Source: Verrucomicrobia bacterium S94 (GTDB taxonomy: Bacteria > Verrucomicrobiota > Kiritimatiellia > Kiritimatiellales > Pontiellaceae). From it: a stretch of 64,000 nucleotides of DNA. The position numbers and the translations under genes are program-made. Shown piece by piece: positions 1 to 64,000 of the stretch. The notes beneath the pieces are model-generated. The model saw only the letters and a list, made by a program, of their open reading frames with translations. It ran no database searches and had not been told where the DNA came from. Where the stretch lies: contig CP036201.1 in the NCBI GenBank assembly GCA_004299845.1, positions 3,224,001 through 3,288,000 of the forward strand, given 5' to 3'. Positions within the stretch are counted from its first letter, which is position 1; each line of letters starts with the position of its first letter.

Positions 1-1
1 C

Positions 2-901
2 CGCTCCGGCGCATTCGATTTCAGCAGCGCGCACCGGGCCCAGCTTTTCAACGGTATTGATATTGCCATCGGCCGCGCCGCCGAAGCCCTGAAGGATAAG
101 GCGTCCGGTCAGGTGTCGATGTTCGATATGATGGCCGACAGCGAAGCCGAAGCCAGCTCGGCGGGTTCCGACGACGAGCTGCCGGATGTAAAACCCTGGA
201 GCGAATCCGATATGCTGGCCGCCGAAAAAGAGCTGATTGGCTTCTTTATTTCCGGTCACCCGCTGGCCCGCTATGAATGGGTGCTCGATAAATTTGCTCT
301 GAAAAAGGTGGCTGAAGTCGGCAAACTGCTGCCGGGAACTCGGACGCGCTGTGGTGGGATGGTTACGGAAATGCGCAAGCTTTTCACGAAGAAGGACCAG
401 AAACCGATGGCCGTTTTTAAAATCGAAGGGCTCGAAGGCTCCATTAATGCCATCATTTTCCCGGGACCGTTTGAGCAGTACGGCCACCTGATTACCGAAG
501 ACGCCACACTGATGTTCGGCGGAACCATGATGGACGAGGAAGGCGGCGACCCGAAACTCCAGGTTATGGAAATCTTTCCGCTCGATGCCGCCGCATCAAC
601 CTTCTGCGACCGGATAAGCATCCATCTTCCGGAAATCGGGGTGAATGAACAGGTGATTGCCGACCTGAAAAGCACCGTTCAGAAATTCCGCGGCAATATT
701 CCCCTGCACATCTGTATTGAATTTGCCGAAGGACAGAAGATTTTTCTGAATACCGATCACGATTACAAAGTTCGCCCCTGCGCCGAACTGGTGCGTGAAA
801 TCGAACAGATTATCGGTGAAGGAACCGTGTTTGTTGCGGCCAAATCCGATGCCCTCAAAAACCCGCCGAAACCGCGGAAATGGGAGCGGAAAAAAGGATA
901 A
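2..901 (+). CDS. dnaE: DNA polymerase III subunit alpha, C-terminal end (partial)
   Basis: The reading frame is already open at the left edge, so only the last 299 codons are present. The first residues (RSGAFDFSSAHRAQLF, then an alanine-rich helix and SGQVSMFDM) match the end of the helix-hairpin-helix and linker region of bacterial DnaE. The next 200 residues fit the OB-fold and C-terminal domain: 'ELIGFFISGHPLARY' is a strong DnaE signature. The protein is the replicative polymerase catalytic subunit; the catalytic PHP and palm domains lie outside the window. The tail is lysine-rich and ends in TAA at 899-901. The GTG at 113 is internal and not a start. Confidence 0.95.
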   Translation, partial: RSGAFDFSSAHRAQLFNGIDIAIGRAAEALKDKASGQVSMFDMMADSEAEASSAGSDDELPDVKPWSESDMLAAEKELIGFFISGHPLARYEWVLDKFALKKVAEVGKLLPGTRTRCGGMVTEMRKLFTKKDQKPMAVFKIEGLEGSINAIIFPGPFEQYGHLITEDATLMFGGTMMDEEGGDPKLQVMEIFPLDAAASTFCDRISIHLPEIGVNEQVIADLKSTVQKFRGNIPLHICIEFAEGQKIFLNTDHDYKVRPCAELVREIEQIIGEGTVFVAAKSDALKNPPKPRKWERKKG

Positions 902-999
902 CGCGGAAACAAACCCTGGAATTCCATAAACCTTTCTCTGGCTTTCCGGAAAAATTGGTATTCATATTGCTTGTTAAGTTTGCAATGAAAACTAAAAAA

Positions 1000-1005
1000 T
1001 ATAAT
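1000..1005 (+). promoter_or_regulatory. Perfect -10 box ahead of the DUF1189 gene
   Basis: TATAAT stands 9 bases before the ATG at 1015. Initiation about 7 bases downstream would give an almost leaderless mRNA. No good -35 lies at 16-18 bases; TTGTTA at 971 is too far upstream. Tentative. Confidence 0.3.
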
Positions 1006-1014
1006 ATACTGCAA

Positions 1015-1833
1015 ATGCCGATTATGGCGTTTTTTTCACCTCGTCTCTACCGGGACGTTGGCCTGAACTGGAAGGGGGCCAACCTGATTTATCTCTTTCT
1101 GCTGACGGTCGTTTGCTCCATTCTACCGGCCCTCCAGTACCGCGATCAGATTCTGCACATACTGGAAACCGACGCAGATGCTATCCTTAAACAGCTTCCC
1201 GAAATCCGGATTCAAAACGGTATTGCAAATGTGTCAACGGAAATGCCCTGCTATATAAACAATGAGGCAGGCAATCCGGTGGCTATCATCGACACCACCA
1301 GAAACGTAAACTTTATTGACCCTCCTCCTTCCGTTCAGGTCATGCTTACCGAAACCAAACTGATTGTCCGTAACGGCCCGCCAAGGTTCAACAAGCTCGA
1401 TCTCAGCACCGTAAACGGATGGATTATTAATCAGGAACAGATCAAAAAATGGCTGGAAATCTTCTATGAAATAGCGACCCCGCTCATCTGCAGCATCTGT
1501 TGCATACTTGCCTACCTGGTCGCCGTCATGCTCATGATCTTCGTAGCAACGGCCGGACGGATAATCGCCGGCATCGCACGCCGCCCGTTACGTTTCAAAG
1601 ACACCATGCGCCTTGCCGTTACAGCATCAACTCCGGCCGTTACCGGATTCACCACCTGTTTCGCCTACGATATTTCTATTCCCGGCTATATCTATCCTGC
1701 CGTCATTTTCGGCTATCTGCTGCTCGCTATTGCCGCCTGCTCCAACCGGGAAAAGGAAACCCCTAAAAACCGCACCAATCTTAAAGCGGCACTTGACCCG
1801 AAGCAGATAGCGACACTCGACGAAGCCGCATAA
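1015..1833 (+). CDS. DUF1189 family membrane protein
   Basis: The protein has 272 residues. It opens with the family-typical 'FFSPRLYRDV..WKGANLIYLFLL' stretch, has one membrane helix near residues 20-40, a soluble loop of about 120 residues, and three or four more helices in the second half. DUF1189 proteins are poorly understood inner-membrane proteins. The frame stays open back to 880, but the ATG at 1015 (or 1024) fits the family start best; an in-frame ATG at 985 is a third option. It follows dnaE by about 110 bases, with a TATAAT between, so it probably has its own promoter. The cytoplasmic tail is charged. The family call comes from pattern recall, not a search. Confidence 0.7.
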   Translation: MPIMAFFSPRLYRDVGLNWKGANLIYLFLLTVVCSILPALQYRDQILHILETDADAILKQLPEIRIQNGIANVSTEMPCYINNEAGNPVAIIDTTRNVNFIDPPPSVQVMLTETKLIVRNGPPRFNKLDLSTVNGWIINQEQIKKWLEIFYEIATPLICSICCILAYLVAVMLMIFVATAGRIIAGIARRPLRFKDTMRLAVTASTPAVTGFTTCFAYDISIPGYIYPAVIFGYLLLAIAACSNREKETPKNRTNLKAALDPKQIATLDEAA

Positions 1834-1874
1834 AAAAATCCAGGTGCTGGAAATATTCCAACCCCTGGATTTTC
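1834..1874. terminator. Bidirectional intrinsic terminator
   Basis: AAAATCCAGG (1835-1844) pairs with CCTGGATTTT (1864-1873). The A- and T-runs at either side serve both the DUF1189 gene on plus and serS on minus, which converge here. Confidence 0.8.
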
Positions 1875-1890
1875 ATCCTTTTCGAAACCG

Positions 1891-3159
1891 CTATTTTTCC
1901 AGTTTTTTCAGCCCGCCCATATACGGCTGAATCGCCTCCGGCAGATCAATCGATCCGTCTTCGTTCTGATAGTTTTCCATAATAGCGATCACCAGTCGCG
2001 GCAGGGCAACGCCGGAGCCGTTGAGCGTATGCACAAACTGCGGCTTCCCGTTTTCATCGCGGTAGCGGATATTGGCGCGGCGGGCCTGATAATCCTTAAA
2101 GTTGGAGCAGGAGGAAACTTCCAGCCATTTATTCTGCGCAGGCGCCCAAAGTTCGAGATCATAACATTTGGCCGCGCTGAACCCGATATCAGCCGTGCAG
2201 AGTTCAATGACCCGGTAGTGCAGGCCGAGTTTCTGCAGCACATGTTCGGCATCCGCCGTCAGCTTTTCATGTTCTTCTTCGGAGGTTTCGGGCGTGGTAA
2301 ATTTCACCATTTCCACCTTATCAAACTGATGCACCCGCAGCAGCCCCCGGGTATCCTTACCGGCAGAACCGGCCTCGCGGCGGAAGCACGGGGTATAAGC
2401 CGTATGCAGAATCGGCAGTTCCCGATCCAGAATTTCCTGGGCATACATGTTGGTTACCGGTACTTCGGCGGTCGGAATCGGATAGAGCCCGTCGAGCGGC
2501 ACCGAATACATATCTTCCGCAAACTTCGGCAGCTGGCCGGTACCGGTCATGGTTTCGGCATTACACATAAACGGCGGAGCCACTTCCGTGTACCCGTGTT
2601 CTTCGGTATGCAGATCGAGCATAAACTGAATCAGCGCCCGCTCCAGCTTCGCCCCTTTTCCGGTAAACAGCGGGAAACCGGAACCGGAAAGTTTCGCCCC
2701 GCGCTCCAGATCGAAAAGCCCGAGTTCCGCCCCGAGATCCCAGTGCGGCTTCGGCTCAAATCCCAGTTCCTTTTTTTCGCCCCAGGTGCGAATCACCGGA
2801 TTATCCTCTTCGGATTCGCCAATCGGCGTGGTGTCGGACGGCATATTGGGAATATAGAGCAGGCCCTCTCTGAGCTTCGCTTCAACATCCCGCAGTTCTT
2901 CGTCGAACGCGGAAATTTTATCCCCCATTTCCCGGACCTGTGTTTTGACCGCTTCGGGATCTTTGCCCTCTTTGATCATCAGCCCGATGCTTTTGGAAAT
3001 TTTGTTGCGTTCCGCTTTCAGCGCTTCAACCTCGCCCACAATCTCGCGCCGGCGGGCATCCAGCGCCAGCACCGCATCAATATCCACATCGGCTTTACGG
3101 TTTTTCATGGCCGTTTTCACAGCATCGGCATTTTCACGAATAAATCGAATATCCAGCAT
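1891..3159 (-). CDS. serS: Seryl-tRNA synthetase
   Basis: This class II aminoacyl-tRNA synthetase charges tRNA-Ser. It has 422 residues, the usual bacterial length. The N-terminal coiled-coil tRNA-binding arm covers about residues 1-105 ('MLDIRFIRENADAVK', then long charged helices). The catalytic domain shows motif 2 around 'FRREAGSAGKDTRGLLRVHQF' (the start of it is enough to identify the family) and motif 3 'SGVALPRLVIAIMENYQ' near residue 385. It ends in the typical 'IPEALQPYMGG'-like segment. The ATG at 3159 opens directly into the SerRS start. It is monocistronic, convergent with the gene to its left across a shared terminator. Confidence 0.97.
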   Translation of the reverse strand: MLDIRFIRENADAVKTAMKNRKADVDIDAVLALDARRREIVGEVEALKAERNKISKSIGLMIKEGKDPEAVKTQVREMGDKISAFDEELRDVEAKLREGLLYIPNMPSDTTPIGESEEDNPVIRTWGEKKELGFEPKPHWDLGAELGLFDLERGAKLSGSGFPLFTGKGAKLERALIQFMLDLHTEEHGYTEVAPPFMCNAETMTGTGQLPKFAEDMYSVPLDGLYPIPTAEVPVTNMYAQEILDRELPILHTAYTPCFRREAGSAGKDTRGLLRVHQFDKVEMVKFTTPETSEEEHEKLTADAEHVLQKLGLHYRVIELCTADIGFSAAKCYDLELWAPAQNKWLEVSSCSNFKDYQARRANIRYRDENGKPQFVHTLNGSGVALPRLVIAIMENYQNEDGSIDLPEAIQPYMGGLKKLEK

Positions 3160-3225
3160 TTTACATCCCCGGTTCGGTTGAAAAAAGAGCCCGTATTATT
3201 CGCCTAATCCTTCAGCGTTTGGAAT

Positions 3226-3252
3226 GAAAAAGGCGGGGAAATTTCCCCGCCT
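3226..3252 (-). terminator. Intrinsic terminator of the TM2 gene
   Basis: AGGCGGGGAAA and TTTCCCCGCCT (3231-3252) form a perfect inverted repeat. On the minus strand it is followed by TTTTC, placing it after the TM2 gene. Confidence 0.85.
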
Positions 3253-3278
3253 CATACACAGCCTTTTTGTTTCGGAAA

Positions 3279-3530
3279 CTAAAACCAGCCTTTTTTGCCG
3301 CTCACATAGGTGCTGACAAATTCCTCATCACTTTTGGTCAGATACAGAATACCTTCAATCAGACCGATAATCCCCATCACCCAGGCACCGAAACCGAGGG
3401 TCAGGAGGCTGACCAACAGCATAATGACGCCCTCTTTCGTGTAACCCAGAATGAATTTATGAATACCGAGACTTCCCAGAAGAATACCCAGAATTCCGGC
3501 CGGTATTTTTTTACTCGCATCTGCACTCAT
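3279..3530 (-). CDS. TM2 domain membrane protein
   Basis: This 83-residue protein has two membrane helices joined by a short turn. The core 'GILLGSLGIHKFILGYTKEGVIMLL' region followed by a second hydrophobic helix and 'GLIEGILYLTKSDEEF' is the TM2 domain signature (PF05154). The start at 3530 is chosen because AGGA stands 6 bases upstream; the frame extends to 3608 but that stretch looks non-coding. TM2 proteins are small inner-membrane proteins without a settled biochemical role. It is a single gene ending in a strong hairpin. Confidence 0.85.
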   Translation of the reverse strand: MSADASKKIPAGILGILLGSLGIHKFILGYTKEGVIMLLVSLLTLGFGAWVMGIIGLIEGILYLTKSDEEFVSTYVSGKKGWF

Positions 3531-3705
3531 TTGAATTCCTTTATTTTGCGCCGGGAACACCCCCGACTGACTGAGGGAATGAAATGATTTTATTTTAAAG
3601 ATTGTCAAGAATCGATTCCCCGGCCGCTTTAGCGGGATTTAGGAATTCATGTTTCCATACGGCCGTGCTAGCTTCTGAAGCATTTGAAAAGACAGGAAAT
3701 CGAGC

Positions 3706-4578
3706 ATGAATATTGATCAGGTTTACAGGCAGGTGGTGGAAAAAGTCCTGCGTGAGGGCAAACGGAAAACCAACCGCACAGGAACGGATACGATTTCCGT
3801 CAGCGGCTGTATGATTGATTATGACATGGCCAATGGATTTCCACTGCTCACCACCAAAAAAATGGCTTGGAAAACCCTGCGGGTCGAATTGGAGGGCTTT
3901 ATCAAAGGCGTCACCGACAAAGCCTGGTTTCAGGAACGCGGCTGTAAAATCTGGAACGAATGGTGCACCCCCGCCAAAGTTCCCTACGGCCACGATGAAG
4001 CAACCCTGAAGGCGATGGCCGCCGAAAAAGACCTCGGTCCGATCTACGGCTTCCAGTGGCGCAATTTTAACGGACACTATGAATTCGGGTCCGCCGACTT
4101 TACCGGCGGGATTGATCAGCTGGCCAAGGCCATTGAAACCCTCAAAACCGATCCCGACAGCCGCCGCATTCTGGTGAACGCCTGGAACCCGCAGCAGCTC
4201 GATCAGATGGCGCTCGTGCCCTGCCACTATTCCTATCAGCTGCTCTGCAACGACGGCATCCTCGACCTGCTCTGGAATCAGCGTTCCTGCGATATCTTTC
4301 TCGGCATCCCCTTCAATATCGCGTCCTACGGACTGCTGCTCGAACTCATCGCCAGAGAATGCGGCCTGCAAGCCGGTAAACTGATCGGCTTCCTCGGCGA
4401 CGCCCATATTTATGTCAACCACCTCGATCAGCTTAACGAACAGATGAAACGCAAACCCTTTGCCCCGCCGACGCTGAGACTCGAGGGATATGATTCCATT
4501 TTCGACTGGGAGTGGCGGCACGCCTCACTCGACGGCTACGAATGTCACCCGGCAATCAAAGGCGAGGTGGCGGTTTAA
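3706..4578 (+). CDS. thyA: Thymidylate synthase
   Basis: ThyA methylates dUMP to dTMP using methylenetetrahydrofolate, making dihydrofolate. The protein has 290 residues. The N-terminal 'RTGTDTISVSG' phosphate-binding stretch is present, as is the catalytic Cys173 in 'LVPCHYSYQ'. The nucleotide-binding 'QRSCDIFLGIPFNIASY' motif follows near residue 198. AGGAAA lies before the ATG at 3706. The stop codon overlaps the folA start by one base (TAATG), so the two are translationally coupled. This is logical: folA regenerates the tetrahydrofolate that ThyA consumes. Confidence 0.97.
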   Translation: MNIDQVYRQVVEKVLREGKRKTNRTGTDTISVSGCMIDYDMANGFPLLTTKKMAWKTLRVELEGFIKGVTDKAWFQERGCKIWNEWCTPAKVPYGHDEATLKAMAAEKDLGPIYGFQWRNFNGHYEFGSADFTGGIDQLAKAIETLKTDPDSRRILVNAWNPQQLDQMALVPCHYSYQLLCNDGILDLLWNQRSCDIFLGIPFNIASYGLLLELIARECGLQAGKLIGFLGDAHIYVNHLDQLNEQMKRKPFAPPTLRLEGYDSIFDWEWRHASLDGYECHPAIKGEVAV

Positions 4579-5021
4579 TGAAAGCAATTGTTGCCCGCTC
4601 ACAAAACGGCGTCATCGGAAAAGACGGCGGCCTGCCCTGGCACTGCAAAGGCGATCTGCAGTTTTTTAAACGCACGACCATGAACCGTAAAATCGTCGTC
4701 GGCCGCACCACCTTCGAAGGCCTGCCGCCGCTGAAAGGACGGGAAATTTTCGTCCTCACCCGTAACCCCGATGCCGCATTCAAAAACGCAACCGCCATTC
4801 ATTCCGCCGATGAAATTCCGGCAGACGCCATCCTCTGCGGCGGCGCGGCTGTTTATGATTTAACCCTGGAACTTTGCGACGAAATCCTCGTTACCACCGT
4901 CAAACAGGACGTCGAAGGCGACACATTTTTCAATGACGCCTGGCTCGATGGGTTTTCCCGGCACGAAATCCTCGAAGAAACCGCCGAATATTCCATCGTT
5001 TCCTACCGCCGCATATCCTGA
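4578..5021 (+). CDS. folA: Dihydrofolate reductase (short form)
   Basis: The enzyme reduces dihydrofolate to tetrahydrofolate with NADPH. It has 147 residues, shorter than the usual 159-170. Features seen: 'AIVARSQNGVIGKDGGLPW' at the N-terminus (substrate loop), 'TTMNRKIVVGRTTFEGLP' (cofactor-binding helix), 'CGGAAVYDL' (the GG-x-x-Y loop), and a C-terminal beta hairpin. The ATG overlaps the thyA stop by one base. Another frame-compatible start at 4512 lies inside thyA and is rejected. The small size comes from shorter loops after residue 85. Confidence 0.93.
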   Translation: MKAIVARSQNGVIGKDGGLPWHCKGDLQFFKRTTMNRKIVVGRTTFEGLPPLKGREIFVLTRNPDAAFKNATAIHSADEIPADAILCGGAAVYDLTLELCDEILVTTVKQDVEGDTFFNDAWLDGFSRHEILEETAEYSIVSYRRIS

Positions 5022-5072
5022 GCAACGTCCCGAACAGGTTCGGAATCGTTTGCACACCGGATAGCCACGACC

Positions 5073-5097
5073 TGTAGGCCGGGTGCCCCTCCCGGCG
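5073..5097 (+). repeat. REP-like short palindromic repeat, copy 1
   Basis: TGTAGGCCGGGTGCCCCTCC and the following CGGCG form an imperfect hairpin between folA and the convergent hupE-like gene. A near-identical unit lies inverted at 23821-23846. Confidence 0.5.
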
Positions 5098-5114
5098 CAC
5101 CGTTTATTCGATCC

Positions 5115-6119
5115 TTAAAAACCGGCCACGCGTTCGATCACCCAGAACATCGCCACGGTGCCAATGGCATAAGGCGGGATCCAGGAAGACCATGCCGGTA
5201 TCGGCAGCCTGAATTTCTGTGCCACCCCGAGAAAAGAAAGGACCGCTGCAACAAACAGCAACTGACCGGCCTCAACACCGACATTAAAAAAGAGCAGCGC
5301 TGCGGGAATGGCGTGCTGCGGCAGGCCGATCTCGGAAAGGGCTCCGGCAAAACCCAGCCCGTGCAGCAGACCGAAGGAAAGCGTCACCAGCCAGGGCGAT
5401 TTTTCGGTAATGCCGGGGCGCCCCTGTCGCCCATGGATAATTTCACACGCCACAAATACAATACTCAGCGCAATAATGGCCTCCACCGGCGGGGCGGGCA
5501 CATGTACAAATCCTAATGAAGCCAAAGCCAACGTAATGCTGTGTGCCACGGTAAACGTCGTAATCGCTCCGGTCAGTTTTTTCCAGCCTTTCACCAGAAT
5601 CAGCAGCGCCAGCACAAACAGAAGATGGTCCGTTCCTTCAAGAATATGCTCAAGACCAAGCACAAAATAGGTTCCGGCCACAGCCGCCTGCGACGGTGCC
5701 CCCGTAATGGAAAACTTCTGATCATCCGGCGTCAGTCGCAACGTCTGTTCGGAACCGTCTTTAAGCTGGATGCGGACGAGCAGATCATTGGTTTCCAGCT
5801 CCTGAATACCGATAGACTTATTCATCAAACCGTCAGGAATGGAAATACGCCACGTTTTAACGGTTCCGCCTTCGATAATCCGGGTGATGGGTTCGGAGCG
5901 TTCAACCGCGCCCTCGGGAAACACAATGGAGAAGGGTTTTCCGAACTCCGGAATACGCACCAGCACCCCGACATCGCTTTCGTGTTCGCGCAGCTCCAGA
6001 TAGGCTGTATTCATTTCGTGGGCTGATGATGTGAAAACAATCAGCCATAATGAGCACAGGAAAGCATAAACCCCCATGCGTCTGATTCGATGAGGCCTTT
6101 GGGTATTGTTTGCCGCCAT
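5115..6119 (-). CDS. HupE/UreJ-2 family membrane protein
   Basis: The protein has 334 residues. A signal-anchor helix near residues 14-32 is followed by an exported beta-rich domain to about residue 150. The rest is a six-helix membrane domain carrying 'GLEHILEGTDHLLFVLALLIL' (about residues 155-175), the histidine/aspartate motif of the HupE/UreJ_2 family. Such proteins are linked to nickel or cobalt permeases, but the metal here is not known. The start at 6119 leaves one base after the stop of the upstream gene (TAATATG), which points to coupled translation. An ATG at 6077 is the alternative. The pairing with the PPIase-like gene recurs in many genomes, as I recall it. Confidence 0.8.
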   Translation of the reverse strand: MAANNTQRPHRIRRMGVYAFLCSLWLIVFTSSAHEMNTAYLELREHESDVGVLVRIPEFGKPFSIVFPEGAVERSEPITRIIEGGTVKTWRISIPDGLMNKSIGIQELETNDLLVRIQLKDGSEQTLRLTPDDQKFSITGAPSQAAVAGTYFVLGLEHILEGTDHLLFVLALLILVKGWKKLTGAITTFTVAHSITLALASLGFVHVPAPPVEAIIALSIVFVACEIIHGRQGRPGITEKSPWLVTLSFGLLHGLGFAGALSEIGLPQHAIPAALLFFNVGVEAGQLLFVAAVLSFLGVAQKFRLPIPAWSSWIPPYAIGTVAMFWVIERVAGF

Positions 6120-6120
6120 A

Positions 6121-6645
6121 TTATTGCTCAATCTGCACGCCGTATTTGGATTCCAGGTCGTTGTAAAACCGATCAAGCTGTTGGAGTCGGATCTGGTTTT
6201 CCCATTCAAAAATAACGAGATTGCGGATTTGGTCCAGTTCCGGAAGCACTCCGTTTTCATCGCAGAACAGATCGGCGTTTTCGCAGAGATAAACGGCCAG
6301 CTCTTCATCGGTCGGCTCACGGACAACCGCCTCCTCTTCAACCATCAGCTCCAGTTTCTGGCGGATGCGCTGCCGGATAACCGGATCATTCTGATCAAGC
6401 CCCAGCGCCAGCCCTTCACGCACGGCAAGCTCTTCGCGGATGTGGTCGTGCAGAAGTTCCTGCAGTTCTTCAGCGGTCGGATCGCGGTTCCAGTCACGGG
6501 AAAACTCTTCCGTCAGCTGACGGACCGCGGACTCGGTAATCACCAGGCGTTCAGCCCGGTCCGGCCGGTTCAGCCAGGCATAGGCCCCGAAAAAGAGCGC
6601 GCCAAGCAGTACAAAATGAAGCAGAGGTTCTTTAAACAGTTGCAT
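6121..6645 (-). CDS. SurA/PpiC-type N-terminal domain protein, membrane-anchored
   Basis: The 174-residue protein has an N-terminal helix ('LLHFVLLGALFFGAYAWL', residues 7-24) and a soluble helical domain outside the membrane. 'IREELAVREGLALGLDQNDPVIRQRIRQKLELM' is typical of the helical chaperone part of parvulin-type peptidyl-prolyl isomerases. The isomerase domain itself is missing, so it may act as a chaperone for the coupled HupE-like protein (inference). The start at 6645 puts the hydrophobic helix at the very N-terminus; the frame reaches 6729, but that stretch overlaps the divergent promoter region. Confidence 0.65.
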   Translation of the reverse strand: MQLFKEPLLHFVLLGALFFGAYAWLNRPDRAERLVITESAVRQLTEEFSRDWNRDPTAEELQELLHDHIREELAVREGLALGLDQNDPVIRQRIRQKLELMVEEEAVVREPTDEELAVYLCENADLFCDENGVLPELDQIRNLVIFEWENQIRLQQLDRFYNDLESKYGVQIEQ

Positions 6646-6758
6646 GCGGTCTTTAAACACCAAAGTGGGCGGATTTGCGATAGAATATCGCGGCTGAAAA
6701 GGATTGTATGCACCTGCATGCCACTTCATTCTAAACGGCTGAAACGGAGAGATGACCT

Positions 6759-7907
6759 ATGAAAGCTATGGTGTTATATGCCAATGCGGGCAACGGCCAC
6801 CGGCGGGCGGCCGAAGCACTGGCGGCGGTCTGTGAACAGGACCCTCGCTTTTCAGACGTCCGGCTGATTGATGCGCTGGAATATACCAACAAGGTTTTCC
6901 AGGAACTCTATGCCAACCTCTATATCGAAACCGTTAAAAAGGCGCCGGCACTCTGGAAATATATATTCAACGACACCGATCAGCCCTGGGTGAAGGAAAA
7001 GGGGCGGATGCTGATGCACCGCATGCAGAGCCTGCCGCTGGTGAAGGAAATCAGAAAATACCAGCCGGATCTCTGCTTCAGCACCCATTTTATGCCGTCC
7101 GACATTATTTCCACCATGATCCGGAAACACGGTCTGGCTACCGATCTGAATGTGGTTGTGACGGATTACTATGTGCACGCCTCCTGGCTGGAGTCGTACA
7201 TCAGCCGGATTTATGTGGCCAAGGAGGAGAGCCGGGAACAGCTGCGCGTACTGAAATATCCTCCCAAGAGAATCGAGGTGCTCGGCATCCCGATTGATCC
7301 GAAATTTGAAACCCTTGGCGACCCCGCACCCTTTTTCCAAAAACATAACGTCGATCCCGGACTTCCGCTGATTCTCCTCAGCGCCGGCGCATTCGGCGTG
7401 ATGTCCGGTGAAGATATGGCGCATATGCTCAGCGGCATCCGGCAGCCGTGCAACCTGGCGATCATCTGCGGCAACAATAAAAAACTGAAGGCCGCGATTG
7501 AAAAATATATCGGGGAAAATCCGGCGGAAAATATCAACTACCACGTCCTCGGCTTTACCACGGAAATGCATGAATGGATGGCCATGGCGTCGCTCTTCAT
7601 CGGAAAACCCGGAGGACTGAGCACTGCTGAATGTCTGGCCTGCGGCCTGCCGATGCTGATCTGGAACCCGATTCCCGGGCAGGAGGTGTTCAACTCGGTG
7701 TATCTGCTCGAAAACGGCGCGGCATTTAGTCCTGATAACATCACCACACTGCCCTACCGCATTGACGAGCTGCTGAAAAATCCGGAAAAACTGGAGCGTA
7801 TGCGCGCCAATGCGCGGGCCCTCGGCCGGCCTTCCGCCGCCCGCGATATTGTCAACAACGCGGTCGAACACATGAACGAAGGCATCATTCTCATCCCCAG
7901 AACATAA
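6759..7907 (+). CDS. MGDG-synthase-type glycosyltransferase (GT28-like)
   Basis: The 382-residue protein matches the diacylglycerol glycosyltransferase/MGDG synthase group. The N-terminal domain opens with 'LYANAGNGHRRAAEAL' (residues 6-21), the glycine-rich acceptor-side loop. The C-terminal UDP-sugar domain shows 'GKPGGLSTAECLACGLP' (282-298) and 'NPIPGQE'. Members move glucose or galactose from UDP-sugar to diacylglycerol at the inner membrane face. Donor and sugar cannot be told from sequence. The next two genes on the same strand are a GH1 enzyme and a cardiolipin synthase, which fits a membrane-lipid role. A purine-rich GGAGAG lies before the ATG. Confidence 0.85.
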   Translation: MKAMVLYANAGNGHRRAAEALAAVCEQDPRFSDVRLIDALEYTNKVFQELYANLYIETVKKAPALWKYIFNDTDQPWVKEKGRMLMHRMQSLPLVKEIRKYQPDLCFSTHFMPSDIISTMIRKHGLATDLNVVVTDYYVHASWLESYISRIYVAKEESREQLRVLKYPPKRIEVLGIPIDPKFETLGDPAPFFQKHNVDPGLPLILLSAGAFGVMSGEDMAHMLSGIRQPCNLAIICGNNKKLKAAIEKYIGENPAENINYHVLGFTTEMHEWMAMASLFIGKPGGLSTAECLACGLPMLIWNPIPGQEVFNSVYLLENGAAFSPDNITTLPYRIDELLKNPEKLERMRANARALGRPSAARDIVNNAVEHMNEGIILIPRT

Positions 7908-8019
7908 TATTGCTGATGATAACATAGAGAACATTAACCGCCGGAAAGCGCAGTAAACGCGAAACTGAAAACAAACCCGGAAAAACCTTACATTCCCTTC
8001 GTTTTTTCACGGTTAAAAC

Positions 8020-9306
8020 ATGCTTATGAACACGTGTTTAAAATTTCCGGAAAACTTTGTCTGGGGCAGCGCGGCGTCCGGCCATCAGATCGAAGGTAAC
8101 AACCGGCACTCTAACTGGTGGCACTGGGAACTGGCCTCCGAAACCCGGCCCAGTTCCGGAAGAGCGGTGGATTACTGGAACCGCTTCGAGGAAGACCACG
8201 CCCTGATGAAACAGATGGGCCTTCAGGCCTTTCGTGTCGGCATCGAATGGGCACGGGTGGAGCCCGAAGAGGGCCGGTTCGATGAAGCCGCCATTGCGCA
8301 TTACCGCAGCATTTTCGAGTCATTGAAAAAACACGGCCTGAAAATCTGCCTGACCCTTCACCACTGGGTCGTCCCCGAATGGGCCGCGAAAAAAGGCGAC
8401 TGGCGGAATCCGGAAATGGTGGATTGGTTCCTGCGCTATGTAGAGCGCATGGTTCAGGAATTCGGTTCTTTTCCGTATCAATGGATTACCCTGAATGAAC
8501 CGATGGTGGCGGCGCTGGCCGGTTATTTTTCGGCCGACTTTCCGCCGGGCCGCCGGAATTATTTTGAATTGCGCCGGGTGGTTCGTCATATGCTCCAGGC
8601 CCATGCCGGAGCCTATCAGATTATCCATCGATACGACCCCGATGCGGAGGTAGGCTATGCCATGGCCTATCCGGATCTGCAAACGTGGGGATCCCGCGGG
8701 CCGGCCGGAGGGTACGAGCGGCTGGCCGCAGCCATCGGCCGGCGTTTTGTGAACGATGCCTGGGACTATTCCGTTAAAACCGGAAAAATGCATCCGGTTT
8801 ACGGAAGAGGAAAAATCCCGGGCCTGAAAAATTCCATCGATTTCTGCGGGGTGAATTATTATTTCCGGATGACACTGCGCTTTTCTCTGAAACATTGGCG
8901 CACCGGTTTTATTGATCCCGAAGCCACGCCGGAGGGCATTGAAAAAAATGATTACGGCTGGCAGATCTGGCCGCCCGGCATCCGCACCGTTATTTCCCGC
9001 GTCTGGCAAACCTTTGGAAAACCGATTGTCATCACCGAAAACGGTATTGCCGACCGGACCGATGAAAAACGCGCCGCCTACATCATTGAACATTTAAAAC
9101 AGGTTTACCAATGTCTGGAAGCGGGCATTCCGGTGCTGGGATATTACCACTGGTCGTTCATCGATAATTTTGAGTGGAAAGAGGGTTTTGATATGTGTTT
9201 CGGTCTGGTGGATGTTGACCCCGACGATCCTGAGCTGAAACGGAAACCCCGCAGAAGTGCCGAAATATACAGCGAAATCATCAAAAACAACGGCATCTGC
9301 TGTTAA
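8020..9306 (+). CDS. Glycoside hydrolase family 1 protein
   Basis: The protein has 428 residues, a full GH1 TIM barrel. The N-terminal 'FPENFVWGSAASGHQIEG' is the GH1 sugar-binding signature. Glu160 in 'TLNEP' is the expected acid/base and Glu340 in 'ITENG' the nucleophile. No signal peptide is visible, so it should act in the cytoplasm. Most GH1 enzymes are beta-glucosidases or galactosidases. Because it lies between a lipid glycosyltransferase and a cardiolipin synthase, a glycolipid substrate is possible: plant SFR2 is a GH1 protein that moves galactose between galactolipids. Two in-frame ATGs (8020, 8026) are equally likely starts. Confidence 0.92.
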   Translation: MLMNTCLKFPENFVWGSAASGHQIEGNNRHSNWWHWELASETRPSSGRAVDYWNRFEEDHALMKQMGLQAFRVGIEWARVEPEEGRFDEAAIAHYRSIFESLKKHGLKICLTLHHWVVPEWAAKKGDWRNPEMVDWFLRYVERMVQEFGSFPYQWITLNEPMVAALAGYFSADFPPGRRNYFELRRVVRHMLQAHAGAYQIIHRYDPDAEVGYAMAYPDLQTWGSRGPAGGYERLAAAIGRRFVNDAWDYSVKTGKMHPVYGRGKIPGLKNSIDFCGVNYYFRMTLRFSLKHWRTGFIDPEATPEGIEKNDYGWQIWPPGIRTVISRVWQTFGKPIVITENGIADRTDEKRAAYIIEHLKQVYQCLEAGIPVLGYYHWSFIDNFEWKEGFDMCFGLVDVDPDDPELKRKPRRSAEIYSEIIKNNGICC

Positions 9307-9325
9307 GGTGTACAGGAGATAAATT

Positions 9326-10747
9326 ATGACGGTCTGGATTCTTTTGGCAGGGCTGTTTCAGGTACTCGGAATTGTTTCGACCATCCATGTGCTGATGACC
9401 GGCCGTACCTCGCAGGGGACTATTGCCTGGGGCGTTTCGCTGAATACTTTTCCGCTGCTGGCCGTGCCGGCCTACTGGATTCTCGGGCGCAGTAAATTTG
9501 AGGGCTATGTGACCGCCAAACGGATGATCGGCTCCGATTTCGAGAAGGAATACAAAGGGCTGATCGACCGCCTGTCGAACTACCGGATTCCTGCGGAGGA
9601 ACTGCCCGCCGGACTAAAGGCCGGTGAACTGCTGGCGGATCTGCCCCTTTTAACAGGCAATCACATCGAACTGCTCATCAACGGAGAAAAAACCTTTGAA
9701 AGCATATTGTCGGGAATTGAACTGGCTGAACACTATATCCTTTTCCAGTTTTTCATTGTGCATGACGACGAAATCGGACGGCGGATCGGAAAGGCCCTGG
9801 CGGAAAAAGCGCAACAGGGTCTTACGGTCTATTTTCTCTATGATGAAATCGGGAGCCATGATCTGCCGGCCGGATATCTCAGCAACCTGAAAAACGCCGG
9901 TGTTGCCGTACATGCCTTTAATACGCGGAAGGGCCCGCGCAACCGGTTTCAGATCAACTTCCGGAATCACCGCAAAGTGGTTGTGGCCGATGGAAAAACC
10001 GCCTGGGTTGGCGGACACAACGTCGGGGATGAATATCTGGGAAAACATCCGAAATTCGGAAACTGGCGGGACACGCATATTCGGATAACCGGTCCGGCCG
10101 CCCTTTCCGCCCAGCTCTCCTTCTGCACCGACTGGCACTGGGCCTCCGACGATCCCCTGCTTCACCTGAACTGGAAACCGGAACCCGCAGCAGAGGCGGA
10201 CATACCCGCTCTTCTGGTTCCATCGGGCCCGGCCGATGAACTTGAAGCCGCGTCACTGATGTTTCTGCAGGCCATTAATTCGGCCACTAAACGCATCTGG
10301 ATTCAGAGCCCTTATTTTGTGCCCGACGATGCCATCATCTCGGCCCTGCAGCTGGCCGCTCTGCGCGGCGTGGATGTGCGCATTCTGATTCCGGACAGCA
10401 TCGATCATCTCGCGGTCTGGCTCTGCGCCTTTTCCTATTTCGACCGCGCCACGGAAACCGGTGCCCGGATTTATCGTTATACCCGCGGCTTTCTCCATGC
10501 CAAAACCATTCTGGTCGACGACAAAATCGCCGCCGTCGGAACCGCGAATCTCGATAACCGCTCCCTCCGCCTCAATTTTGAAATCACGGCGTGGATTTTC
10601 GACTCCGCCTTCGCTGCCGAAATGGAAGCCATGTATCTGACGGATTTTGAGGACTCCCGCCTCATGACCGCCGATGATCTGGACTGCCGCCCGTGGTGGT
10701 TCAAGCTGGCCGTGCGTTTCGCCCGCCTTACGGCCCCCATTCAATAA
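9326..10747 (+). CDS. cls: Cardiolipin synthase, PLD family
   Basis: The 473-residue protein has two N-terminal membrane helices (about residues 1-20 and 34-52) and two phospholipase D domains. The HxKxxxxD motifs are His215 in 'NHRKVVVADG' and His391 in 'LHAKTILVDD'. The enzyme condenses two phosphatidylglycerols, or PG and a related lipid, into cardiolipin at the inner membrane. AGGAGA stands about 9 bases before the ATG at 9326. It starts only 19 bases after the GH1 gene, so the two are probably cotranscribed. Confidence 0.92.
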   Translation: MTVWILLAGLFQVLGIVSTIHVLMTGRTSQGTIAWGVSLNTFPLLAVPAYWILGRSKFEGYVTAKRMIGSDFEKEYKGLIDRLSNYRIPAEELPAGLKAGELLADLPLLTGNHIELLINGEKTFESILSGIELAEHYILFQFFIVHDDEIGRRIGKALAEKAQQGLTVYFLYDEIGSHDLPAGYLSNLKNAGVAVHAFNTRKGPRNRFQINFRNHRKVVVADGKTAWVGGHNVGDEYLGKHPKFGNWRDTHIRITGPAALSAQLSFCTDWHWASDDPLLHLNWKPEPAAEADIPALLVPSGPADELEAASLMFLQAINSATKRIWIQSPYFVPDDAIISALQLAALRGVDVRILIPDSIDHLAVWLCAFSYFDRATETGARIYRYTRGFLHAKTILVDDKIAAVGTANLDNRSLRLNFEITAWIFDSAFAAEMEAMYLTDFEDSRLMTADDLDCRPWWFKLAVRFARLTAPIQ

Positions 10748-10821
10748 TTCCGACATCGCGCATTCAACGCCGTACCGGAAACCCGGTCTAAACGTGCGAG
10801 AAAGTGCCGGGGGCTAAACGT

Positions 10822-11184
10822 ATGTACCTGTTTGAAATCGATAAACCGAATAACAGTATGCACATCATGCTGGCGGATCATTTTACCGAAGAAGAAGCCC
10901 TCGAACTGCTCGAAAAATGCAAAGCCCGCATTGAAGAAGTGAACCCCGAGTACAAAATTCTGTGCGACCTGACGGCACTCGAAACCTTTGAGCACCCCGC
11001 AAAAATGATCTACCGCAACATCATGGATCTCTTTAATGCCACCGGTGCCAAAAAGATTATCCGTCTGTTTTCCGATCCGAGACAGACCTTCGGGATGAAT
11101 ATTATGTCGACCTTCCACTATACCGACGATGTCGAAATTGTGAGCACCGATTCGCTGCTCCACGCACTCAAGCATTTGAAATAA
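10822..11184 (+). CDS. Conserved hypothetical protein, STAS/SpoIIAA-like fold possible
   Basis: I do not recognise this 120-residue soluble protein. It alternates strands and helices: 'MYLFEIDKPNNSMHIMLA', a helix 'TEEEALELLEKCKARIEE', then 'YKILCDLTAL', a helix, 'KKIIRLFSD', and a C-terminal helix. The order strand-strand-helix-strand-helix-strand, with an Asp after the third strand, resembles SpoIIAA/STAS-like proteins, but this is inference. A GTG at 10804 is an upstream alternative start. It follows cls by about 75 bases with no obvious terminator. Confidence 0.6.
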   Translation: MYLFEIDKPNNSMHIMLADHFTEEEALELLEKCKARIEEVNPEYKILCDLTALETFEHPAKMIYRNIMDLFNATGAKKIIRLFSDPRQTFGMNIMSTFHYTDDVEIVSTDSLLHALKHLK

Positions 11185-11325
11185 ACGGCATCCTGTTTGT
11201 ATTTCCGTCGGTCACTCTCAGGAAAACATGTAGTTCCAACCCATCTTTTCATTCTTTTCAAGTTTCCCTTTCATTCGTAATATCAATGACTTAAGGTCCT
11301 CGCCATTTTTAAGGGAGAGCTGACC

Positions 11326-11928
11326 ATGAATGTACATTCCGCCATACAGAGCCACCGCTCCGTGCGGCATTTCGATCCGGACCACACCATGAGTGACCAG
11401 GAAATTGAAAAACTCCTGTCGCTCGCACTGCATTCCCCCTCCGCATTCAACATACAGAACTGGCGCTTTGTGATAATGCAGAATGCAGAACTGCGCAGGC
11501 AGTTGCGAAAAGTATCCTGGAACCAGCAGCAGGTCACCGACGCCTCCCTGCTGATCATTATCTGCGCCGACCTCAAAGCCTGGAAAAAGGAACCGATCCG
11601 CTACTGGAACTCCGCCCCGCTACCCGTGCAGGAATACATCGCCCCCGCAATCCGGCAATATTATTACCAGGAACTTGATCCGGTCCAGCGCGATGAAACC
11701 ATGCGTTCCTGCGGTATCGCCGCCCAGACCATTATGCTTGCAGCAAAATCAATGGGCTACGATTCCTGCCCCATGGACGGATTCAGTTTTGAAGAAGTCG
11801 CTGAAATCATCAACCTGCCCGACGACCACGCCATCTGCATGTTCGTCGCCATCGGCAAAGCCCTGAAAAACCCTGCCCCGAAAAAAAGGATGTCCCTCTC
11901 CGAATTCGTCATGAGGAACAGCTTTTGA
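11326..11928 (+). CDS. Nitroreductase family FMN-dependent oxidoreductase
   Basis: The 200-residue protein fits the nitroreductase fold, a dimeric FMN flavoprotein that uses NAD(P)H to reduce nitro groups, quinones or related compounds. FMN-binding residues are seen in 'SHRSVRHFDPD' (about 9-19) and 'HSPSAFNIQNWRFVIM' (about 36-52). The C-terminal 'AAKSMGYDSCPMDGF' loop contacts the flavin phosphate in relatives. AGGGAGAG lies before the ATG at 11326. The 3' end leads straight into the mutL leader, so they may share a transcript. The physiological substrate cannot be read from sequence. Confidence 0.9.
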   Translation: MNVHSAIQSHRSVRHFDPDHTMSDQEIEKLLSLALHSPSAFNIQNWRFVIMQNAELRRQLRKVSWNQQQVTDASLLIIICADLKAWKKEPIRYWNSAPLPVQEYIAPAIRQYYYQELDPVQRDETMRSCGIAAQTIMLAAKSMGYDSCPMDGFSFEEVAEIINLPDDHAICMFVAIGKALKNPAPKKRMSLSEFVMRNSF

Positions 11929-11984
11929 CAAAATCGCACCACCAGCCCTTTCCATCTTCGGAAACGTTCTGCTATGTTGCGCCG

Positions 11985-13865
11985 ATGCAGTCAAAACCCG
12001 TCATACAGATGCTTCCGGATCAGGTGATCAATAAGATTGCCGCTGGTGAAGTGGTCGAACGCCCGGCCTCGGTCATGAAGGAATTATTTGAAAATTCGCT
12101 CGATGCCGGAGCCACACAGATTGATGTGGAAGTGATTCGCGGCGGGCGGCAGTTAATCTCGATTACAGACAACGGTTGCGGGATGACCCGCGATCAGGCA
12201 CTGCTATCGATTGAGCGGCACGCCACCAGCAAAATCCGGTCGGAAGCGGATATTGAAAACATCCGGACCATGGGATTCCGCGGTGAGGCCCTCGCGGCGA
12301 TTTCCTCGGTTTCCCGTTTTACGCTCATTACCCGCCCGGAAGAGGAGCTGGCCGGAACCGAAATTCAGATTGCCGGCGGAAAATTTCTAAGCTGCGAGGA
12401 TATCGGCTGCCCGGTCGGTACACGCATCGAAATCCGCAATCTTTTCTTTAATGTGCCGGCCCGCCGGAAATTTCTGCGGGCGGAACAGACCGAGCTTTCC
12501 CACATTCGTCAACTCTTTCTGGTCATGGCGCTTGCCCATCCGGATATCGGTATGTCGCTGAAGGTGGATGAGCGCATGGTCCATAACCTGCCCATGTCCG
12601 GAAAAATGGAAGACCGTATTTCGGAACTCTATAACCATGGATTTTTCGAGCAGCTGCGCGAAATCAGCCATTCGGATTCCGATTATAAAATCTCAGGCTA
12701 TGCCGGCCTGCCGCAGACCGGACGGAAGGACCGGCAGGATCAGTATATTTTTGTAAACGGGCGCCCGGCTTCGGCGCCGGTGGTTTTCCATGCCCTGAAC
12801 GAGGCCTACCATGCGCTCGTCACGAAGGGCCGTTATCCCGCCGTCTTTCTTTTCATCGAAATGGAACCTTCGCTGGTTGATGTTAATGTGCACCCTACTA
12901 AAAAAGAGGTCCGCTTCCGTAAACCCAATCAGCTGCGCGATGCCATTGTTGAAGCGCTTTCGAAGGCGCTGCGTGTTCAGCATGAAGAATTCAGGGTTCA
13001 GGATACGGGATCCCTTATTCCTTCGGACGATGAAAGGATCGATCTTCCTCCCCCTCGCCCCCCACCCCCACTCCCCCTCCGGCTGCCGTTCGCCCGAAGA
13101 TTGAAACGCAGAAGCAGATGGAGGATATCCTCAGAAAACCGGAACCGCTGCTGGAGCGTAAGGCCGATCGAGTCAGGAGACTGGAAAAACAACGTCCCCG
13201 TTGTCCGGGCACGGAGAACCGTGTTCCTCCGGAAAAAACCGCCCCGCTTCCCCTCGCCGGCTGTCGAGGACAAACCTAAATCCCCATGGGGATGGTGTCG
13301 GATTGTCGGACAGATCGGCGGAAGTTATGTCGTATTGGAAACGGAAGAAGGCTATGTGCTGATGGAGCCGCGGGCGGCACATGAACGGGTACTGTTTGAA
13401 AAGTTTATTCACGCCGCACGTGCCCACGCGGTTCAGAAACAGGGTCTGCTTGCACCCGAAACCGTGGAACTGCTGCCCGCCGATGCGCAGATCGTCCGCT
13501 CACATATCGACATTCTGAACGAACTGGGTTTCGGGGTTTCCGATTTCGGCGGCGATACTTTCATGGTGGATGCGCTGCCGGTGTATGTGCAGGATAATCC
13601 GGTGGAATCAATGCTGATTGAAATTGCGCGGGCACTGGAAAAAGCCGGTAAAAAACGGGGTGCCCGGGAACTGCTGCAGGAACAGATTGCACAGACCGCC
13701 TGCCAGATGGCGGTACGGACTTCGGACCAGCTTTCCGATGCCGCCATTGAAAAACTCGTTGCCGATCTGGCCGGAACTGAAATGCCCTATACATCTCCAC
13801 GCGGCCGACCCACGCTGATTTTTACCAGTTTTTCGGAACTGGACCGAAAGTTCAGCCGGAATTAA
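11985..13865 (+). CDS. mutL: DNA mismatch repair protein MutL, degenerate endonuclease site
   Basis: The 626-residue MutL links mismatch recognition by MutS to strand removal. The GHKL ATPase half is intact: 'ENSLDAGAT', 'DNGCGM', 'TSKI' and 'GFRGEAL' occur within residues 1-105. 'VNVHPTKKEVRF' closes the N-terminal domain near residue 305. Residues about 350-431 are an odd, arginine-rich linker that looks translated out of frame between C-rich tracts. In the C-terminal domain the metal site of endonuclease-type MutL is changed: the DQHA-x2-E motif reads EPRA-x2-E (461-467) and CPHGRP reads SPRGRP (604-609). Nicking activity is therefore doubtful. The start at 11985 is chosen because 'IQMLPDQVINKIAAGEVVERP' follows at the normal distance; an ATG-less extension begins at 11925. 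Confidence 0.93.
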   Translation: MQSKPVIQMLPDQVINKIAAGEVVERPASVMKELFENSLDAGATQIDVEVIRGGRQLISITDNGCGMTRDQALLSIERHATSKIRSEADIENIRTMGFRGEALAAISSVSRFTLITRPEEELAGTEIQIAGGKFLSCEDIGCPVGTRIEIRNLFFNVPARRKFLRAEQTELSHIRQLFLVMALAHPDIGMSLKVDERMVHNLPMSGKMEDRISELYNHGFFEQLREISHSDSDYKISGYAGLPQTGRKDRQDQYIFVNGRPASAPVVFHALNEAYHALVTKGRYPAVFLFIEMEPSLVDVNVHPTKKEVRFRKPNQLRDAIVEALSKALRVQHEEFRVQDTGSLIPSDDERIDLPPPRPPPPLPLRLPFARRLKRRSRWRISSENRNRCWSVRPIESGDWKNNVPVVRARRTVFLRKKPPRFPSPAVEDKPKSPWGWCRIVGQIGGSYVVLETEEGYVLMEPRAAHERVLFEKFIHAARAHAVQKQGLLAPETVELLPADAQIVRSHIDILNELGFGVSDFGGDTFMVDALPVYVQDNPVESMLIEIARALEKAGKKRGARELLQEQIAQTACQMAVRTSDQLSDAAIEKLVADLAGTEMPYTSPRGRPTLIFTSFSELDRKFSRN

Positions 13866-14449
13866 TGTTTCCCGAGCTGCCGGAAATTTTTTGCGATTTT
13901 ATAGCGGTGACGCCCCTCTTCGATCAGGCGTGTAAAATGCTTCCGTGCTTTGGCATAGCGTTCGCGCTCTTCCGGCGTAAAAGCATCGGCATTTTCGATC
14001 TTCAGCAGTTCGAACGGATCCTCCGCCATACGAAGCGTGTTGTGCAGCGACCGGATAATGTCATTCGCACGGCGCTGGTACTCTTCGGCCTGCAGAGCAA
14101 GCGAAGCCTGGTTTGCCCCGAGAAAACCGAAGAATGAATCGGACGAGTTTGCCGTCATGGTGCGCAGGTTCAACATGGAGAGTACAGCTTTGACGTTTCC
14201 CGCCAGAATGTTGAGAAACCGCCCGAATTGTTCGTCGGTATCATTTTCACCGGCTGTACGCCGGATGGAATAGCCGGCATGCTGCCGCGCCACACGCAGC
14301 AGAAAGAGAATCTCCTCGTAATCCTCCAGTCTGATTTCCGGACCTGTCGACTGCGGGGCACGCAGCATTTTCGCAGCGTGTTCAAAGTAGACATCGCGCC
14401 GTGCCAGGTGCACCGGGCGGTTCTGCTGGAAATGATCGATTGGTTTCAC
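13862..14449 (-). CDS. Hypothetical helical protein
   Basis: This 195-residue protein is not recognised. It is nearly all helical and soluble, with many charged residues, and no signal peptide or membrane segment. Its stop codon overlaps the convergent mutL stop by four bases, which argues that both ends are real. The codon use matches the neighbours. 'LEDYEEILFLLRVARQHAGYSIRRT' and the long helices around residues 90-185 could form a helical bundle. No gene lies directly upstream on the same strand, so context gives no function. Confidence 0.6.
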   Translation of the reverse strand: MKPIDHFQQNRPVHLARRDVYFEHAAKMLRAPQSTGPEIRLEDYEEILFLLRVARQHAGYSIRRTAGENDTDEQFGRFLNILAGNVKAVLSMLNLRTMTANSSDSFFGFLGANQASLALQAEEYQRRANDIIRSLHNTLRMAEDPFELLKIENADAFTPEERERYAKARKHFTRLIEEGRHRYKIAKNFRQLGKH

Positions 14450-14573
14450 AGTGAAAATCTACCAGAAATCAGCAAAGGTTCGAGGTTAGATTAAGAATTT
14501 ATCCCATCGGGGTATTTACAGCGGGCACCGCCCGGGCTGTGCCATTGATGATGGCGGCGTAGCAATAAGGCCA

Positions 14574-14846
14574 TCAGCGGCGTCTTTTTTTCTGTTTTCC
14601 GTAACGATCATGCCAGAGGTGTTTAAACCACATACGACCGGTGGCCACAATAAGCAGAAGACCGGATATAATGATGGATATCGCAAAAATCAGATTGGCA
14701 CGGCTGTGTGCGGGCAGATCCCCCGGATCGCGGTGGCCCTCCAGCCAGAACAGCAGTCCCAGAATGAAAACCACAATGGCTCCGATCATCGGAGCCGGTT
14801 CAGGCTTCATTTTGAACATCGGTACTTTTCCGCGACTGGGTATCAT
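14574..14846 (-). CDS. Small two-helix membrane protein
   Basis: The 90-residue protein has two hydrophobic helices (about residues 20-36 and 50-67) and a very basic C-terminus ending in KKRRR, which should lie in the cytoplasm. I do not recognise the family. It sits alone, with T-rich sequence after the stop. An internal ATG ten codons in ('MFKMKPEPAP') is an equally good start. Confidence 0.5.
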   Translation of the reverse strand: MIPSRGKVPMFKMKPEPAPMIGAIVVFILGLLFWLEGHRDPGDLPAHSRANLIFAISIIISGLLLIVATGRMWFKHLWHDRYGKQKKRRR

Positions 14847-14943
14847 GAGGCTCTTTCGTTTTACTTAAATTCATCTATTAAGATACGTGAATGGCGAAAA
14901 AACAGACAGAATAATAACAAAAAATAGAAACCGCTGATTCTTT

Positions 14944-16911
14944 TCACCGCGAAGTTCCCGCAAACTGCTTTATTATTTCCACCAGATCCTGCTGTCGAAT
15001 GGGTTTCGAAATATACGCATCCATACCCTGTTCCATGAATTTCTCGCGATCCCCCTTCATGGCGTGCGCGGTAATGGCCACAATCGGGGTTCTCCGGTCG
15101 TCGCCCTCCTGAGCTCGAATCATACCGGTGGCTTTGAGCCCGTCGAGAACCGGCATCTGAATATCCATCAGAATGAGGTCAAACCGGGGGCGCTCTTCAA
15201 TGGGCATGACCAACCTGAGAAGATCAAGGGCTTCTTTCCCATTTTCAGCCAGCACAATCCGGCATCCCAGTTTCTCGAGCATTGTTTTGAGAACCCGCTG
15301 ATTAAGTTTATTATCTTCCACCACAAGCACATCGAGATTCAGCCGCTCAGCGGCTTCCGCACGGTCGGCCGCGGCTCCGGATTTCTCCGGCGAAAACTGA
15401 TCGATATGAGCGGTTATCGTGAAACTGAATTCCGATCCTTCGCCTTTAGCACTGCGCACTGTCAGGCGCCCGCCCAGCTGTTCGACCATCTTCCGGGAAA
15501 TGGCGAGTCCCAGCCCTGTACCGCCGTAGGCACGTGCATGCGACCCGTCCACCTGAGTAAATTTTCTGAAAATCAGTTGCTGTTCCTCTTCCGATATTCC
15601 AATACCCGTATCCGAAACAGAAAACCGAATGGAGCATTCATTCCCGTGGCATTCAACCGGTTCGACCGTGAGTTTTACATGCCCTTCCGAAGTAAACTTG
15701 ATGGCGTTCCCCAGCAGATTAATCAGAATCTGGCGGATCAATCCCTCGTCGGTGCAGACGTGGTGCAACGATTCTGAACACCTTACAATCAGTTCCAGGC
15801 CCTTTTCAGTTGCGGACGGGATAAACAGGGTCTGCAGCTCGCCGATCATTCTGCGGATATCAACGCTGCCGATCATCAGATCAAGCCCTCCCATCTCCAC
15901 GCGCGACAGATCAAGTATCGAATTGATAATGCGCAGCAGATTGTTGGCGGAGGAAACAATCGTTTCCACATACTCTTTCTGCTCGGAGTTAAGTTCTGTA
16001 TTCCGAATAAGCTGCGCCATCCCCAGCACACCGTTCATCGGTGTACGGATTTCATGGCTCATATTAGCCAGAAATTCACTCTTGGTCCGATTGGCATTTT
16101 CTGCATTTTTCCTGGCCGCTTCAAGTGCTTCAAGCAGACGCTCCTGTTCCGCCCGCTGCCCGGCAAGTTTGGTAACCATCTTATTCATTCCGCGACCGAG
16201 AATACCCAACTCATCGGTACTGCGGACGCGCTTGACCCTCGAACTGAGATCACCCTGCTCAATGGCTTCGAGGCATTCCGTAATGCACCGCAGCCGGGGA
16301 CGCAGTATCCAGTGAGCCAGACCCGCACCCATTACAGAAATAAGCAGAATACTCGCCGTAAAACCGCTGAGAAAAAGGCGCACTACCCACTGTTTACGCC
16401 TGTGATTTCGTGCCCCGTCCAATGTGAGATACCAGGTCTTCGCCTGCTCCCCCGGCAGATGCAGAGGAACGGTAATGAAAATCCGGCGCCGGCCATGCTC
16501 TTCAGCAATTGCCAGCGTTGAATCATTTTCCCAACGGATCAGTCCCGGATAATTCGTAAACGCAGTGGCGTTTCCCGCTGTAGTCCCCTCCATATCACGG
16601 TCATCACTGTAAAGCACATTCCCCTCTTCAGTGGTGATGAAAGACTGAATGACCGAACTTGGAATCATACTGTTCAGCGCCTTCAGATCACGCGCCACTT
16701 CAATCGGCAGTTTTCCGGAACGCACAAGCTGCACAGGTACACGGGCATCTTCGAGCAGCTCATTATCGATAAGCATTGAAACCCGCTGAATATAGTAAAT
16801 ACCCAGCCCGAAAAGCAGAGTGGAGGCAGAAAGAAATAGAACCAGACTCTGTTTAAATGCGAGCGATTGAAAGAAATGAAACCGCTTTTCAAGCTGACTG
16901 TCTTTAGACAT
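14944..16911 (-). CDS. Hybrid sensor histidine kinase with receiver domain
   Basis: The 655-residue protein is an inner-membrane sensor. Order: helix 1 (about 19-41), a periplasmic sensing domain (42-177), helix 2 (178-200), HAMP (201-255), a short coiled coil, HisKA with phospho-acceptor His286 in 'NMSHEIRTP', HATPase with N box '[10 protein letters not shown]' (398-407) and '[10 protein letters not shown]' (463-472), and a receiver domain (about 526-650) with Asp583 in 'LMDIQMP' and Lys in 'YISKP'. The sensing domain is not a recognised type. No response regulator or HPt gene lies next to it, so its partner is elsewhere. Confidence 0.95.
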
Positions 16912-16975
16912 GCTCTCACATTAAATAAAAAACACTTATGCTCAATGTCTAAAACGTCAGATTTTACTGTAAATT

Positions 16976-17377
16976 TCAGTCCCGAATTTTATCCCAGCCA
17001 CAGTATTCCGAGCAGAATTCCGCCAACTGTTCCGGCTTAAGGTCTTCCGGATTCCAGCGTTGCGAATCCGCGATATGTTTCCAATCGCTGGAAAGAACAT
17101 ACACAAAAGCCGTATCATCGCCTATGTCTGCTTCAATCCGGTCATATTGATCTCCTTCAAAATCGTCCAGTAATCGGAACTCCTGCATCGTAAGCCCGCA
17201 GTAAAGTACCCCCTCTACACAGTCCGCAGACGACGGGACAACCACCGGATAATGCTCTCCCTTCACGCGCAGCCGTCGATAGCCCCTTAGCACCGCCGCT
17301 GTTCCGGCTATCCGCCGCCCCGTCACCGACTCCAGAACCTCCGGCCACATCAATGTTCCATAGGCAAACAGATTCAT
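16976..17377 (-). CDS. Gamma-glutamylcyclotransferase-like (AIG2/GGCT fold) protein
   Basis: The 133-residue protein begins 'MNLFAYGTLMWPEVLESVTGR', the GGCT-fold substrate-binding loop (YGTL). 'LLDDFEGDQYDR' carries the conserved glutamate (the E of DxFEG) that acts as catalytic base in this fold. Members cleave gamma-glutamyl amines or peptides; the substrate here is open. The start at 17377 is preferred over 17386 because AAGGA stands about 8 bases before it. It is divergent from the NFACT-R gene. Confidence 0.8.
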   Translation of the reverse strand: MNLFAYGTLMWPEVLESVTGRRIAGTAAVLRGYRRLRVKGEHYPVVVPSSADCVEGVLYCGLTMQEFRLLDDFEGDQYDRIEADIGDDTAFVYVLSSDWKHIADSQRWNPEDLKPEQLAEFCSEYCGWDKIRD

Positions 17378-17478
17378 ATAGCTCATCCTTAATTGTTAAT
17401 CGCTGAAAACCCATGTACGTTGATGCGGCCTTTTTAGCAATCCAATTAAGCTTTAACGAATCACGAACGAACAGAACA

Positions 17479-17862
17479 ATGAAAGAGCGTAACCTTCAAC
17501 CCGACTGCTGGAAATATGAACTGTCCGGAGGTTTTCAGGCCTGGGCGGGAAAAACCGATCGCGACAACGATCTGCTGAGTCTGAAAACCGCTCGCCCGGA
17601 AGAACTCTGGTTTCATGTTCACGGCGTACCCGGAAGCCACGTCATTCTCCGCCACCCCGCCGGAGAAAAACCCGGCAATGCCCTTATCCGCCAGGCCGCC
17701 GCCATCGCAGCCTGGCACTCCAAAGCCCGCAACGCCGGCAATGTACCCGTAAAATACACCGAAGCCAAACATGTCGGAAAACCCCGCGGCGCCAGACCCG
17801 GCAGCGTCACCGTCAAGCGCGAAAAAACCATCAAAGTCCGCCCCGCCCTTCCCCGCGAATAA
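17479..17862 (+). CDS. Stand-alone NFACT-R (DUF814) RNA-binding domain protein
   Basis: The 127-residue protein is only the NFACT-R domain found at the end of RqcH/NEMF/FbpA proteins. Signature: 'ELWFHVHGVPGSHVILRH' (about 45-62), a helix 'ALIRQAAAIAAWHSKARNAGNVPVKYTEAKHV', then 'KPRGARPGSVTV.REKTIKV'. In RqcH this domain helps contact tRNA and the 50S subunit in ribosome quality control. The N-terminal NFACT-N, HhH and coiled-coil parts are absent, as in other free-standing bacterial copies. The ATG at 17479 is taken because 'MKERNLQPDC' opens the conserved part; the frame is open from 17413. The last codons lie inside a large inverted repeat. Confidence 0.85.
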   Translation: MKERNLQPDCWKYELSGGFQAWAGKTDRDNDLLSLKTARPEELWFHVHGVPGSHVILRHPAGEKPGNALIRQAAAIAAWHSKARNAGNVPVKYTEAKHVGKPRGARPGSVTVKREKTIKVRPALPRE

Positions 17863-17919
17863 AGTATATCATCCGTCTTCCACGATCGTGGGAATTGGAT
17901 GATATACTTTATTCGCGGG
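17852..17919. repeat. 23-bp perfect inverted repeat around the NFACT-R stop codon
   Basis: The 23 bases at 17852-17874 are perfectly inverted at 17897-17919. The 22-base loop contains CCACGATCGTGG, itself a palindrome. No T-run follows, so it is not a standard terminator for either side, though it may still end transcription from both. Confidence 0.8.
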
Positions 17920-17938
17920 CGCCGTCAGACCGCCTTGC

Positions 17939-18655
17939 CTAAGGTGCCAGCTCGACCTTGATCATGTAGAAACCGTTGGTGTAGCCCGCGCCGGCGGTAT
18001 CCTCAAAGTTTCCCTCGGTCAGGCCGTTGGTCAGCTCAACAAACGGGGTGCCAGCCAGATCGTCAGTCCAGTAGACCGAGTAGAGGCGGTTACTGACGGC
18101 ATCCCAGCTCAGGATGGTACCTGAGGCAAAATTGGATGCACTGGAGATGTGGAAATAGTCGAGGGGATCGTTGATGTCTGTGCCGGCAATCAGCTCATCC
18201 GCATCGTCCACACCATCTCCATCCGTATCAGAAGAAACGGCATACTCGTAGGCACCCATATCAACAGATGTGCCAACGATTCGGGAGTTGCCGTTCAGAT
18301 CAACTGCAACCATCACATAAGCATTGCTTCCGACATCAATGCAGGGCGATCCTGCCGATAAACGGTAGTCTCCGGCCGCTGGGTTGATAAAGACCGGAGT
18401 ATTGGTGATGTTACCGTCCGAACCATGCGTGACATCCGGTGAACAGGTGTTGTATGCGGATACGGAAGTCAGATCATCCGGCGTGATCGTGTTGTAGAAG
18501 TTACCGTATACAATACTGTTTCTTACGGTTGCGTCGTACACCCCTCCTCCAGAATAGGAGGAGGTCGTCCGGTTGGAAACTATCGTACAATTGTAGTATT
18601 CACCGCGGAAGCCGCCGCCCCCCTGCTGACCGGACACATTGTTCACAATGCGCCG
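17939..18655 (-). pseudogene. 3' remnant of a beta-helix secreted protein with calcium-binding tail
   Basis: About 235 codons of a secreted protein remain. The first half has Gly/Asn/Thr-rich turns ('YYNCTIVSNRTTSSYSGGGVY', 'NSIVYGNF'), typical of right-handed parallel beta-helix or polymorphic outer-membrane proteins, followed by 'SPCIDVGSN' and 'VDMGAYEY' (choice-of-anchor type). The tail has a TSP3-like calcium loop 'DTDGDGVDDADELIAGTD' and a terminal beta domain. There is no signal peptide; the frame is closed by TAG at 18659-18661 just upstream of the first GTG. The 5' part of the gene has been lost, so it is called a remnant. Confidence 0.65.
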
Positions 18656-18706
18656 AAACTATTTTATCTTAAAGTATTTTCATGCTGAATGTTATAGAAA
18701 CCGCAT

Positions 18707-19852
18707 TCATCCATTCATCTGATTCTGCTTACTGTTGATCCAGAGCCGGAAAAACCGGTCAGGAATCACGATGCCGCTTTCCTCTTTGTCGATGATATCC
18801 TTTTTCAGCAGCACATCCACCGCCCGCTGGGCATTGGACGAAGACCCGAGCTGATATTTCCGAATAAAATCCGAGGAAAAAACCTGCGTTCCGGCACCTT
18901 CAGCCGCCACACCTTTCAGCAGACGGCGGGCATTCCGGGTAAGCGAATCCCAGAGGTTCATAAACGCATAACTTTCACGCTGAAGCAGCAGTTCCGTGGC
19001 CTGGGCGATCATCTCTTCACGCACTTCACAGCCCACTTCACAGAGTTCCCACAGCGGATGGCAGAGATGCTGGGTATAAAAGGGATGGCCTTCGGTCAGT
19101 TGGCAGATCGCGGAAATCACTTCGGGACTGATCCGCTTGCCGGTCTCGGCAAACTTTCCGGCGATAAAATCCTGCCAGTGATCCTCAGCAATCAAACCGA
19201 GCGGATAGTGCGAACCCGAGCGGTACATCGGACGCTGTGAGTCCATGAACATCTGCCGGATCAGGTGTTTGCGGCTGCCGCAGAAAATATAGGCGACATC
19301 GGCCTGGTGCTGGATGGAACTGCGCAGCAGCCGTTCCACCGCATCACTTTCATATTCCAGAATCTGCTGAAATTCATCGAAAACAATTACCACACGTCGG
19401 CCTGTTTTTTCGGCAGATTTCACCGGCATCGCCAATACCTCTTCAATCAGGGGCATATCCGGACGTTTCTGGTCAAAACTGAAAGTTACCACAGGCTTTC
19501 CGTCGTCGTTGGCAGATACCGACGGCACCAGCCGGCTGAAAAAGGTTTTCGCGGTGTGCAGCAGTTTATCCGTCGTCGTGGCCATCGATTCCGAAAAGGC
19601 TTTGGCGCAGGTGAGTACAAACGAGGTCTCTCCGTCGGTTGGCCAAAGGTCGATATAAACCGTCAGGTATTTCTCTTCCGGCAGTTCCTTCAGCACCTTC
19701 CGGATCAGCGAAGTTTTACCAAGCCGCCGCTCCGAATAGACAAACAGCTTTTCGGCATTTTCCACCGACCGCCGCAAATCGGCGGTCTCCCGGGTCCGGT
19801 TACAGAATGATTCGCCGGACACCACACCGCCGTATTGAAAGGGATTTCTCAT
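18707..19852 (-). CDS. AAA+ ATPase of the archaeal ATPase_2/STAND-like type
   Basis: The 381-residue protein has Walker A 'SERRLGKTSLI' (40-50), with the GxRRxGKT form of the PF01637-like group, and Walker B 'VVIVFDEFQQI' near residue 155. 'IFCGSRKHLI' is the sensor 1 strand. A winged-helix region follows near residues 300-370 ('GTQVFSSDFIRKYQLGSS.NAQRAVDVLLKKDIID'). These ATPases are widespread but mostly unassigned; some relatives accompany mobile elements or toxin-like modules. Two TTACGCA palindromes lie just upstream. Confidence 0.85.
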   Translation of the reverse strand: MRNPFQYGGVVSGESFCNRTRETADLRRSVENAEKLFVYSERRLGKTSLIRKVLKELPEEKYLTVYIDLWPTDGETSFVLTCAKAFSESMATTTDKLLHTAKTFFSRLVPSVSANDDGKPVVTFSFDQKRPDMPLIEEVLAMPVKSAEKTGRRVVIVFDEFQQILEYESDAVERLLRSSIQHQADVAYIFCGSRKHLIRQMFMDSQRPMYRSGSHYPLGLIAEDHWQDFIAGKFAETGKRISPEVISAICQLTEGHPFYTQHLCHPLWELCEVGCEVREEMIAQATELLLQRESYAFMNLWDSLTRNARRLLKGVAAEGAGTQVFSSDFIRKYQLGSSSNAQRAVDVLLKKDIIDKEESGIVIPDRFFRLWINSKQNQMNG

Positions 19853-19867
19853 AGTACGCCTCCTGCG

Positions 19868-19884
19868 TTACGCAATGTGCGTAA
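19868..19884. promoter_or_regulatory. Palindromic site, AAA ATPase leader
   Basis: TTACGCAATGTGCGTAA is a perfect 7-3-7 inverted repeat 16 bases ahead of the ATPase ATG (minus strand). A closely related site is 110 bases away at 19977-19991. Confidence 0.5.
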
Positions 19885-19975
19885 TAATGACAACAAAGTC
19901 AATTCAGCTTTTCGATGACCGGTGCTGCGCGGAATGACTGTTTTATGATTCCGGATTCTGACTACGCGTTATGCG

Positions 19976-20836
19976 TTACGCAAATTGCGTATCACACTCG
20001 TTTTTTATAATTTCCGATTTAACAGCATCCTCTCCCAGACGGTCCAGCATATGCCCGAGCCGCTCGCGGGGCCGCCCGTTCTCCTTGTAGAACTGCAGGG
20101 TTTTATCCACCAGCGCCAATGCCTGCTCTTCGGTTGGAAGGTGCGCGGCAAGCGGAATTCCGAGTCGCGGCCGTTTGCCGAGTGTACCGCCGATCAATAC
20201 CGTATAGCCCCGGGAAACCGTCTGCCAGGATGCTTTCGGACAACGGACCGCACAGGCGCTGCAGTTGATACACTTTTCTGCGTCGCGAACATACTGTCCC
20301 TTTTCGTTGCGGATCGCATCGGCCACACAGAATGCAATACAGGCATCACACCCAACACAGTCCGCGCCGGCCCAGCGGGGAATACGCGTACCCATAATTC
20401 CGATATCCGCTTCGCGTGCTTTGCCGCAGTTGTTCGGACAGCCCGTAACGCCGAATTTCACTTTATAAGGCATTTCCATCCGGAAATAGCGTTCATCCAG
20501 TTTCGCGGCCACCGATTGGGTATCGATGGATCCAAAACGGCACGATGCCTGCCCCGGACAGGCAATGATAATGCGGACCCGGTTCCCTTCCGCCCCCATT
20601 TTCAATCCGGCGGCTTCCAGCACCGCCTGCGCCGCGTCGAGATCTGCACCTTGAACATGATGGATTTCAATCCCCTGCCGCGTGGTCAGATGAACGCCTC
20701 CGGTTCCGTATTTTTCCGCAACAACGGAAACCGCCTGCAGCTGCGCCGCAGTCAGATTTCCGCCAACCGCCCGTAACCGAAGCGCAAAGATCCCCTTCTG
20801 TTTCTGCCGAATAGCGCAGCGGTATTTCTTTTCCAT
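19976..20836 (-). CDS. Single-module siroheme sulfite/nitrite reductase with ferredoxin domain
   Basis: The 286-residue enzyme is a compact siroheme reductase. Cluster and siroheme ligands are Cys93 and Cys99 in 'CPGQASC' and Cys133 and Cys137 in 'CPNNC'. A 2x[4Fe-4S] ferredoxin insert follows: Cys160-163-166-170 and Cys189-192-195-199. The organisation is that of AsrC or the small clade of dissimilatory-type reductases rather than assimilatory CysI. Possible reactions are sulfite to sulfide or nitrite to ammonia; sequence cannot decide. The ATG at 20836 is preferred, since AAAGGA stands 8 bases ahead of it; other ATGs lie at 20842 and 20854. No electron-donor partner is next to it. Its 3' end overlaps a palindrome. 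Confidence 0.85.
   Translation of the reverse strand: MEKKYRCAIRQKQKGIFALRLRAVGGNLTAAQLQAVSVVAEKYGTGGVHLTTRQGIEIHHVQGADLDAAQAVLEAAGLKMGAEGNRVRIIIACPGQASCRFGSIDTQSVAAKLDERYFRMEMPYKVKFGVTGCPNNCGKAREADIGIMGTRIPRWAGADCVGCDACIAFCVADAIRNEKGQYVRDAEKCINCSACAVRCPKASWQTVSRGYTVLIGGTLGKRPRLGIPLAAHLPTEEQALALVDKTLQFYKENGRPRERLGHMLDRLGEDAVKSEIIKNECDTQFA
19977..19991. promoter_or_regulatory. Second TACGCA palindrome, overlapping the reductase 3' end
   Basis: TACGCAAATTGCGTA is a perfect 7-1-7 inverted repeat. It shares GCGTTACGCAA with the site at 19868 and covers the last codons of the reductase gene. Confidence 0.4.
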
Positions 20837-20940
20837 CGTCATTTCCTTTCGCAAAGCCGGAGGTTGTAGACCCGATACACCGGCTTTTCCAGTAAACAGC
20901 CAGCCATTTGCTCATTTTATATTTTATTTCAATTGCAGGG

Positions 20941-20969
20941 TTGACTTTAGTTCGGCGTCGAACTATTAA
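20941..20969 (+). promoter_or_regulatory. marR promoter with embedded operator
   Basis: TTGACT (20941-20946), a 17-base spacer and TATTAA (20964-20969) form a strong sigma-70-type promoter. TAGTTCGGCGTCGAACTA (20948-20965) is a perfect 7-4-7 palindrome that fills the spacer and touches the -10, so a bound repressor would block the promoter. The ATG is only 8 bases downstream of the -10, so the mRNA would be nearly leaderless. Confidence 0.75.
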
Positions 20970-20977
20970 TACGCCTC

Positions 20978-21424
20978 ATGACAGAGAAACCACATATCAA
21001 TGGAATTATGGCGCAGATCGGCCGCATTCGGGAGCACGCCGCCCTGTTTATTGAACAGGGCCTGAAAGAAGAGAACATCAAAGGCATTCTCTCCGCGCAC
21101 GGCATCGTCCTCTTTTTTCTCTTCCAGCAGCAGCACCCCGTTGCCATGAAGGAGATTGTCGAAAAAACCGGCCGCGTAAAATCCACCGTCACGGGCATGA
21201 TCAATACACTGGAACACCACGGTTATGTGGAAAAATTCCGAAGTCCGGAAGACAGGCGCGTAATACTGGTTCAGCTCACGGAAAAAGGCCGGGAAATCCG
21301 CCCCGCCTTTGAACGCATATCAACCGGAATGCTGGAAAAACTCTATGGCGATATGCCGCAGACCGACCGGGAAAAGCTGATCGAACTGCTCTCACAGATT
21401 CTGGATAATCTGAAAAATACCTGA
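20978..21424 (+). CDS. MarR family transcriptional regulator
   Basis: The 148-residue protein has the MarR winged-helix fold: dimerisation helices at both ends, a recognition helix near residues 62-80 ('KEIVEKTGRVKSTVTGMINTLEHHGYV') and the wing 'RSPEDRRVILVQLTEKG' with the conserved DRR. It should bind the GTTCG-N4-CGAAC palindrome that lies in its own promoter and again before the next gene, so it likely represses itself and the NmrA-type reductase. The ligand is unknown; quinones or other electrophiles are common for such pairs. The start at 20978 gives the full first helix. Confidence 0.92.
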   Translation: MTEKPHINGIMAQIGRIREHAALFIEQGLKEENIKGILSAHGIVLFFLFQQQHPVAMKEIVEKTGRVKSTVTGMINTLEHHGYVEKFRSPEDRRVILVQLTEKGREIRPAFERISTGMLEKLYGDMPQTDREKLIELLSQILDNLKNT

Positions 21425-21463
21425 AAAACACGTCACATCCCCGAGCATAAACCAATACTAATT

Positions 21464-21477
21464 GTTCGGCCACGAAC
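21464..21477. promoter_or_regulatory. Second MarR-type operator, before the NmrA-type gene
   Basis: GTTCGGCCACGAAC has the same half-sites and 4-base spacing as the operator in the marR promoter. It stands 31 bases before the next ATG. Confidence 0.65.
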
Positions 21478-21508
21478 TTTTTAAACCAAACAGAACAGGA
21501 GCAAAAAA

Positions 21509-22348
21509 ATGAAGATACTCGTTACAGGAGCAACCGGAAACCTCGGTCGTGCAGTTGTTGAAGCACTGAAATCCGAAAATATCACCGTCAAAGCCGGAGC
21601 GCGGAATCCCGAAAAGCTGAATACCGGAACGGAAACCGTCCGCTTCGATTTTAATGATTCGGAAACCTTCGCCCCGGCACTCGAAAGCGTCGATGCCGTT
21701 TTCCTACAGGCTCCACCGATGGATCCGGCGTCGCCCGAACTGCTTAAACCCTTTATCGAACGGGCCGCTGCATACGGCATAAAGCATATCGTATTCAACT
21801 CCGCTCTCGGCGCAGATGCAAACGAAGAATCTCCGTTGCGCCGTGTGGAACGCATCCTTATGGATTCCGGTGTGCCTTACACAATTACCCGCCCTAATTT
21901 CTTCATGGAAAACTTTTCCACCGGATTTATTGCGCCGATGATCGTACAGGCCAGTGCCTTTTTCCTGGCAGCGGACGATGCAAAAACCAGTTTTATTTCC
22001 GTAGAGGACATTGCCGCCGTCGCTGCCTCCGCTTTTGCACAGGGACTGACCGACCAAGCCTACAATCTGACCGGCCCGCGCGCCCTTGACCGCACCGAAG
22101 CGGCGGCACTCATCAGCGAAGCCGCCGGAAAAACGATTACCTATAAGGCCATTACGGAAGAAACGATGCTGCAGGGGGCACGTGATAACGGCATGCCCGA
22201 AGGTCATGTACAGTTTCTTGCTGCACTCTATCAGGCGGTCCGCAACGGCTGGACCGAACCGACGACGTCCGACGTGGAACAGGTCCTTGGCCGACCGCCG
22301 GTCAGCTTCGAGGAATTCGTCCGGAAAAATTCCAATGCCTGGAAATGA
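21509..22348 (+). CDS. NmrA-like NAD(P)-binding oxidoreductase
   Basis: The 279-residue protein is an atypical short-chain dehydrogenase. The Rossmann motif 'LVTGATGNLGRAVVEAL' is at the start, followed by 'AGARNPEKL' and 'VFNSALGADANEESPLRRVERILMDSGVPYTITRPNFFMEN', typical of NmrA and QOR2 proteins. Relatives include NADPH:quinone reductase 2 and NADPH-sensing regulators. AGGAG lies before the ATG. An operator shared with marR links it to that regulator, suggesting induction by the regulator's ligand. It is followed after 70 bases by the alkylsulfatase-like gene. Confidence 0.88.
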   Translation: MKILVTGATGNLGRAVVEALKSENITVKAGARNPEKLNTGTETVRFDFNDSETFAPALESVDAVFLQAPPMDPASPELLKPFIERAAAYGIKHIVFNSALGADANEESPLRRVERILMDSGVPYTITRPNFFMENFSTGFIAPMIVQASAFFLAADDAKTSFISVEDIAAVAASAFAQGLTDQAYNLTGPRALDRTEAAALISEAAGKTITYKAITEETMLQGARDNGMPEGHVQFLAALYQAVRNGWTEPTTSDVEQVLGRPPVSFEEFVRKNSNAWK

Positions 22349-22418
22349 TCAGACCGCACCGGAGACGGCGGCCTCGCTGTACGGACGCCGTCTCTCCGCT
22401 CAGGAAAGGAGATCTGAA

Positions 22419-23795
22419 ATGACAAATAAATTAAAACAGGGAACCCTGCTGTCCGTTTTTATACTGTCTGCCTATGCCGCATTCGGAGGCACCCAGGTCG
22501 ACCCTCAGATGGCACGGGATCTGTTGCATAGTCAGAACAAACAATTCGAGCAGCAGATTGTGAAGGTGGCCGACAACGTATTTACAGCCGTTGGATTCCA
22601 CGGCGCCAACACTTCAATGATTGTCGGCAACGACGGGGTGATTATCATCGACACCCTCAAAGGACCGGCCAGCGCGGCGAAAGCCCTGAAAGCGTTCCGG
22701 GCATACAGCGATAAACCGGTCAAGGCCATTATCTATACCCATAGTCATGGTGACCATATCGGCGGGGCAGCCGCTTTTATGAAAAACGGCACGCCGGATA
22801 TCTATGCCACCGCAGGTTTCGGTTCCGCCGAGGGCGGCATCAACAAAGATGTGAATCCGGTCAAGGGTAAACGGAATATCCGCCAGTTTGGGCGCAACTT
22901 GCCGCCGAAAGAACAGACCAACCGCGGTGTGGCCCCGGCCGGCACGGAAGATCACGACGGCGGCGAAGGTTTTGTGCCCCCAACCGTTCGGATTTCCGAG
23001 GATGGCTATAAAACGGTGATCGCAGGCGTTGAACTCGAGTTCTACCTCAGCCCGGGCGAGACCGACGATGCGCTGTTTGTCTGGATGCCGAACGAGAAAG
23101 TACTTTTTGCGGGTGATAATTTTTACCACTCCTTCCCCAACCTGTATGCCATTCGCGGCACCGTTTACCGGGATGTGCTGGACTGGTCCGACAGCGTTGC
23201 AAAAATGGCGACATTTAAACCGCAGCGTTTGGTTCCGGGGCACACCATGCCGATGCTTGATCCGGTTGCCGCAACTGCTGCATTGAAAAATTACAGTGAA
23301 GCCATCCGCAGTGTGTATGACCAGACGGTAGAAGGGATCAATGCGGGCAAAAGTCCTGATCAAATTGCGCATGAAGTAAAACTGCCGGCGCATTTGAAAG
23401 ATCAATCCTATCTCATCGAGTTCTACGGTACCGTGCCGCATGCCGTTCGTGCCATTTATGCCGGCCTGCTCGGTTGGTTTGATGGCAATCCGACCACGCT
23501 CAATCCGCTCGAACCTCGTATTAAAGCCCGAAAAACGGCCGATCTTGCCGGTGGTACGCAATCGCTTACCAAACAGATGGAAGCCGCGCTGACGGCGGGC
23601 GATTACCAATGGGCACTCGAACTTTCCGACCATTTAAAATGGCTGGAGGATGGCGACCGGCAACTTGCCCGGAAAACAAAAATAACGGCACTGCGTGCGC
23701 TGGCGGAGAGGGAATACAACGCCCCAAACCGGAACTATTACCTGAGCTACGCCAATGAACTCGAATCCGGCGAACTGAGCGGAATCTGGTTTTAA
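22419..23795 (+). CDS. Alkylsulfatase-type metallo-beta-lactamase fold hydrolase, exported
   Basis: The 458-residue protein has an N-terminal signal peptide (residues about 5-25, 'LLSVFILSAYAAFGG'). The metal-binding motif is 'THSHGDHIGG' (107-116); further ligands lie in 'SPGETDDALFVWMPNEKVLFAGDNF' and 'LVPGHTMP'. The helical domain after residue 290 ('YDQTVEGINAGKSPDQIAHEVKLP') is the dimerisation domain of SdsA1-type alkylsulfatases. The SCP2-like C-terminal domain of SdsA1 (total near 650) is absent. It should hydrolyse sulfate esters of alkyl chains in the periplasm. AGGAAAGGAG precedes the ATG at 22419. It probably shares the MarR-controlled transcript. Confidence 0.85.
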   Translation: MTNKLKQGTLLSVFILSAYAAFGGTQVDPQMARDLLHSQNKQFEQQIVKVADNVFTAVGFHGANTSMIVGNDGVIIIDTLKGPASAAKALKAFRAYSDKPVKAIIYTHSHGDHIGGAAAFMKNGTPDIYATAGFGSAEGGINKDVNPVKGKRNIRQFGRNLPPKEQTNRGVAPAGTEDHDGGEGFVPPTVRISEDGYKTVIAGVELEFYLSPGETDDALFVWMPNEKVLFAGDNFYHSFPNLYAIRGTVYRDVLDWSDSVAKMATFKPQRLVPGHTMPMLDPVAATAALKNYSEAIRSVYDQTVEGINAGKSPDQIAHEVKLPAHLKDQSYLIEFYGTVPHAVRAIYAGLLGWFDGNPTTLNPLEPRIKARKTADLAGGTQSLTKQMEAALTAGDYQWALELSDHLKWLEDGDRQLARKTKITALRALAEREYNAPNRNYYLSYANELESGELSGIWF

Positions 23796-23820
23796 ACCCA
23801 AACCGTGTTCACCACACCTC

Positions 23821-23846
23821 CGCCCGGTGAGGGCACCGGGCCTACA
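23821..23846 (-). repeat. REP-like short palindromic repeat, copy 2
   Basis: On the minus strand this reads TGTAGGCCCGGTGCCCTCAC followed by CGGGCG, matching the unit at 5073-5097 apart from a few bases in the stem. Both copies sit just after gene ends. Confidence 0.5.
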
Positions 23847-23931
23847 ACCGAACCCTTCGTGCCGGCTTCACCATTCCGGCAATCCCCCAAACCAAACCCG
23901 CCAACGCTGTAGGGGCGCCTGCACACACGAC

Positions 23932-23976
23932 CCCAACAAACTTGAATCCGGCGAACAGAGCAAAGTATGGTTTTAA
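23932..23976 (+). pseudogene. Tail remnant of a second alkylsulfatase gene
   Basis: 'NKLESGEQSKVWF' plus stop, encoded here in the intergenic region, copies the 'NELESGELSGIWF' end of the gene just upstream. It looks like the last piece of a lost tandem duplicate. Confidence 0.5.
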
Positions 23977-24071
23977 TTTCGAACGGATCGGGTAATACCG
24001 CGTCTGAAGAAACTCGCCTGATGCAGTAAGATGCGGATTCTGTTCTGCAGGGATAAAATGGAGAAGGATAT

Positions 24072-25070
24072 ATGAAATCAAGAGCGCTGGTATCACTGTT
24101 TATTGCACTGATGTTTATCGGGATGGCCGTAACCGGCGTGTTGAGCTATATATGGAAATATAACCAGCGCCTCTCCGCCTTCCACGTGATCTTCAGTTTT
24201 TCATTTCTGGTGCTGGCGCTCTTTCATATTTTCAACAACTTCAAACCCCTGAAAAACTACGCCACCAAAAAGAAAACCCGATTTCTGCTACCGGTGCTGC
24301 TGGGCGTGGTCGCCGTTTATATCGTCGGGATCGCCTATTCCCTCTTCCCCTTTAAACAGATTGTAGGCTTCGGAAAATCATTGCGGAAGCAGGATGAAAT
24401 CCGGAAAAAAACGGAATATGTCATCACCACAAAATCAGAGACCGACGGCCGTACTATAACCATCGACTTCCGGGCCGGACCGGAATACCGCTCGCAAACC
24501 ACACGCCCCGACGGCGTAGTCATCACCTCCATTCCACAAGTCGCCGTCTGGCTGGAGGATGCCGACGGCACCTATCTGGAAACCCTGTATGTCTCCGGAA
24601 AATCAGCCACCGGAAACTACAGCGGCGGCAAAAACCGCCGGCCTGGTGCCCTGCCGGTCTGGAGCCATGCGCGCGGGATAAAATCGGCCGACGGCCTTTA
24701 TATGCCCGATGCCGGCTCCGCCGTGGTCGACGGCCTCTCCGCCGCCACTCCCCTCACCAGTTTTTCGCTGCATTCCAAATATCCCGAAAAAAAGAACCTG
24801 AAACTGCTGGTTGAAGTGAACAAATCCTTTGACGACAACGAGTACTTCAATAAAGAAAACATCACTGATGACCCCGTTTACCTGAAAAATCCGAACGGAC
24901 AGCCCTCTCTCGTCTATACCGCCGAACTGAACACAGAACCCTCCGTAGTACTCGCCAAACTCGTAGGGCACGGCCATATCTCGGGTGCTGACGGCGAAAT
25001 CAACCCCGACCTTTCCAACATCACCACCGCCCGCCACATGTTCAAAGGCATCGTTATCGAAACCGAATAA
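24072..25070 (+). CDS. DUF4405/DUF2271-like membrane protein
   Basis: The 332-residue protein has three N-terminal membrane helices (about 5-25, 38-58, 76-96) with His residues at their ends ('FHVIFSFSFLVLALFHIF'), as in DUF4405, which resembles cytochrome-b-like membrane anchors. From residue 115 it is an exported beta domain. 'PQVAVWLEDADGTYLETLYVSGKSA', 'LPVWSHARG' and 'LLVEVNKSFDDNEYF' match the DUF2271 type. Function is unknown; relatives accompany flavin or iron-reductase systems. GGAGAAGGA precedes the ATG. It is followed after about 100 bases by the next gene with no terminator between. Confidence 0.7.
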   Translation: MKSRALVSLFIALMFIGMAVTGVLSYIWKYNQRLSAFHVIFSFSFLVLALFHIFNNFKPLKNYATKKKTRFLLPVLLGVVAVYIVGIAYSLFPFKQIVGFGKSLRKQDEIRKKTEYVITTKSETDGRTITIDFRAGPEYRSQTTRPDGVVITSIPQVAVWLEDADGTYLETLYVSGKSATGNYSGGKNRRPGALPVWSHARGIKSADGLYMPDAGSAVVDGLSAATPLTSFSLHSKYPEKKNLKLLVEVNKSFDDNEYFNKENITDDPVYLKNPNGQPSLVYTAELNTEPSVVLAKLVGHGHISGADGEINPDLSNITTARHMFKGIVIETE

Positions 25071-25175
25071 CCGGCGCCGGCACCGGGCCTGCAGCACGGC
25101 ATCGTCATCGAAACCGGTTGACCGGGAAGGGCATAAGGAATTACCCTTCACCTTTATTTTCATGGAGGATGCATC

Positions 25176-26954
25176 ATGGTCGTTTCATTTAAGCTTATTC
25201 GGAAAATCGGTAAAATGCTGCGCGGCGGCGCGGGGAAACGGGAAATTTTTCTCGGGGCGTTTCTGGGCGTGCTGATCGGGTTCAATCCGACGTTCAGCCT
25301 GACGCTGCTGCTGGCGGTTCTGATTACGTTGCTGTTAAACGCCAATGTAGGTTTTGCGCTGCTCGGTGTGGCCGTGGGTAAAATTCTGGGCTTTTCACTT
25401 TCTGTCATCACCTTCCACACCGGCTTTTTCATGATCCACAGCATGGGGCTCGAAGGCCTTTTCACCAAACTGGCCAATACGCCGGTGCTGGCCCTGATGG
25501 ATCTGAATGTCTATTCCATGATCGGCAGTCTTCCCTTTGCACTGATTACCGGGATTGTTTTCGGTAAATTCATGGCGGCCACGGTCACAAAAATCCGTGA
25601 ACAGATGGTGAAAGCCGCCGAACATGAAAAGGTCGGCAAAGCGGTCGGTAATAAATTTTCCCGTTTCCTGATGTGGCTCGCTTTCGGCAAACAGAAGGTT
25701 GCCATGTCGGATGTTCTGGCCAAGGAATCCCCGCTCTTCCGCAAATCCGGTATCATTCTGGTGGCGGTGGTGCTGGTCGTCAGTCTGCTGATGGATCTGC
25801 TGTTCGCCAATATGCTTGTTAAAAAAGCAATCCGGACGGCCATCGTGAAACAGACCGGTGCGCAGGTGGATATTGAAAAGGCGCACTTCAGTCTCGGCAG
25901 CGGTAAAGTCGGCATCGAAAACCTGCAGGTAACCGATCCGGAAAAACCGACGCACAACCTTGTTCAAATCCATCAGATGGTTGCCGATCTCAGCGTCAGC
26001 GATCTGCTGCGCCGCACCTATACCGTTGATCTGCTCGCCGGCTCAATCCTTAAATTCGACGTAGAACGCGAATCACCCGGCAGAGTTTTTGACATTCCGG
26101 GGGATCAGCCGACCGAAGAGGAGGAACCCCGGGAAGAGGAGCAGGTGGACGGCAAAACCCTCGACGACTATCTGGCTCAGGCCGAAAAGTGGAAGGGATA
26201 CGGCGAAAAGGTATATGAATACCTGAAAAAAGCCGGTGAGCTCTATTCCGGCGAAACCGAAAAAAAAGCAGCAAAGGCCGACAAACGTGCCGCAGTGGAC
26301 GAAGCCCGGAAAATCGGCTATCTGAAAGCGGCAGCCGACCTCGTGACCGACCACCCCAAACTGACGATCCGTAAAATCGAGATCGATCAGGTTGAACTCG
26401 GACCCGGCTATCCGCTCCAGAAGCTGGAAGGTACCGAAGTCTCCAGCCATCCGGGACTCAATGCCAAACCGACCATGCTGCGGCTGGTTCCCGAAGACGG
26501 CTCCGAACCCATGGCCGAAGTGACCCTGCATTTCGAAGCCCCGAACCTGATGCATACGCTCATGGCCCATGTGAAAAACATCGATATTGCCGACGTGGTG
26601 AAAACCGGGGATAAACTGAATATTGAAGAAGGGAAAGCCGATCTGTCGCTTAATGGTGAATTCTCAGCCGCAAATCTCGACCTTCCGTTCAGCCTGACGG
26701 TTCACGATCTGAAAACGGACAACGACATCCTCAACAGCCTCGGCAAACTGGAAATCCCCGGCAAGCTCTACGGCTCCCTGCTCCTGCCGCGGGTGAAGGT
26801 TGAATTCGACGAAAACCTGAAAGAGGCCGCTGTCGACGCCGCCAAGGAAAAGGCTAAAGCCGAGGTGAAAAAAGAGGCTGAAAAGCAACTCAACAAAGCC
26901 CTCGAATCCGACGGAGCCAAAGAGTTTAAGGATAAATTAAAAGGCATCTTCTAA
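25176..26954 (+). CDS. DUF2062-like membrane domain fused to an AsmA-like domain (TIGR03546-TIGR03545 type)
   Basis: The 592-residue protein joins two parts. Residues 1-165 are a multi-helix membrane domain ('REIFLGAFLGVLIGFNPTFSLTLLLAVLI') of the TIGR03546/DUF2062 kind. After another helix (about 188-210), residues 215-592 resemble TIGR03545 and AsmA/TamB-like proteins ('AQVDIEKAHFSLGSGKVGIENLQVTDPEKPTHNLVQI'). This half is periplasmic beta structure with a charged coiled segment (310-385) and ends in Lys/Glu-rich helices. In other bacteria I recall these as two neighbouring genes. AsmA-like proteins carry phospholipids to the outer membrane; such a role here is inference. AGGAGG precedes the ATG region. 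Confidence 0.7.
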   Translation: MVVSFKLIRKIGKMLRGGAGKREIFLGAFLGVLIGFNPTFSLTLLLAVLITLLLNANVGFALLGVAVGKILGFSLSVITFHTGFFMIHSMGLEGLFTKLANTPVLALMDLNVYSMIGSLPFALITGIVFGKFMAATVTKIREQMVKAAEHEKVGKAVGNKFSRFLMWLAFGKQKVAMSDVLAKESPLFRKSGIILVAVVLVVSLLMDLLFANMLVKKAIRTAIVKQTGAQVDIEKAHFSLGSGKVGIENLQVTDPEKPTHNLVQIHQMVADLSVSDLLRRTYTVDLLAGSILKFDVERESPGRVFDIPGDQPTEEEEPREEEQVDGKTLDDYLAQAEKWKGYGEKVYEYLKKAGELYSGETEKKAAKADKRAAVDEARKIGYLKAAADLVTDHPKLTIRKIEIDQVELGPGYPLQKLEGTEVSSHPGLNAKPTMLRLVPEDGSEPMAEVTLHFEAPNLMHTLMAHVKNIDIADVVKTGDKLNIEEGKADLSLNGEFSAANLDLPFSLTVHDLKTDNDILNSLGKLEIPGKLYGSLLLPRVKVEFDENLKEAAVDAAKEKAKAEVKKEAEKQLNKALESDGAKEFKDKLKGIF

Positions 26955-27239
26955 TGGCCGACTCCGTCTATCGCCACCAGTCTGTACTGGTTATATTACC
27001 GGACCGGATGGCGAACTGGATTGGTTGATGAATTTTACGAATCCTGAAAAATCGGATTTCGGCTTTGCTAAATTCATCCAATAGATCGATGCGTTGCATC
27101 CAGAGAAAGAAAACCTAACCCGGAAGGACTCTCACTAGATTCTATCCAACGTATGGGGACAGGTCAGGTATTCGAGCTCGTTAAAAATGAAGATTTAAAA
27201 AAAAACAGCATCATCGAAACAACCTATAAAGGACGAAAC

Positions 27240-27500
27240 ATGGACATTAATCCCGAACAACTCATCGTCTTACTTCTCATCGGAGGTTCCGCCGGATGGC
27301 TGGCCGGTCTGATTCTGAAGGGCCGCGGCCTGGGCCTGATCGGCAATATCATTGTCGGCGTAATCGGCGCATTCCTCGGCACCTGGCTGTTCAACGTGAT
27401 CGGCATCCATATTGACGGGAAGTGGCTTGAGCCGCTCGTCGCATCGCTGGTGGGCTCATTAATTCTTCTTTTTACCGCAAGCCTGATTTCAAAAAAGTAA
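27240..27500 (+). CDS. GlsB/YeaQ/YmgE family (transglycosylase-associated) membrane protein
   Basis: The 86-residue protein has three membrane helices rich in Gly: 'LLLIGGSAGWLAGLILKGRGLGLIGNIIVGVIGAFLGTWLF' contains the family pattern G-x-x-A/G-G-x-L and the central G-L-I-G-N. Members are stress-linked small membrane proteins. The ATG at 27240 is selected because AAAGGA lies 6 bases upstream. The 285 bases before it (26955-27239) show no gene. The following gene begins 3 bases after its stop. Confidence 0.85.
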   Translation: MDINPEQLIVLLLIGGSAGWLAGLILKGRGLGLIGNIIVGVIGAFLGTWLFNVIGIHIDGKWLEPLVASLVGSLILLFTASLISKK

Positions 27501-27503
27501 GCC

Positions 27504-27845
27504 GTGACGACGCTGCCTAAAAGTGTTCGGGCCTGGGACTCCTGCGATTTTGATACCATCTTCAAAGCCGAACTTCCAACACTTGAAAACGCGTTGCCGC
27601 TGCAGCAGGGACTGAGCTCGGGCAGTTTCGCGGTTGCGGATTCGGTCGAAGTGATGATCATCAGCCAGTCGTCGGATGAAGAGTTTATTCAGGTGAAGGT
27701 GGGATTATTTTATGAATCATTAACGCCGGGTTGCGCGTGCGCCGGCGACCCCACGATGGAAAGCGAACAAAACGAGCACGTCACCGTGCTCGTTTCGATT
27801 AACCGGAAAACCGCCGAAGCGGTTTTCCAATGTCTGGAAGATTAG
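27504..27845 (+). CDS. Conserved hypothetical protein with CxC motif
   Basis: This 113-residue soluble protein starts with GTG at 27504, three bases after the GlsB-like stop. 'ALPLQQGLSSGSFAVADSVEVMII', 'KVGLFYESLTPGCACAGDPT' and 'VLVSINRKTAEAVFQCLED' match a conserved bacterial family I recall only as hypothetical. The 'GCACAGDP' cluster could bind a metal. Translational coupling to the membrane protein suggests a related role, but none is known. Confidence 0.65.
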   Translation: MTTLPKSVRAWDSCDFDTIFKAELPTLENALPLQQGLSSGSFAVADSVEVMIISQSSDEEFIQVKVGLFYESLTPGCACAGDPTMESEQNEHVTVLVSINRKTAEAVFQCLED

Positions 27846-27846
27846 G

Positions 27847-28242
27847 CTAAAGCCCGCAGGTTTTCAGGGCATCGGCATGATGCGCCACCCGAATGACGGC
27901 AATCGGTTCATTCAACTTCGTCGACACCGAAAATTCCGGTCGGCGCATATTCGTGTGTTTCGAAAAATGGCCGACATTCGGATCGACTCTGATTGCTTTC
28001 TGCAGTTCGCCGTCTGCATTCATGAATTCAATGTCCACGTGCCCCGCTAAACGGACTGTACTGCGCGCCGGGCGCAGGGTTCCGGTCACGGTTATTCCGG
28101 ATGCGGTATTCGATACACGGACGTTGGTAATGCGAACCTCGCTGCTGGATTTCACTTCCAGCGCGGTTTCACCTGTTTTCATGGTGCTGCATCCACACAG
28201 GATCAGCGTTGCTGCGGTAACAGCGGAAAATACCGTTTTCAT
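27847..28242 (-). CDS. Small lipoprotein
   Basis: The 131-residue protein has a lipoprotein signal with cleavage before Cys18 (lipobox LCGC). The mature part is a single beta-rich domain with no recognised family: 'SEVRITNVRVSNTASGITVTGTLRPARSTVRLAGHVDIEF'. It ends two bases from the convergent gene. It lies 57 bases after the Cys-rich secreted gene on the same strand, so the two may form an operon. Function unknown. Confidence 0.65.
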   Translation of the reverse strand: MKTVFSAVTAATLILCGCSTMKTGETALEVKSSSEVRITNVRVSNTASGITVTGTLRPARSTVRLAGHVDIEFMNADGELQKAIRVDPNVGHFSKHTNMRRPEFSVSTKLNEPIAVIRVAHHADALKTCGL

Positions 28243-28298
28243 AATTTCTCTCCTGATTCAATTTCGGTTTCTGATGGCGGGATTCCGGAATCCGGAAA

Positions 28299-28634
28299 TC
28301 AGGTCAGCAGCCGCACGGTTTTGAGTTCCGAGAGCACGTCATGAAGAACCGGCCGGCACGGCATGTGTAGGGCCGTGACAGCGAATACCGTAAAAAGCGG
28401 TTTCGGCGGGCAGGGACGGTATACGGAAACGGAAGAAAAAGTCCGCTCTTTTTCCACATCAAGGTCTTTGGGGCATACCGTTTTTTCACAGGCATGGCCA
28501 CAGCATGAAAGCTCCGGAAGCACAATAGTTTCATCGTTGTGCTCCGTATGCCCGTCTGCATGCGTACAGCAGGGCATTGCCGCGAAAAACAGCCCCACCA
28601 GAACCAGAATGTGTTTAATGCGTTTCATGTTCAA
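28299..28634 (-). CDS. Small exported Cys-rich protein
   Basis: The 111-residue protein has an N-terminal signal peptide (about residues 8-26, 'ILVLVGLFFAAMPCCTHA'). Eight or more cysteines follow in the mature part, including 'LSCCGHACEKTVCP' and 'HMPCRP'. This suggests disulfides or metal binding, but the family is unknown. The start could also be the ATG at 28628. A foldback repeat begins 12 bases upstream and may contribute promoter sequence. Confidence 0.5.
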   Translation of the reverse strand: MNMKRIKHILVLVGLFFAAMPCCTHADGHTEHNDETIVLPELSCCGHACEKTVCPKDLDVEKERTFSSVSVYRPCPPKPLFTVFAVTALHMPCRPVLHDVLSELKTVRLLT

Positions 28635-28645
28635 TGCGTGTAGAT

Positions 28646-28801
28646 TAATACCATTTACTAAAACATTCCGGTCTTAATGACAGCGTTATTCCGCGCAGAG
28701 ACGCTGAGAGCGCGAAGCCGTTTATGTCTGAATTTCTCTGCGGCCTCAGCGCCTTTGCGCGGGATCAGATTTATGCCGGATAGTTTTAACGTTTGGTATA
28801 A
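28646..28801. mobile_element. MITE-like foldback repeat, copy 1
   Basis: This 156-bp intergenic unit begins TAATACCA and ends TGGTATAA. The outer 26 bases of each side form an imperfect inverted repeat (TAAAAC and CCGG are shared). The interior also folds: the CCGCGCAGAGACGCTGAGAG arm at about 28687 mirrors the CTCAGCGCCTTTGCGCGGG arm at about 28745. No coding capacity. Copy 2 is at 37458-37613. Confidence 0.7.
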
Positions 28802-28828
28802 ACCACTGGTTCAAAGTTGAAAAAATAA

Positions 28829-28857
28829 AAACCGCCCTGCAGTGTACAGGACGGTTT
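28829..28857 (-). terminator. Terminator after the rubredoxin gene
   Basis: AAACCGCCCTG pairs with CAGGACGGTTT across a 7-base loop. On the minus strand it is followed by TTTTATTTTT, which places it at the end of the rrf2-flavodiiron-rubredoxin operon. Confidence 0.85.
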
Positions 28858-28878
28858 AGCAAACCGAATTCGGACGGT

Positions 28879-29043
28879 TTAGTCTTCGATGACGGAAAAG
28901 TCGTCTTTACCGACGCCGCATTCCGGGCATTCCCAATCGTCAGGAATATCTTCAAATGCAGTTCCCGGTGCGATTCCGCTGTCCGGGTCACCAACCTCCG
29001 GATCGTAGATCCAACCGCACACATCACAGATATATTTCTTCAT
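28879..29043 (-). CDS. Rubredoxin
   Basis: The 54-residue protein is a classical rubredoxin. It carries the two Cys pairs '[10 protein letters not shown]' (Cys6, Cys9) and '[11 protein letters not shown]' (Cys39, Cys42) that bind one iron, and the conserved '[21 protein letters not shown]' between them. It passes single electrons, most likely to the flavodiiron protein encoded upstream. It is the last gene of the operon and ends in a clear terminator. The ATG at 29043 opens directly into 'MKKYICDVC'. Confidence 0.95.
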
Positions 29044-29144
29044 GCTTTATACTCCTTGGTTCAAAATCGGCCTGAATATCCCCATCTTTTCCGTAGGCCG
29101 CAAGGCGATTCTCTCTGGAAATTCAACCCTGCGGCCAATGCTGC

Positions 29145-29255
29145 CTAATCCTCTTTCTTCTCGAAGAGATCTTTAGGAACATGGCAGAGCGGACAGGTTT
29201 CCGGCGGCTCTTCGCCTTCGTGAACGTGCCCGCAGACGGTACATACCCATTTCAT
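29145..29255 (-). CDS. 36-residue rubredoxin-like zinc/iron ribbon protein
   Basis: This tiny frame encodes 'MKWVCTVCGHVHEGEEPPET' followed by 'CPLCHVPKDLF'. Its CxxC...CxxC arrangement matches the C-terminal rubredoxin-like domain of rubrerythrin. It starts 11 bases after the flavodiiron stop, within the same operon, and is followed by the full rubredoxin. It may be a second electron carrier for the flavodiiron protein. The small size makes the coding call less certain, but the two Cys pairs and position support it. Confidence 0.8.
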   Translation of the reverse strand: MKWVCTVCGHVHEGEEPPETCPLCHVPKDLFEKKED

Positions 29256-29266
29256 TCATGAACTCC

Positions 29267-30457
29267 TTAATCTTTATACTGCTCGGCATATTTGCCTAAT
29301 TCGCGCCCCGCTTCACGACAAATTTCAAGGAGTTCGGGGGTTGGAACATACTGCGAACGGATCGGTTCGCGCATGAGTTCGATTTTCATATCCTTCATGC
29401 GGTCTTCCACTTCGGAAGCCCCGCCGCGTTTCGACCAGCCGTAGGAACCGAAAGCAAAGCCTTTTTTGTTGGTCGGGCGCAAGCCGCCGAGATAGCAGAG
29501 CAGACCGGCCATATTGGGCATCAGTGTATTGTTGAGTGTAGAAGAACCGATGGCGACAGCGGCAGCATCGAGCACCTCGGTGGCAATGGTGGTGGAGTGT
29601 GTGGCATCCACACTGTAAAAACGCGCCTCCACTTCATACTCCTGCACTCCTTCCAGAATGGCCTCCGCCATTTTGCGGGTAGCTCCCCACATGGTGGCAA
29701 ACATCACAATCACTTTCGGCTCCGGCTTACAGACGACCCATTTCCGATAAGACTCCAGTACTTCCTTAATATGGCTGCGCCAGATCACGCCGTGACTCGG
29801 GGCTATCATTTCAATCTCCAGCTCGGCGGCTTTATCCAGTGTCTGGGCAATCGGGCGGCCGTAAAGCATTACGATATTGGCATAATAGGCTTTCGCTTCC
29901 TGCAGAATCACATCCAGCGGTTCTTCATCGTCGAAACGGAAGGCCGTCGCAAAATGCTGCCCGAAAGCATCCATGGAAAAGAGCAGTTTTTCTTCGGACA
30001 CATACGTAAACATCGATTCCGGCCAGTGCACCATCGGCGTATTGATGAAGCTCAGTGAACGTTTTCCCAGCGGAATTGTATCGCCGTCATTAACCACCTG
30101 CCATTTCCATTCCGCAGTATCATAATGTTTCTCCAGCGCATCTTTACATTTTGCATTGCAGACCATCACGGCATTCGGACAGGCCTTCATCAGGTCCGGA
30201 AGACTTCCGGAATGATCGGGTTCGGCATGATTGCAGACAATATATTTGATGGTATCGAGACCGACCCGGTCGGCGATGCGTTTAACCTGGTAATCGGCAT
30301 ACTGCCCCTTCACGCCGTCGATCACCGCATTGTATTCATCTTCAATCAGATAAGCGTTATAGGTGGAACCGCTTTCGGTTTTATAGCCGTGGAAATCACG
30401 GACCGTCCAATCGATATAGCCCACCCAGTTGATGCCTTCGCGTAGTTCGGTATTCAT
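29267..30457 (-). CDS. Flavodiiron protein (NO/O2 reductase)
   Basis: The 396-residue protein has a metallo-beta-lactamase-like diiron domain and a C-terminal flavodoxin domain. All diiron ligands are present: His77, Glu79, Asp81 and His82 in 'NHAEPDHSG', His144 in 'MVHWPESM', Asp163 in 'SMDAFGQH' and His222 in 'PSHGVIWR'. The FMN loop 'FATMWGATRKMAEAI' begins near residue 255. Such enzymes reduce oxygen to water or nitric oxide to nitrous oxide in anaerobes, using rubredoxin as donor. Two rubredoxin-type genes follow and an Rrf2 regulator precedes it by 4 bases, so this is a detoxification operon. Confidence 0.95.
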   Translation of the reverse strand: MNTELREGINWVGYIDWTVRDFHGYKTESGSTYNAYLIEDEYNAVIDGVKGQYADYQVKRIADRVGLDTIKYIVCNHAEPDHSGSLPDLMKACPNAVMVCNAKCKDALEKHYDTAEWKWQVVNDGDTIPLGKRSLSFINTPMVHWPESMFTYVSEEKLLFSMDAFGQHFATAFRFDDEEPLDVILQEAKAYYANIVMLYGRPIAQTLDKAAELEIEMIAPSHGVIWRSHIKEVLESYRKWVVCKPEPKVIVMFATMWGATRKMAEAILEGVQEYEVEARFYSVDATHSTTIATEVLDAAAVAIGSSTLNNTLMPNMAGLLCYLGGLRPTNKKGFAFGSYGWSKRGGASEVEDRMKDMKIELMREPIRSQYVPTPELLEICREAGRELGKYAEQYKD

Positions 30458-30461
30458 TCAG

Positions 30462-30884
30462 TCAGTTTCCCCAGTTAGATTCCTGCGCCAGCTGCGCAAC
30501 CGTTGTTTTCTCAAAATAATCATGCACCTGCCGCGCCAGATCCGGCAGAAGCGCTCCGAGCACGCAGTCATTCCGCGGACAGCGCGCCTTGCCGAAAAGG
30601 CACGGTTTACACAGCATCGTGCCCTCCATCAGTTCATAGATCTCCAACAGGGTGATTTCCGCCGGATCCCGGGCCAGTGAAACGCCGCCGGCCGGACCGC
30701 GGCTCGATGCCACATATCCCGCTTTGGTCAGTTTCTGGTGCACTTTGGCCAAATGATGCCGCGACGCTTCGAACACATCGGCTATTTTTGCGGTCGTCGA
30801 TACGTGATCCGGCTCAAGCGCCAGATGAACCAGAGAATGCATCGCCAGCGCCGTTGCATCCGAAATTTTTATAATATCCGCCAT
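30462..30884 (-). CDS. Rrf2 family regulator with Cys cluster
   Basis: The 140-residue protein has the Rrf2 winged helix: 'TALAMHSLVHLAL..DHVSTTAKIADVFEASRHHLAKVHQKLTKAGYVASSRGPAGGVSLARDP' is the family core. Cys92, Cys95, Cys102 and Cys107 could hold an iron-sulfur cluster, as in NsrR and IscR. It is the first gene of the operon and overlaps nothing; its stop lies 4 bases before the flavodiiron ATG. A 7-5-7 palindrome about 60 bases upstream is the likely operator, so the protein should sense NO, oxygen or redox state and regulate itself together with the operon. Confidence 0.93.
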   Translation of the reverse strand: MADIIKISDATALAMHSLVHLALEPDHVSTTAKIADVFEASRHHLAKVHQKLTKAGYVASSRGPAGGVSLARDPAEITLLEIYELMEGTMLCKPCLFGKARCPRNDCVLGALLPDLARQVHDYFEKTTVAQLAQESNWGN

Positions 30885-30941
30885 ACCTTTTCCTGAATAA
30901 GCAATGGCGTACCTCTTTACCGAAACCCCGGCAAATGATCC

Positions 30942-30960
30942 ATTTAGACTTCATCTAAAT
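30942..30960. promoter_or_regulatory. Candidate Rrf2 operator
   Basis: ATTTAGACTTCATCTAAAT is a perfect 7-5-7 inverted repeat about 58 bases ahead of the rrf2 ATG. On the minus strand TTGATA borders it, consistent with a -35 beside the operator. Confidence 0.6.
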
Positions 30961-31073
30961 ATCAACAACTGCCCGCCCCGGAACCGGATTCCTTAAAAAA
31001 ACTGCTCCCCAAGCCTGCGGACAGGCCGTATAAAAACGCGACCGTTAACCTTCCATCTGAATCCGGATTATCA

Positions 31074-32834
31074 ATGAACACACCTCTCAGACCGCTTGAA
31101 TATGCCTACCGCAGCAGCCGTCCGCTGAAAACCATGCTCTACCTGCTGAACCGCCGGTGGTATCACTACCTCGCAATTGCCTGTCTTTTCGGCTTCAAAT
31201 ATCTTCCCGTCTGCCTGCTGCCGGTTTTCATTACCGGAATCATCAACGCCTTCACCGAAGAAAACGGACGCATCGACCGCCTTCCGCTCTGGTTCGGTCT
31301 GATGGCCCTTTCCGTTTTTCAGAATATTTTTTCCCATACCGCCTATATCTACATGCTCAGCCATGCCGTTCGTGAAATGGAAAACCGGCTTCGCAGCGCA
31401 CTGGTTGAACGGCTCCAGCAGCTCTCCATTCCCTTTCACAGCCGCACCGAATCCGGTCGCCTGCAGGCCAAAGTCCTGCGTGATGCAGAACAGATTCAGA
31501 CACTCTGCATGATGCTTGGCGAAGTCGGCATGTCCATCATCGTCGGGTTTCTTTTCGCCATCATCCTGACCGCCCTGCGCGCCCCGCAGCTGCTGCTCTT
31601 CTACCTGCTCATGGTACCGCTCTCCGTCGGCATCACCGCACTCTTCCGTCGACACATCAACCGGCAGAACAACGCATACCGATCTGAACTTGAACAGATG
31701 TCCTCCGAAACTGTGGAAATGCTAAACATGATCCCTATCGCCCGCGCCCACGGACTGGAAGATACCGCCGTCAGCCGCTCCCGTTCCACTTTCAGCGCTG
31801 TCAGCCGTGAAGGACTCAAGCTCGATTTCATCAACGCGTTTTTCGGTTCCTCATCCTGGGCAACCTTCCACCTCTCGCTCATCGTTGCCCTTGCCCTGCT
31901 CAGCTGGCTGTGCATGAAGGGCCGGATATCCGCCGGAGAAATCATTCTGTTTCAAAGCCTGTTTGCCATGCTGGTTGCCGCAGTCAGTCAATTGCTCGGC
32001 ATGATTCCCCAGATTGCCAAGGGCATGGAATCCATCCGCTCCATCGGCGAAGTGCTGGAATGTCCCGACCTCGAACAGGATACCGGACGGGAAACGCTCG
32101 AAACCCTCAAAGGACGTGTCGATTTCGAGCAGGTTCATTTTACCTATGAAAACAGCGATCACCACAGCGTATCCGATTTCACCCTGCCCGTAGCACCCGG
32201 AGAATGCATTGCACTGGTCGGCTCTTCCGGTGCCGGAAAATCCACGCTCATCCAGCTGCTCATCGGTTTTCTCCGGCCCTCTTCCGGACGAATTCTCTTC
32301 GACGGCATCGATATGGCCGAACTCGACATGCGCACCGTCCGCCGCTTCATCTCCGTGGTTCCACAGGAAACCGTCCTCTTTTCCGGATCCATCCGCGAAA
32401 ACATTACCTACGGCCTCAACCACGTCTCCGAGTCTAAACTCGGCGAAGTGCTCGCAGCCGCCAATCTGACGGCATTCATTGAAGAACTGCCCGAAGGCCT
32501 GGAAACCCGGATCGGCGAAGACGGTGCCCGCCTCTCCGGCGGCCAACGCCAGCGTATCGCCATTGCCCGCGCGCTGATCCGCAATCCCAGAATCCTCATT
32601 CTCGACGAAGCCACCTCCGCCCTCGATGTCGTTTCAGAAAAACTGGTGCAGGAAGCCATCGACCGCGCGGTACAGAACCGCACCACCTTTATTGTGGCCC
32701 ACCGCCTCTCCACCATCCGTCAGGCCGACCGCATCGTTGTCATGCAAGACGGCCGCATAGCCGAAACCGGCACCTATCAGGAACTGCACGACCTCCGCGG
32801 CATTTTCTACGAAATGCAGCAGCTCCAGCACTGA
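31074..32834 (+). CDS. ABC exporter half-transporter (permease-ATPase fusion)
   Basis: The 586-residue protein has six membrane helices in residues 1-320 and a nucleotide-binding domain in 330-575. Motifs: Walker A 'GSSGAGKST' (about 384-392), Q-loop 'VVPQETVLFSGSIRENI', signature 'LSGGQRQR' and Walker B 'ILILDEATSALD', then the H-loop 'VAHRLSTI'. This is the MsbA/LmrA-like arrangement, working as a homodimer. The substrate (lipid, peptide or drug) cannot be read from sequence. It is monocistronic, divergent from the rrf2 operon. Confidence 0.93.
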   Translation: MNTPLRPLEYAYRSSRPLKTMLYLLNRRWYHYLAIACLFGFKYLPVCLLPVFITGIINAFTEENGRIDRLPLWFGLMALSVFQNIFSHTAYIYMLSHAVREMENRLRSALVERLQQLSIPFHSRTESGRLQAKVLRDAEQIQTLCMMLGEVGMSIIVGFLFAIILTALRAPQLLLFYLLMVPLSVGITALFRRHINRQNNAYRSELEQMSSETVEMLNMIPIARAHGLEDTAVSRSRSTFSAVSREGLKLDFINAFFGSSSWATFHLSLIVALALLSWLCMKGRISAGEIILFQSLFAMLVAAVSQLLGMIPQIAKGMESIRSIGEVLECPDLEQDTGRETLETLKGRVDFEQVHFTYENSDHHSVSDFTLPVAPGECIALVGSSGAGKSTLIQLLIGFLRPSSGRILFDGIDMAELDMRTVRRFISVVPQETVLFSGSIRENITYGLNHVSESKLGEVLAAANLTAFIEELPEGLETRIGEDGARLSGGQRQRIAIARALIRNPRILILDEATSALDVVSEKLVQEAIDRAVQNRTTFIVAHRLSTIRQADRIVVMQDGRIAETGTYQELHDLRGIFYEMQQLQH

Positions 32835-32837
32835 ACC

Positions 32838-32863
32838 CAAAAAGCCCGGCAATAAACCGGGCT
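32838..32863 (-). terminator. Terminator of the aminotransferase gene
   Basis: AGCCCGG and CCGGGCT (32843-32863) form a hairpin followed on the minus strand by TTTTTGGG. It may also slow the convergent ABC transporter transcript. Confidence 0.75.
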
Positions 32864-32885
32864 CTCCAGAGATTGGAACTGTGAT

Positions 32886-34082
32886 TTACGCCTTCAGCGC
32901 TTCCGCAATGGCGTCACAGACATAGTCGATGTTTTTACGGGTCAGACCGGCGACGTTGATGCGCCCGCCTTTCACGATATAAACCGACTTATTCACTTTC
33001 AGCCACTCGACGATTTCATCGGAGAGTCCACTGAAAGAAAACATGCCGCGCTGTTCTTTAATGTAGGAGAAATCCTGCTCAACACCGCGTGCCGCAAGAC
33101 CATCGACCAGGGCTGCGCGCATCTCTTTGATCCGATTGCGCATGCCGGCCACCTCGCCGATCCACTGGTTGTAAAGCGCTTCATCCTCCAGCACCGTCAG
33201 CGCCGCCAAGCCACCGTGCGCCGACGGATTGGAATAGTTTACGCGAACCGTCAGCTTTGCGTGGCTGAGCGCAACCGCGGTCTCTTCGGCCGAGGGGGTG
33301 ACGATGGTGAATGCACCGGTCCGTTCATTGTACAGACCGAAGTTTTTCGAGAACGAACTCGCCACTACAAAATCAAGGCCGGCGGCAGCAAATTTTTCAA
33401 CGGCCGTGCGATCTTCCTCAATACTGTCCCCAAAGCCCTGATAGGCAAAATCAAGGAACGGCATCCAGCCTTTGGTTTTGGCGATTTCGACCACCGCATC
33501 CCACTGCTCCCCGACCAGATCGGCTCCTGTCGGATTATGGCAGCAGACGTGCATCAGCACAATATCACCGGCCGGAACCTTTTCCAGCGTTCCGATCAAT
33601 GCATCGTATTTCACGCCTTTGGTTTCCGGATTGTAGTACGGATAGTCCGCAATCTCGTAACCGGCGGCACTGAAAATCCCTTTGTGATTGGCCCAGGTGG
33701 GCGTGCTTACCCAGACTTTTGCATCCGGCCGGAATTTTTTCAGCAGATCGGCACCGACACGCAGCGCACCGGTTCCGCCCGGCGTATGCAGTGTGGCCGC
33801 CCGGTTGGAGCGGATCACTTCGCTGTCCACACCGAACAGCAGTTTCTGAACAGCCGCGCCATAGGCCGGATTTCCGGGAATGGGGAGATAGCTTTTTGTG
33901 GTTTCGGTCTCGGCCAGCTTTTTCTCGGCGGTCTTGATGCTGTTCAGGATCGGGGTCGTACCTTCATCATCTTTGAATACGCCGACGCCGAGATTGACCT
34001 TGTTTGGATTTTCATCCTTTTTGAACGCCTCGGTCAGCCCGAGAATTGCATCTGCCGGAGCAGCTTCGATTTCTTTCCACAT
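32886..34082 (-). CDS. Aromatic/aspartate aminotransferase (AspC/TyrB type)
   Basis: The 398-residue PLP enzyme belongs to the class I aminotransferases of the AspC/TyrB group. 'NLGVGVFKDDEGTTPILNSI' opens the fold, 'HNPTGADLVGEQW' holds the cofactor-ring Asn, and the Schiff-base lysine is in 'ASSFSKNFGLYNERTG'. It moves amino groups between aspartate, or aromatic amino acids, and 2-oxoglutarate; the preference is not clear. The ATG at 34082 is chosen because GGAGA lies 6 bases upstream. It is preceded by the NDK gene, but a terminator lies between them. Confidence 0.92.
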   Translation of the reverse strand: MWKEIEAAPADAILGLTEAFKKDENPNKVNLGVGVFKDDEGTTPILNSIKTAEKKLAETETTKSYLPIPGNPAYGAAVQKLLFGVDSEVIRSNRAATLHTPGGTGALRVGADLLKKFRPDAKVWVSTPTWANHKGIFSAAGYEIADYPYYNPETKGVKYDALIGTLEKVPAGDIVLMHVCCHNPTGADLVGEQWDAVVEIAKTKGWMPFLDFAYQGFGDSIEEDRTAVEKFAAAGLDFVVASSFSKNFGLYNERTGAFTIVTPSAEETAVALSHAKLTVRVNYSNPSAHGGLAALTVLEDEALYNQWIGEVAGMRNRIKEMRAALVDGLAARGVEQDFSYIKEQRGMFSFSGLSDEIVEWLKVNKSVYIVKGGRINVAGLTRKNIDYVCDAIAEALKA

Positions 34083-34112
34083 GTTTATCTCTCCGTAATT
34101 TGAATGATGGAT

Positions 34113-34145
34113 AATAAAAAAGAGCCGCGGCAGCTCCACGACTCT
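34113..34145 (-). terminator. Terminator of the NDK gene
   Basis: On the minus strand AGAGTCGTGG, an AGCTG loop and CCGCGGCTCT form a 10-bp stem with G-U pairs, followed by TTTTTTATT. It lies 13 bases after the NDK stop. Confidence 0.8.
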
Positions 34146-34157
34146 CCCGTTCACGCA

Positions 34158-35318
34158 TCAGGAATAATACTCATTGTACCAACGCGTAATCGTGTCTTCG
34201 TCCACTTTCAGAATACCGATTTCGCGCTGTGCATTTTCCGGTGAATCCGAAGCATGCGCGGCGTTAACCATAATATCGGTTCCGTATTCTTTACGTACCG
34301 AACCCGGTTCCGCTTTGCTCGGATCTGTCGGACCAAGAATGCCGCGAATTTTTTCAATGGCGTTTTCACCGGCATAAACCAGCACCATACTGCGTGCAAC
34401 GCCCTCAGCCATGGTGGAATCCGCATCCACATCCGGTGCCCAGAGACCGGTCATGTACTGCATGATGCTGTAGAACTGGTCATCACCATATGCCGGACCT
34501 AATGTGCCTTCCAGGGCTTCCCGTACTTCGGCCGGCATTTCAAAACCGAATTCCTTTTTCAGCACCTCGCAGGCCTTATCCACGGCGCGACCGCCCAGTT
34601 TTTCACGAAGCACATTCTGGACAGGACCATAAAATTCCTGCGCCTGCGCCAGACTCATTTTCTGTACTTTCGTGCCGACCAGCCGAAGACCGGAGCGGGA
34701 GAAAATATCAATGATATTGCCCGGCCGGGAGCTCGGGAATGTGAAGTTATCGGGCTTGATAATCACCAGTGCCTGTTCCGCATCCTTTTCATCAGCCATA
34801 CGGATGGTGTTATCCAGAATACCGCCGTCCTGTTCAGAAAACTCCGCCCAGAGCCCGATGGTCTTTTTCGCGATTTCAACCGTCGGTGCAGCAAGTACCG
34901 CCGGCTCAAAATAAGTCACGTTGCCTTCATTGTCCTTGATATAATCCCCGAACGTACCGCGGATCGTATCTGCGCTTTCGATGGAATCTTCAAATCCTCC
35001 GATGGCATCGCGCAGTTTCTGCACGGCATTTTCACCTTCGAACAACAGCATCAGAACGCGGTGTACCCGCCCGTCTTCCATCGGAGCCATTTCGCGTTCG
35101 ATATATTCAGAAAGTACCTCGCGGATTTCCGGCCAGACTTCATCTTCGCTGCGGATCAGATCCGCATACCGTTTAACCAGTTCACGGCTCGGGCCGATCA
35201 TACGGGCCGCAACCAGCTCCAGCCCGGTAGTACTCATCAACCGACCCAATACCCCGCCGGTACGCGATTTACGCAACGTGTACGGGGTAATTAATACATA
35301 TCCAAGTTCCTTTGACAT
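34158..35318 (-). CDS. Tandem-domain nucleoside diphosphate kinase
   Basis: The 386-residue protein is two NDK folds in one chain; normal NDK has about 140 residues. The first domain (about 5-165) begins 'LGYVLITPYTLRKSRTGGVLGRLM', but lacks the catalytic histidine: the site reads 'FEPAVLAAPTVEIAKKTIG'. The second domain (about 185-380) has 'LVIIKPDNFTFPSSRPGNIID' and the full active-site loop 'NAAHASDSPENAQREI' with His355, and carries an insert around residues 235-285. It should transfer phosphate between nucleoside di- and triphosphates through the second domain; the first may be structural or regulatory. It ends in its own terminator. Confidence 0.85.
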   Translation of the reverse strand: MSKELGYVLITPYTLRKSRTGGVLGRLMSTTGLELVAARMIGPSRELVKRYADLIRSEDEVWPEIREVLSEYIEREMAPMEDGRVHRVLMLLFEGENAVQKLRDAIGGFEDSIESADTIRGTFGDYIKDNEGNVTYFEPAVLAAPTVEIAKKTIGLWAEFSEQDGGILDNTIRMADEKDAEQALVIIKPDNFTFPSSRPGNIIDIFSRSGLRLVGTKVQKMSLAQAQEFYGPVQNVLREKLGGRAVDKACEVLKKEFGFEMPAEVREALEGTLGPAYGDDQFYSIMQYMTGLWAPDVDADSTMAEGVARSMVLVYAGENAIEKIRGILGPTDPSKAEPGSVRKEYGTDIMVNAAHASDSPENAQREIGILKVDEDTITRWYNEYYS

Positions 35319-35391
35319 TTACATCCTCCTGAAGAATTGGTGCACTTCATACCGATCAACGTTTACAGGCTCAACCCCCAAATGAGACTTT

Positions 35392-36693
35392 ATGGATAAT
35401 AAACTCCAGCAAAAACCGCTTCCGGAAAAGGTTGTCCGGCGTCATGCAGAGCTTCTTGAAGAGCTTCTGCCGGACTTTTCAACCCTCGTTATCGACGAAG
35501 GCCGACCGGCCGATGCCCTGCTTCAGGGATTCCTCCGTTCGCGCCGTGAACTCGGCTCACGCGACCGCCGTTTTCTGGCCCAGGCCGTCTTTTCCTATTT
35601 CAGATGGTATGGCTGGAGCGTCAGAAAAATCGGACTCCCCCCCTCTGAAGCCTGCCTGCTGGGCAGTGCACTCGAATCCACAGCACTTTCGCAGAGTTTT
35701 CTCTATCTGGAAAAAAGGCTGCATCTGCCCTTTCCTCTGGAATGTATGGGCGATCTGAATGTGCAGCAGAAATGCAACCGCCTCAACGAACTGCTCGCCG
35801 ACCGTAAGAATTTCCAGCCGCTGGAACTTTCCGACCTGGTGCTGCCGGAATTCGGAAGTGTGGTCGATCCTGATAAAGAGGAAGCCTGTATCCACGCCTT
35901 CCAGCAGCGACCGCCCGCCTGGATCCGTACACGATCCGGCGCGGAAACCATTACTTCCGCTCTCACCGAAAAAGGTGTATCGAGTAAAACGCACAGCCGG
36001 GTTGAAGCCGCCGTATCCCTTGATCCCGGAATCAGCCTTCAGCATCTGCTGGGCGATCTGTCCGGAAGGTTCGTTGTGCAGGACCTGGCCTCACAATGCG
36101 TCGGTCTCGTTGCTGATCCGCAAAAAGGCGGCGACTGGTGGGACTGCTGCGCCGGGGCCGGCGGAAAATCACTGCATCTGGCCGACCTGATGGAAGAAGG
36201 AAAAGTCCTCTCCTCCGATATCCGTATTCCTGCTTTGAAAGAGCTGAAAAAGCGCGCACGAAAATACGGTATCAGAAGTATACGTACACAGCCGTTCAAT
36301 GCCGCGAATGATGAACCCTTTACCAAAACCTTCGACGGAGTGCTCGTTGATGCCCCCTGCTCCGGCTGGGGAACCTGGAACCGCAATCCGGATGCGCGCT
36401 GGCGCACTTCGCGCCGCGATGTCATCCAGTGTGCAAGCCGTCAGCTCAAAATCCTGAATAATGTGAAGTGGTGTGTAAAACCCGGCGGACTGCTGATTTA
36501 TGCCGTCTGCACCTTTACCCGGCCGGAAACCGAAGAAGTGGTCATGAACTTTCTCGACCAGCACCGCGATTTCAAACCGGAACCGTTTACCCATCCGCTC
36601 ACCGGAGAGGAAACCGAAGGACAACTGCAGATCTGGCCGTGGGAAGGTCCCGGAGACGGCATGTTTATTGCCCGCCTCAGAAGAGAGACTTAA
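35392..36693 (+). CDS. RsmB/NSUN-family cytosine-C5 RNA methyltransferase
   Basis: The 433-residue protein has an N-terminal helical RNA-binding part (about 1-160, NusB-like in RsmB) and an SAM-dependent methyltransferase domain. Motif I is 'WWDCCAGAGGKSLHLADLM'. Motif IV 'VLVDAPCSGWGTWNRNPDARWR' holds one Cys, and motif VI 'YAVCTFTRPETEEVV' the catalytic Cys. These are the two cysteines of m5C methyltransferases. The target is probably 16S rRNA, but RsmB versus RsmF cannot be settled from sequence. It diverges from NDK. Confidence 0.9.
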   Translation: MDNKLQQKPLPEKVVRRHAELLEELLPDFSTLVIDEGRPADALLQGFLRSRRELGSRDRRFLAQAVFSYFRWYGWSVRKIGLPPSEACLLGSALESTALSQSFLYLEKRLHLPFPLECMGDLNVQQKCNRLNELLADRKNFQPLELSDLVLPEFGSVVDPDKEEACIHAFQQRPPAWIRTRSGAETITSALTEKGVSSKTHSRVEAAVSLDPGISLQHLLGDLSGRFVVQDLASQCVGLVADPQKGGDWWDCCAGAGGKSLHLADLMEEGKVLSSDIRIPALKELKKRARKYGIRSIRTQPFNAANDEPFTKTFDGVLVDAPCSGWGTWNRNPDARWRTSRRDVIQCASRQLKILNNVKWCVKPGGLLIYAVCTFTRPETEEVVMNFLDQHRDFKPEPFTHPLTGEETEGQLQIWPWEGPGDGMFIARLRRET

Positions 36694-36747
36694 AAAACGC
36701 CGCGAGGCCGAAGTCATGATACTTCAGCCTCCGGCACTTTGTTCTTT

Positions 36748-37158
36748 TCAATCCTCTAAAACATCCAGCGATTCAATATCGGTGTTTTCAAAGGTCAGTT
36801 TTCCGAGGCGCAGTGCCACAGTTTCAGCACAGGGGCACGGCAGTGCCAGGGAATCTAGCACAAGACGTCCGGTGAACTCCTCATCCCAGCCACGCAGCCG
36901 CAGCCTCACTTTTTTATTCAGCACAATGCCGAACTTTTTTTCCACCCGCCGGAACGCCGCCTTTTTTTCGTTATTAAACTGGAACCAGCCCTCCTCACCG
37001 AGATCGCGCGGAAATTCGAGCAGATCGTCGGCAGCAAAGTTAAAATCCAACTGGTCTTTGGGGTTCTGTTCCATAAGCCCGACAAAATAACCAAAAAGAA
37101 GACCGTTTGAAAATCGGCTTTCATTTTTTTCCAGTGTCTGGAAAATCAAGCATCTCAT
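36748..37158 (-). CDS. Hypothetical protein
   Basis: I do not recognise this 136-residue protein. The C-terminal 108 residues (from the ATG at 37074, 'MEQNPKDQLDFNF') are soluble and mixed alpha/beta, with 'KKVRLRLRGWDEEFTGRLVLDSL' like a small beta barrel. The true start may be 37074; the first 28 residues at 37158 look less conserved in composition. It lies convergent with the methyltransferase, with no operon partner. Confidence 0.5.
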   Translation of the reverse strand: MRCLIFQTLEKNESRFSNGLLFGYFVGLMEQNPKDQLDFNFAADDLLEFPRDLGEEGWFQFNNEKKAAFRRVEKKFGIVLNKKVRLRLRGWDEEFTGRLVLDSLALPCPCAETVALRLGKLTFENTDIESLDVLED

Positions 37159-37253
37159 TCAGAAAGGTTTAGCCGGGTCAAAATGATCCAAAGCCGAACC
37201 TTTCAAAACATGCATTCACATTGCACAACCCGATATTTTAAAAGGATACTGAA

Positions 37254-37457
37254 ATGAAGAAACTGATTACTCTGTGCTGCCTTGCAGCGTTCGCAATCGC
37301 CCTTTCAGGCTGTGTAACCCGCAGCTACATTGACTCCCCGAAAAACCGCGGGGCCGCCGCCGATGCCAGCCAGAAATACGGCTCCAGCCCCGGTGAAAAA
37401 GTAAAAAGCAAAAAACGGGTCTGGATCTGGCAGAAAGAATTCCGCAATTCCAACTAA
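37254..37457 (+). CDS. Small lipoprotein
   Basis: The 67-residue protein is a lipoprotein: 'LITLCCLAAFAIALSGC' ends in lipobox LSGC with Cys20. The mature part is short, basic and unstructured-looking, ending 'RVWIWQKEFRNSN'. Such small lipoproteins are common entericidin-size proteins, but no family is recognised. AAAGGA precedes the ATG. A foldback repeat begins directly at the stop codon. Confidence 0.75.
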   Translation: MKKLITLCCLAAFAIALSGCVTRSYIDSPKNRGAAADASQKYGSSPGEKVKSKKRVWIWQKEFRNSN

Positions 37458-37613
37458 TTATACCCTTTACTAAAACATTCCGGTCTTAACGACAGCGTTA
37501 TTCCGCGCAGCGACGCAGAGCGCGCGGAGCCGTTTATGACTGAATTTCTCTGCGTCCTCAGCGCCTCTGCGCGGGATCAAATTTATACCGGATAGTTTTA
37601 ACGTTTGGTATTA
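37458..37613. mobile_element. MITE-like foldback repeat, copy 2
   Basis: Same length (156 bp) and mostly the same sequence as 28646-28801, from the TACTAAAACATTCCGG arm to the TTTAACGTTTGGTATTA end. Differences cluster in the inner arms. Insertion lies exactly at the lipoprotein stop codon, so the element may supply its 3' end. No gene within. Confidence 0.7.
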
Positions 37614-37639
37614 GAGGGTCTAACGGGAAAATACCTTAA

Positions 37640-37752
37640 CAGGACCACGCCTAGAAGAGGAGGCTGTTTCCCGGAAATCATTTCCGAACAGATGGCCTCT
37701 CTGATTTATCCATATACACACGGATGCTGCACTCAACAGCAGCATCCTTTTT
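37640..37752 (+). ncRNA. Candidate small RNA ending in an intrinsic terminator
   Basis: No gene fits 37614-38200. In it, GAGGCTGTT, a GGAAATCATTTCC hairpin and AACAG..GCCTC make a nested stem (about 37659-37700). GGATGCTGC and GCAGCATCC (37722-37747) then form a 9-bp stem followed by TTTTT. A structured RNA of about 110 nt would explain an otherwise orphan terminator. No homology or promoter is clear. Confidence 0.35.
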
Positions 37753-38206
37753 CGGAATGTTGTCCGTCTTCGTGCCGGCTTTTTCCATGCGGTCCTCCTC
37801 CCATGTGATTCCACGCACAGGCTGATCGTATCAGCCGAAGGAGCCCATTCAAATGAGCGAAACTATTTGTGCGTGATCTTCAGACGTGGACAATATGAGC
37901 GCCGAAAAGAAAAACGGACCGTTTAATTTACATCTCTTCACGGACGAGCGTCTTGATTGAAAAAAGCTGCCGGTTGTCGTTTCCTTCTATGCTCCTACTC
38001 AACGAATAACAACCAGCGCACTCTACCATACCCAAAGCATTGTGGGGTTCAACTATGAAAGGACCGATCGCACCTCCACCACGGAGATTTATTACCTTGG
38101 GTCCCCTGCTAAGCAGCAACCGTGTCCACAGTGCCGATTCTGAAACACCTCTCTGGCGTAAACCGGCAAAACCCGTGACATCCGCGGGCTTTGCATTGAT
38201 TAAAAA

Positions 38207-38657
38207 ATGCTGATGCGCGTGGCTGTCTGCCCTATTAAATGCCGGGCATGCGGGATATCAAACCATGAACCGATTGCGTTTTGTCCAGATTCGTATGTGC
38301 GTTATGCCCGATGGAGTGCGCGCTTCGTTCTGGCGCTACGGGCGGAAATATCGATCTCGACCATTTCAAAATTTACCGGGTTGCAATGGAAAACCATCAA
38401 GCACATTGAAAAGGCCTGGTTGGAAAAGAAATACAAACGGGTACATCTCGTACGATACCGCCTATCCTGGCATTGACGGCAAGCGGCTCGGCTACATCAC
38501 TGTCGTACGCGACATCGACTCAGGTACGGTGTTCTACATTGGTAAGGGGAAAGGCGGCGACCCGCTTAAGAAATTCCGCAAGCGTATTAAAATCAAGCCG
38601 AAACAGATAAAGGCTGTCTCCATTGATATGGCCAGTTCCTACAACGCATGGGTTTAG
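38207..38657 (+). pseudogene. ISL3-type transposase remnant, frameshifted
   Basis: Two overlapping frames together read as the middle of an ISL3 family (IS204/IS1001/IS1165) transposase. Frame one (38207-38476) has 'CPIKCRACG' and 'STISKFTGLQWKTIKHIEKAWLEKKY'. Frame two (to 38657) has 'RLGYITVVRDIDSGTVFYIGKGKGG' and 'QIKAVSIDMASSYNAWV', the catalytic-core region. A frameshift near 38440 separates them and the 3' part is lost. The 1.2 kb around it (37614-38820) has no intact gene. This is a decayed insertion sequence. Confidence 0.75.
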
Positions 38658-38820
38658 CAGCCTGTCCTGTATATCCCCGTCAACCGATTTCGTTAATCTA
38701 TGGAGTGCAACCCTCACTGAGTCTGAGTTAAAGACTTGGCTTAAGAACTTTTTCTTCCGCGTTTGTTTTTCCGGATTTGTTGATGAGGCAAAGCGCAAAT
38801 AAGCCGCTCCCCTTTTCCCT

Positions 38821-41040
38821 TTATTCTTCCAGGGATTGAAAAAAGGCGGAGGCTTTCTGGTAGGCGAAAGCAAGGGTAAGCAACAGCAGGCCGGTGCCGA
38901 TGAAGGCACCAATGCGTTGCAGACCTTCAAGTTCGGAAGAGTCAACGATCAACACTTTGAGCGTGGCGAGCCCGAAAAGGATGAGGCCGAAATAGCGGTG
39001 CGGCGCAGTACGGCGTTTCATACCGTAGAGAATCAGCGCGAGTGCACTGAGGGCCCAGAGGATGGTGATCCCCATGGCGGCCCAATCGGTTTTGACACGG
39101 CTGATTTCAAGGCTGAGCAGGCCAAGGGCGGAAGCGAGCGGCGCAAGATTCATGAGCCCTAAAAAGGCGGGCAGGGTTTCGAACATCGGGCCGTGCAGTT
39201 TCCTGAGCCGGGGCTGGATGGTTCCGGAAAGCAGAGCAAGCAGTGTGAGCTGCAGCCAGATATAGCGGTTGAGAAAGGGCTCCGGTTCCACGGAAAAGTT
39301 TTCCACAGCCAGAAAGGCATCGATCAGCAGCATTTTTAAAGGCACGGCAAAAAGCAGTAATGCGCCCAGCCACAGAATGGATAGGCGCGGTGGACCGAAC
39401 AGCACCAGTCCGGTTCCGGCGGCGAGCAGGATGCCGGAGGTGAGCAGCCAGCCGGCGGGACTGTCGGTACCTACCGTCCAGAAAACATCGGTGAAGAAAA
39501 AGAGTACGGTCGAAATCGCGCCGATGAGCCACGCTGCATCAATCCAGGGATCGGGTTCATTTTCATCCGTCAGGCGCGCCGCACATTTTCCCTGCAGCGC
39601 CAGCAGTCCGGCCGAAACAAGACCGACCGCAAAACGGGCGTTCAGGAAAAGGTGCGGCGGCTCGGCGTAGAATTCGAAATCCAGTACCATTACTTTAAAA
39701 ATACCGATCAGGCCGAGAAAAAAGGCTCCGGCCTGCAGCGTGCGCGATTTTACGCGCAGGGCAAACCAGGCGAGTATCGCACCCTGAATACCCCAGCCCA
39801 GCGATACCCATTCGCCGTCGAACTGTACAGGCAGCGCCATCGCAAGAGCAAAGATGCCGCCGGAGACAAAGGCTGTGGTTTCGCCGGAAAAACGAGTGAG
39901 AAGTTTATGCGAAAACGCCGCCACACCGAACTGCAGCATCCCGAAAAGTGCAAAAGCGGTCCCGCAGCCGTTTTTTCCGGTATCGGAAAAAAGCCAGTAC
40001 AGCATACCGGGCAGGAAAACAGAGAGCAGCGCCAGACGGATCAGATCGACGGTGCGGCCGCGCACACGTTGCTCGTTGCGGAGTTTGAGCAGCCCCAGGG
40101 CGGCAAACTCGAGGTAGAGTACCGTGAAAAAGAGCAGCCCGAGTATAAAATCGGCGGCGTTGAGCCGATCCATCCAGATCAGCGAATGAAGCACGGTGAA
40201 ACCAAATGCCAGATTGTAGAGCCACTGCCACCGGCGGCGGACGCCCAGCAGAATAACCGGCACATTAATGAGCGTAACGTAGACCAGCGGAAACACGCCG
40301 GCATCGAGTTCTCCGCCGATCAACAGCGGAGTGACAAAAGCCCCAAGCACGCCGAGTACCGCGACGGACTGCGAGGCATAAAGCATCGCCAGCCCGAAAA
40401 CCGCAGCAGCGGAAATAAAGAGCCCGACGCCGGCGGAAACGGCTCCGATTAGGTGATAGAAGGCGTAGGCGGAAAATACAGTAAAATAAAACAGGGCACT
40501 CCCGCCCCCGGTAAGCACCCGGGAGAATACCGTGAATTTTTCATCAAGCCGGCTGACCCAATGTCCCAGTCCTGCCAGTGCCAGACCGGAAGCCAGACCG
40601 AATAAAACGCGGGCGCCGGGCCCGAGCCAGGCATGCTGAATGGCATAGCCGACAAGCAGGGCAATGCCGATGACCAGAATAGCGATACCGATGAAAGCGG
40701 CGGCACGGCCGCCCATAAGGAATTCGATGCCCGGTTTCGGAGCAGTCGGTTTTGCTGCAACCGGTTTGACCTCCACAGAGGATTCCGTGGAAACCGTCGG
40801 GCGGGATGCTGTAGAAACCGGTTCCGGTTTTACAGCCGGGCGGGGCTTTTCCGGAACCGGAGCGGAGGAAACTGAGCGGATTCGCTGCGGCTGAATCTGC
40901 TCAGCCGATTGATTTCTGAGTTTGCGCTCCAGTGCATCCAGCTCGTTCCGAAGACCGGAAACTTTTACCAGTGCGATGATTGAAATAATGATCGGCGCAA
41001 AAACGACGCCGAATACCGCAAGTACAATGAGCCCTTCCAT
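38821..41040 (-). CDS. DUF2339 polytopic membrane protein
   Basis: The 739-residue protein has an N-terminal membrane helix (about 4-26), a coiled-coil and Pro-rich linker (30-110), then about 20 hydrophobic helices. 'FLMGGRAAAFIGIAILVIGIALLVGYAI' opens the repeated-helix domain of DUF2339. Family function is unknown; it may be a cell-envelope protein. The gene stands alone between the transposon remnant and the FeoC-like gene, about 60 bases from the latter's stop, so the two could be cotranscribed. Confidence 0.88.
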   Translation of the reverse strand: MEGLIVLAVFGVVFAPIIISIIALVKVSGLRNELDALERKLRNQSAEQIQPQRIRSVSSAPVPEKPRPAVKPEPVSTASRPTVSTESSVEVKPVAAKPTAPKPGIEFLMGGRAAAFIGIAILVIGIALLVGYAIQHAWLGPGARVLFGLASGLALAGLGHWVSRLDEKFTVFSRVLTGGGSALFYFTVFSAYAFYHLIGAVSAGVGLFISAAAVFGLAMLYASQSVAVLGVLGAFVTPLLIGGELDAGVFPLVYVTLINVPVILLGVRRRWQWLYNLAFGFTVLHSLIWMDRLNAADFILGLLFFTVLYLEFAALGLLKLRNEQRVRGRTVDLIRLALLSVFLPGMLYWLFSDTGKNGCGTAFALFGMLQFGVAAFSHKLLTRFSGETTAFVSGGIFALAMALPVQFDGEWVSLGWGIQGAILAWFALRVKSRTLQAGAFFLGLIGIFKVMVLDFEFYAEPPHLFLNARFAVGLVSAGLLALQGKCAARLTDENEPDPWIDAAWLIGAISTVLFFFTDVFWTVGTDSPAGWLLTSGILLAAGTGLVLFGPPRLSILWLGALLLFAVPLKMLLIDAFLAVENFSVEPEPFLNRYIWLQLTLLALLSGTIQPRLRKLHGPMFETLPAFLGLMNLAPLASALGLLSLEISRVKTDWAAMGITILWALSALALILYGMKRRTAPHRYFGLILFGLATLKVLIVDSSELEGLQRIGAFIGTGLLLLTLAFAYQKASAFFQSLEE

Positions 41041-41099
41041 GATGATCCCCTTTGCAAAAGGGGCATTATCGTGGAACTGAGCGGGAGGTCAATGCAGGA

Positions 41100-41366
41100 T
41101 CAGTCTTCTTCAGCGCGAAGTTCGAGCGAAATCACAATGGCGGTTTCATCGACAACCGGTTCCGCCGGCTCGTCTGAATCGCCGCACCCGGCACAGGAGG
41201 AACAGGACCCGGAACATCTGGAAAGTGCATAACGGATACGGCCGCCGGCTTCAAGCTGATCAAGCCGCACCTGCAGAGCGGCGGGATCCATCTCCAGCGA
41301 GGCGGCCAGATTCCCGACCGACATCATGCGACGCGGCGTGAGAACTTCCATTATCTGATCAAGCAT
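41100..41366 (-). CDS. FeoC-like winged-helix protein with Cys cluster
   Basis: The 88-residue protein has a small winged helix ('MSVGNLAASLEMDPAALQVRLDQLEAGGRI', about 15-45) and a Cys-rich loop 'CSGSCSSCAGCG' that could hold an iron-sulfur cluster, as in FeoC. FeoC is tied to the FeoB iron transporter, but no feoA or feoB is in the window. The acidic C-terminus is disordered. It may be an orphan regulator. The gene starts at ATG 41366. Confidence 0.65.
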   Translation of the reverse strand: MLDQIMEVLTPRRMMSVGNLAASLEMDPAALQVRLDQLEAGGRIRYALSRCSGSCSSCAGCGDSDEPAEPVVDETAIVISLELRAEED

Positions 41367-41556
41367 TTTTCATTTCTCCGGTTGTTCTCTCCTCCAACCG
41401 TTGTCGCTTATGTACGCCTGACCTCGTGCGCAAACGAGCTTTTTTTTCCGGGGGAGCAGTTTGAACCCGGTCTTAAAAGCAGAGGCTTTTAAATCCTCGG
41501 CCGCTCGGTATACTGTGTTGCAGTACATACAGATGATTATACCAACAGGAGCCGCC

Positions 41557-42432
41557 ATGTATAAAACCGTATTCACCACCCTGCTTTTCACTCTCAGTGC
41601 CGTGTTTTGCGCAACGGCCCGGCCGACGTTTGACGCGGATCGGGATCTGCTGATTGCCCAATATGACAGTAAACCCGACCCCGACGATCTTCATGCCCAG
41701 GCCGCGGCAGGATGCATGCTGCGGCATCCGGACTGGAAAAACGTCAAGGTTTTCGCGGTCGCCGGTGCCTACGGCATCCAGAAGGGCAACTACATGGATT
41801 CCTCGGCACTGTTCACCATGGTGTTCGGCGAAAAAAATAAAGGATGGACGGATGCGCACAATGAACGCGATGCTTCCGTTGAACGGATTAAAAAGCGGGC
41901 CGAGGCAGTCCTCAATAAAGGCGGAAAAGTCTGGGTGGCCGAAGCCGGGCAGTCGAACATCACCGCCGACTGGGTAAAAGTGCTGATAGACGACGGAATG
42001 AACGAAGCCATTGTTAAAACCCGCGTTATTGTTGTTCAGCACAGCAAATGGAATGAAGACCAGACCGATGCCGCCGATCTGGCTTATGTGAAACAGAAAA
42101 CCACCTATTTTGCCCTCGATGACGGAAACGCTCCCTTTGGCGAAACCGGCTGGGGCGACCGCGGCGACTATTCAACTCCCGAATTCCGCAACAAAAGCAC
42201 CGAATACATGCAATCGGCCAAACGCTCCGCCAATCCAAAAGCGTCGGCTTACTGGACCGAAGCGGAACGGATTATCGACCATTATTATCCCGAAGGCTTT
42301 CCTCATGAATGGTCCTTTATCAAACCGGGCGGGGTCGATTTTTCCGATACGGTGGAAATCTGGTGGATTCTGCAGGATACCCTCGAAAGCAACGACACCG
42401 CCGGATTCTGGAAAAAATATGTGATCCAATAA
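41557..42432 (+). CDS. Exported nucleoside-hydrolase-like protein
   Basis: The 291-residue protein has a signal peptide (about 1-20). '[25 protein letters not shown]' near residue 28 is an Asp cluster like the calcium site of inosine-uridine nucleoside hydrolases, and '[15 protein letters not shown]' matches the next strand. The rest departs from classical hydrolases, with '[27 protein letters not shown]' and a C-terminal helical part. Substrate unknown. CAGGAG precedes the ATG at 41557; the frame is open upstream to 41461 but lacks a signal peptide there. Confidence 0.7.
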
Positions 42433-42668
42433 TCCGCCCGAAATCACCATTCTCTTCCGCCGATTTGATAAAGCCGGATAAGCCGGACGGAGTGCTAACG
42501 ATAAAAAAATATCGATTTAAGCTTTCCAAGCTTTGGACCGACCGGTATACCCCATTCCATATTTTTATATCGATTGCGAAGGCCTAAATGATGATTATTT
42601 TTATCTGCAATTTGTTGTAGGGTAAAAAATGCGGTGATAGTTTTCGCGGATTATAAATTTCTAACTGA

Positions 42669-43625
<957 letters not shown>

Positions 43626-43644
43626 TCGCAGTACCTGCAGTTGT

Positions 43645-43679
43645 GCCATGCCGCTCAAATTGAGCGGCATGGCTTTATT
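43645..43679 (+). terminator. Intrinsic terminator of mdh
   Basis: GCCATGCCGCTCA and TGAGCGGCATGGC (43645-43673) form a perfect 13-bp stem with a 3-base loop, followed by TTTATTG. Confidence 0.9.
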
Positions 43680-43713
43680 GTTTCATTAACTATTAACCAG
43701 GGGATAAAAGGGC

Positions 43714-45330
43714 ATGGGTGCCTTTCATCAATTATTAATCGATCAGCCACTGATCACACTGTTTGCGGTCATCGCAACCGGGCTGCTGCTCGGCAATGTT
43801 AAAATCAAGGGTCTCAATCTCGGCAGTTCCGGCGTTCTGTTCACCGCACTGCTGGCAGGCCATCTGGGCTATGCCATTCCGAGCGGCGTCGGAAAACTCG
43901 GGCTGGTACTCTTCGTCTACTGTGTCGGCATCGGTGCCGGCGACCGGTTTTTTGCTTCACTCGCCCGCGAAGGGGCCAATCTGGCAAAACTGGCCGTTCT
44001 GATTGTCGGACTCGGCGCACTGGTCACTTATGGCGGAGCATCACTGCTCCACCTTCCGCCCGGTCTGGCCACCGGTATTTTCGCCGGAGCACTGACCTCC
44101 ACACCGGCACTGGCCGCCGCAACCGAAGGACTCGCCATGCAGGGCGGAGGCGATTCAGTTTCAATCGGCTACGGTATCGCCTATCCGTTCGGAGTAATCG
44201 GGGTTGTTCTTTTTGTGCAGGTACTTCCCCGTATCCTGCGGATCAATCTTGACGATATTAAAGACGATTCTCCGAATACCGAGAGCAACCGGGTTCAAAC
44301 GGTGCTGGTTGAAGTCTGCAATCCGAATCTTTACGGAACCAAAATTTCCGAATCCGGCGTGACCCAGTTTAACGCCGTGCAGGTGACCCGTGTTCTGAAA
44401 GACAACTGCCTCGTTCCCCTGAGCTACGAAGATGAATTTGAAGAAGGCCAGCATGTTCTGCTGGTGGGCCGTCAATCCGAAATGAAAATGGCCGTCGAGT
44501 TCATCGGTGTGAAAAGCGACCGCAAAGTCCTCAAAGATGCCGACAACGAACGGCAGGATATCGTGGTAACCTCTCCGGCATTCACCGGCCAGAAGCTCGG
44601 CGACAAAGCCCCGCTTCGCAACTACGGTGTAGTCATCACCCACATCAACCGTCTCGGTCTTGAATTTGTCCCGAATGCGGAAACCATTCTCGAACGCCAC
44701 GACCGCCTTAACTGCGTCGGCGCGGCGGATGACATCAAAAAATTCGCTGTAGCCGTCGGTCACCGCGCCAATGCCATTGATGCCACCGACCTGCTCTCGC
44801 TTTCCGTCGGTCTGACCCTCGGCATTATCGCCGGTCTCATGCCGATCGGTTTTCCCGGAGCCTCGCCGATCACGCTCGGCCTCGCCGGCGGCCCGCTGCT
44901 GGTTTCCCTGATTCTCGGGCACTTCGGTAAAGTCGGCCGCATTGTCGGCTTCATCCCCCGCCCCACCCGCATGCTGCTGCAGGAACTCGGCCTCGTGTTC
45001 TTCCTGGCGAACGCCGGTGTCAAAGGCGGAGCCATGCTGGTGCCTACGTTGAGAGAACACGGCCTGATCCTGTTCCTGCTCGGTATTGCCGTATCATCGC
45101 TCCCGCTGATTGTAGCGTGGCCGATTGCCACGAAATTCTTTAAGATGAATGCCCTGCAATCCCTCGGCGGTATCTGCGGCGGTATGACCTCCACGCCAGC
45201 CCTCGGCGCCATTACCGCCAAAACCGATTCCACCATTCCGGTGGTCAGCTATGTTTCGGCCTATCCGGTTGCACTGATCATTATGATCATCGCTTCGAAA
45301 GTCCTGATCAAACTCATCGGCGGCGGTTAA
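43714..45330 (+). CDS. AspT/YidE-type transporter with central RCK_C domains
   Basis: The 538-residue protein has two homologous membrane halves (about 10-180 and 350-535). 'TGLLLGNVKIKGLNLGSSGVLFTALLAGHLG' and the second 'SVGLTLGIIAGLMPIGFPG' are typical of the aspartate:alanine exchanger family. The middle (about 185-345) is cytoplasmic and holds two TrkA_C-like lobes ('LEFVPNAETILERHDRLNCVGAADDIKKF'). Members exchange dicarboxylates or amino acids, so a link with neighbouring mdh is plausible but unproved. It ends in a bidirectional hairpin shared with the convergent prsW-like gene. Confidence 0.88.
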   Translation: MGAFHQLLIDQPLITLFAVIATGLLLGNVKIKGLNLGSSGVLFTALLAGHLGYAIPSGVGKLGLVLFVYCVGIGAGDRFFASLAREGANLAKLAVLIVGLGALVTYGGASLLHLPPGLATGIFAGALTSTPALAAATEGLAMQGGGDSVSIGYGIAYPFGVIGVVLFVQVLPRILRINLDDIKDDSPNTESNRVQTVLVEVCNPNLYGTKISESGVTQFNAVQVTRVLKDNCLVPLSYEDEFEEGQHVLLVGRQSEMKMAVEFIGVKSDRKVLKDADNERQDIVVTSPAFTGQKLGDKAPLRNYGVVITHINRLGLEFVPNAETILERHDRLNCVGAADDIKKFAVAVGHRANAIDATDLLSLSVGLTLGIIAGLMPIGFPGASPITLGLAGGPLLVSLILGHFGKVGRIVGFIPRPTRMLLQELGLVFFLANAGVKGGAMLVPTLREHGLILFLLGIAVSSLPLIVAWPIATKFFKMNALQSLGGICGGMTSTPALGAITAKTDSTIPVVSYVSAYPVALIIMIIASKVLIKLIGGG

Positions 45331-45351
45331 GCCATTCCGGCCTCATTCGTT

Positions 45352-45381
45352 GCAAACGCCCGGACATTTCCGGGCGTTTGC
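45352..45381. terminator. Bidirectional hairpin terminator
   Basis: GCAAACGCCCGG pairs perfectly with CCGGGCGTTTGC. It lies between the convergent transporter and protease genes. Confidence 0.7.
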
Positions 45382-45415
45382 TGTATCCGGATACCGCAAA
45401 ACAGAGCACGCTGCG

Positions 45416-46993
45416 TTACCGGATGGTTTCCGGAATTTCGCGGTAGAACAGAATCAGAATAATAGCAATGCCGATCGCTTCGCTCAGCACCGCCTGCAGG
45501 GCAGGATAGGGACCGGTGAACCAGGCAAAAAGAGTGAACGAAAGACCTGTCACAGTGATAATACCGTAGGTAAACACGGCGGTAATGCTGAAGGCGTCCT
45601 GCCATTCTTCGCGTAAATACCGCAACCAGCTGAAATACTGATAGCCCATCAGAATAAAAACCGTATAGGTCAGCCAGGAATAATTCTCAAAGGTTTCGAC
45701 CATCATAAAAGCATCATAGAATCCATGAATCGCAACTGCCAACACCAGTGTAACAGCCGCCTGCGGAATATCCTTTCCCCGATGATAAACCGCCCGGGCG
45801 AGGCTCAGACCGCACATGGCGGTCAGCGCAATATGCAGAAAATTGGCAGTGGCAAACCGGGCAACGGCACTAAGACCGGCTGAAGCGCTGAAATAATTGA
45901 TATTTTCTTCAATCGCGAATCCAAGCCCCACCAATGCCGCAACGGTCAGGAGGACCAGATCGCTTTTGCTGCGCAGAAACGGAATCAGCGGAACAAACAG
46001 CAACAGCTTGATCACCTCTTCTTTCAACCCGATGGCCAGGCAATACAGCAGTTGATGATACACCCCTTCTCCTAAACCGAAGCCCATCTGATGTTCCTGC
46101 CAGAAAACCGCCAGCAGCGTGGCGTGCGCCGAAAGCGCACCGAGCAGCAGCGCCGGAATGACAAACTTCCAGACATTGGAAAACCTTCCATTGAAGCGGA
46201 TCAGCACGGTGGTCCAGATGAATCCCGAAAGCACCGCCAGAACGACCGTTGCCGGAAGAATATCCTCATACGCCGCCGGAATCAGCGTTTTCAGAATCAT
46301 CGGCCAGTCGAGTCGGTGAATCGCAATATCCTGCAGCACCCAGGCCGAGAAAAAATCGCAATAGTCATCCTCCCGGGCAAGCGCATCAAGAATGTCGTAC
46401 CGCTGCAGCTCGAGATAGATTTCCACAATCCGCTGACGCGCGTAAGCGGGATTATACAGATCAATCTCGCGGTAAAGGGCTTTGAGCTCACCCTCGCTGT
46501 TGCCCGTATTTTCAAAGGCCACAGCCAGCGCATAGTTGGCATCCGGCGGGGCATCGCCGGCGGCCAAGGATTCCAAAGGCTTGAAATCCCCCTCGACACA
46601 GGCCGTCACTAAGGCCTCGGCAATCGCCTGCTGATGAGAATCCAGCGCTTCAATGGATGGAAGCCGCACGGGCGCATCGGTTTCAATATAATAAAAGAGA
46701 TCGGCGATATGCAGTATCTTGATGTGAAAAGCATCGTCCGATTCCAAACACTCCACCAGAGCCTTTGTAATCCGGTTCGACCCGCCCCGGTCCTCCATCG
46801 GTTCATCGGCACCTCTTCCGATCGTTTCCAGGGAAACCGGCCGGGAGATGATTTGCTGATAGAGACTGAGACGGTCCGTATTCAGAAAACTGATTCCGGT
46901 GCCGAGGGCCAGCAGTATGGCCGCAAGAAAAGCGGAGCTTTTCAGCAAAAAAGAAACACTGCGCGTTTTCTGAAACAGTTTCTGTTTATTCAT
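45416..46993 (-). CDS. PrsW-type glutamic intramembrane protease with large N-terminal domain
   Basis: The 525-residue protein has a first helix near residues 17-35, a soluble extracytoplasmic domain of about 200 residues, and then a membrane domain of eight or nine helices. The PrsW/CAAX-like motifs are 'LKEEVIKLLLF' (EExxK), 'LGFAIEENINYF', 'NFLHIALTAMCG' and 'IHGFYDAF'. Glutamates and histidines of these motifs form the active site. PrsW cleaves anti-sigma factors in Bacillus; the target here is unknown. The soluble insert is rich in helical repeats, perhaps TPR-like ('EGELKALYREIDLYNPAYARQRIVEIYLELQRYD'). Confidence 0.85.
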   Translation of the reverse strand: MNKQKLFQKTRSVSFLLKSSAFLAAILLALGTGISFLNTDRLSLYQQIISRPVSLETIGRGADEPMEDRGGSNRITKALVECLESDDAFHIKILHIADLFYYIETDAPVRLPSIEALDSHQQAIAEALVTACVEGDFKPLESLAAGDAPPDANYALAVAFENTGNSEGELKALYREIDLYNPAYARQRIVEIYLELQRYDILDALAREDDYCDFFSAWVLQDIAIHRLDWPMILKTLIPAAYEDILPATVVLAVLSGFIWTTVLIRFNGRFSNVWKFVIPALLLGALSAHATLLAVFWQEHQMGFGLGEGVYHQLLYCLAIGLKEEVIKLLLFVPLIPFLRSKSDLVLLTVAALVGLGFAIEENINYFSASAGLSAVARFATANFLHIALTAMCGLSLARAVYHRGKDIPQAAVTLVLAVAIHGFYDAFMMVETFENYSWLTYTVFILMGYQYFSWLRYLREEWQDAFSITAVFTYGIITVTGLSFTLFAWFTGPYPALQAVLSEAIGIAIILILFYREIPETIR

Positions 46994-47123
46994 CGTATTC
47001 CAATACAGCTTCCCTGACCGTGTTCATTCATACCCGCCTTTCCAGCTGTTGGGAAACAAATCAGTTCCTGAAAACCGCCCGCACCCATTGTATCCCCTCT
47101 TTAAACCCTTTCCCGAAAAGACA

Positions 47124-47135
47124 GTTTGCGTAAAC
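47124..47135. promoter_or_regulatory. LacI-type operator 1
   Basis: GTTTGCGTAAAC resembles the operators at 47246, 47268 and 52536. It lies 110 bases upstream of the porin promoter, at a distance suited to DNA looping. Confidence 0.5.
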
Positions 47136-47239
47136 ATATATTCCCTATTTATTCCATAATTCGCCTATATAAAAGGTTAGAAAATACCCGAAATTATCCC
47201 ATATATACTAAATTTTTAGGATATTATGCAGATTCTACA

Positions 47240-47279
47240 TTGACAGTTTGCGAAAACACTCCTATATGTTTTCGAAAAC
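47240..47279 (+). promoter_or_regulatory. Porin operon promoter with two LacI-type operators
   Basis: TTGACA (47240-47245), a 17-base spacer and TATATG (47263-47268) form a strong promoter. GTTTGCGAAAAC (47246-47257) fills the spacer, and the perfect palindrome GTTTTCGAAAAC (47268-47279) follows the -10. A bound LacI-type repressor would block polymerase. Confidence 0.75.
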
Positions 47280-47296
47280 ATAAAAAGGAGGAACAG

Positions 47297-48724
47297 ATGC
47301 GTACTGCAACAGGATACAACGAGAGAATGCCGTCCCTTTTCAAAAAGCTGTTTTCCGGATTTAACGCCGCTGCGTTTCCTGTACTGCTGCTCGCGGCGGC
47401 TCTTCCGGGCCGGAATGCCGGCGCAATGAAAGCTGTACCGATGGAGGAAAACGAAAATTATGCATTCGGTATTTCCGGATATCTCCGAACCGGAATCGGC
47501 ATCAGCAAAGGCGGAAACACGCAGGCGGCCTTTCAGGCACCGGGTCCGCAGAATAAATACAGCCTGGGCAATCAGGCCGATACCTACGGCGAACTGGAGT
47601 TCGACTATGTGCAGTATCTTTTCGATGACAAAAACAAAAACATCGAAGGGGTCTGGATGGTTTCCGGCTGGGAGGCCTTCGACAGCGATTCGATGACCTA
47701 CAACCTGACCGAACAGCTCTACGGCCGCGCCAACAATCTGTTCGGCAATGAAATCGACCTCTGGATCGGCCGCCGCTTTTTCGAGCGCCAGGCCATCCAC
47801 ATGCTCGACCGCCAATGGAACAATCCCGGGCAGGCCGGCGAAGGCATCGGCATTGAGGGCCTGTTCGGTAACCGGCCGGGCGAACACGACCTGAAACTGA
47901 CCCTCTTTCATTTTAAGGATGACGATGTCATTTCCCATAAAAACGGCGAACACAACCGGCTCCATACCTACGCCTTCGATGTGCGCTGGGTGAAATATGC
48001 ACTGAATGACCGGTGGGATCTCAATGCCAGCAGTACGTACAGCGTACGCATGGAAAACGAGGAGCTGGGCTATGAGACAAAGCACGGTTTCGGGGTCTCA
48101 GCCTGGCTCGACTACCTGAACGGCGATTATTCCAACCAGGCCGGTCTGGTACTCCGCCAGGGTGCGAATATTCCGATCAACCACTGGGACAGCGCAGCGG
48201 TACGCGAAAATCCCGGCACCTACAACGGCGATCCGAACTATGTGGAAAATGATCTGGATAAAGCCTACAGCATCGAACTGAACAATAACTGGCTGTATGA
48301 TAATAAAGAGAGCTGGGCACTGAATCTGGTCAGCATTCTGCAGTACCGCAATCACGGCACGGCACCCTATGAGGAAGGGTCGTCCCCTTCTGCGAACCTC
48401 GGCGATGACGAATTCTGGTTCAGTCTCGGCGGCCGTTTTATCTATTATGTCACCGAACAGTTCCGCCTCTCCGTACAGCTGAGCAACGACTATGTCAACA
48501 ACCGCCAGAAAGACATCGCCGGCAACCTGAGCATGATCACCTTCACCCCCGAACTCTCTCTGGCGAAGGGATACTATTCCCGCCCGGTTCTGCGCCCGTT
48601 CGTCACCTACGCCACGTGGAGCAACGATTTCCGCGGCGAGATCGGCAACGGACCGGGCAGCGCGCCTTATGGAAACGACACCTCCGGCCTGACCGCCGGC
48701 GTACAGTTTGAAATCTGGTGGTAA
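47297..48724 (+). CDS. LamB-like outer-membrane sugar porin
   Basis: The 475-residue protein has a signal peptide (about 11-43) and a beta-barrel body of alternating aromatic strands. 'YAFGISGYLRTGIGISKGG' and 'LWIGRRFFERQAIHMLDRQW' match the maltoporin family, and it ends with '...GVQFEIWW', a C-terminal aromatic residue for barrel assembly. It should let oligosaccharides cross the outer membrane. The ATG at 47297 has AAGGAGG 6 bases upstream. It is the first gene of an operon with GH97 and an SSS symporter and is preceded by LacI-type operators. Confidence 0.88.
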   Translation: MRTATGYNERMPSLFKKLFSGFNAAAFPVLLLAAALPGRNAGAMKAVPMEENENYAFGISGYLRTGIGISKGGNTQAAFQAPGPQNKYSLGNQADTYGELEFDYVQYLFDDKNKNIEGVWMVSGWEAFDSDSMTYNLTEQLYGRANNLFGNEIDLWIGRRFFERQAIHMLDRQWNNPGQAGEGIGIEGLFGNRPGEHDLKLTLFHFKDDDVISHKNGEHNRLHTYAFDVRWVKYALNDRWDLNASSTYSVRMENEELGYETKHGFGVSAWLDYLNGDYSNQAGLVLRQGANIPINHWDSAAVRENPGTYNGDPNYVENDLDKAYSIELNNNWLYDNKESWALNLVSILQYRNHGTAPYEEGSSPSANLGDDEFWFSLGGRFIYYVTEQFRLSVQLSNDYVNNRQKDIAGNLSMITFTPELSLAKGYYSRPVLRPFVTYATWSNDFRGEIGNGPGSAPYGNDTSGLTAGVQFEIWW

Positions 48725-48740
48725 TTAAAAAGGAGGAACC

Positions 48741-50768
48741 ATGAAAAACACCGTCCAACCCCAAACAGGAATCAACGCATCAACCCAAGGAAAATCCATG
48801 AAAACAACCCTTACAGCACTGATCACAGCCCTCGCCGCTTCCACCTTTGCACAGCAGTATTTCGTGCAATCCCCAGGCGGAAACAACACCATTGAAGTCT
48901 ACACCGACGGCGGACTCGCCTACCAGATCCGTCACAACAATGTGATGGTCACCACGCCTTCGCCGATCAGCATCACGATCGACGGGAAAAAATATGGCGA
49001 AACCGCGATGGTCGCCGACAAAAAAGAGCGCAGCGTAGACCGCATCCTTAAACCGGTTGTAAAAGAAAAACGCGCCGAAATCCGCGACCGCTACAACGAA
49101 CTCGAACTGACCTTTAAAAATGGATACGGAGTAATTTTCCGCGCATTCGACAACGGTGTGGCCTACCGTCTGTTCACAGAACTCGATGGTGAGGTCCTCG
49201 TGGAAGCCGAGGAAATTGTCTACAACTTTACCGGCGATCATCCGGCATCCGTACCGGTTTCCGACGGATTTTTTTCCCACTATGAACGCGGCTACACCAA
49301 CCTCACCATCAGCGCACTCGGTGATATTATGGCCTGCCTGCCTTCCATGGTAACGCTGGAGCCCAACCTGAAAATCGCCCGGGAAACCGAAGTGAAGGTC
49401 GCCATCACCGAAGCCGATCTCGACAGTTATCCGGGATTTTATCTGGTTAAAGGGGCTGAAAAAAACCAGCTCGTTTCCACCTTCCCCCGCTATCCGAAGA
49501 CCACTTATCAGCCGACCGACCGCGATATCAAGGTCGGCGAGCGCGAAAACTTTATCGCCCGAACCGCCGGTACCCGTGCATTTCCATGGCGTCTGATGGT
49601 GATTACCGATGAAGACCGGGAACTCATCAATAACACCCTCGTTTATCAGCTCGGTCCGGAGCAGGCAATTGAAAACACCGACTGGATCAAACCCGGAAAA
49701 GTCGCCTGGGACTGGTACAACATGAATAACATCGAAGGTGTTGACTTTGAAGCCGGCATCAATACCGAAACCTACAAATTCTACATCGACTTTGCTTCAC
49801 AGTACGGCCTTGAATACATCATTCTTGATGAAGGCTGGTACGACATAAAAACCAACGACCTCCTTGATCCGGTCGATGCCGTCGATGTACAGGAACTGAT
49901 TCGCTACGGGAAAAAGAAAAACGTCGGTATCATTCTGTGGGTCACCTGGACCGCCCTCGAGGAAAACGCGGATACCGCCTATGAAGCCTTCGCGGAATGG
50001 GGCGCCAAAGGAATCAAGGTCGATTTCATGCAGCGCGACGACCAGCCGATGGTCGATTTCTACAGCCGCTGCGCCGCGGAAGCCGCAAAATACAAACTGC
50101 TCGTAGACTTCCACGGTTCCTATAAACCCGCCGGCCTTCGCCGCGCCTATCCGAACGTCATCACCCGCGAAGGCGTCCGAGGTCTGGAAAACAACAAATG
50201 GGAAGGCATGTTCTCCAACCCGGAATACTGTCTGGAAATGCCGTTTCTCCGCATGCTGGCCGGACCGGTCGATTACACGCCCGGCGCCATGGCCAACGCC
50301 CAGAAAGAAAACTACAACGCCGTCTGGAACCGCCCGATGTCGCTCGGAACCCGCGCCCATCAGTTCGCCATGTATGTGGTTTACGAAAGCCCGCTGCAGA
50401 TGCTGGCCGACGCTCCGTCATCCTATCTGAAGGAACCGGAAGTGATGGAATTTCTCGCTCCGGTCCCGAGCGTGTGGGATGAAACGGTCGTGCTTGATGC
50501 AAAATACAGCGACTATGTAGTCATTGCCCGACGCAACGGCGACACCTGGTATGTCGGGGCCATGACCGACTGGACCCCCCGCGACCTAGACGTTGATTTC
50601 TCGTTCCTCCCCAAAGGAAAATACACCATCGATATCTGGCAGGACGGAGCCAACGCCGACAAACGTGCCACCGATTACAAAAAGGTCTCCACCAAAATCA
50701 AAGCCGGCGAAAAAATGAACATTCACCTGGCTCCCGGCGGCGGCTGGGCAGCCATCATCCGGAAATAA
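48741..50768 (+). CDS. Glycoside hydrolase family 97 alpha-glycosidase
   Basis: The 675-residue protein is exported. It has the GH97 order: N-terminal beta-sandwich (about 35-300), TIM barrel (300-570) and C-terminal beta domain. 'WDWYNMNN', 'YIILDEGW', 'IKVDFMQRDD' (Asp428) and 'LLVDFHGSYKPAGLRR' line the barrel. The Asp at 428 suggests the retaining subtype seen in alpha-galactosidases rather than the inverting SusB type; this is inference. Two starts have ribosome sites: 48741 (AGGAGG) and 48798 (AAGG), which puts the signal peptide ('TTLTALITALAASTFAQ') at the very N-terminus. It lies 16 bases after the porin. Confidence 0.9.
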   Translation: MKNTVQPQTGINASTQGKSMKTTLTALITALAASTFAQQYFVQSPGGNNTIEVYTDGGLAYQIRHNNVMVTTPSPISITIDGKKYGETAMVADKKERSVDRILKPVVKEKRAEIRDRYNELELTFKNGYGVIFRAFDNGVAYRLFTELDGEVLVEAEEIVYNFTGDHPASVPVSDGFFSHYERGYTNLTISALGDIMACLPSMVTLEPNLKIARETEVKVAITEADLDSYPGFYLVKGAEKNQLVSTFPRYPKTTYQPTDRDIKVGERENFIARTAGTRAFPWRLMVITDEDRELINNTLVYQLGPEQAIENTDWIKPGKVAWDWYNMNNIEGVDFEAGINTETYKFYIDFASQYGLEYIILDEGWYDIKTNDLLDPVDAVDVQELIRYGKKKNVGIILWVTWTALEENADTAYEAFAEWGAKGIKVDFMQRDDQPMVDFYSRCAAEAAKYKLLVDFHGSYKPAGLRRAYPNVITREGVRGLENNKWEGMFSNPEYCLEMPFLRMLAGPVDYTPGAMANAQKENYNAVWNRPMSLGTRAHQFAMYVVYESPLQMLADAPSSYLKEPEVMEFLAPVPSVWDETVVLDAKYSDYVVIARRNGDTWYVGAMTDWTPRDLDVDFSFLPKGKYTIDIWQDGANADKRATDYKKVSTKIKAGEKMNIHLAPGGGWAAIIRK

Positions 50769-50788
50769 CAGGCCCATGCAGGCATATG

Positions 50789-50812
50789 CCGTCCGGAAAT
50801 CATTCCGGGCGG
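50789..50812 (+). other. Hairpin between the GH97 and SSS genes
   Basis: CCGTCCGGAA, an ATCA loop and TTCCGGGCGG make a 10-bp stem with one G-U. No T-run follows, so it more likely affects mRNA processing or stability than full termination. Confidence 0.4.
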
Positions 50813-50852
50813 TACTTTGATTCCGCACAAACAAACCTCTAATCTCCCGGCA

Positions 50853-52523
50853 ATGAATCCCACCGTCATCCTTTCTTTCCTCGCCTTCACCGGATTCGTT
50901 CTGCTCTATACGCTGTGGAAAATGCGCGGCAGCCGGTGCAACACCCGGGACGGTTATTTCCTCGGCGGACGCAGCCTGACCGGCGGACGGATTGCCGGAT
51001 CGCTGATTCTTACCAATCTCGGCGCCATCAGCTTTGTCGGGATGAGTGCACAGTCCTACACCCACAACATGAGCGTCATGGGCTGGGAAATCATTGCCGG
51101 TATCACCCTGGTTCCGGTGGCCCTGCTGCTGATCCCGCTCTATCTGAAACAGGGCATTGCCACTATTCCCGATTTTCTGGAAAGCCGTTACGACTCCGGC
51201 GTCAGAAAATTCGTTACGATTCTTTTTCTCTTTCAGTACATCATCAACATTCTGCCCACCACTCTCTATGCCGGTGCGCGCGTACTCGGCGAAATGCTCG
51301 ACCTGCAGCATCTGTTCGGCATTTCCGAGTTCGCTTCCGTTGCGCTCATTTCCGCCGCAATCTGCCTGCCGGGCTTTTTCTATTCGGTCTTCGGCGGTCT
51401 TAAAGCGGTCGTCATCGCCGACTCCGTCAACGGCATCGGCCTACTGATCGGAGGACTGATGATTCCGGTTTTCGGTATACTCGCGCTTGACGACCATTTC
51501 GGCGAAGGTCTCCAACAGCTGCTGACCGTCGCCCCGGAAAAACTGCAGAGCATCGGCAGCACCTCCGATCCACTGCCCTTCTCCACCCTTTTCAGCGGCC
51601 TTCTGCTGGTGAACCTCTACTACTGGGGTACCGACCAGTCGATCATTCAGCGCACGCTTGGAGCCAGAAACCTGGCGGAAGGGCAAAAAGGGGTTCTGCT
51701 CGCCGCCGGAATCAAGCTGTTTACTCCACTGGTGCTGATTATTCCCGGCATCATTGCCTTTCATCTTTTCGGAGCACATGCAGGCAATCCCGATTCCATG
51801 TATATACGTCTCGTGCACACCGTACTCCCCCGACCGCTCATCGGTTTTTTCACCGCGGTCATGTTCGGAGCGGTTCTGAGCACCTTCAACGGTGTGCTCA
51901 ATGCCTCCACCACCCTTTTTACGCTGAATATCTACAAACCGCTGTTCGGAAAGGATAAAGAAGACCGGCAGCTGGTTCGCGAAGGCCGGTTTTTCGCCGC
52001 CATCATTGCGGTAATATCCACCCTAATCGCCCCGTTCATCCTGTTTGTCCCCGAAGGTCTTTTCCAGTATCTGCAGATGGTTGCCGGTTTTTTCAGTGTT
52101 CCGGTTTTCACTATTGTTTTTGTTGGCTATGTATCCAAACGCGTGCCCCCAATCGCCGCGAAAATCGCCCTCACCGTATTTGTATCATCCTACGCCCTGA
52201 TGCAGCTGGTATTCAAAACGCCGCTCCATTTTCTGCATCAGCTCGGCCTGCTTTTTGTTATCTGTTCCGGACTCATGTTCGTTATCGGTGCGGTCAGACC
52301 CCGCACATCCGACTACATTCTTCCACTCAACCACGCCGTTGACACCACCCCCTGGAAACACCGCCATATCGCCGCCGCAACCATTCTCTACCTGGCCGCC
52401 GGTGTCTATCTGCTGTTTTCCGACCTCGGTCTGCTTTCCGGAACCCCCCTTCCACTCACCGTCTACGGTGGTCTCGGCCTGATCCTGCTCGGTTTTTCTG
52501 TTTTTTGGGAAATAAAGAGATAG
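50853..52523 (+). CDS. Sodium:solute symporter (SSS family)
   Basis: The 556-residue protein has about 13-14 membrane helices. 'DGYFLGGRSLTGGRIAGSLILTNLGAISFVGMSAQSY' and 'FYSVFGGLKAVVIADSVNGIGLLIGG' are characteristic of SGLT-type SSS transporters, and 'YYWGTDQSIIQRTLGARNLAEGQKG' carries the conserved Gln-Arg loop. It should import the sugar released by GH97 together with sodium. The ATG at 50853 begins the first helix; an upstream TTG at 50817 is less likely. It is in one operon with the porin and GH97. Confidence 0.92.
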   Translation: MNPTVILSFLAFTGFVLLYTLWKMRGSRCNTRDGYFLGGRSLTGGRIAGSLILTNLGAISFVGMSAQSYTHNMSVMGWEIIAGITLVPVALLLIPLYLKQGIATIPDFLESRYDSGVRKFVTILFLFQYIINILPTTLYAGARVLGEMLDLQHLFGISEFASVALISAAICLPGFFYSVFGGLKAVVIADSVNGIGLLIGGLMIPVFGILALDDHFGEGLQQLLTVAPEKLQSIGSTSDPLPFSTLFSGLLLVNLYYWGTDQSIIQRTLGARNLAEGQKGVLLAAGIKLFTPLVLIIPGIIAFHLFGAHAGNPDSMYIRLVHTVLPRPLIGFFTAVMFGAVLSTFNGVLNASTTLFTLNIYKPLFGKDKEDRQLVREGRFFAAIIAVISTLIAPFILFVPEGLFQYLQMVAGFFSVPVFTIVFVGYVSKRVPPIAAKIALTVFVSSYALMQLVFKTPLHFLHQLGLLFVICSGLMFVIGAVRPRTSDYILPLNHAVDTTPWKHRHIAAATILYLAAGVYLLFSDLGLLSGTPLPLTVYGGLGLILLGFSVFWEIKR

Positions 52524-52533
52524 TACCACCTGC

Positions 52534-52562
52534 TTGTTTGCGAAAACACGGCGGTTTATACT
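52534..52562 (+). promoter_or_regulatory. lacI promoter with embedded operator
   Basis: TTGTTT (52534-52539), a 17-base spacer and TATACT (52557-52562) form a promoter. GTTTGCGAAAAC (52536-52547) is identical to the operator in the porin promoter, so the regulator should control itself. Confidence 0.7.
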
Positions 52563-52607
52563 GCCGTATATTTGATTTTAAGATCACAACCGAATGACCG
52601 GAAACAT

Positions 52608-53672
52608 ATGAATACCAAAGTTACTTTTAAAGATGTTGCCCGACTCGCCGGCGTTTCCACCCAGACCGTTTCCCGGGTCACCAACAACAGCGGTTATGTC
52701 AACGAAAAGACCCGGGCGAAGGTCCAGGCCGCCATTGATCAACTCGGTTATGTGCCCAACAAAAATGCGCAGCTGATGGGGCGGAAAAAAGCCCGCGTTT
52801 TCGGCGTCATCACACTCAATATCAGCTTCCAGGGCGCTTCGCGTATTGTTGAAGGCATTCGTAATGAAAGTAAAAAAGCCGGATATGCCATTTCTCTTGC
52901 TGTACTCGACGACGAACCGGACGCCCTGGAGCATGCTGTACGGGATATGAAATCGCAACAGGTCAACGCCATTCTGATCAATGCCCCGATTGCCCGGGAG
53001 CCGGCCGAACAGCTGATACACGATCATGCCCCCATGCCCTTTGTTTTCATAGACGCCCCCCTGGACGCGCAGGTAAATCACGTGATGGCCGACCACCGCG
53101 CAGGCGGCCGGATGGCGGCCGAACTCATGCTTCAGCAGGGGCGCACACGTTTTGCCTTCCTGAACGGCCCGGAACCGTCGACAGCCGCCCGGCTTCGCAG
53201 AGAGGCCTGGCTGGATGTCATTGATAAGGCCGGTGCCACACTCGTAGCCGAGGAAACCGGCGACTGGTCGGCCCGCAGCGGCTATACAGCAGGGGCAGCT
53301 CTTTTTTCCCGGGGACAGGCCTTTGATGCCCTGCTGATTGCCAACGACCAAATGGCACTCGGTGCTCTGCGCGCCTGCCGCGAACACCGGATCGATGTCC
53401 CGCGTCAGACTGCAGTCGTCGGTTTCGACGATACTGCAAACAGTGAATTTTTCTGCCCGCCGCTGACGACTGTCCGGCAGAATTTTCTGGAGATCGGTCA
53501 CCAGGCAGTCACTGAAGCGCTGTCCTGCATTCAGCATCCCGGACAGCCTCCCATCAAAACCGAAGTTCCGGTTGAACTGATTGAACGCCAAAGCACCGCT
53601 CCCATAGAAAGCCCTGAAATCAAAGCGGCACGCCTTGAATCGCTGCTCTCGGAATTAAAACAGATGCTATAG
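52608..53672 (+). CDS. LacI family transcriptional regulator
   Basis: The 354-residue protein begins with a LacI helix-turn-helix ('TFKDVARLAGVSTQTVSRVTNNSGYV', residues 5-30) and hinge helix ('QLGYVPNKNAQLMGRKKA'). The periplasmic-binding-protein-like sugar domain (about 62-330) contains 'FGVITLN' and 'TAVVGFDDTANSEFFCPPLTTVRQ'. It should release its operators when bound to a sugar from the GH97 pathway. Identical operators before the porin gene and its own gene tie it to the operon. The ATG at 52608 is taken because it opens the helix-turn-helix; a TTG at 52572 is an alternative. Confidence 0.93.
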   Translation: MNTKVTFKDVARLAGVSTQTVSRVTNNSGYVNEKTRAKVQAAIDQLGYVPNKNAQLMGRKKARVFGVITLNISFQGASRIVEGIRNESKKAGYAISLAVLDDEPDALEHAVRDMKSQQVNAILINAPIAREPAEQLIHDHAPMPFVFIDAPLDAQVNHVMADHRAGGRMAAELMLQQGRTRFAFLNGPEPSTAARLRREAWLDVIDKAGATLVAEETGDWSARSGYTAGAALFSRGQAFDALLIANDQMALGALRACREHRIDVPRQTAVVGFDDTANSEFFCPPLTTVRQNFLEIGHQAVTEALSCIQHPGQPPIKTEVPVELIERQSTAPIESPEIKAARLESLLSELKQML

Positions 53673-53978
53673 ATCTTCCGGTTTCCAGCCGAACCGGCAC
53701 AGATCAACCCGGTCATTGGAAAATTCGATCCCCTCCTCCTCAAGTCGGGCCCGCTGCTCCTCGTAACCCGATCCGGGTTTCAGCGCAATCATTCCCTGGC
53801 GGTTGATGAGCCGCCACCAGGGCAGGTTTTCCGCTTCGCTGTAACTATGCAGCACCCGCACCACCTGCCGTGCCGCGCGTGGATTGCCGGCCAGCTCCGC
53901 GATTCCGCCATAGGAACAGACTCTCCCGCGCGGAATCTCGCGGATCAGCTCAATAATCTCTTCCGTAAACGGCTGCAT
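53667..53978 (-). CDS. Alkyltransferase-like (ATL) protein
   Basis: The 103-residue protein is the MGMT DNA-binding fold without the reactive Cys. The helix-turn-helix and Arg finger are in 'VCSYGGIAELAGNPRAARQVVRVL'. Where MGMT has PCHRV, this reads 'LPWWRLINRQG', with Trp in place of Cys, as in ATL proteins. ATLs bind O6-alkylguanine and hand the lesion to nucleotide excision repair. Its stop overlaps the lacI end by six bases. It is just upstream of the TRIC gene stop on the same strand. Confidence 0.88.
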   Translation of the reverse strand: MQPFTEEIIELIREIPRGRVCSYGGIAELAGNPRAARQVVRVLHSYSEAENLPWWRLINRQGMIALKPGSGYEEQRARLEEEGIEFSNDRVDLCRFGWKPEDL

Positions 53979-53981
53979 GGC

Positions 53982-54641
53982 CTATTTCCGCTTATTTTCC
54001 CGGTGGGCCCGGGCAATTTCCGAAGGCGACGCGTGAAGCGCTTTTACACGGGGCAGATTCAGCCGGAACCGCAATGCAACAATCCGTGTGAGCAGGGTAA
54101 AACCGATCGTGATAAAAATCCGCACCCCTTCCGGCAGAGAGAACTTTCCAAGCAATACAAACATAAAGCCACCCAGCAGGGCCGCCGAAGCATAAAAACC
54201 GGTGGTCAGAATCGCAGGAATTTCGCGGGAAAGAAGATCCCGGATCACCCCTCCGCCACAGGCGGTGATCATGGCCATCATGGCAACCGTAAGCGGAACC
54301 GATCCATAGGCTTCAGCCTTGGTTGCGCCAATCGCCGCAAAAACGCTGAGTCCGACCGCATCGGCCGCCATAAGATAATCCCATCGCCGGGCAATCTTCG
54401 GCGCGGCCATGAAAACGATCGCCGCACCGGCAAGACAAATCAGAATATAGCCGGTATCGGTCAGTGCGGACGGCGGCGTAGCCCCCAGCAGCAGGTCGCG
54501 GATCATTCCTCCGCCCACACCGGTTGCCATCGCCAGCACTGAAATACCTAGAATATCCATTTCATATTTCACCGCACGAAAAGCTCCGGACACCGCAAAG
54601 GCAAATGTCCCGGCAATATCAAGGATATGAATCAGTTCCAT
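53982..54641 (-). CDS. TRIC-type (UPF0126) cation channel
   Basis: The 219-residue protein has seven membrane helices arranged as a repeat. Each half contains the glycine motif: 'ATGVGGGMIRDLLLG' and 'ITACGGGVIRDLLSRE'. This is the prokaryotic TRIC fold, which forms trimeric potassium-conducting channels. It is followed 3 bases later by the ATL gene. A small structured RNA with its own terminator lies about 80 bases upstream and should not read into it. Confidence 0.88.
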   Translation of the reverse strand: MELIHILDIAGTFAFAVSGAFRAVKYEMDILGISVLAMATGVGGGMIRDLLLGATPPSALTDTGYILICLAGAAIVFMAAPKIARRWDYLMAADAVGLSVFAAIGATKAEAYGSVPLTVAMMAMITACGGGVIRDLLSREIPAILTTGFYASAALLGGFMFVLLGKFSLPEGVRIFITIGFTLLTRIVALRFRLNLPRVKALHASPSEIARAHRENKRK

Positions 54642-54721
54642 AAAACAACAACTCTCTTTAATCGGACGGCTTTAAACATGTTCCGCCGGCTTTTCATTTG
54701 GACAGACTGAGCAGAATGCAT

Positions 54722-54830
54722 AAAAAAACAGCGACCGGCAAGGGGGAGCCGGCCACTGTTCTCGAGACTTTGCAGTCTCTCAGGGCGTTGTTGGTATATG
54801 CGTAGACCTGCGGCTTCCGGATCCGTTCAA
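54722..54830 (-). ncRNA. Structured RNA family, copy 1
   Basis: Read from the minus strand, this roughly 109-nt RNA has a GC-rich 5' part, a conserved single-stranded ACCAACAAC, a hairpin GAGAC-TGCAAA-GTCTC (54764-54779) and a 12-bp terminator stem (54728-54759) with loop TCCCCCTT and a T-run. TATAAT lies at 54838-54833 (minus), about 7 bases before the expected 5' end. Copy 2 at 59229 shares the layout with pairing-preserving changes. It has no clear reading frame constraint. Family unknown; it may be a trans-acting small RNA. Confidence 0.7.
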
Positions 54831-54902
54831 AAATTATACGGAAAAGGTTCCCGCAAATGGAAACCCCTCCTATTCTGTTTCCCAACATCTGGAACCCTGA
54901 TT

Positions 54903-55826
54903 ATGCTACCGTCCATTTTAACCACGCTATTCTGGAGCTACTGCCTGATCCCCGCACGGCAGTCTGTTGCACAGCTCGGCGAAAACGCCGCTAACTTCTG
55001 GCGACTGCTCGCCGGCGTTGCCGTTATGGGACTGCTCGCCGGTTTCGGCAGAATCAGTCTGGATCAGAATGCGTTTACCTGGCTGTTTATCAGCGGAATC
55101 ATCGGTTTCGGTTTCGGCGACATCGGGGTCTGGTTTGCGCTCCCGCGGCTGGGCAGCCGCCTGACGCTGCTGATGGTCCACTGCATTGCGGCCCCGCTGG
55201 CCGGTCTGGCAGAATGGCTCTGGCTGGGCACCGCGGTCGGTGCCTCTCAACTGGCTTCCCTCCTGATTATTCTATGCGGAATCTCAATGGCACTCATTCC
55301 GGCACACGGAGAGGAGAAACCGGCGAAACGCCGCTACGGCTCCGGCATTCTCTTCGGCCTCCTGGCCGCCACCGGACAAAGTCTTGGCGCCGTCTGCAGC
55401 CGTAAAGCGTTTTCTGTGTTCGATGAATCCGGAATCGCCTCGGTTTCCGATTATATTTTTCTCGGAGCCTCCTCCGGGTTTGCCCGGCTGACCGGCGGCA
55501 TTCTGATTGCCGGTTTATTCTGGCTGCTCAGCCGCTGGCACAAACCCTGGCAGAGTCCCCCGGACCCACTTCGCAGGAACGATCCAATGACCGGAAAAAT
55601 CCGCAATGTACTGCTCTGTGCGGCGGCAGGACCGATTCTCGGGGTGATCTGTTATCAGTGGGCTCTGGCCACTACACCGAGTATTATTGTCCAGCTCATC
55701 GTTTCAACGTCACCGCTCATGATCTTACCTATGAGCTGGTTTATTGAGCACGACCGCCCGTCAAAACGCTCCCTGTTCGGAACCGTCGTGGCCGTGCTCG
55801 GCGTAGTGGTTCTGGTGTTTTCTTAA
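54903..55826 (+). CDS. EamA/DMT-superfamily transporter
   Basis: The 307-residue protein has ten membrane helices in two repeats, as in the drug/metabolite transporter superfamily ('LPSILTTLFWSYCLIPARQSVAQLGENAANFWRLLAG', 'TTPSIIVQLIVSTSPLMILPMSWFIEHDRPS'). Substrate is unknown. The ATG at 54903 begins the first helix; an earlier frame from 54798 overlaps the RNA promoter and is rejected. The gene is divergent from the RNA and TRIC gene, and convergent with the GH2 gene. Confidence 0.85.
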   Translation: MLPSILTTLFWSYCLIPARQSVAQLGENAANFWRLLAGVAVMGLLAGFGRISLDQNAFTWLFISGIIGFGFGDIGVWFALPRLGSRLTLLMVHCIAAPLAGLAEWLWLGTAVGASQLASLLIILCGISMALIPAHGEEKPAKRRYGSGILFGLLAATGQSLGAVCSRKAFSVFDESGIASVSDYIFLGASSGFARLTGGILIAGLFWLLSRWHKPWQSPPDPLRRNDPMTGKIRNVLLCAAAGPILGVICYQWALATTPSIIVQLIVSTSPLMILPMSWFIEHDRPSKRSLFGTVVAVLGVVVLVFS

Positions 55827-55830
55827 ACCG

Positions 55831-58719
55831 TTATTTCCACTCGCTGATTTCCAACGTATTCAGCCAGATACCACGGCCTTTTCCGGAAGCATCCGAAAAA
55901 CGGATTACCACCGGATCACGCCCATTACTTTCAACCTCAAATGAAACCGATCCGAACGGCGCCTCGTGCATCGCTTTGCCTTCCGTCACAACTGTTTCAA
56001 TCGATTCGCCGGCTGTCTCAATCTTCAGTTTCCGCGCATAAGGCAGCTGATGAATCGCCGCATTTTTCTTTTTATCCGGATTCGGATCCATGCTGTCGGA
56101 ATTATTGCGCGGTGCGTGGTGACCGGTAGTGATGCGGTATCTGCCTTTCCGAAGGTTGGAAAGTTCAAGTAACAGCCCGTTTTCATCCATGCAGAGTACG
56201 CCGTCGCCCCAGGCAAAACCGTTGCGACCCATGACATTCATTTCGCCCAGCCAGCGGAGCATTTCGGGATTGGTGCACCGCAATACCGCCGAAAAACCGC
56301 CTAGCGCCTCGAAGTCCTGCTTCGAATCCGTATTATCATCGCCCATCCACGGCGTCCAGCCGAACTGCACCAGCTGGGAATGACCGCCGATATCAATTTT
56401 AACCGATTCGAAATCATAAATCGGTCCGGCATTTTCGGCAATCATATCGGTTTCCGCTTTCACCGTTTTAAACACCGCTTTTCCGGATTTGAGCCCGGCT
56501 GCTTCAGCCGTTACCGTGACGGTACCCGGCTCTGTTCCGGCACGGATCAGCACAGGCGCATGTCCATGGCGTACGTGCGTCGGATTTGCTCCGATACCTT
56601 TACCCTCTCCAACAATGGAGGCAGGACCGTTTACCGAAAACGTAACGTTGAACGGTGTATCCGTAACCGGCGTGCCGTTCTGATCCACCACCTGCGCATA
56701 AGCCACAAGAATATCAGCGCCGTCAGCGACAACATTACGACCTCCCGTATCGAGAATCAGCTTTACCGCCGCCGGTTTTTCCGGTGTCCGGATGGACATG
56801 GATGAAACCACGTTCCCGTTTTCCAGTCCGTTGGCCGTCAGTGTTCCCGGTTTAAAATCATCGATCTCAAAAATAAACGGCGGTGCATTCAGCAGATTGT
56901 ATTTTTCATCCGTCGATGGACCGCTTTTCCGATAGGGTTTCCCGTTAAGCAGCAGTTCCACCTCTTCGGCATTGCTGTAAACCTCCAGCGTGCTGACTCC
57001 GTTCGTCCAGGCACCTTCAATATACGTGAACGGTTCATCGGTCAGTTCAGCGCGATACCACATCGTTCCTTTTTTCGGCCACCGGAAAACAGTCATCATA
57101 CCGCCTCGCGCACGATCCTGCGGCGTTTTGGTGGGATGGAAGGTGTAATAGGCATGGGCCGTCCAGGCAATCAGGCCGAGCTTCAACGGATCATCCAGAT
57201 AATGATTTACCGCCTCCGGCCCGCGCCGGCCTTCCATCGCGAGCATCGGTTCTTTGTGATTCCAGTAATAATCCCCATAAATCATCTGCGCATAAATATC
57301 GGTTATGCCCGAATGCTGCGGACCGGTCCAGCGGCTGCCCTGCGAGGCGGTGAAACGGAATGGATCCTCCTGTTTACAGGCATTGTGGATCTGTGCCACC
57401 GGACCACGGTGGTTGATACCGGCTCCCCAGATGATCACCGCCGGGTGGTTATAATGATTCCGGATCATGATGCGCGCGGCTTTTTCCAGATTGGCGTACC
57501 ACTGCTGATTGGTGGTGATGGAGATCCACGTCGGCGCTTCTTCATAGACCAGAATACCGAGTTCGTCACAGGCATCGAGAATTGCGTTATCCTGCGGGTA
57601 GTGTGCCGTCCGCATAATATTGAAGCCCAGTTCTTTGAACTGAAGCATATCTTTGTAATGCAGCGAATCCGGAAGCGCGTCCCCGATATACCCGTAGTGC
57701 TGATGCCGATTCATCCCCATCAGCTTGATCGGTTCGCCGTTCAGAACAACCCCTCTGTCGGTAATTTCCACTTTCCGGAATCCCATGCGGTTTTCCACGC
57801 AATCCACAGGTTTGTCTTCATCCAGCACCAGTGAATTCACCCGGTATAGATAAGGGTGATCGATCCCCCACAACTGCAGGTTTTCTTCAATACTTCCGAT
57901 TTGATTAAAGGTGAAATCCGTCTGCGGCTCAACAATCTGTGAGTCCTCCAGTTTCAGTACCACAAGGCCGTCCGCATCGATCACCCGTGTAATCAAAGTG
58001 GTTTCCCTGGGAACATCATACGTATTTCTCACCGTGGTTTTAACATTCACGCTACCGTAAAGATTAACCGGATCCACCGTCGGCGTCGTGATTTTCACCC
58101 CGGCATCCATCGCCTCCCAGTTGAACGTAATATGCAGCGGATCTTTCTCCACCAGATAAACATCACGATAGAGCCCGCCGAATTTGATGTAGTCAAACGG
58201 TCCGGGATCCGGCGGCGTGGTTTCATTTTTCCGGTTATCAACCCGTAAGGTTATCTGCGCTGTTTTTCCGGGTTCTACATCATCTGTAATATCAAAATGG
58301 AACGGGGAATAACCACCAACCGCAAACCGGCCGGCATGCTTTCCATTCACCCAGCAGTCGGTCACCTGATGCGCCCCTTCAAACTCCAGAAAAATTCGTT
58401 TTCCTGGAGTTGGAAAAATGCGGATATCGCGACGGTACCAACCAACCTCTCGCATAAAGGTTTCCTGATATTTATCGTCCTGACAATCATTCAGGCTCAT
58501 CGAGGTCAGTTCCAGCGTATGCGGCACATGAACCGTTTCCCACGATTGATCATTTGTATCCGATTTAAAAAATTCAGCATCCGGATCGCCCAGATGAAAT
58601 TTCCAATGCTGATTAATCTTCGTTTTAACGCGCGGCGTTTCCGGATAGCCTTCCGGCAATCCGAACCCGGTTACAGCAGTCAGTCCCAACAGTAATGCAA
58701 TCTGTATATTTTTCATCAT
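55831..58719 (-). CDS. Exported glycoside hydrolase family 2 protein, atypical acid/base site
   Basis: The 962-residue protein has a signal peptide (about 5-20), an N-terminal sugar-binding sandwich (35-210), a GH2 immunoglobulin-like domain, a TIM barrel (about 320-590), then DUF4982-like and Ig-like domains and a C-terminal carbohydrate-binding type domain (about 800-962). 'MGMNRHQHYGYIGDALPDS' and 'FNIMRTAHYPQDNAILDACDELGILVYEEAP' are GH2 barrel signatures. The usual W-S-x-G-N-E acid/base motif reads 'WGAGINHRG' (431-439): His437 replaces Glu. The nucleophile candidate is in 'EPMLAMEGRRG'. It may be an unusual galactosidase or lyase-like enzyme. GAGGAGAG precedes the ATG. Confidence 0.88.
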   Translation of the reverse strand: MMKNIQIALLLGLTAVTGFGLPEGYPETPRVKTKINQHWKFHLGDPDAEFFKSDTNDQSWETVHVPHTLELTSMSLNDCQDDKYQETFMREVGWYRRDIRIFPTPGKRIFLEFEGAHQVTDCWVNGKHAGRFAVGGYSPFHFDITDDVEPGKTAQITLRVDNRKNETTPPDPGPFDYIKFGGLYRDVYLVEKDPLHITFNWEAMDAGVKITTPTVDPVNLYGSVNVKTTVRNTYDVPRETTLITRVIDADGLVVLKLEDSQIVEPQTDFTFNQIGSIEENLQLWGIDHPYLYRVNSLVLDEDKPVDCVENRMGFRKVEITDRGVVLNGEPIKLMGMNRHQHYGYIGDALPDSLHYKDMLQFKELGFNIMRTAHYPQDNAILDACDELGILVYEEAPTWISITTNQQWYANLEKAARIMIRNHYNHPAVIIWGAGINHRGPVAQIHNACKQEDPFRFTASQGSRWTGPQHSGITDIYAQMIYGDYYWNHKEPMLAMEGRRGPEAVNHYLDDPLKLGLIAWTAHAYYTFHPTKTPQDRARGGMMTVFRWPKKGTMWYRAELTDEPFTYIEGAWTNGVSTLEVYSNAEEVELLLNGKPYRKSGPSTDEKYNLLNAPPFIFEIDDFKPGTLTANGLENGNVVSSMSIRTPEKPAAVKLILDTGGRNVVADGADILVAYAQVVDQNGTPVTDTPFNVTFSVNGPASIVGEGKGIGANPTHVRHGHAPVLIRAGTEPGTVTVTAEAAGLKSGKAVFKTVKAETDMIAENAGPIYDFESVKIDIGGHSQLVQFGWTPWMGDDNTDSKQDFEALGGFSAVLRCTNPEMLRWLGEMNVMGRNGFAWGDGVLCMDENGLLLELSNLRKGRYRITTGHHAPRNNSDSMDPNPDKKKNAAIHQLPYARKLKIETAGESIETVVTEGKAMHEAPFGSVSFEVESNGRDPVVIRFSDASGKGRGIWLNTLEISEWK

Positions 58720-58805
58720 CTCTCCTCATCGATATCTGCTTATGTTAACGCACACAAATGTACAGAACGGACAGAACAGGAAAAGATGACGCGGATCTTC
58801 TGCCC

Positions 58806-59135
58806 TCAGGGCAGCTGTACGCGGAAAAAACGCCCGGCGGTCAGATTCGTACTGAACGAGGTTTCGGAACCGTCGGTGGCTGTAACGGTTTGGATGACCG
58901 AAAAATCGTTGGTCAGGTGGTCTGCAGCAAGAATCCGGTACTGCTTCCCGGAAACGGAATTCCAGCTGAGCTCAATTTCGCCGGGATTTTGTGACCCCGG
59001 TCCGTTCATCGACAACCGGAAATACGAGGTCTTTTCGTTCGGGTCGGTTCCGATACGGTATTCCTCGGCATTGATGAATCCGTCGCCATTCGGAACGCTC
59101 CCATGATACTTTTTCAGCCATTGCAGTCTGACCAT
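58806..59135 (-). pseudogene. C-terminal tail of a secreted calcium-repeat protein (remnant)
   Basis: The 109 codons read 'WLKKYHGSVPNGDGFINAEEYRIGTDP', a TSP3-like calcium loop, followed by a beta domain ending '...RFFRVQLP'. This is the same tail type as at 17939-18655. There is no signal peptide and the start is short, so it looks like the end of a lost larger gene. A functional small ORF cannot be excluded. Confidence 0.5.
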
Positions 59136-59228
59136 CGTTCAATTTTTTAAAGAATCAGAAATTACATAAAATATTTTAACATTAAAAATGATCATATTTT
59201 ACATATTACTGTCAGCCGCCCGGACGCA

Positions 59229-59341
59229 AAAAAAACAGCGACCGGTAAGGGGGAAACCGATCGCTGTTCTCGAGGCTTTGCAACCTCTCAGGGAGTTGTT
59301 GTTGGTATTCAGGTAGACCCGCCGCCCGGCGAAGTGTTCAA
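59229..59341 (-). ncRNA. Structured RNA family, copy 2
   Basis: This 113-nt copy aligns along its length with 54722-54830. Minus-strand features: CTGAATACCAACAACAACTC linker, hairpin GAGGT-TGCAAA-GCCTC, and a 12-bp terminator stem (59235-59267) with loop TTCCCCCTT and a T-run of seven. Positions that differ from copy 1 keep pairing (for example A-U to G-C in the small hairpin, C-G to U-A closing the terminator loop). Neighbouring genes differ from copy 1, so it looks like an independent transcript. Confidence 0.7.
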
Positions 59342-59456
59342 TAAAAAATCACATTTCCGGTCATTGAAATTTTCCAATGATTGGAACCGCTTTTTTGTAT
59401 GCTGGATGAATCCATCGGTTTATCGTTCTCCCCTTTGTTACAAGGAGCAGAAAATC

Positions 59457-60497
59457 ATGCGAATCGAAACCGATCTTAAACTGGGCTTCAAAGACGTCAT
59501 GTTCCGGCCGAAGCGTTCCACCCTGAAAAGTCGCGCTCAGGTGGACCTCAACCGCGCGTTCAAATTCATGCACACCGAAACGGAATGGACCGGCATACCG
59601 ATTATGGCGGCCAATATGGATACCGTCGGCACTTTTGAAATGGCGGCAACGCTGGCGGAACACAATCTGTTCACCGCCATCCACAAACATTATTCCCCCG
59701 AAGAATGGGGCTCTTTTCTGGCAAATGCTCCGGAAAACATCGAAAACCATATCGCGATCAGCACCGGCACCGGAGAGGCGGATTTCCGGAAACTGATCAC
59801 AATAAAACAACAGAACCCGCAGCTGCGGTTTATCTGTATCGATGTGGCCAACGGCTACTCCGAACACTTTGTCTCGTTCCTGAAAAAAACACGTGAACAG
59901 TTTCCCGATAAAGTCATCATCGCCGGTAACGTGGTTACCGGTGAAATGGTGGAGGAACTGCTGCTGGCGGGGGCGGATATCGTAAAAGTCGGCATCGGTC
60001 CGGGCTCCGTCTGTACCACACGCGTAAAAACCGGCGTCGGCTATCCCCAGCTTTCCGCCATCATCGAATGCGCCGATGCCGCGCATGGTCTCGGCGGCCA
60101 GATTATCTCCGACGGCGGATGCGCCACACCGGGCGATGTCTCCAAAGCATTCGGTGCCGGTGCTGACTTTGTGATGCTCGGCGGTATGCTCGCCGGTCAC
60201 GATGAATCCGGCGGCGAAACCATCGAACGCGACGGAAAAACCTATCGCCAGTTTTACGGTATGAGCTCCTCCACCGCCATGAACAAACATGCCGGCGGCG
60301 TGGCCAACTACCGTGCGTCGGAAGGCAAAACCGTGGAAATCCCTTATCGCGGTGCGGTGAAACACACGCTGAACGATATTCTCGGCGGAGTACGCAGCAC
60401 CTGCACCTATGTCGGTGCTGCCACCCTGAAAGAACTCACCAAACGCACCACATTCATCCGCGTCGCCGAGCAGGAAAACCGGGTTTATGCCAAATAG
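59457..60497 (+). CDS. guaC: GMP reductase
   Basis: The 346-residue enzyme converts GMP to IMP with NADPH, releasing ammonia. The (beta/alpha)8 barrel of the IMPDH/GMPR family shows '[11 protein letters not shown]' at the start, '[42 protein letters not shown]' with the catalytic Cys, '[37 protein letters not shown]' and '[13 protein letters not shown]'. No CBS domains are present, which favours GMPR over IMPDH. The ATG at 59457 has AAGGAG 10 bases upstream; the frame is open to 59334. It is divergent from the RNA. Confidence 0.95.
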
Positions 60498-60498
60498 A

Positions 60499-61083
60499 TC
60501 AGAATTCCACAGTCGGAGCGGTGGCGGCTTCGGGTGCGGCTTCGAAAGCCTCTTTCTTTTCGAAACCGAACATACCGGCCATCATATTTCCGGGGAAACG
60601 GCGGATGCTGACATTATAGGCCGCGACCGCTTCATTATAACGCCGCCGCTCCACCGAAATCCGGTTTTCCGTTCCGGCCAGTTCCTCCTGCAGCGCCAGA
60701 AAATTCTGGTTTGATTTGATGTCGGGATATTTTTCAACCACCACCATGAGGCGGCCCAGCGCACTTTCGAGCATCCCGGCGGTCTTTACGCTCTGCTCCG
60801 TATTTCCGGCCGCTTTAGCCTCGCCCCACTGGCTGCGCAGGCGGGTGACCTCGGTCAGCAGCTCTTTTTCGTGATCGGCAAAACCTTTCACCGTATTGAC
60901 CAGATTCGGAATCAGGTCATAGCGGCGCTGCAGCACGGTCTCGACGTTGGCCCAGGCTTTATTAACATGTTCCTCCTGCGCCACAAATCCGTTGTATTTT
61001 CCCGCCATACAGCCGCCCATGGACAGAATGCCCAGCAACAGAACAACACCCACAATTAAGGGAATCAGACATCCTTTTTTCAT
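60499..61083 (-). CDS. LemA family protein
   Basis: The 194-residue protein has one N-terminal membrane helix (about 5-25) and a long four-helix bundle. 'NGFVAQEEHVNKAWANVETVLQRRYDLIPNLVNTVKGFADHEKE' is the LemA hallmark. The C-terminus is disordered. LemA proteins are membrane-anchored and of unclear function. It starts 3 bases after the nucleotidyltransferase stop and is last in the TPM-NTase-LemA operon. Confidence 0.93.
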   Translation of the reverse strand: MKKGCLIPLIVGVVLLLGILSMGGCMAGKYNGFVAQEEHVNKAWANVETVLQRRYDLIPNLVNTVKGFADHEKELLTEVTRLRSQWGEAKAAGNTEQSVKTAGMLESALGRLMVVVEKYPDIKSNQNFLALQEELAGTENRISVERRRYNEAVAAYNVSIRRFPGNMMAGMFGFEKKEAFEAAPEAATAPTVEF

Positions 61084-61086
61084 TTA

Positions 61087-61800
61087 TTATGCTCCTTTAT
61101 GAATTTCTGCATCAACTGCATCAATGACACATTCAATGGTCGATAAATAGGTGCTGAACAGTTTTTCAACATCGACCGATTTTGTTTTTTTTGTTCCGTC
61201 CTTCAAGTGCTGAACCGTCAGAAAGACCGACGGATCGAACGATAGATGCTCCCCCAGTTTTTCCAGGGCCTCGAATTTTTTCTGCGGAATTTCATCTTCG
61301 AACAGGCGAAGCGCCGCACGGAACAGCACCAGAAACGTGGAAAGCGACTCCACCATCAGATCCGCCACGGCTTTCGCTTTCCCCCCGGTCAGCAGATAAG
61401 CCTGCCGCAGCCGGATCAGCTTACCGCGCAGCTCGTGCTCAATCTGCAGTCGCAGATTTTCCGTATTGATGTCGAGTGCTGACACCGGATCTTCACCATA
61501 CAGTATTTTATGGCATTCCCGGATATCAAGCAGTTCGATCGGAAACACATCCGTGGCCTGCTTAAGGCGCTCCGTGGTAAACAGCAGCGGTGCGGGATTC
61601 CCGGCTTTCGACCACGCGGCCGCCGCTTTTGAAAACGCATTCAGTGTTTCAACGCCCAGCTCTTCCGCAATGACCAGCACATTATAATCAGAACGTCTGC
61701 CGGCATGGTCGCCCGCCGCCGCCGAACCGTAAAGGACAACCGACTTGAGGTTTTGCGGACAGGCCTGTTTTAGTTCATCAACCAGTTTTTCAGGTGTCAT
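61087..61800 (-). CDS. Pol-beta-superfamily nucleotidyltransferase-like protein
   Basis: The 237-residue protein has an N-terminal nucleotidyltransferase fold: 'SVVLYGSAAAGDHAGRRSDYNVLVI' holds the GS motif, but the expected D-x-D reads D-Y-N, so activity may be lost or altered. The C-terminal half is a helical bundle ('LRLQIEHELRGKLIRLRQAYLLTGGKAKAVADLMV'), like the HEPN/KNTase C-terminal type. It lies between TPM and LemA genes, 18 and 3 bases apart, in an operon. Role unknown. Confidence 0.75.
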   Translation of the reverse strand: MTPEKLVDELKQACPQNLKSVVLYGSAAAGDHAGRRSDYNVLVIAEELGVETLNAFSKAAAAWSKAGNPAPLLFTTERLKQATDVFPIELLDIRECHKILYGEDPVSALDINTENLRLQIEHELRGKLIRLRQAYLLTGGKAKAVADLMVESLSTFLVLFRAALRLFEDEIPQKKFEALEKLGEHLSFDPSVFLTVQHLKDGTKKTKSVDVEKLFSTYLSTIECVIDAVDAEIHKGA

Positions 61801-61818
61801 TCTTCTCTCCTTGAAATA

Positions 61819-62592
61819 CTACCATCCGCCGCTGGATCCTCCACCGCCCGACATACCGCCGCCGAACCCGCCGCCGGAAAAACCGCCGCCGCCGAATCCG
61901 CCGCCCCGGCCGCCTCGGCCGCCGCTGCTCATTAGAAGAAACAGGGCCAGATGCGGATGGCGAATGGCAAAAATGACAAAAGCTATACCGAAAATGAGTG
62001 GGAAAATCGGATTCTGCTTCCGGGTTTCACTGCGATGGCGTGATGCAGCATAACGCGCAGGCTGAACCGCTCCGCTGAGCTCCACGCCATATTCCTCCGC
62101 AATTTCGAGCGCCAGTGCCGCTACACCGGCTTCAATGCCGGTCCCCGGATGACCGGCTTTAAAATAAGGGGTAATAATATTCCGCCGGATGCGTCCGGCC
62201 GTAGCATCGGGAATCGCGCCCTCCAGACCGTACCCGACTTCGATCCGCATCTTACGATCACGCATCGCCGCCAGAAACATCACCCCGTTGTCTTTCCCCT
62301 TTTGTCCGACGCCCCATTTTTCAAACAGACGGTTGGTGAAGTCATCGATTTCGCCGCCTTCCAGGGACTGAAGCGTAACCACCGCGATTTCGGCGGAGGT
62401 TTTCTGCTCCAGCTCATCGATCATCGATTCAATTTTTGCCTCCTGCGCGGCAGGAATAATATTGGCATAGTCGTTAACCGCATGCCCGCGTTTCGGCTGC
62501 AGTTTCTGCAGCAGGGCATCCGAGGCATACACAGGAAATACCGCTGCAAAAAGAGCCCCGACCAGAACTAGAATTCGTATTGCTTTCTGCAT
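61819..62592 (-). CDS. TPM domain (YgcG-type) protein with Gly-rich tail
   Basis: The 257-residue protein has a signal peptide (about 1-24), a TPM domain (about 38-165) starting 'VNDYANIIPAAQEAKIESMIDELEQKTSAEIAVVTL', a membrane helix near 195-220 and a tail of Gly-Gly-Phe repeats ending GGSSGGW. TPM domains occur in envelope proteins, including photosystem assembly factors and phosphatases. It is the first gene of the operon with NTase and LemA, a pairing I recall as common for TPM and LemA. Confidence 0.88.
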   Translation of the reverse strand: MQKAIRILVLVGALFAAVFPVYASDALLQKLQPKRGHAVNDYANIIPAAQEAKIESMIDELEQKTSAEIAVVTLQSLEGGEIDDFTNRLFEKWGVGQKGKDNGVMFLAAMRDRKMRIEVGYGLEGAIPDATAGRIRRNIITPYFKAGHPGTGIEAGVAALALEIAEEYGVELSGAVQPARYAASRHRSETRKQNPIFPLIFGIAFVIFAIRHPHLALFLLMSSGGRGGRGGGFGGGGFSGGGFGGGMSGGGGSSGGW

Positions 62593-62659
62593 GGTGCCTA
62601 TCCTACTGCATGCCCTTCCGGATGCGATTACAAACCTTCCGCTTTTTTACACCGCGGAT

Positions 62660-63874
62660 TCATTCCACGGCATTTTTGCGATAATGATCCGCAAAGTCAT
62701 CCAGTGATGCCCGAACAACACGTGTATTCAGTGCTTCAAGGTCGACTGCGGAAAGATCAACGTCCCGACCCGATCCATCAATGACCGCAAGCCGGCTGAT
62801 CCCGTCGCATTCGAATTCTTTGTAGTAGGATTTAAGCCGTTTTTCGTCCACCGGCTGATCGAAGCAGAAAAAAAGCCATTCCGGGCCGTTCCGGCGGCGG
62901 GCCAGCATCGGGAATTCCTGGCAGAAACGGGCGGCGGTTTCGTTACCTCGCTGCGGCTTAAACAGGATGGAATTCGGGCTGAATGTATCGGAAACACCGG
63001 CTCCCCATTTGCGTTTGAAACGAAAGGCACCGTCGCCCATGAACGCACGTGTTCCGGTAAAATCAACCACCTCGCAGCCCTGTTCCTGCGCATACTGGAT
63101 GCCGAAATAATACACCGCACTGATCACCGCTTTCGGCGGCTTTTCAAAACATTCCGGCGCCAGACCGATCCAGAGAAAAAAGAGCGCATCATCCTCTTCA
63201 AACACAATCCCGCCGGCCAGCATGACATCATCCTTCAGTATTTTCAGCAGTGCACCTTTGCGGCCTCGGCGGATAAAATGACCTTTGCGGGCTTTGACCA
63301 TTGAACCGCCGTGTTTACTGCGCATAAACGGCAGATACATCCGGTCATAAAAATCAGCGATTTCTCCCGGATCGGAAGTCGTTTCGGCGCGATAACCCTC
63401 CAGACGGATATACCGCAGATCCTGCCGCCGGATGGTTTTATGAAAAAGCCGCCGGGTTTCATCCCAGCTTTCCTCCAGAAAAAGCGCCATATTTACCCAG
63501 TCAGGCAGCTCCAGAAAACCGCCGTGCCGGTTGACCAGACCATGATAGGGCCAGCCGATATCGCAGAACACCAGATCAGCCTCCGATTCCAGCTTTTCAG
63601 CATGACGGCGAAATCCAAACAGCGTCGTCCGCTTTTCAATTACGGCTTCGAAGCGGTCAAAAATGGCCTTTTCGATGTATTCGCCGTTGTAGCGCCGCCC
63701 GATATAGAGCACCCGCACCGGAATCTTTTCACGGCGGGTGGTACCTTGAATAAGCATGACCCGGCAGCGCGGATCAAAAATCATTTTCATGGCCACGGGA
63801 AAATGCTCCCCGTATAACCGGATAAAGCTGACTGTGCGGCCTACAGCATTCCTGATTTTCACAAGGATTCTCAT
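62660..63874 (-). CDS. GNAT-fold N-acyltransferase (FemAB/CelD-like)
   Basis: The 404-residue cytoplasmic protein has two GNAT-like lobes. 'WDETRRLFHKTIRRQDLRYIRL' and 'DPGEIADFYDRMYLPFMRSKHGG' with 'AGGIVFEEDDALFFLWIGLAPE' fit the FemAB/CelD-type acyl- or aminoacyl-transferases that act on cell-wall or polysaccharide precursors. Substrate unknown. The gene stands alone with no partner on the minus strand; the last 126 bases of the window (63875-64000) show nothing recognisable. Confidence 0.7.
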   Translation of the reverse strand: MRILVKIRNAVGRTVSFIRLYGEHFPVAMKMIFDPRCRVMLIQGTTRREKIPVRVLYIGRRYNGEYIEKAIFDRFEAVIEKRTTLFGFRRHAEKLESEADLVFCDIGWPYHGLVNRHGGFLELPDWVNMALFLEESWDETRRLFHKTIRRQDLRYIRLEGYRAETTSDPGEIADFYDRMYLPFMRSKHGGSMVKARKGHFIRRGRKGALLKILKDDVMLAGGIVFEEDDALFFLWIGLAPECFEKPPKAVISAVYYFGIQYAQEQGCEVVDFTGTRAFMGDGAFRFKRKWGAGVSDTFSPNSILFKPQRGNETAARFCQEFPMLARRRNGPEWLFFCFDQPVDEKRLKSYYKEFECDGISRLAVIDGSGRDVDLSAVDLEALNTRVVRASLDDFADHYRKNAVE

Positions 63875-64000
63875 ACGCCCGTTCCGGAATCAGCAATCCT
63901 GAAAAATGCCTGTAAAGAAATCATCGTGCATAAAGTAGATTTGCCTCTTTAACGTGTCAAGAACACCTGCTTCCGCTTCGTTCCCGGGTATGCGTTTTTC

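What the first reader, a model, noticed from the sequence alone, without database searches (positions are those of the whole stretch)
28646..28801. 156-bp foldback MITE-like element, copies at 28646 and 37458
Two same-length intergenic units share ends (TAATACCA...TGGTATTA type), imperfect terminal inverted repeats and inner arms that also fold on themselves. Copy 2 begins exactly after a lipoprotein stop codon. No transposase of matching ends is in the window. The CTCTGCG-rich core is unusual against the local sequence.
Basis: seen in the sequence. Interest (0 to 1): 0.5.

Follow-up and report, generated by a model that had tools for sequence, protein, structure and literature searches.

The report
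Nested mobile hairpin element (MITE)
A 150-letter hitchhiking DNA element found dozens of times in this bacterium turns out to be layered: its ends look like those of a family of jumping genes, its hairpin core resembles the ends of a little-studied nuclease gene cassette seen in many bacterial phyla, and a second jumping gene was found only inside that core.

Summary
Confirmed and extended. I count at least 45 loci in this 4.1-Mb genome. The 23-bp imperfect ends are flanked by identical TNA triplets in 28 of 35 two-ended copies; a copy inside a tRNA-Lys gene shows the duplication is 3 bp, not TA. A same-genus genome lacks the MITE at both window sites. Elements with such ends and TNA duplications in relatives encode IS630-family transposases; here only a dead remnant was found. 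The CTCTGCG core is a separate module. All ten detected places of a resident IS110-family element lie in MITE cores; its predicted bridge-RNA guides fit the core, exactly at one insertion and in part at others. The core also resembles inverted arms flanking a GxxExxY (PDDEXK_3) nuclease gene in the same genome. Such arms, near-repeats of 8-10 bp, flank most GxxExxY genes tested (29 of 30 in the class, 56 of 77 across GTDB genomes; controls 0 of 221 and 6 of 805). S23 genes often have 7-bp-period arms. The MITE is a new variant of a known kind; the arm-flanked nuclease cassette may be new.

The parts
28646..28648 (.). left target duplication of copy 1 (TAA)
28649..28798 (+). MITE copy 1, 150 bp, TACC...GGTA
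28649..28671 (+). left terminal repeat TACCATTTACTAAAACATTCCGG
   Evidence: 0 mismatches at C1:3252649-3252671
28686..28772 (.). CGCAGAG/CTCTGCG core hairpin (arms about 28686-28718 and 28734-28772)
   Evidence: fold; arms compared
28776..28798 (-). right terminal repeat TACCAAACGTTAAAACTATCCGG
   Evidence: C1:3252776-3252798
28799..28801 (.). right target duplication of copy 1 (TAA)
37458..37460 (.). left target duplication of copy 2 (TTA), directly after the TAA stop of the upstream ORF
37461..37610 (+). MITE copy 2, 150 bp
37498..37584 (.). core hairpin of copy 2; holds TCAGCGC-CT-CTGCG (37558-37571), the kind of site read by the guides of the resident IS110 element (no IS110 inserted here)
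   Evidence: sequence; guides
37611..37613 (.). right target duplication of copy 2 (TTA)

Best explanation
A non-autonomous DNA transposon (MITE) with a captured hairpin. Its two 23-30 bp ends are those of a lineage of IS630-type elements bounded by TACC...GGTA that insert at TNA with a 3-bp duplication (shown: ends, duplications, tRNA empty site; inferred: that such a transposase moved the MITE in trans). Between the ends it carries a roughly 80-bp CGCAGAG hairpin that in relatives occurs without these ends, and whose arms resemble the inverted arms of a GxxExxY nuclease-gene cassette in the same genome (shown as sequence similarity; inferred: common origin). The core is in turn a landing site for an IS110-family element (shown: 10 of 10 detected places; inferred: insertion guided by its predicted bridge RNA, whose guides spell a core sequence but fit the individual insertion sites unevenly). 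With only a dead IS630 remnant found, the MITE is probably immobile here today unless another transposase acts on it.
For: 42 pieces in the genome; pattern TACCANNNNNTAAAACNNTCCGG at both ends; 28 of 35 two-ended copies with identical TNA flanks, and 12 of 14 chosen copies in relatives and a second MITE family. tRNA-Lys copy in L010: removing the element plus one TNA restores a 76-base tRNA-Lys like its intact neighbour, the TA parse gives 81 bases (neighbour also). Same-genus G027 aligns from window 28827 to 37453 without the MITE at either edge. L286, L287 and L294 (1142-1171 bp) have TACC...GGTA ends, TNA duplications in 3 of 3 and transposases over the NF033545 IS630 cut-off (199, 198, 156 versus 100 bits); a fourth, L292, was found when the same TNA was required. 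A lone left end at C1:956047 adjoins a broken IS630 C-terminus. IS110: all 10 detected places in MITE sequence, NF033542 170.7 versus 140 bits, guides TCAGCGCC and TCGCAGAG on the two sides of one predicted hairpin, donor guides ACAGTTG and CTACAAG further 3'; right guide 5 or 6 of 6 at 8 of 9 readable junctions.
Against: No intact IS630 partner found in this genome. Of 30 loci brought in by the IS630 piece, 4 show a pair of such ends; many of the others are truncated, broken or distant, but L293 (same genus, 307 aa with a stop) has only one end and L306 (301 aa, distant) none. The ends of L286 and L287 are only partly alike to the MITE's and those of L292 and L294 share little beyond TACC. 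Classical IS630 elements duplicate TA (PMC2170065, passages seen). The IS110 left guide fits only 4 of 8 readable junctions with 5 or more of 7 (the other 4 fit 1 of 7), and only one insertion (L044) fits both guides exactly. PF01609 elements (18 hits in two of three genomes) lack these ends; other transposase families were not searched. A scan of 464 kb found no free hairpin of the core type here, but it also missed the two window cores, so it is weak evidence.
Confidence: 0.8

Rival explanations
1. The MITE is driven by an IS5/IS1031-type DDE element, the group recalled as making TNA duplications, and the IS630 likeness of the ends is convergence.
For: TNA duplication; that IS1031-type elements make TNA duplications is recalled, not from a call.
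Against: The DDE_Tnp_1 (PF01609) elements found in G000 and G017 have other ends, and G027 has none; IS630-type elements carry TACC...GGTA ends with TNA duplications, and the MITE's left end adjoins an IS630 C-terminus in G009 and in this genome.
Confidence: 0.08
2. The unit is kept as a regulatory or structural RNA (terminator, RNase III site, attenuator) and its repetition is secondary.
For: Strong fold on both copies; some copies sit at gene ends: 8 of 24 perfect duplications read as in-frame stop of an open frame of at least 60 codons versus 3 and 3 in the other two frames.
Against: TNA duplications, absence from both sites in G027 and an insertion that breaks a tRNA gene; no Rfam match to the element with E up to 1 in four loci searched; TNA itself reads as a stop codon on one strand.
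Confidence: 0.06
3. The CGCAGAG core is not related to GxxExxY cassettes; short purine-rich words make unrelated hairpins look alike.
For: Words are short and of biased composition; arms of three other cassettes in this genome (L137, L139, L141) do not match the core, and L138, with the related word CGCTAAG/CGCAAAG, matches it only moderately.
Against: Arms of L140 (this genome) match the core better than all 500 shuffles in four of four comparisons, those of L078 in two of four, with 1 and 2 of 500 shuffles reaching the score in the others; free hairpins in relatives have the same kind of arms.
Confidence: 0.3
4. The IS110 element finds the core by something other than the predicted guides, for example the hairpin shape, as other IS use REP palindromes.
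For: The left guide fits only 4 of 8 junctions, while all 10 detected places are in the core.
Against: The right guide fits 8 of 9 junctions, the CT dinucleotide is kept, and one insertion fits both guides exactly.
Confidence: 0.25

Closest known systems
RUP of Streptococcus pneumoniae (MITE attributed to IS630-Spn1; PMC2229807, passages seen)
   Same: Short, intergenic, multi-copy, ends shared with an IS630-type element
   Different: RUP is reported at targets containing TA; this one duplicates TNA and carries a hairpin module that occurs without its ends in relatives
IS630 family / ISY100 (PMC2170065, passages seen)
   Same: Related full-length elements encode IS630 transposases (NF033545, DDE_3)
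   Different: 3-bp TNA instead of 2-bp TA duplication; TACC...GGTA ends
IS621, IS110 family, targeting REP elements by bridge RNA (PMC11208160, passages seen)
   Same: IS110 recombinase, non-coding left end with candidate target and donor guides, CT core, insertion into a repeated palindrome
   Different: The target is the core of a MITE; guide fit is exact at only one of the insertions read
23S rRNA intervening sequence with S23 ORF (PMC4990558, passages seen)
   Same: Small gene between inverted repeats, long suspected to be mobile
   Different: The GxxExxY and S23 loci tested here have arms built of several short near-repeats; whether any lies in rRNA was not checked
Correia/NEMIS elements (PMC2229807, passages seen)
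   Same: About 107 and 155 bp, TIRs, TSD
   Different: No sequence relation tested; different host and (as far as seen) ends

Membership tests
MITE | terminal inverted repeats | tested here: met
   23 bp, 16 of 23 positions shared
MITE | target site duplication of constant length | tested here: met
   TNA in 28 of 35; tRNA-Lys check
MITE | many copies, no coding capacity | tested here: met
   42 pieces; 150 bp; no ORF of at least 100 aa lies within it
MITE | empty site in a relative | tested here: met
   G027 lacks it at both window sites; exact junction not readable because the spacer has diverged
IS630-derived MITE | ends shared with an IS630-type element | tested here: met
   4 of 30 loci with paired ends
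IS630-derived MITE | TA dinucleotide target duplication | tested here: not met
   TNA instead
IS630-derived MITE | mobilisation in trans by that transposase | not testable with these tools
   needs a transposition assay
IS110 family (the element inside MITE cores) | DEDD/Transposase_20 recombinase | tested here: met
IS110 family (the element inside MITE cores) | bridge RNA whose guides match target and donor | tested here: inconclusive
   donor guides and one target fit exactly; right guide 8 of 9 junctions, left guide 4 of 8; RNA not shown
GxxExxY cassette arms (core hairpin) | paired arms of several near-repeats of 8-10 bp | tested here: met
   (arms for the period count hand-picked)
GxxExxY cassette arms (core hairpin) | origin from a cassette that lost its gene | tested here: inconclusive
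   similar arms in L140 and L078; no intermediate found
REP/RAYT | associated REP-type TnpA | not tested
   no search made

The most novel reading that the evidence does not exclude
GxxExxY (PDDEXK_3) genes, and separately S23 four-helix genes, are the cargo or engine of a widespread class of small mobile cassettes whose ends are inverted arms of three or more short near-repeats (8-10 bp for GxxExxY, 7 bp for S23). The word changes in concert in all repeats of both arms. Gene-less arm pairs, such as the CGCAGAG core of this MITE, are their non-autonomous derivatives. The nuclease may recognise or process its own arms.
Probability: 0.5. Interest if true: 0.85.

Novelty: new variant of a known kind. 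Interest (0 to 1): 0.62.

Why it matters
It gives one well-anchored example of mobile elements in layers: IS630-type ends, a hairpin core related to nuclease cassettes, and an IS110 element found only in that core. The 3-bp TNA duplication departs from the TA rule described for IS630/Tc1-mariner elements. Most of all, the link from the core to GxxExxY genes offers an explanation for CACAGAG/CGCAAAG-like repeats, which I recall as common in environmental genomes, and a direct test of what this little-studied nuclease does.

Tried and rejected
A first pattern for the ends had one N too many and gave five places, two of them in MITE copies; the corrected one is. DDE_Tnp_1 elements were examined as partners and rejected by their ends. 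Ten stretches beside lone TACC ends in relatives were fetched and nine read; most were MITE-like or other sequence, one led to the IS630 gene. Rfam gave one match below its cut-off, outside the element. A scan for long hairpins in 400 kb of the genome plus the window found three, none of the core type; it also missed the two window cores, so it says little. ORFs spanning the insertion sites (15 of 29 with at least 100 codons, stop to stop in six frames) were taken as inconclusive; no chance level was computed. PADLOC gave only weak Cas4-like hits for GxxExxY proteins (best E 0.001); no solved relative at E up to 0.1. No structure was predicted.

Rows dropped before counts: L030 as duplicate of L041; copies without both ends within 500 bp were not counted there. 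In one search, 3 of 80 loci had too little flank. In one search the 20 loci were picked by me from the list (five of the six in this genome) and run without controls: 13 of 20 at score 29 or more. The 30 loci are the best-scoring ones the search returned, and the 80 the best of 577, not random draws. In one search one control scored 55, above most real loci; not followed up.

Full report
OBSERVATION. The two units are 93% identical over 152 nt and fold with z-scores of -6.0 and -6.6. The window is C1:3224001-3288000 of a single-contig genome of 4,107,983 bases, where copy 1 finds 42 matching pieces, 40 of 68 candidates having been scored. Counting split copies once gives 40 loci; five more were found by their ends, so at least 45.

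ANATOMY. The element is 150 bp: a left end TACCATTTACTAAAACATTCCGG, a CGCAGAG/CTCTGCG hairpin, and a right end that reads TACCAAACGTTAAAACTATCCGG on the other strand (16 of 23 positions in common). Among 35 copies with both ends, 28 have identical flanking triplets, all of the form TNA, and N is each of the four bases in some copy. Of 14 copies that I chose from relatives and from a second MITE family, 12 have identical TNA.

THREE BASES, NOT TWO. IS630-type elements duplicate TA (PMC2170065, passages seen). Here the middle base agrees on both sides, which a TA parse would not give. One copy (L010) lies in the D-loop of a tRNA-Lys(CTT) gene next to an intact one. Removing the element and one TNA restores a 76-base tRNA, the length of the intact neighbour; the TA parse gives 81 (neighbour also).

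ABSENCE IN A RELATIVE. In same-genus genome G027 an 8.6-kb match at 84% identity runs from window 28827 to 37453, between the two MITE sites. Reading across the edges, G027 has a short spacer at site 1 and other sequence after the lipoprotein stop at site 2, with no MITE. The spacers have diverged too far to read the exact junction. G027 has MITE copies elsewhere.

PARTNER. The left-end pattern was found only in the same genus, in 10 of 97 genomes with this one included, against 2 control hits. One hit (G009) adjoins a gene whose C-terminus is IS630-type (DDE_3; the 115-aa piece scores 86.8 bits, below the cut-off of 100, for NF033545). A protein search with that piece found matches in 23 of 146 genomes, including a piece with stop codons in this genome, 955870-956031, beside a lone left end. 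Three full-length elements, L286, L287 and L294, have TACC...GGTA ends, and TNA duplications in 3 of 3; their transposases pass the IS630 cut-off. When all 30 loci were read for a TACC/GGTA pair with the same TNA, 4 had one: these three and L292 (the equality was required there, so L292 is not independent proof). Of six loci with an ORF of 300 aa or more, two (L293, carrying a stop; L306, a distant relative) had no pair. L286's end TACCATTTACAGAAACATTTCGGTATAAA is close to the MITE's; those of L292 and L294 are not, beyond TACC.

THE IS110 PASSENGER. Several copies are split by an insert that encodes an IS110-family recombinase. All 10 places of this element detected in the genome (40 of 56 candidates scored) lie in MITE sequence: 9 with MITE on both sides, one (2998855) with MITE on one side and a truncated IS. 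Three are mini forms with the non-coding left end only (L036, L038, L048) and one is a 46-bp remnant (L031). The 296-nt left end contains TCAGCGCC, in the sense of the target, and TCGCAGAG, the complement of CTCTGCGA, on the two sides of one predicted hairpin (a few pairs form between them in the minimum-energy fold). Together they spell TCAGCGC-CT-CTGCGA, a sequence of many MITE cores. Further 3' lie ACAGTTG and CTACAAG, matching the IS ends. This is the order described for IS621 (PMC11208160, passages seen), where REP elements are the target. The fit to the actual insertion sites is uneven: the right half fits with 5 or 6 of 6 at 8 of 9 readable junctions (L043 4 of 6), the left half with 5 or more of 7 at 4 of 8 (L042, L043, L048 and L036 only 1 of 7), and only L044 fits both exactly. 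So the targeting of the core is shown; that the predicted RNA does it is inferred.

THE CORE AS A MODULE. In the search of 58 genomes, 14 had a match (this one included), many of them only to the core (query about 38-118). Read in full, about a dozen of these loci are hairpins or half-hairpins of the form TTCCTCGCAGAG-N-CGCAGAG-NN-CGCAGAG...and back, without TACCA ends. In one (L078) the arms lie on either side of a GxxExxY ORF, the right arm overlapping its 3' end.

ARMS AROUND GxxExxY GENES. PF13366 occurs in 73 of 97 genomes drawn from the class. Of the 30 loci returned, 29 have an inverted arm pair scoring 29 or more; 0 of 221 windows displaced within the same loci do. The arms use many words (CACAGAG, CACGAAA, CGCAAAG, CAGGAT, ACGCGAAT), often three times per arm. 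56 of 77 scored loci reach 27, versus 6 of 805 controls; one control scored 55. One cassette in this genome (L140) has CGCAGAG arms that match the MITE core better than any of 500 shuffles in all four comparisons. Of the four other cassettes fetched here (of six PF13366 hits in all), three do not match it and L138, with a related word, does so moderately. The 20 aligned GxxExxY proteins all keep D67, E77 and K79, the spacing of a PD-(D/E)XK site.

S23 GENES. PF05635 (23S_rRNA_IVP) genes show a similar layout: 22 of 30 at 27 or more versus 4 of 228 controls, with a 7-bp period in 14 of 15 hand-picked arms, against 8-10 bp in 27 of 27 hand-picked GxxExxY arms. Mobility of S23 elements inside rRNA has been proposed before (PMC4990558, passages seen).

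AGAINST. No intact partner was found in the genome; the IS110 guides fit unevenly; mobility of the cassettes is inferred from layout and spread, with no empty site shown; the core-to-cassette relation rests on short biased words; the scan for free hairpins here was negative but insensitive.

LITERATURE. Searches for GxxExxY, PF13366, PDDEXK_3 and TIGR04256 found three papers (listings and abstract starts only, titles on other subjects). Searches for repeat words as letters found five papers, on unrelated subjects by title. A search for IS630 with TNA and target site duplication found one, on resistance genes (listing only). The library holds open-licence papers only, and I did not see the text of the TIGR04256 entry, so priority cannot be claimed.

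Noticed in passing
L010 (C1:2823772-2823921): A MITE copy interrupts a tRNA-Lys(CTT) gene in its D-loop next to an intact tRNA-Lys(CTT).
   Followed up: yes
L082-L087 (own genome C1:2830950 and G027): A second MITE family with TACCA ends, mostly TNA duplications and a CACAGAG/CCTCTGTG core.
   Followed up: partly
L036, L038, L048: Mini IS110 derivatives that consist only of the non-coding left end, each inside a MITE core.
   Followed up: partly
L245-L274: S23 (PF05635) genes, 22 of 30 with inverted arms, mostly of a 7-bp period.
   Followed up: partly
window 17852-17919: 34-nt inverted repeat with no gap between the arms (88% complementary), a strong hairpin unrelated to the MITE.
   Followed up: no
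window 23749-23976: Two 47-nt direct repeats 181 bp apart (81%), ending in TGGTTTTAA.
   Followed up: no
C1:3290179-3290583, about 2 kb past the window end: One of four near-identical copies of a short DDE_Tnp_1 element with TAGGGC ends.
   Followed up: no
own-genome MITE copies: TNA always reads as a stop codon on one strand; 8 of 24 perfect duplications are in frame with an open frame of at least 60 codons (3 and 3 in the other frames).
   Followed up: partly

What the first reader, a model, noticed from the sequence alone, without database searches (positions are those of the whole stretch)
54722..54830. Covarying structured RNA present in two copies
Copies at 54722-54830 and 59229-59341 align over about 110 nt. 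In both, the minus strand folds into a small hairpin and a 12-bp terminator stem. Base changes preserve pairing: GAGAC/GTCTC becomes GAGGT/GCCTC and the terminator's closing pair C-G becomes U-A. Four pairs are G-U only when read from the minus strand (A-C mismatches on plus). Neither the flanking genes nor any known riboswitch I recall explains it.
Basis: partly seen in the sequence, partly recalled or inferred. Interest (0 to 1): 0.8.

Follow-up and report, generated by a model that had tools for sequence, protein, structure and literature searches.

The report
Stress-sigma-controlled small RNA family
The two copies are real members of an undescribed multi-copy family of roughly 70-nt regulatory RNAs in a group of marine anaerobic bacteria; each copy sits behind an envelope-stress type (sigma-E-like) promoter, so they look like the RNA arm of a stress response that probably shuts down outer-membrane protein genes.

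Summary
The conserved 110 nt is a promoter of about 40 nt plus a minus-strand RNA of about 70 nt. The promoter (TTTTGAAC-N16/17-GTCTAA/C) has the sigma-E (ECF) layout. The RNA has a single-stranded 5' end (AACAACUCCCUGA), a covarying hairpin and an intrinsic terminator with a C-rich loop (CUCCCCCUU). I found 39 distinct copies in 14 of 28 genomes of the same genus-level group (Pontiellaceae, Kiritimatiellota), up to seven per genome and often clustered, none full-length outside it, and no Rfam match. Ten of eleven significantly covarying column pairs are the proposed base pairs. A promoter-only search of the window's genome (8 hits) independently exposed two further copies. The same boxes precede the genome's sigma-E-like ECF gene, a zinc peptidase, a nitroreductase and (in relatives) a DksA-like gene. 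Most likely these are trans-acting small RNAs of an ECF sigma regulon, comparable with MicA/RybB and Fusobacterium FoxI/FoxJ. The best target candidate is a DUF481 outer-membrane protein mRNA, with a perfect 13-nt match just after the AUG in Pontiella agarivorans. Feedback on the sigma mRNA is plausible. Expression, sigma dependence and targets are untested.

The parts
54825..54829 (-). copy 1: -35 box TGAAC (preceded by TTTT)
   Evidence: TGAA(C/T) by selection in all 39 listed copies, C in 37 of 39; T-rich upstream
54802..54807 (-). copy 1: -10 box GTCTAC, 17-nt spacer to the -35 box
   Evidence: GTC in 38 of 39 copies, spacer always 16 or 17 nt
54722..54795 (-). copy 1: predicted transcript of about 74 nt including the T-run; start inferred 12 nt after the G of GTC
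   Evidence: promoter geometry and terminator; start site not measured
54780..54792 (-). copy 1: conserved single-stranded seed AACAACGCCCUGA (family consensus AACAACUCCCUGA)
   Evidence: information content by column, unpaired in folds
54764..54779 (-). copy 1: hairpin 1 GAGAC-UGCAAA-GUCUC
   Evidence: folds; six covarying pairs in the family
54729..54758 (-). copy 1: terminator hairpin with loop CUCCCCCUU (54740-54748)
   Evidence: folds; four covarying pairs
54722..54728 (-). copy 1: terminator T-run
   Evidence: sequence
59336..59340 (-). copy 2: -35 box TGAAC
59313..59318 (-). copy 2: -10 box GTCTAC
59228..59306 (-). copy 2: predicted transcript of about 79 nt including the T-run
   Evidence: start inferred
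59288..59300 (-). copy 2: seed AACAACUCCCUGA
59272..59287 (-). copy 2: hairpin 1 GAGGU-UGCAAA-GCCUC
59236..59266 (-). copy 2: terminator hairpin with loop UUUCCCCCUU
59228..59235 (-). copy 2: terminator T-run
   Evidence: sequence

Best explanation
Each copy is an independent transcription unit for a roughly 70-nt trans-acting small RNA, transcribed on the minus strand of the window from a promoter of the sigma-E/ECF type (TTTTGAAC-N16/17-GTCTAA/C) and ended by its own intrinsic terminator. The most likely sigma factor is the genome's sigma-E-like ECF protein (G000:C1:3961730-3962413), whose gene has the same boxes upstream and is followed by a gene for a putative one-helix membrane anti-sigma factor. 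Under envelope stress the released sigma would switch on protein genes (zinc peptidase, nitroreductase, DksA-like, sigma itself) and the small RNAs. The unstructured 5' end AACAACUCCCUGA and the C-rich terminator loop would then pair with translation-initiation regions and block translation, probably of outer-membrane protein mRNAs (best candidate a DUF481 beta-barrel protein) and possibly of the sigma mRNA through its AAGGGGG leader as negative feedback. Shown by sequence: the family, its structure, the promoter motif, and the motif shared with the sigma gene and other genes. Inferred: transcription start, sigma dependence, trans action, targets and feedback.
For: 39 distinct copies with TTTTGAAC-N16/17-GTC boxes and a free spacer. 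A promoter-only pattern found two new RNA copies in the own genome; in 7 genomes 29 hits versus 9 in the reversed-pattern control, 19 of the 29 being copies of this RNA. The boxes match those published for rybB/micA, GGAACTTTT / GTCAAA (PMC1804206). TTGAAC-N17/18-GTCTTGA precedes the sigma-E-like gene in 7 of 7 genomes; of 13 sigma-region-2 loci in the genome only this one has a motif with one mismatch or less in its upstream region. The promoter also precedes a PF04298 zinc peptidase in 3 species, a nitroreductase in 2 and a DksA-like gene in 3. Own terminators, covarying hairpins. Perfect 13-nt seed complement 11 nt downstream of the start-codon A of a DUF481 gene in G027, 12 of 13 in the own genome; energies in the best 0.1% of random ATG contexts. 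Precedent for sigma-E small RNAs with C-stretches in a bacterium without Hfq (PMC11005410).
Against: No expression data. The sigma-gene promoter has a spacer of 17-18 nt and GTCTTG, not GTCTA(A/C), so another ECF factor is not excluded. No Hfq was detected in 28 genomes. Seed-complement sites are little enriched over control in most genomes, the DUF481 match is weak or absent in several genomes that carry the RNA, its codons are constrained by the protein, and copy 1 itself (GCCC) pairs less well, rank 5 of 55. The AAGGGG leader could be an ordinary ribosome-binding site.
Confidence: 0.72

Rival explanations
1. A cis-acting leader (riboswitch or attenuator) of the downstream gene, for example the glycine-transporter-family (PF03458) gene that starts 82 nt after copy 1.
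For: Copies G000a, G027a, G001c and G009b lie 75-93 nt upstream of that gene, which carries PF03458 in the window, and a terminator in a leader is typical of attenuators.
Against: Downstream genes of other copies are unrelated; 6 of 25 copies checked have no same-strand ORF of 80 aa or more starting within 400 nt. Tandem copies each have their own promoter and terminator. The conserved parts are a 5' single-stranded motif and a loop, not a ligand pocket; no Rfam match.
Confidence: 0.1
2. Sigma-dependent small RNAs as described, but driven by a different ECF sigma factor than the sigma-E-like one, and acting on other targets (for example broad pairing to ribosome-binding sites).
For: The genome has about ten other sigma-region-2 proteins; spacer and -10 tail differ between the RNA promoters and the sigma-gene promoter.
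Against: None of the other sigma genes has the motif with fewer than two mismatches upstream; the TTGAAC...GTCTTGA site occurs at the sigma-E-like gene in 7 of 7 genomes.
Confidence: 0.15
3. A repeated palindromic or mobile DNA element (REP/MITE-like) with no RNA function.
For: Multiple copies per genome, clustered, in intergenic regions.
Against: Copies keep a promoter, a seed and strand-specific stability, and they diverge by compensatory changes rather than by recent copying; the locus is syntenic between species.
Confidence: 0.03

Closest known systems
MicA and RybB, sigma-E-dependent small RNAs of Enterobacteriaceae (PMC1804206)
   Same: Size of about 70-80 nt, GAAC/GTC(A/T)AA sigma-E type promoter boxes, likely outer-membrane protein target near the start codon, own terminator.
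   Different: No sequence relationship; those act with Hfq, which is not detected here; single genes instead of up to seven paralogues.
FoxI and FoxJ of Fusobacterium nucleatum (PMC11005410)
   Same: Sigma-E-dependent RNAs with C-stretches (in a hairpin loop in FoxJ) in a bacterium lacking Hfq and ProQ; over-expression lowers rpoE.
   Different: No sequence relationship; two dissimilar RNAs rather than a paralogous family. Their sigma dependence and targets are measured, here inferred.
LhrC1-5 of Listeria (PMC4132741)
   Same: Multi-copy RNA induced by envelope stress, redundant CU-rich motifs including one in the terminator loop, Hfq dispensable for its effect on lapB.
   Different: Controlled by the LisRK two-component system, not an ECF sigma; 111-114 nt; unrelated sequence.
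CcsR1-4 of Rhodobacter (PMC8307010)
   Same: Four homologous RNAs under stress sigma control.
   Different: Processed from one ccaF1 co-transcript with RNase E; here every copy has its own promoter and terminator.

Membership tests
sigma-E (ECF)-dependent small RNA (functional class) | ECF-type promoter boxes directly upstream of the RNA | tested here: met
   TTTTGAAC-N16/17-GTC in 39 copies; promoter-only search finds copies
sigma-E (ECF)-dependent small RNA (functional class) | same promoter at the sigma gene itself (autoregulation) | tested here: met
   boxes shared in 7 of 7 genomes, spacer 1-2 nt longer and GTCTTG instead of GTCTA
sigma-E (ECF)-dependent small RNA (functional class) | expression requires the sigma factor | not testable with these tools
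   needs RNA measurement in a sigma mutant or over-expresser
sigma-E (ECF)-dependent small RNA (functional class) | represses outer-membrane protein mRNAs by pairing near the start codon | tested here: inconclusive
   one strong candidate, DUF481 gene, in G027, G000, G009 and G019; weaker elsewhere
Hfq-dependent small RNA | Hfq encoded in the genome | tested here: not met
   no PF17209 match in 28 genomes, control found in 5 of 14 known genomes; a divergent Hfq is not excluded
Known Rfam family | covariance-model match above gathering score | tested here: not met
LhrC-like multi-copy envelope-stress RNA | several homologous copies with redundant C-rich motifs | tested here: met
   up to 7 copies per genome; ACUCCCUGA seed and C-rich terminator loop; analogy only
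LhrC-like multi-copy envelope-stress RNA | control by a two-component response regulator | not tested
   promoter looks ECF-dependent instead
cis-acting riboswitch or attenuator | conserved downstream gene | tested here: not met
   downstream genes unrelated or missing

The most novel reading that the evidence does not exclude
A complete sigma-E / small-RNA / outer-membrane-protein circuit in a lineage without detectable Hfq, in which up to seven paralogous RNAs per genome, each with its own ECF promoter, use one site (5' seed) against outer-membrane protein mRNAs and a second site (C-rich terminator loop) to feed back on the sigma mRNA.
Probability: 0.35. Interest if true: 0.75.

Novelty: new variant of a known kind. 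Interest (0 to 1): 0.6.

Why it matters
Searches of the held library found no paper naming Kiritimatiellota together with small RNA, or Pontiella together with sigma factor. This family would give the group an envelope-stress circuit readable from sequence, with a named sigma factor, regulon genes and a testable target, present in a cultured type strain (Pontiella agarivorans NLcol2). It would extend the sigma-E plus small RNA principle, known from Proteobacteria and Fusobacteria, to a third distant lineage, again apparently without Hfq, and offer a natural series of paralogues for asking why some bacteria multiply one small RNA.

Tried and rejected
Rfam at gathering score and at E<=10: only chance snoRNA/miRNA scores. 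Riboswitch or attenuator of flanking genes: rejected as a general explanation. REP or mobile element: rejected. Homologues outside the genus-level group: model R1 on 194 relatives and on 388 genomes of the phylum gave only partial, terminator-like or weak matches outside it. The exact 17-mer TACCAACAACTCCCTGA in genome-contig hit three Pontiellaceae strains; the other 24 single matches in unrelated organisms were taken as chance and mostly not examined. Seed-complement search as a global target screen: counts only modestly above the reversed-pattern control except in G000, so only the DUF481 candidate is carried forward, with caution. RNAalifold on the MAFFT alignment recovered only the terminator because hairpin 1 shifts register between subgroups; a structure-anchored alignment was used instead. 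A search for cuckoo RNAs gave one marginal paper.

Full report
What is there. On the minus strand at 54722-54829 and 59228-59340 lie two homologous units. Rfam has no match.

Family. A blastn search of 146 relatives found copies in further genomes of the same genus-level group, often several on one contig within a few kilobases. A covariance model from 16 copies extended this, giving 39 distinct copies with the promoter in 14 of 28 genomes: 4 in the window's genome, 7 in G017, 5 in G001. The model included the promoter columns, so it favours copies that have them. Outside the group only terminator-like or weak partial matches appear, in 194 relatives and in 388 genomes of the phylum. G001, G009 and G017 have contigs of the same length as contigs of Pontiellaceae strains B1224, B12219 and B12227, and G027 has a contig equal to the N50 (1,265,434 bp) reported for Pontiella agarivorans NLcol2 (PMC10880615). 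The window is therefore from a Pontiella-like member of the Kiritimatiellota (inference).

The unit is promoter plus RNA. Aligned copies show TTTTGAAC, then 16 or 17 bases of variable sequence, then GTCTAA or GTCTAC (GTC in 38 of 39), then the conserved AACAACTCCCTGA. Two conserved boxes at a fixed distance with a free spacer is the signature of a promoter, and the boxes match the sigma-E layout published for rybB and micA (GGAACTTTT / GTCAAA; PMC1804206). As a test, the pattern TGAACN16-17GTCTA alone was run on the whole genome: 8 hits (5 in the control), of which two are the window copies and two are a tandem pair of further copies at G000:C1:2506763-2507013, not known before. In seven genomes a stricter pattern gave 29 hits against 9 control hits; 19 of the 29 are copies of this RNA.

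The RNA. From a predicted start 12-13 nt after the G of GTC, the transcript is about 70 nt (longer in some copies): unpaired 5' end with AACAACUCCCUGA, hairpin 1, a short linker, and a terminator of about 10-12 bp whose loop is C-rich (CUCCCCCUU, or UCCUCUUUU in some copies). Hairpin 1 has quite different sequences in different copies yet stays paired. A tree-based null (300 simulations, 29 distinct sequences) leaves 11 significant column pairs, 10 of them proposed pairs in hairpin 1 and terminator. Limit: the alignment was anchored on predicted folds, so the percentage of paired cells is partly built in.

Which sigma. Thirteen loci of the genome match sigma region 2. Only the sigma-E-like one (G000:C1:3961730) has a near-match to the motif in its own upstream region. 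TTGAAC-N17/18-GTCTTGA lies there in all seven genomes tested, with four other hits and two control hits, and a similar site is seen in most of the 25 genomes that have the gene. The next gene encodes a small protein without Pfam match that looks like a one-helix membrane anti-sigma factor (topology judged by eye). Other genes with the promoter: a PF04298 zinc metallopeptidase in three species, a nitroreductase in two and a DksA-like protein in three (the last two named by eye from the sequence). This reads as an envelope or general stress regulon, which is inference.

Targets. The seed complement TCAGGGAGTTGTT was sought with up to one mismatch in seven genomes. In G027 the only exact hit outside the family begins 11 nt after the A of the AUG of a signal-peptide DUF481 protein; the orthologue in the window's genome matches 12 of 13. 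Pairing energies lie in the best 0.1% of random ATG contexts and among the top two of 55 gene contexts for the copies with the full consensus seed; copy 1 itself, with GCCC instead of UCCC, ranks 5 of 55. Conservation across the group is mixed: strong also in G009 and G019, weaker in G001, G017, G005, G024 and G025, and the codons are constrained by the protein, so this is a candidate and not a proof. The leader of the sigma gene has AAGGGG(G) in about 12 of 13 resolvable genomes that carry the RNA and in 2-3 of about 10 that do not; it would pair with the loop CCCCCUU (part of this count was read by eye). Shared ancestry and ordinary ribosome binding could explain this too.

Rivals. A cis-acting leader is disfavoured by unrelated or missing downstream genes and by tandem copies each with promoter and terminator. 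Another ECF sigma is possible but less parsimonious. No Hfq was found in 28 genomes; Fusobacterium shows that sigma-E small RNAs can work without it (PMC11005410).

Comparison. In working principle it is closest to MicA/RybB and FoxI/FoxJ; in build (multi-copy, redundant C-rich motifs including the terminator loop) closest to LhrC1-5 (PMC4132741). CcsR1-4 share number and stress sigma control but are processed from one transcript (PMC8307010). No sequence relationship to any of them is claimed. I file it as a new family of a known functional class, with sigma dependence and target repression still to be tested.

Noticed in passing
L149, L151, L153, L154, L157, L159 and L133 (about 2760-2890 of that locus): A second RNA-like family, found once in each of seven genomes: conserved GTTTGGGTTTCACTTGAGC followed by a terminator with a CCTCCTCTTTTCC loop, but without the ECF boxes; no Rfam match in the six of these loci that were scanned.
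   Followed up: partly
L105 about 1455-1545 (leader of the sigma-E-like gene) and orthologous loci L106-L127: In many genomes the sigma-gene leader has AAGGGGG followed by a short covarying-looking hairpin with an NNNTAA loop and then the start codon, which may bring a distant ribosome-binding site close to the AUG.
   Followed up: no
window 17079, 22330, 27825, 37129, 46167, 59372: Repeated short palindromes TTCCA-N5-TGGAA, one of them between copy 2 and the divergent IMPDH/GMP-reductase-type gene; similar ones lie upstream of some RNA copies in relatives. They look like an operator or a repeat.
   Followed up: no
window 28648-28799 and 37460-37611: A 152-nt direct repeat, 93% identical, 8.8 kb apart.
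   Followed up: no
window 17852-17919: A 34-bp inverted repeat, 88% complementary, with no bases between the arms.
   Followed up: no
window 58806-59135: A 109-aa ORF downstream of copy 2 that looks like a remnant of a longer protein; the best-matching ORF in G027 (L020:9225-10247) is about three times as long.
   Followed up: no
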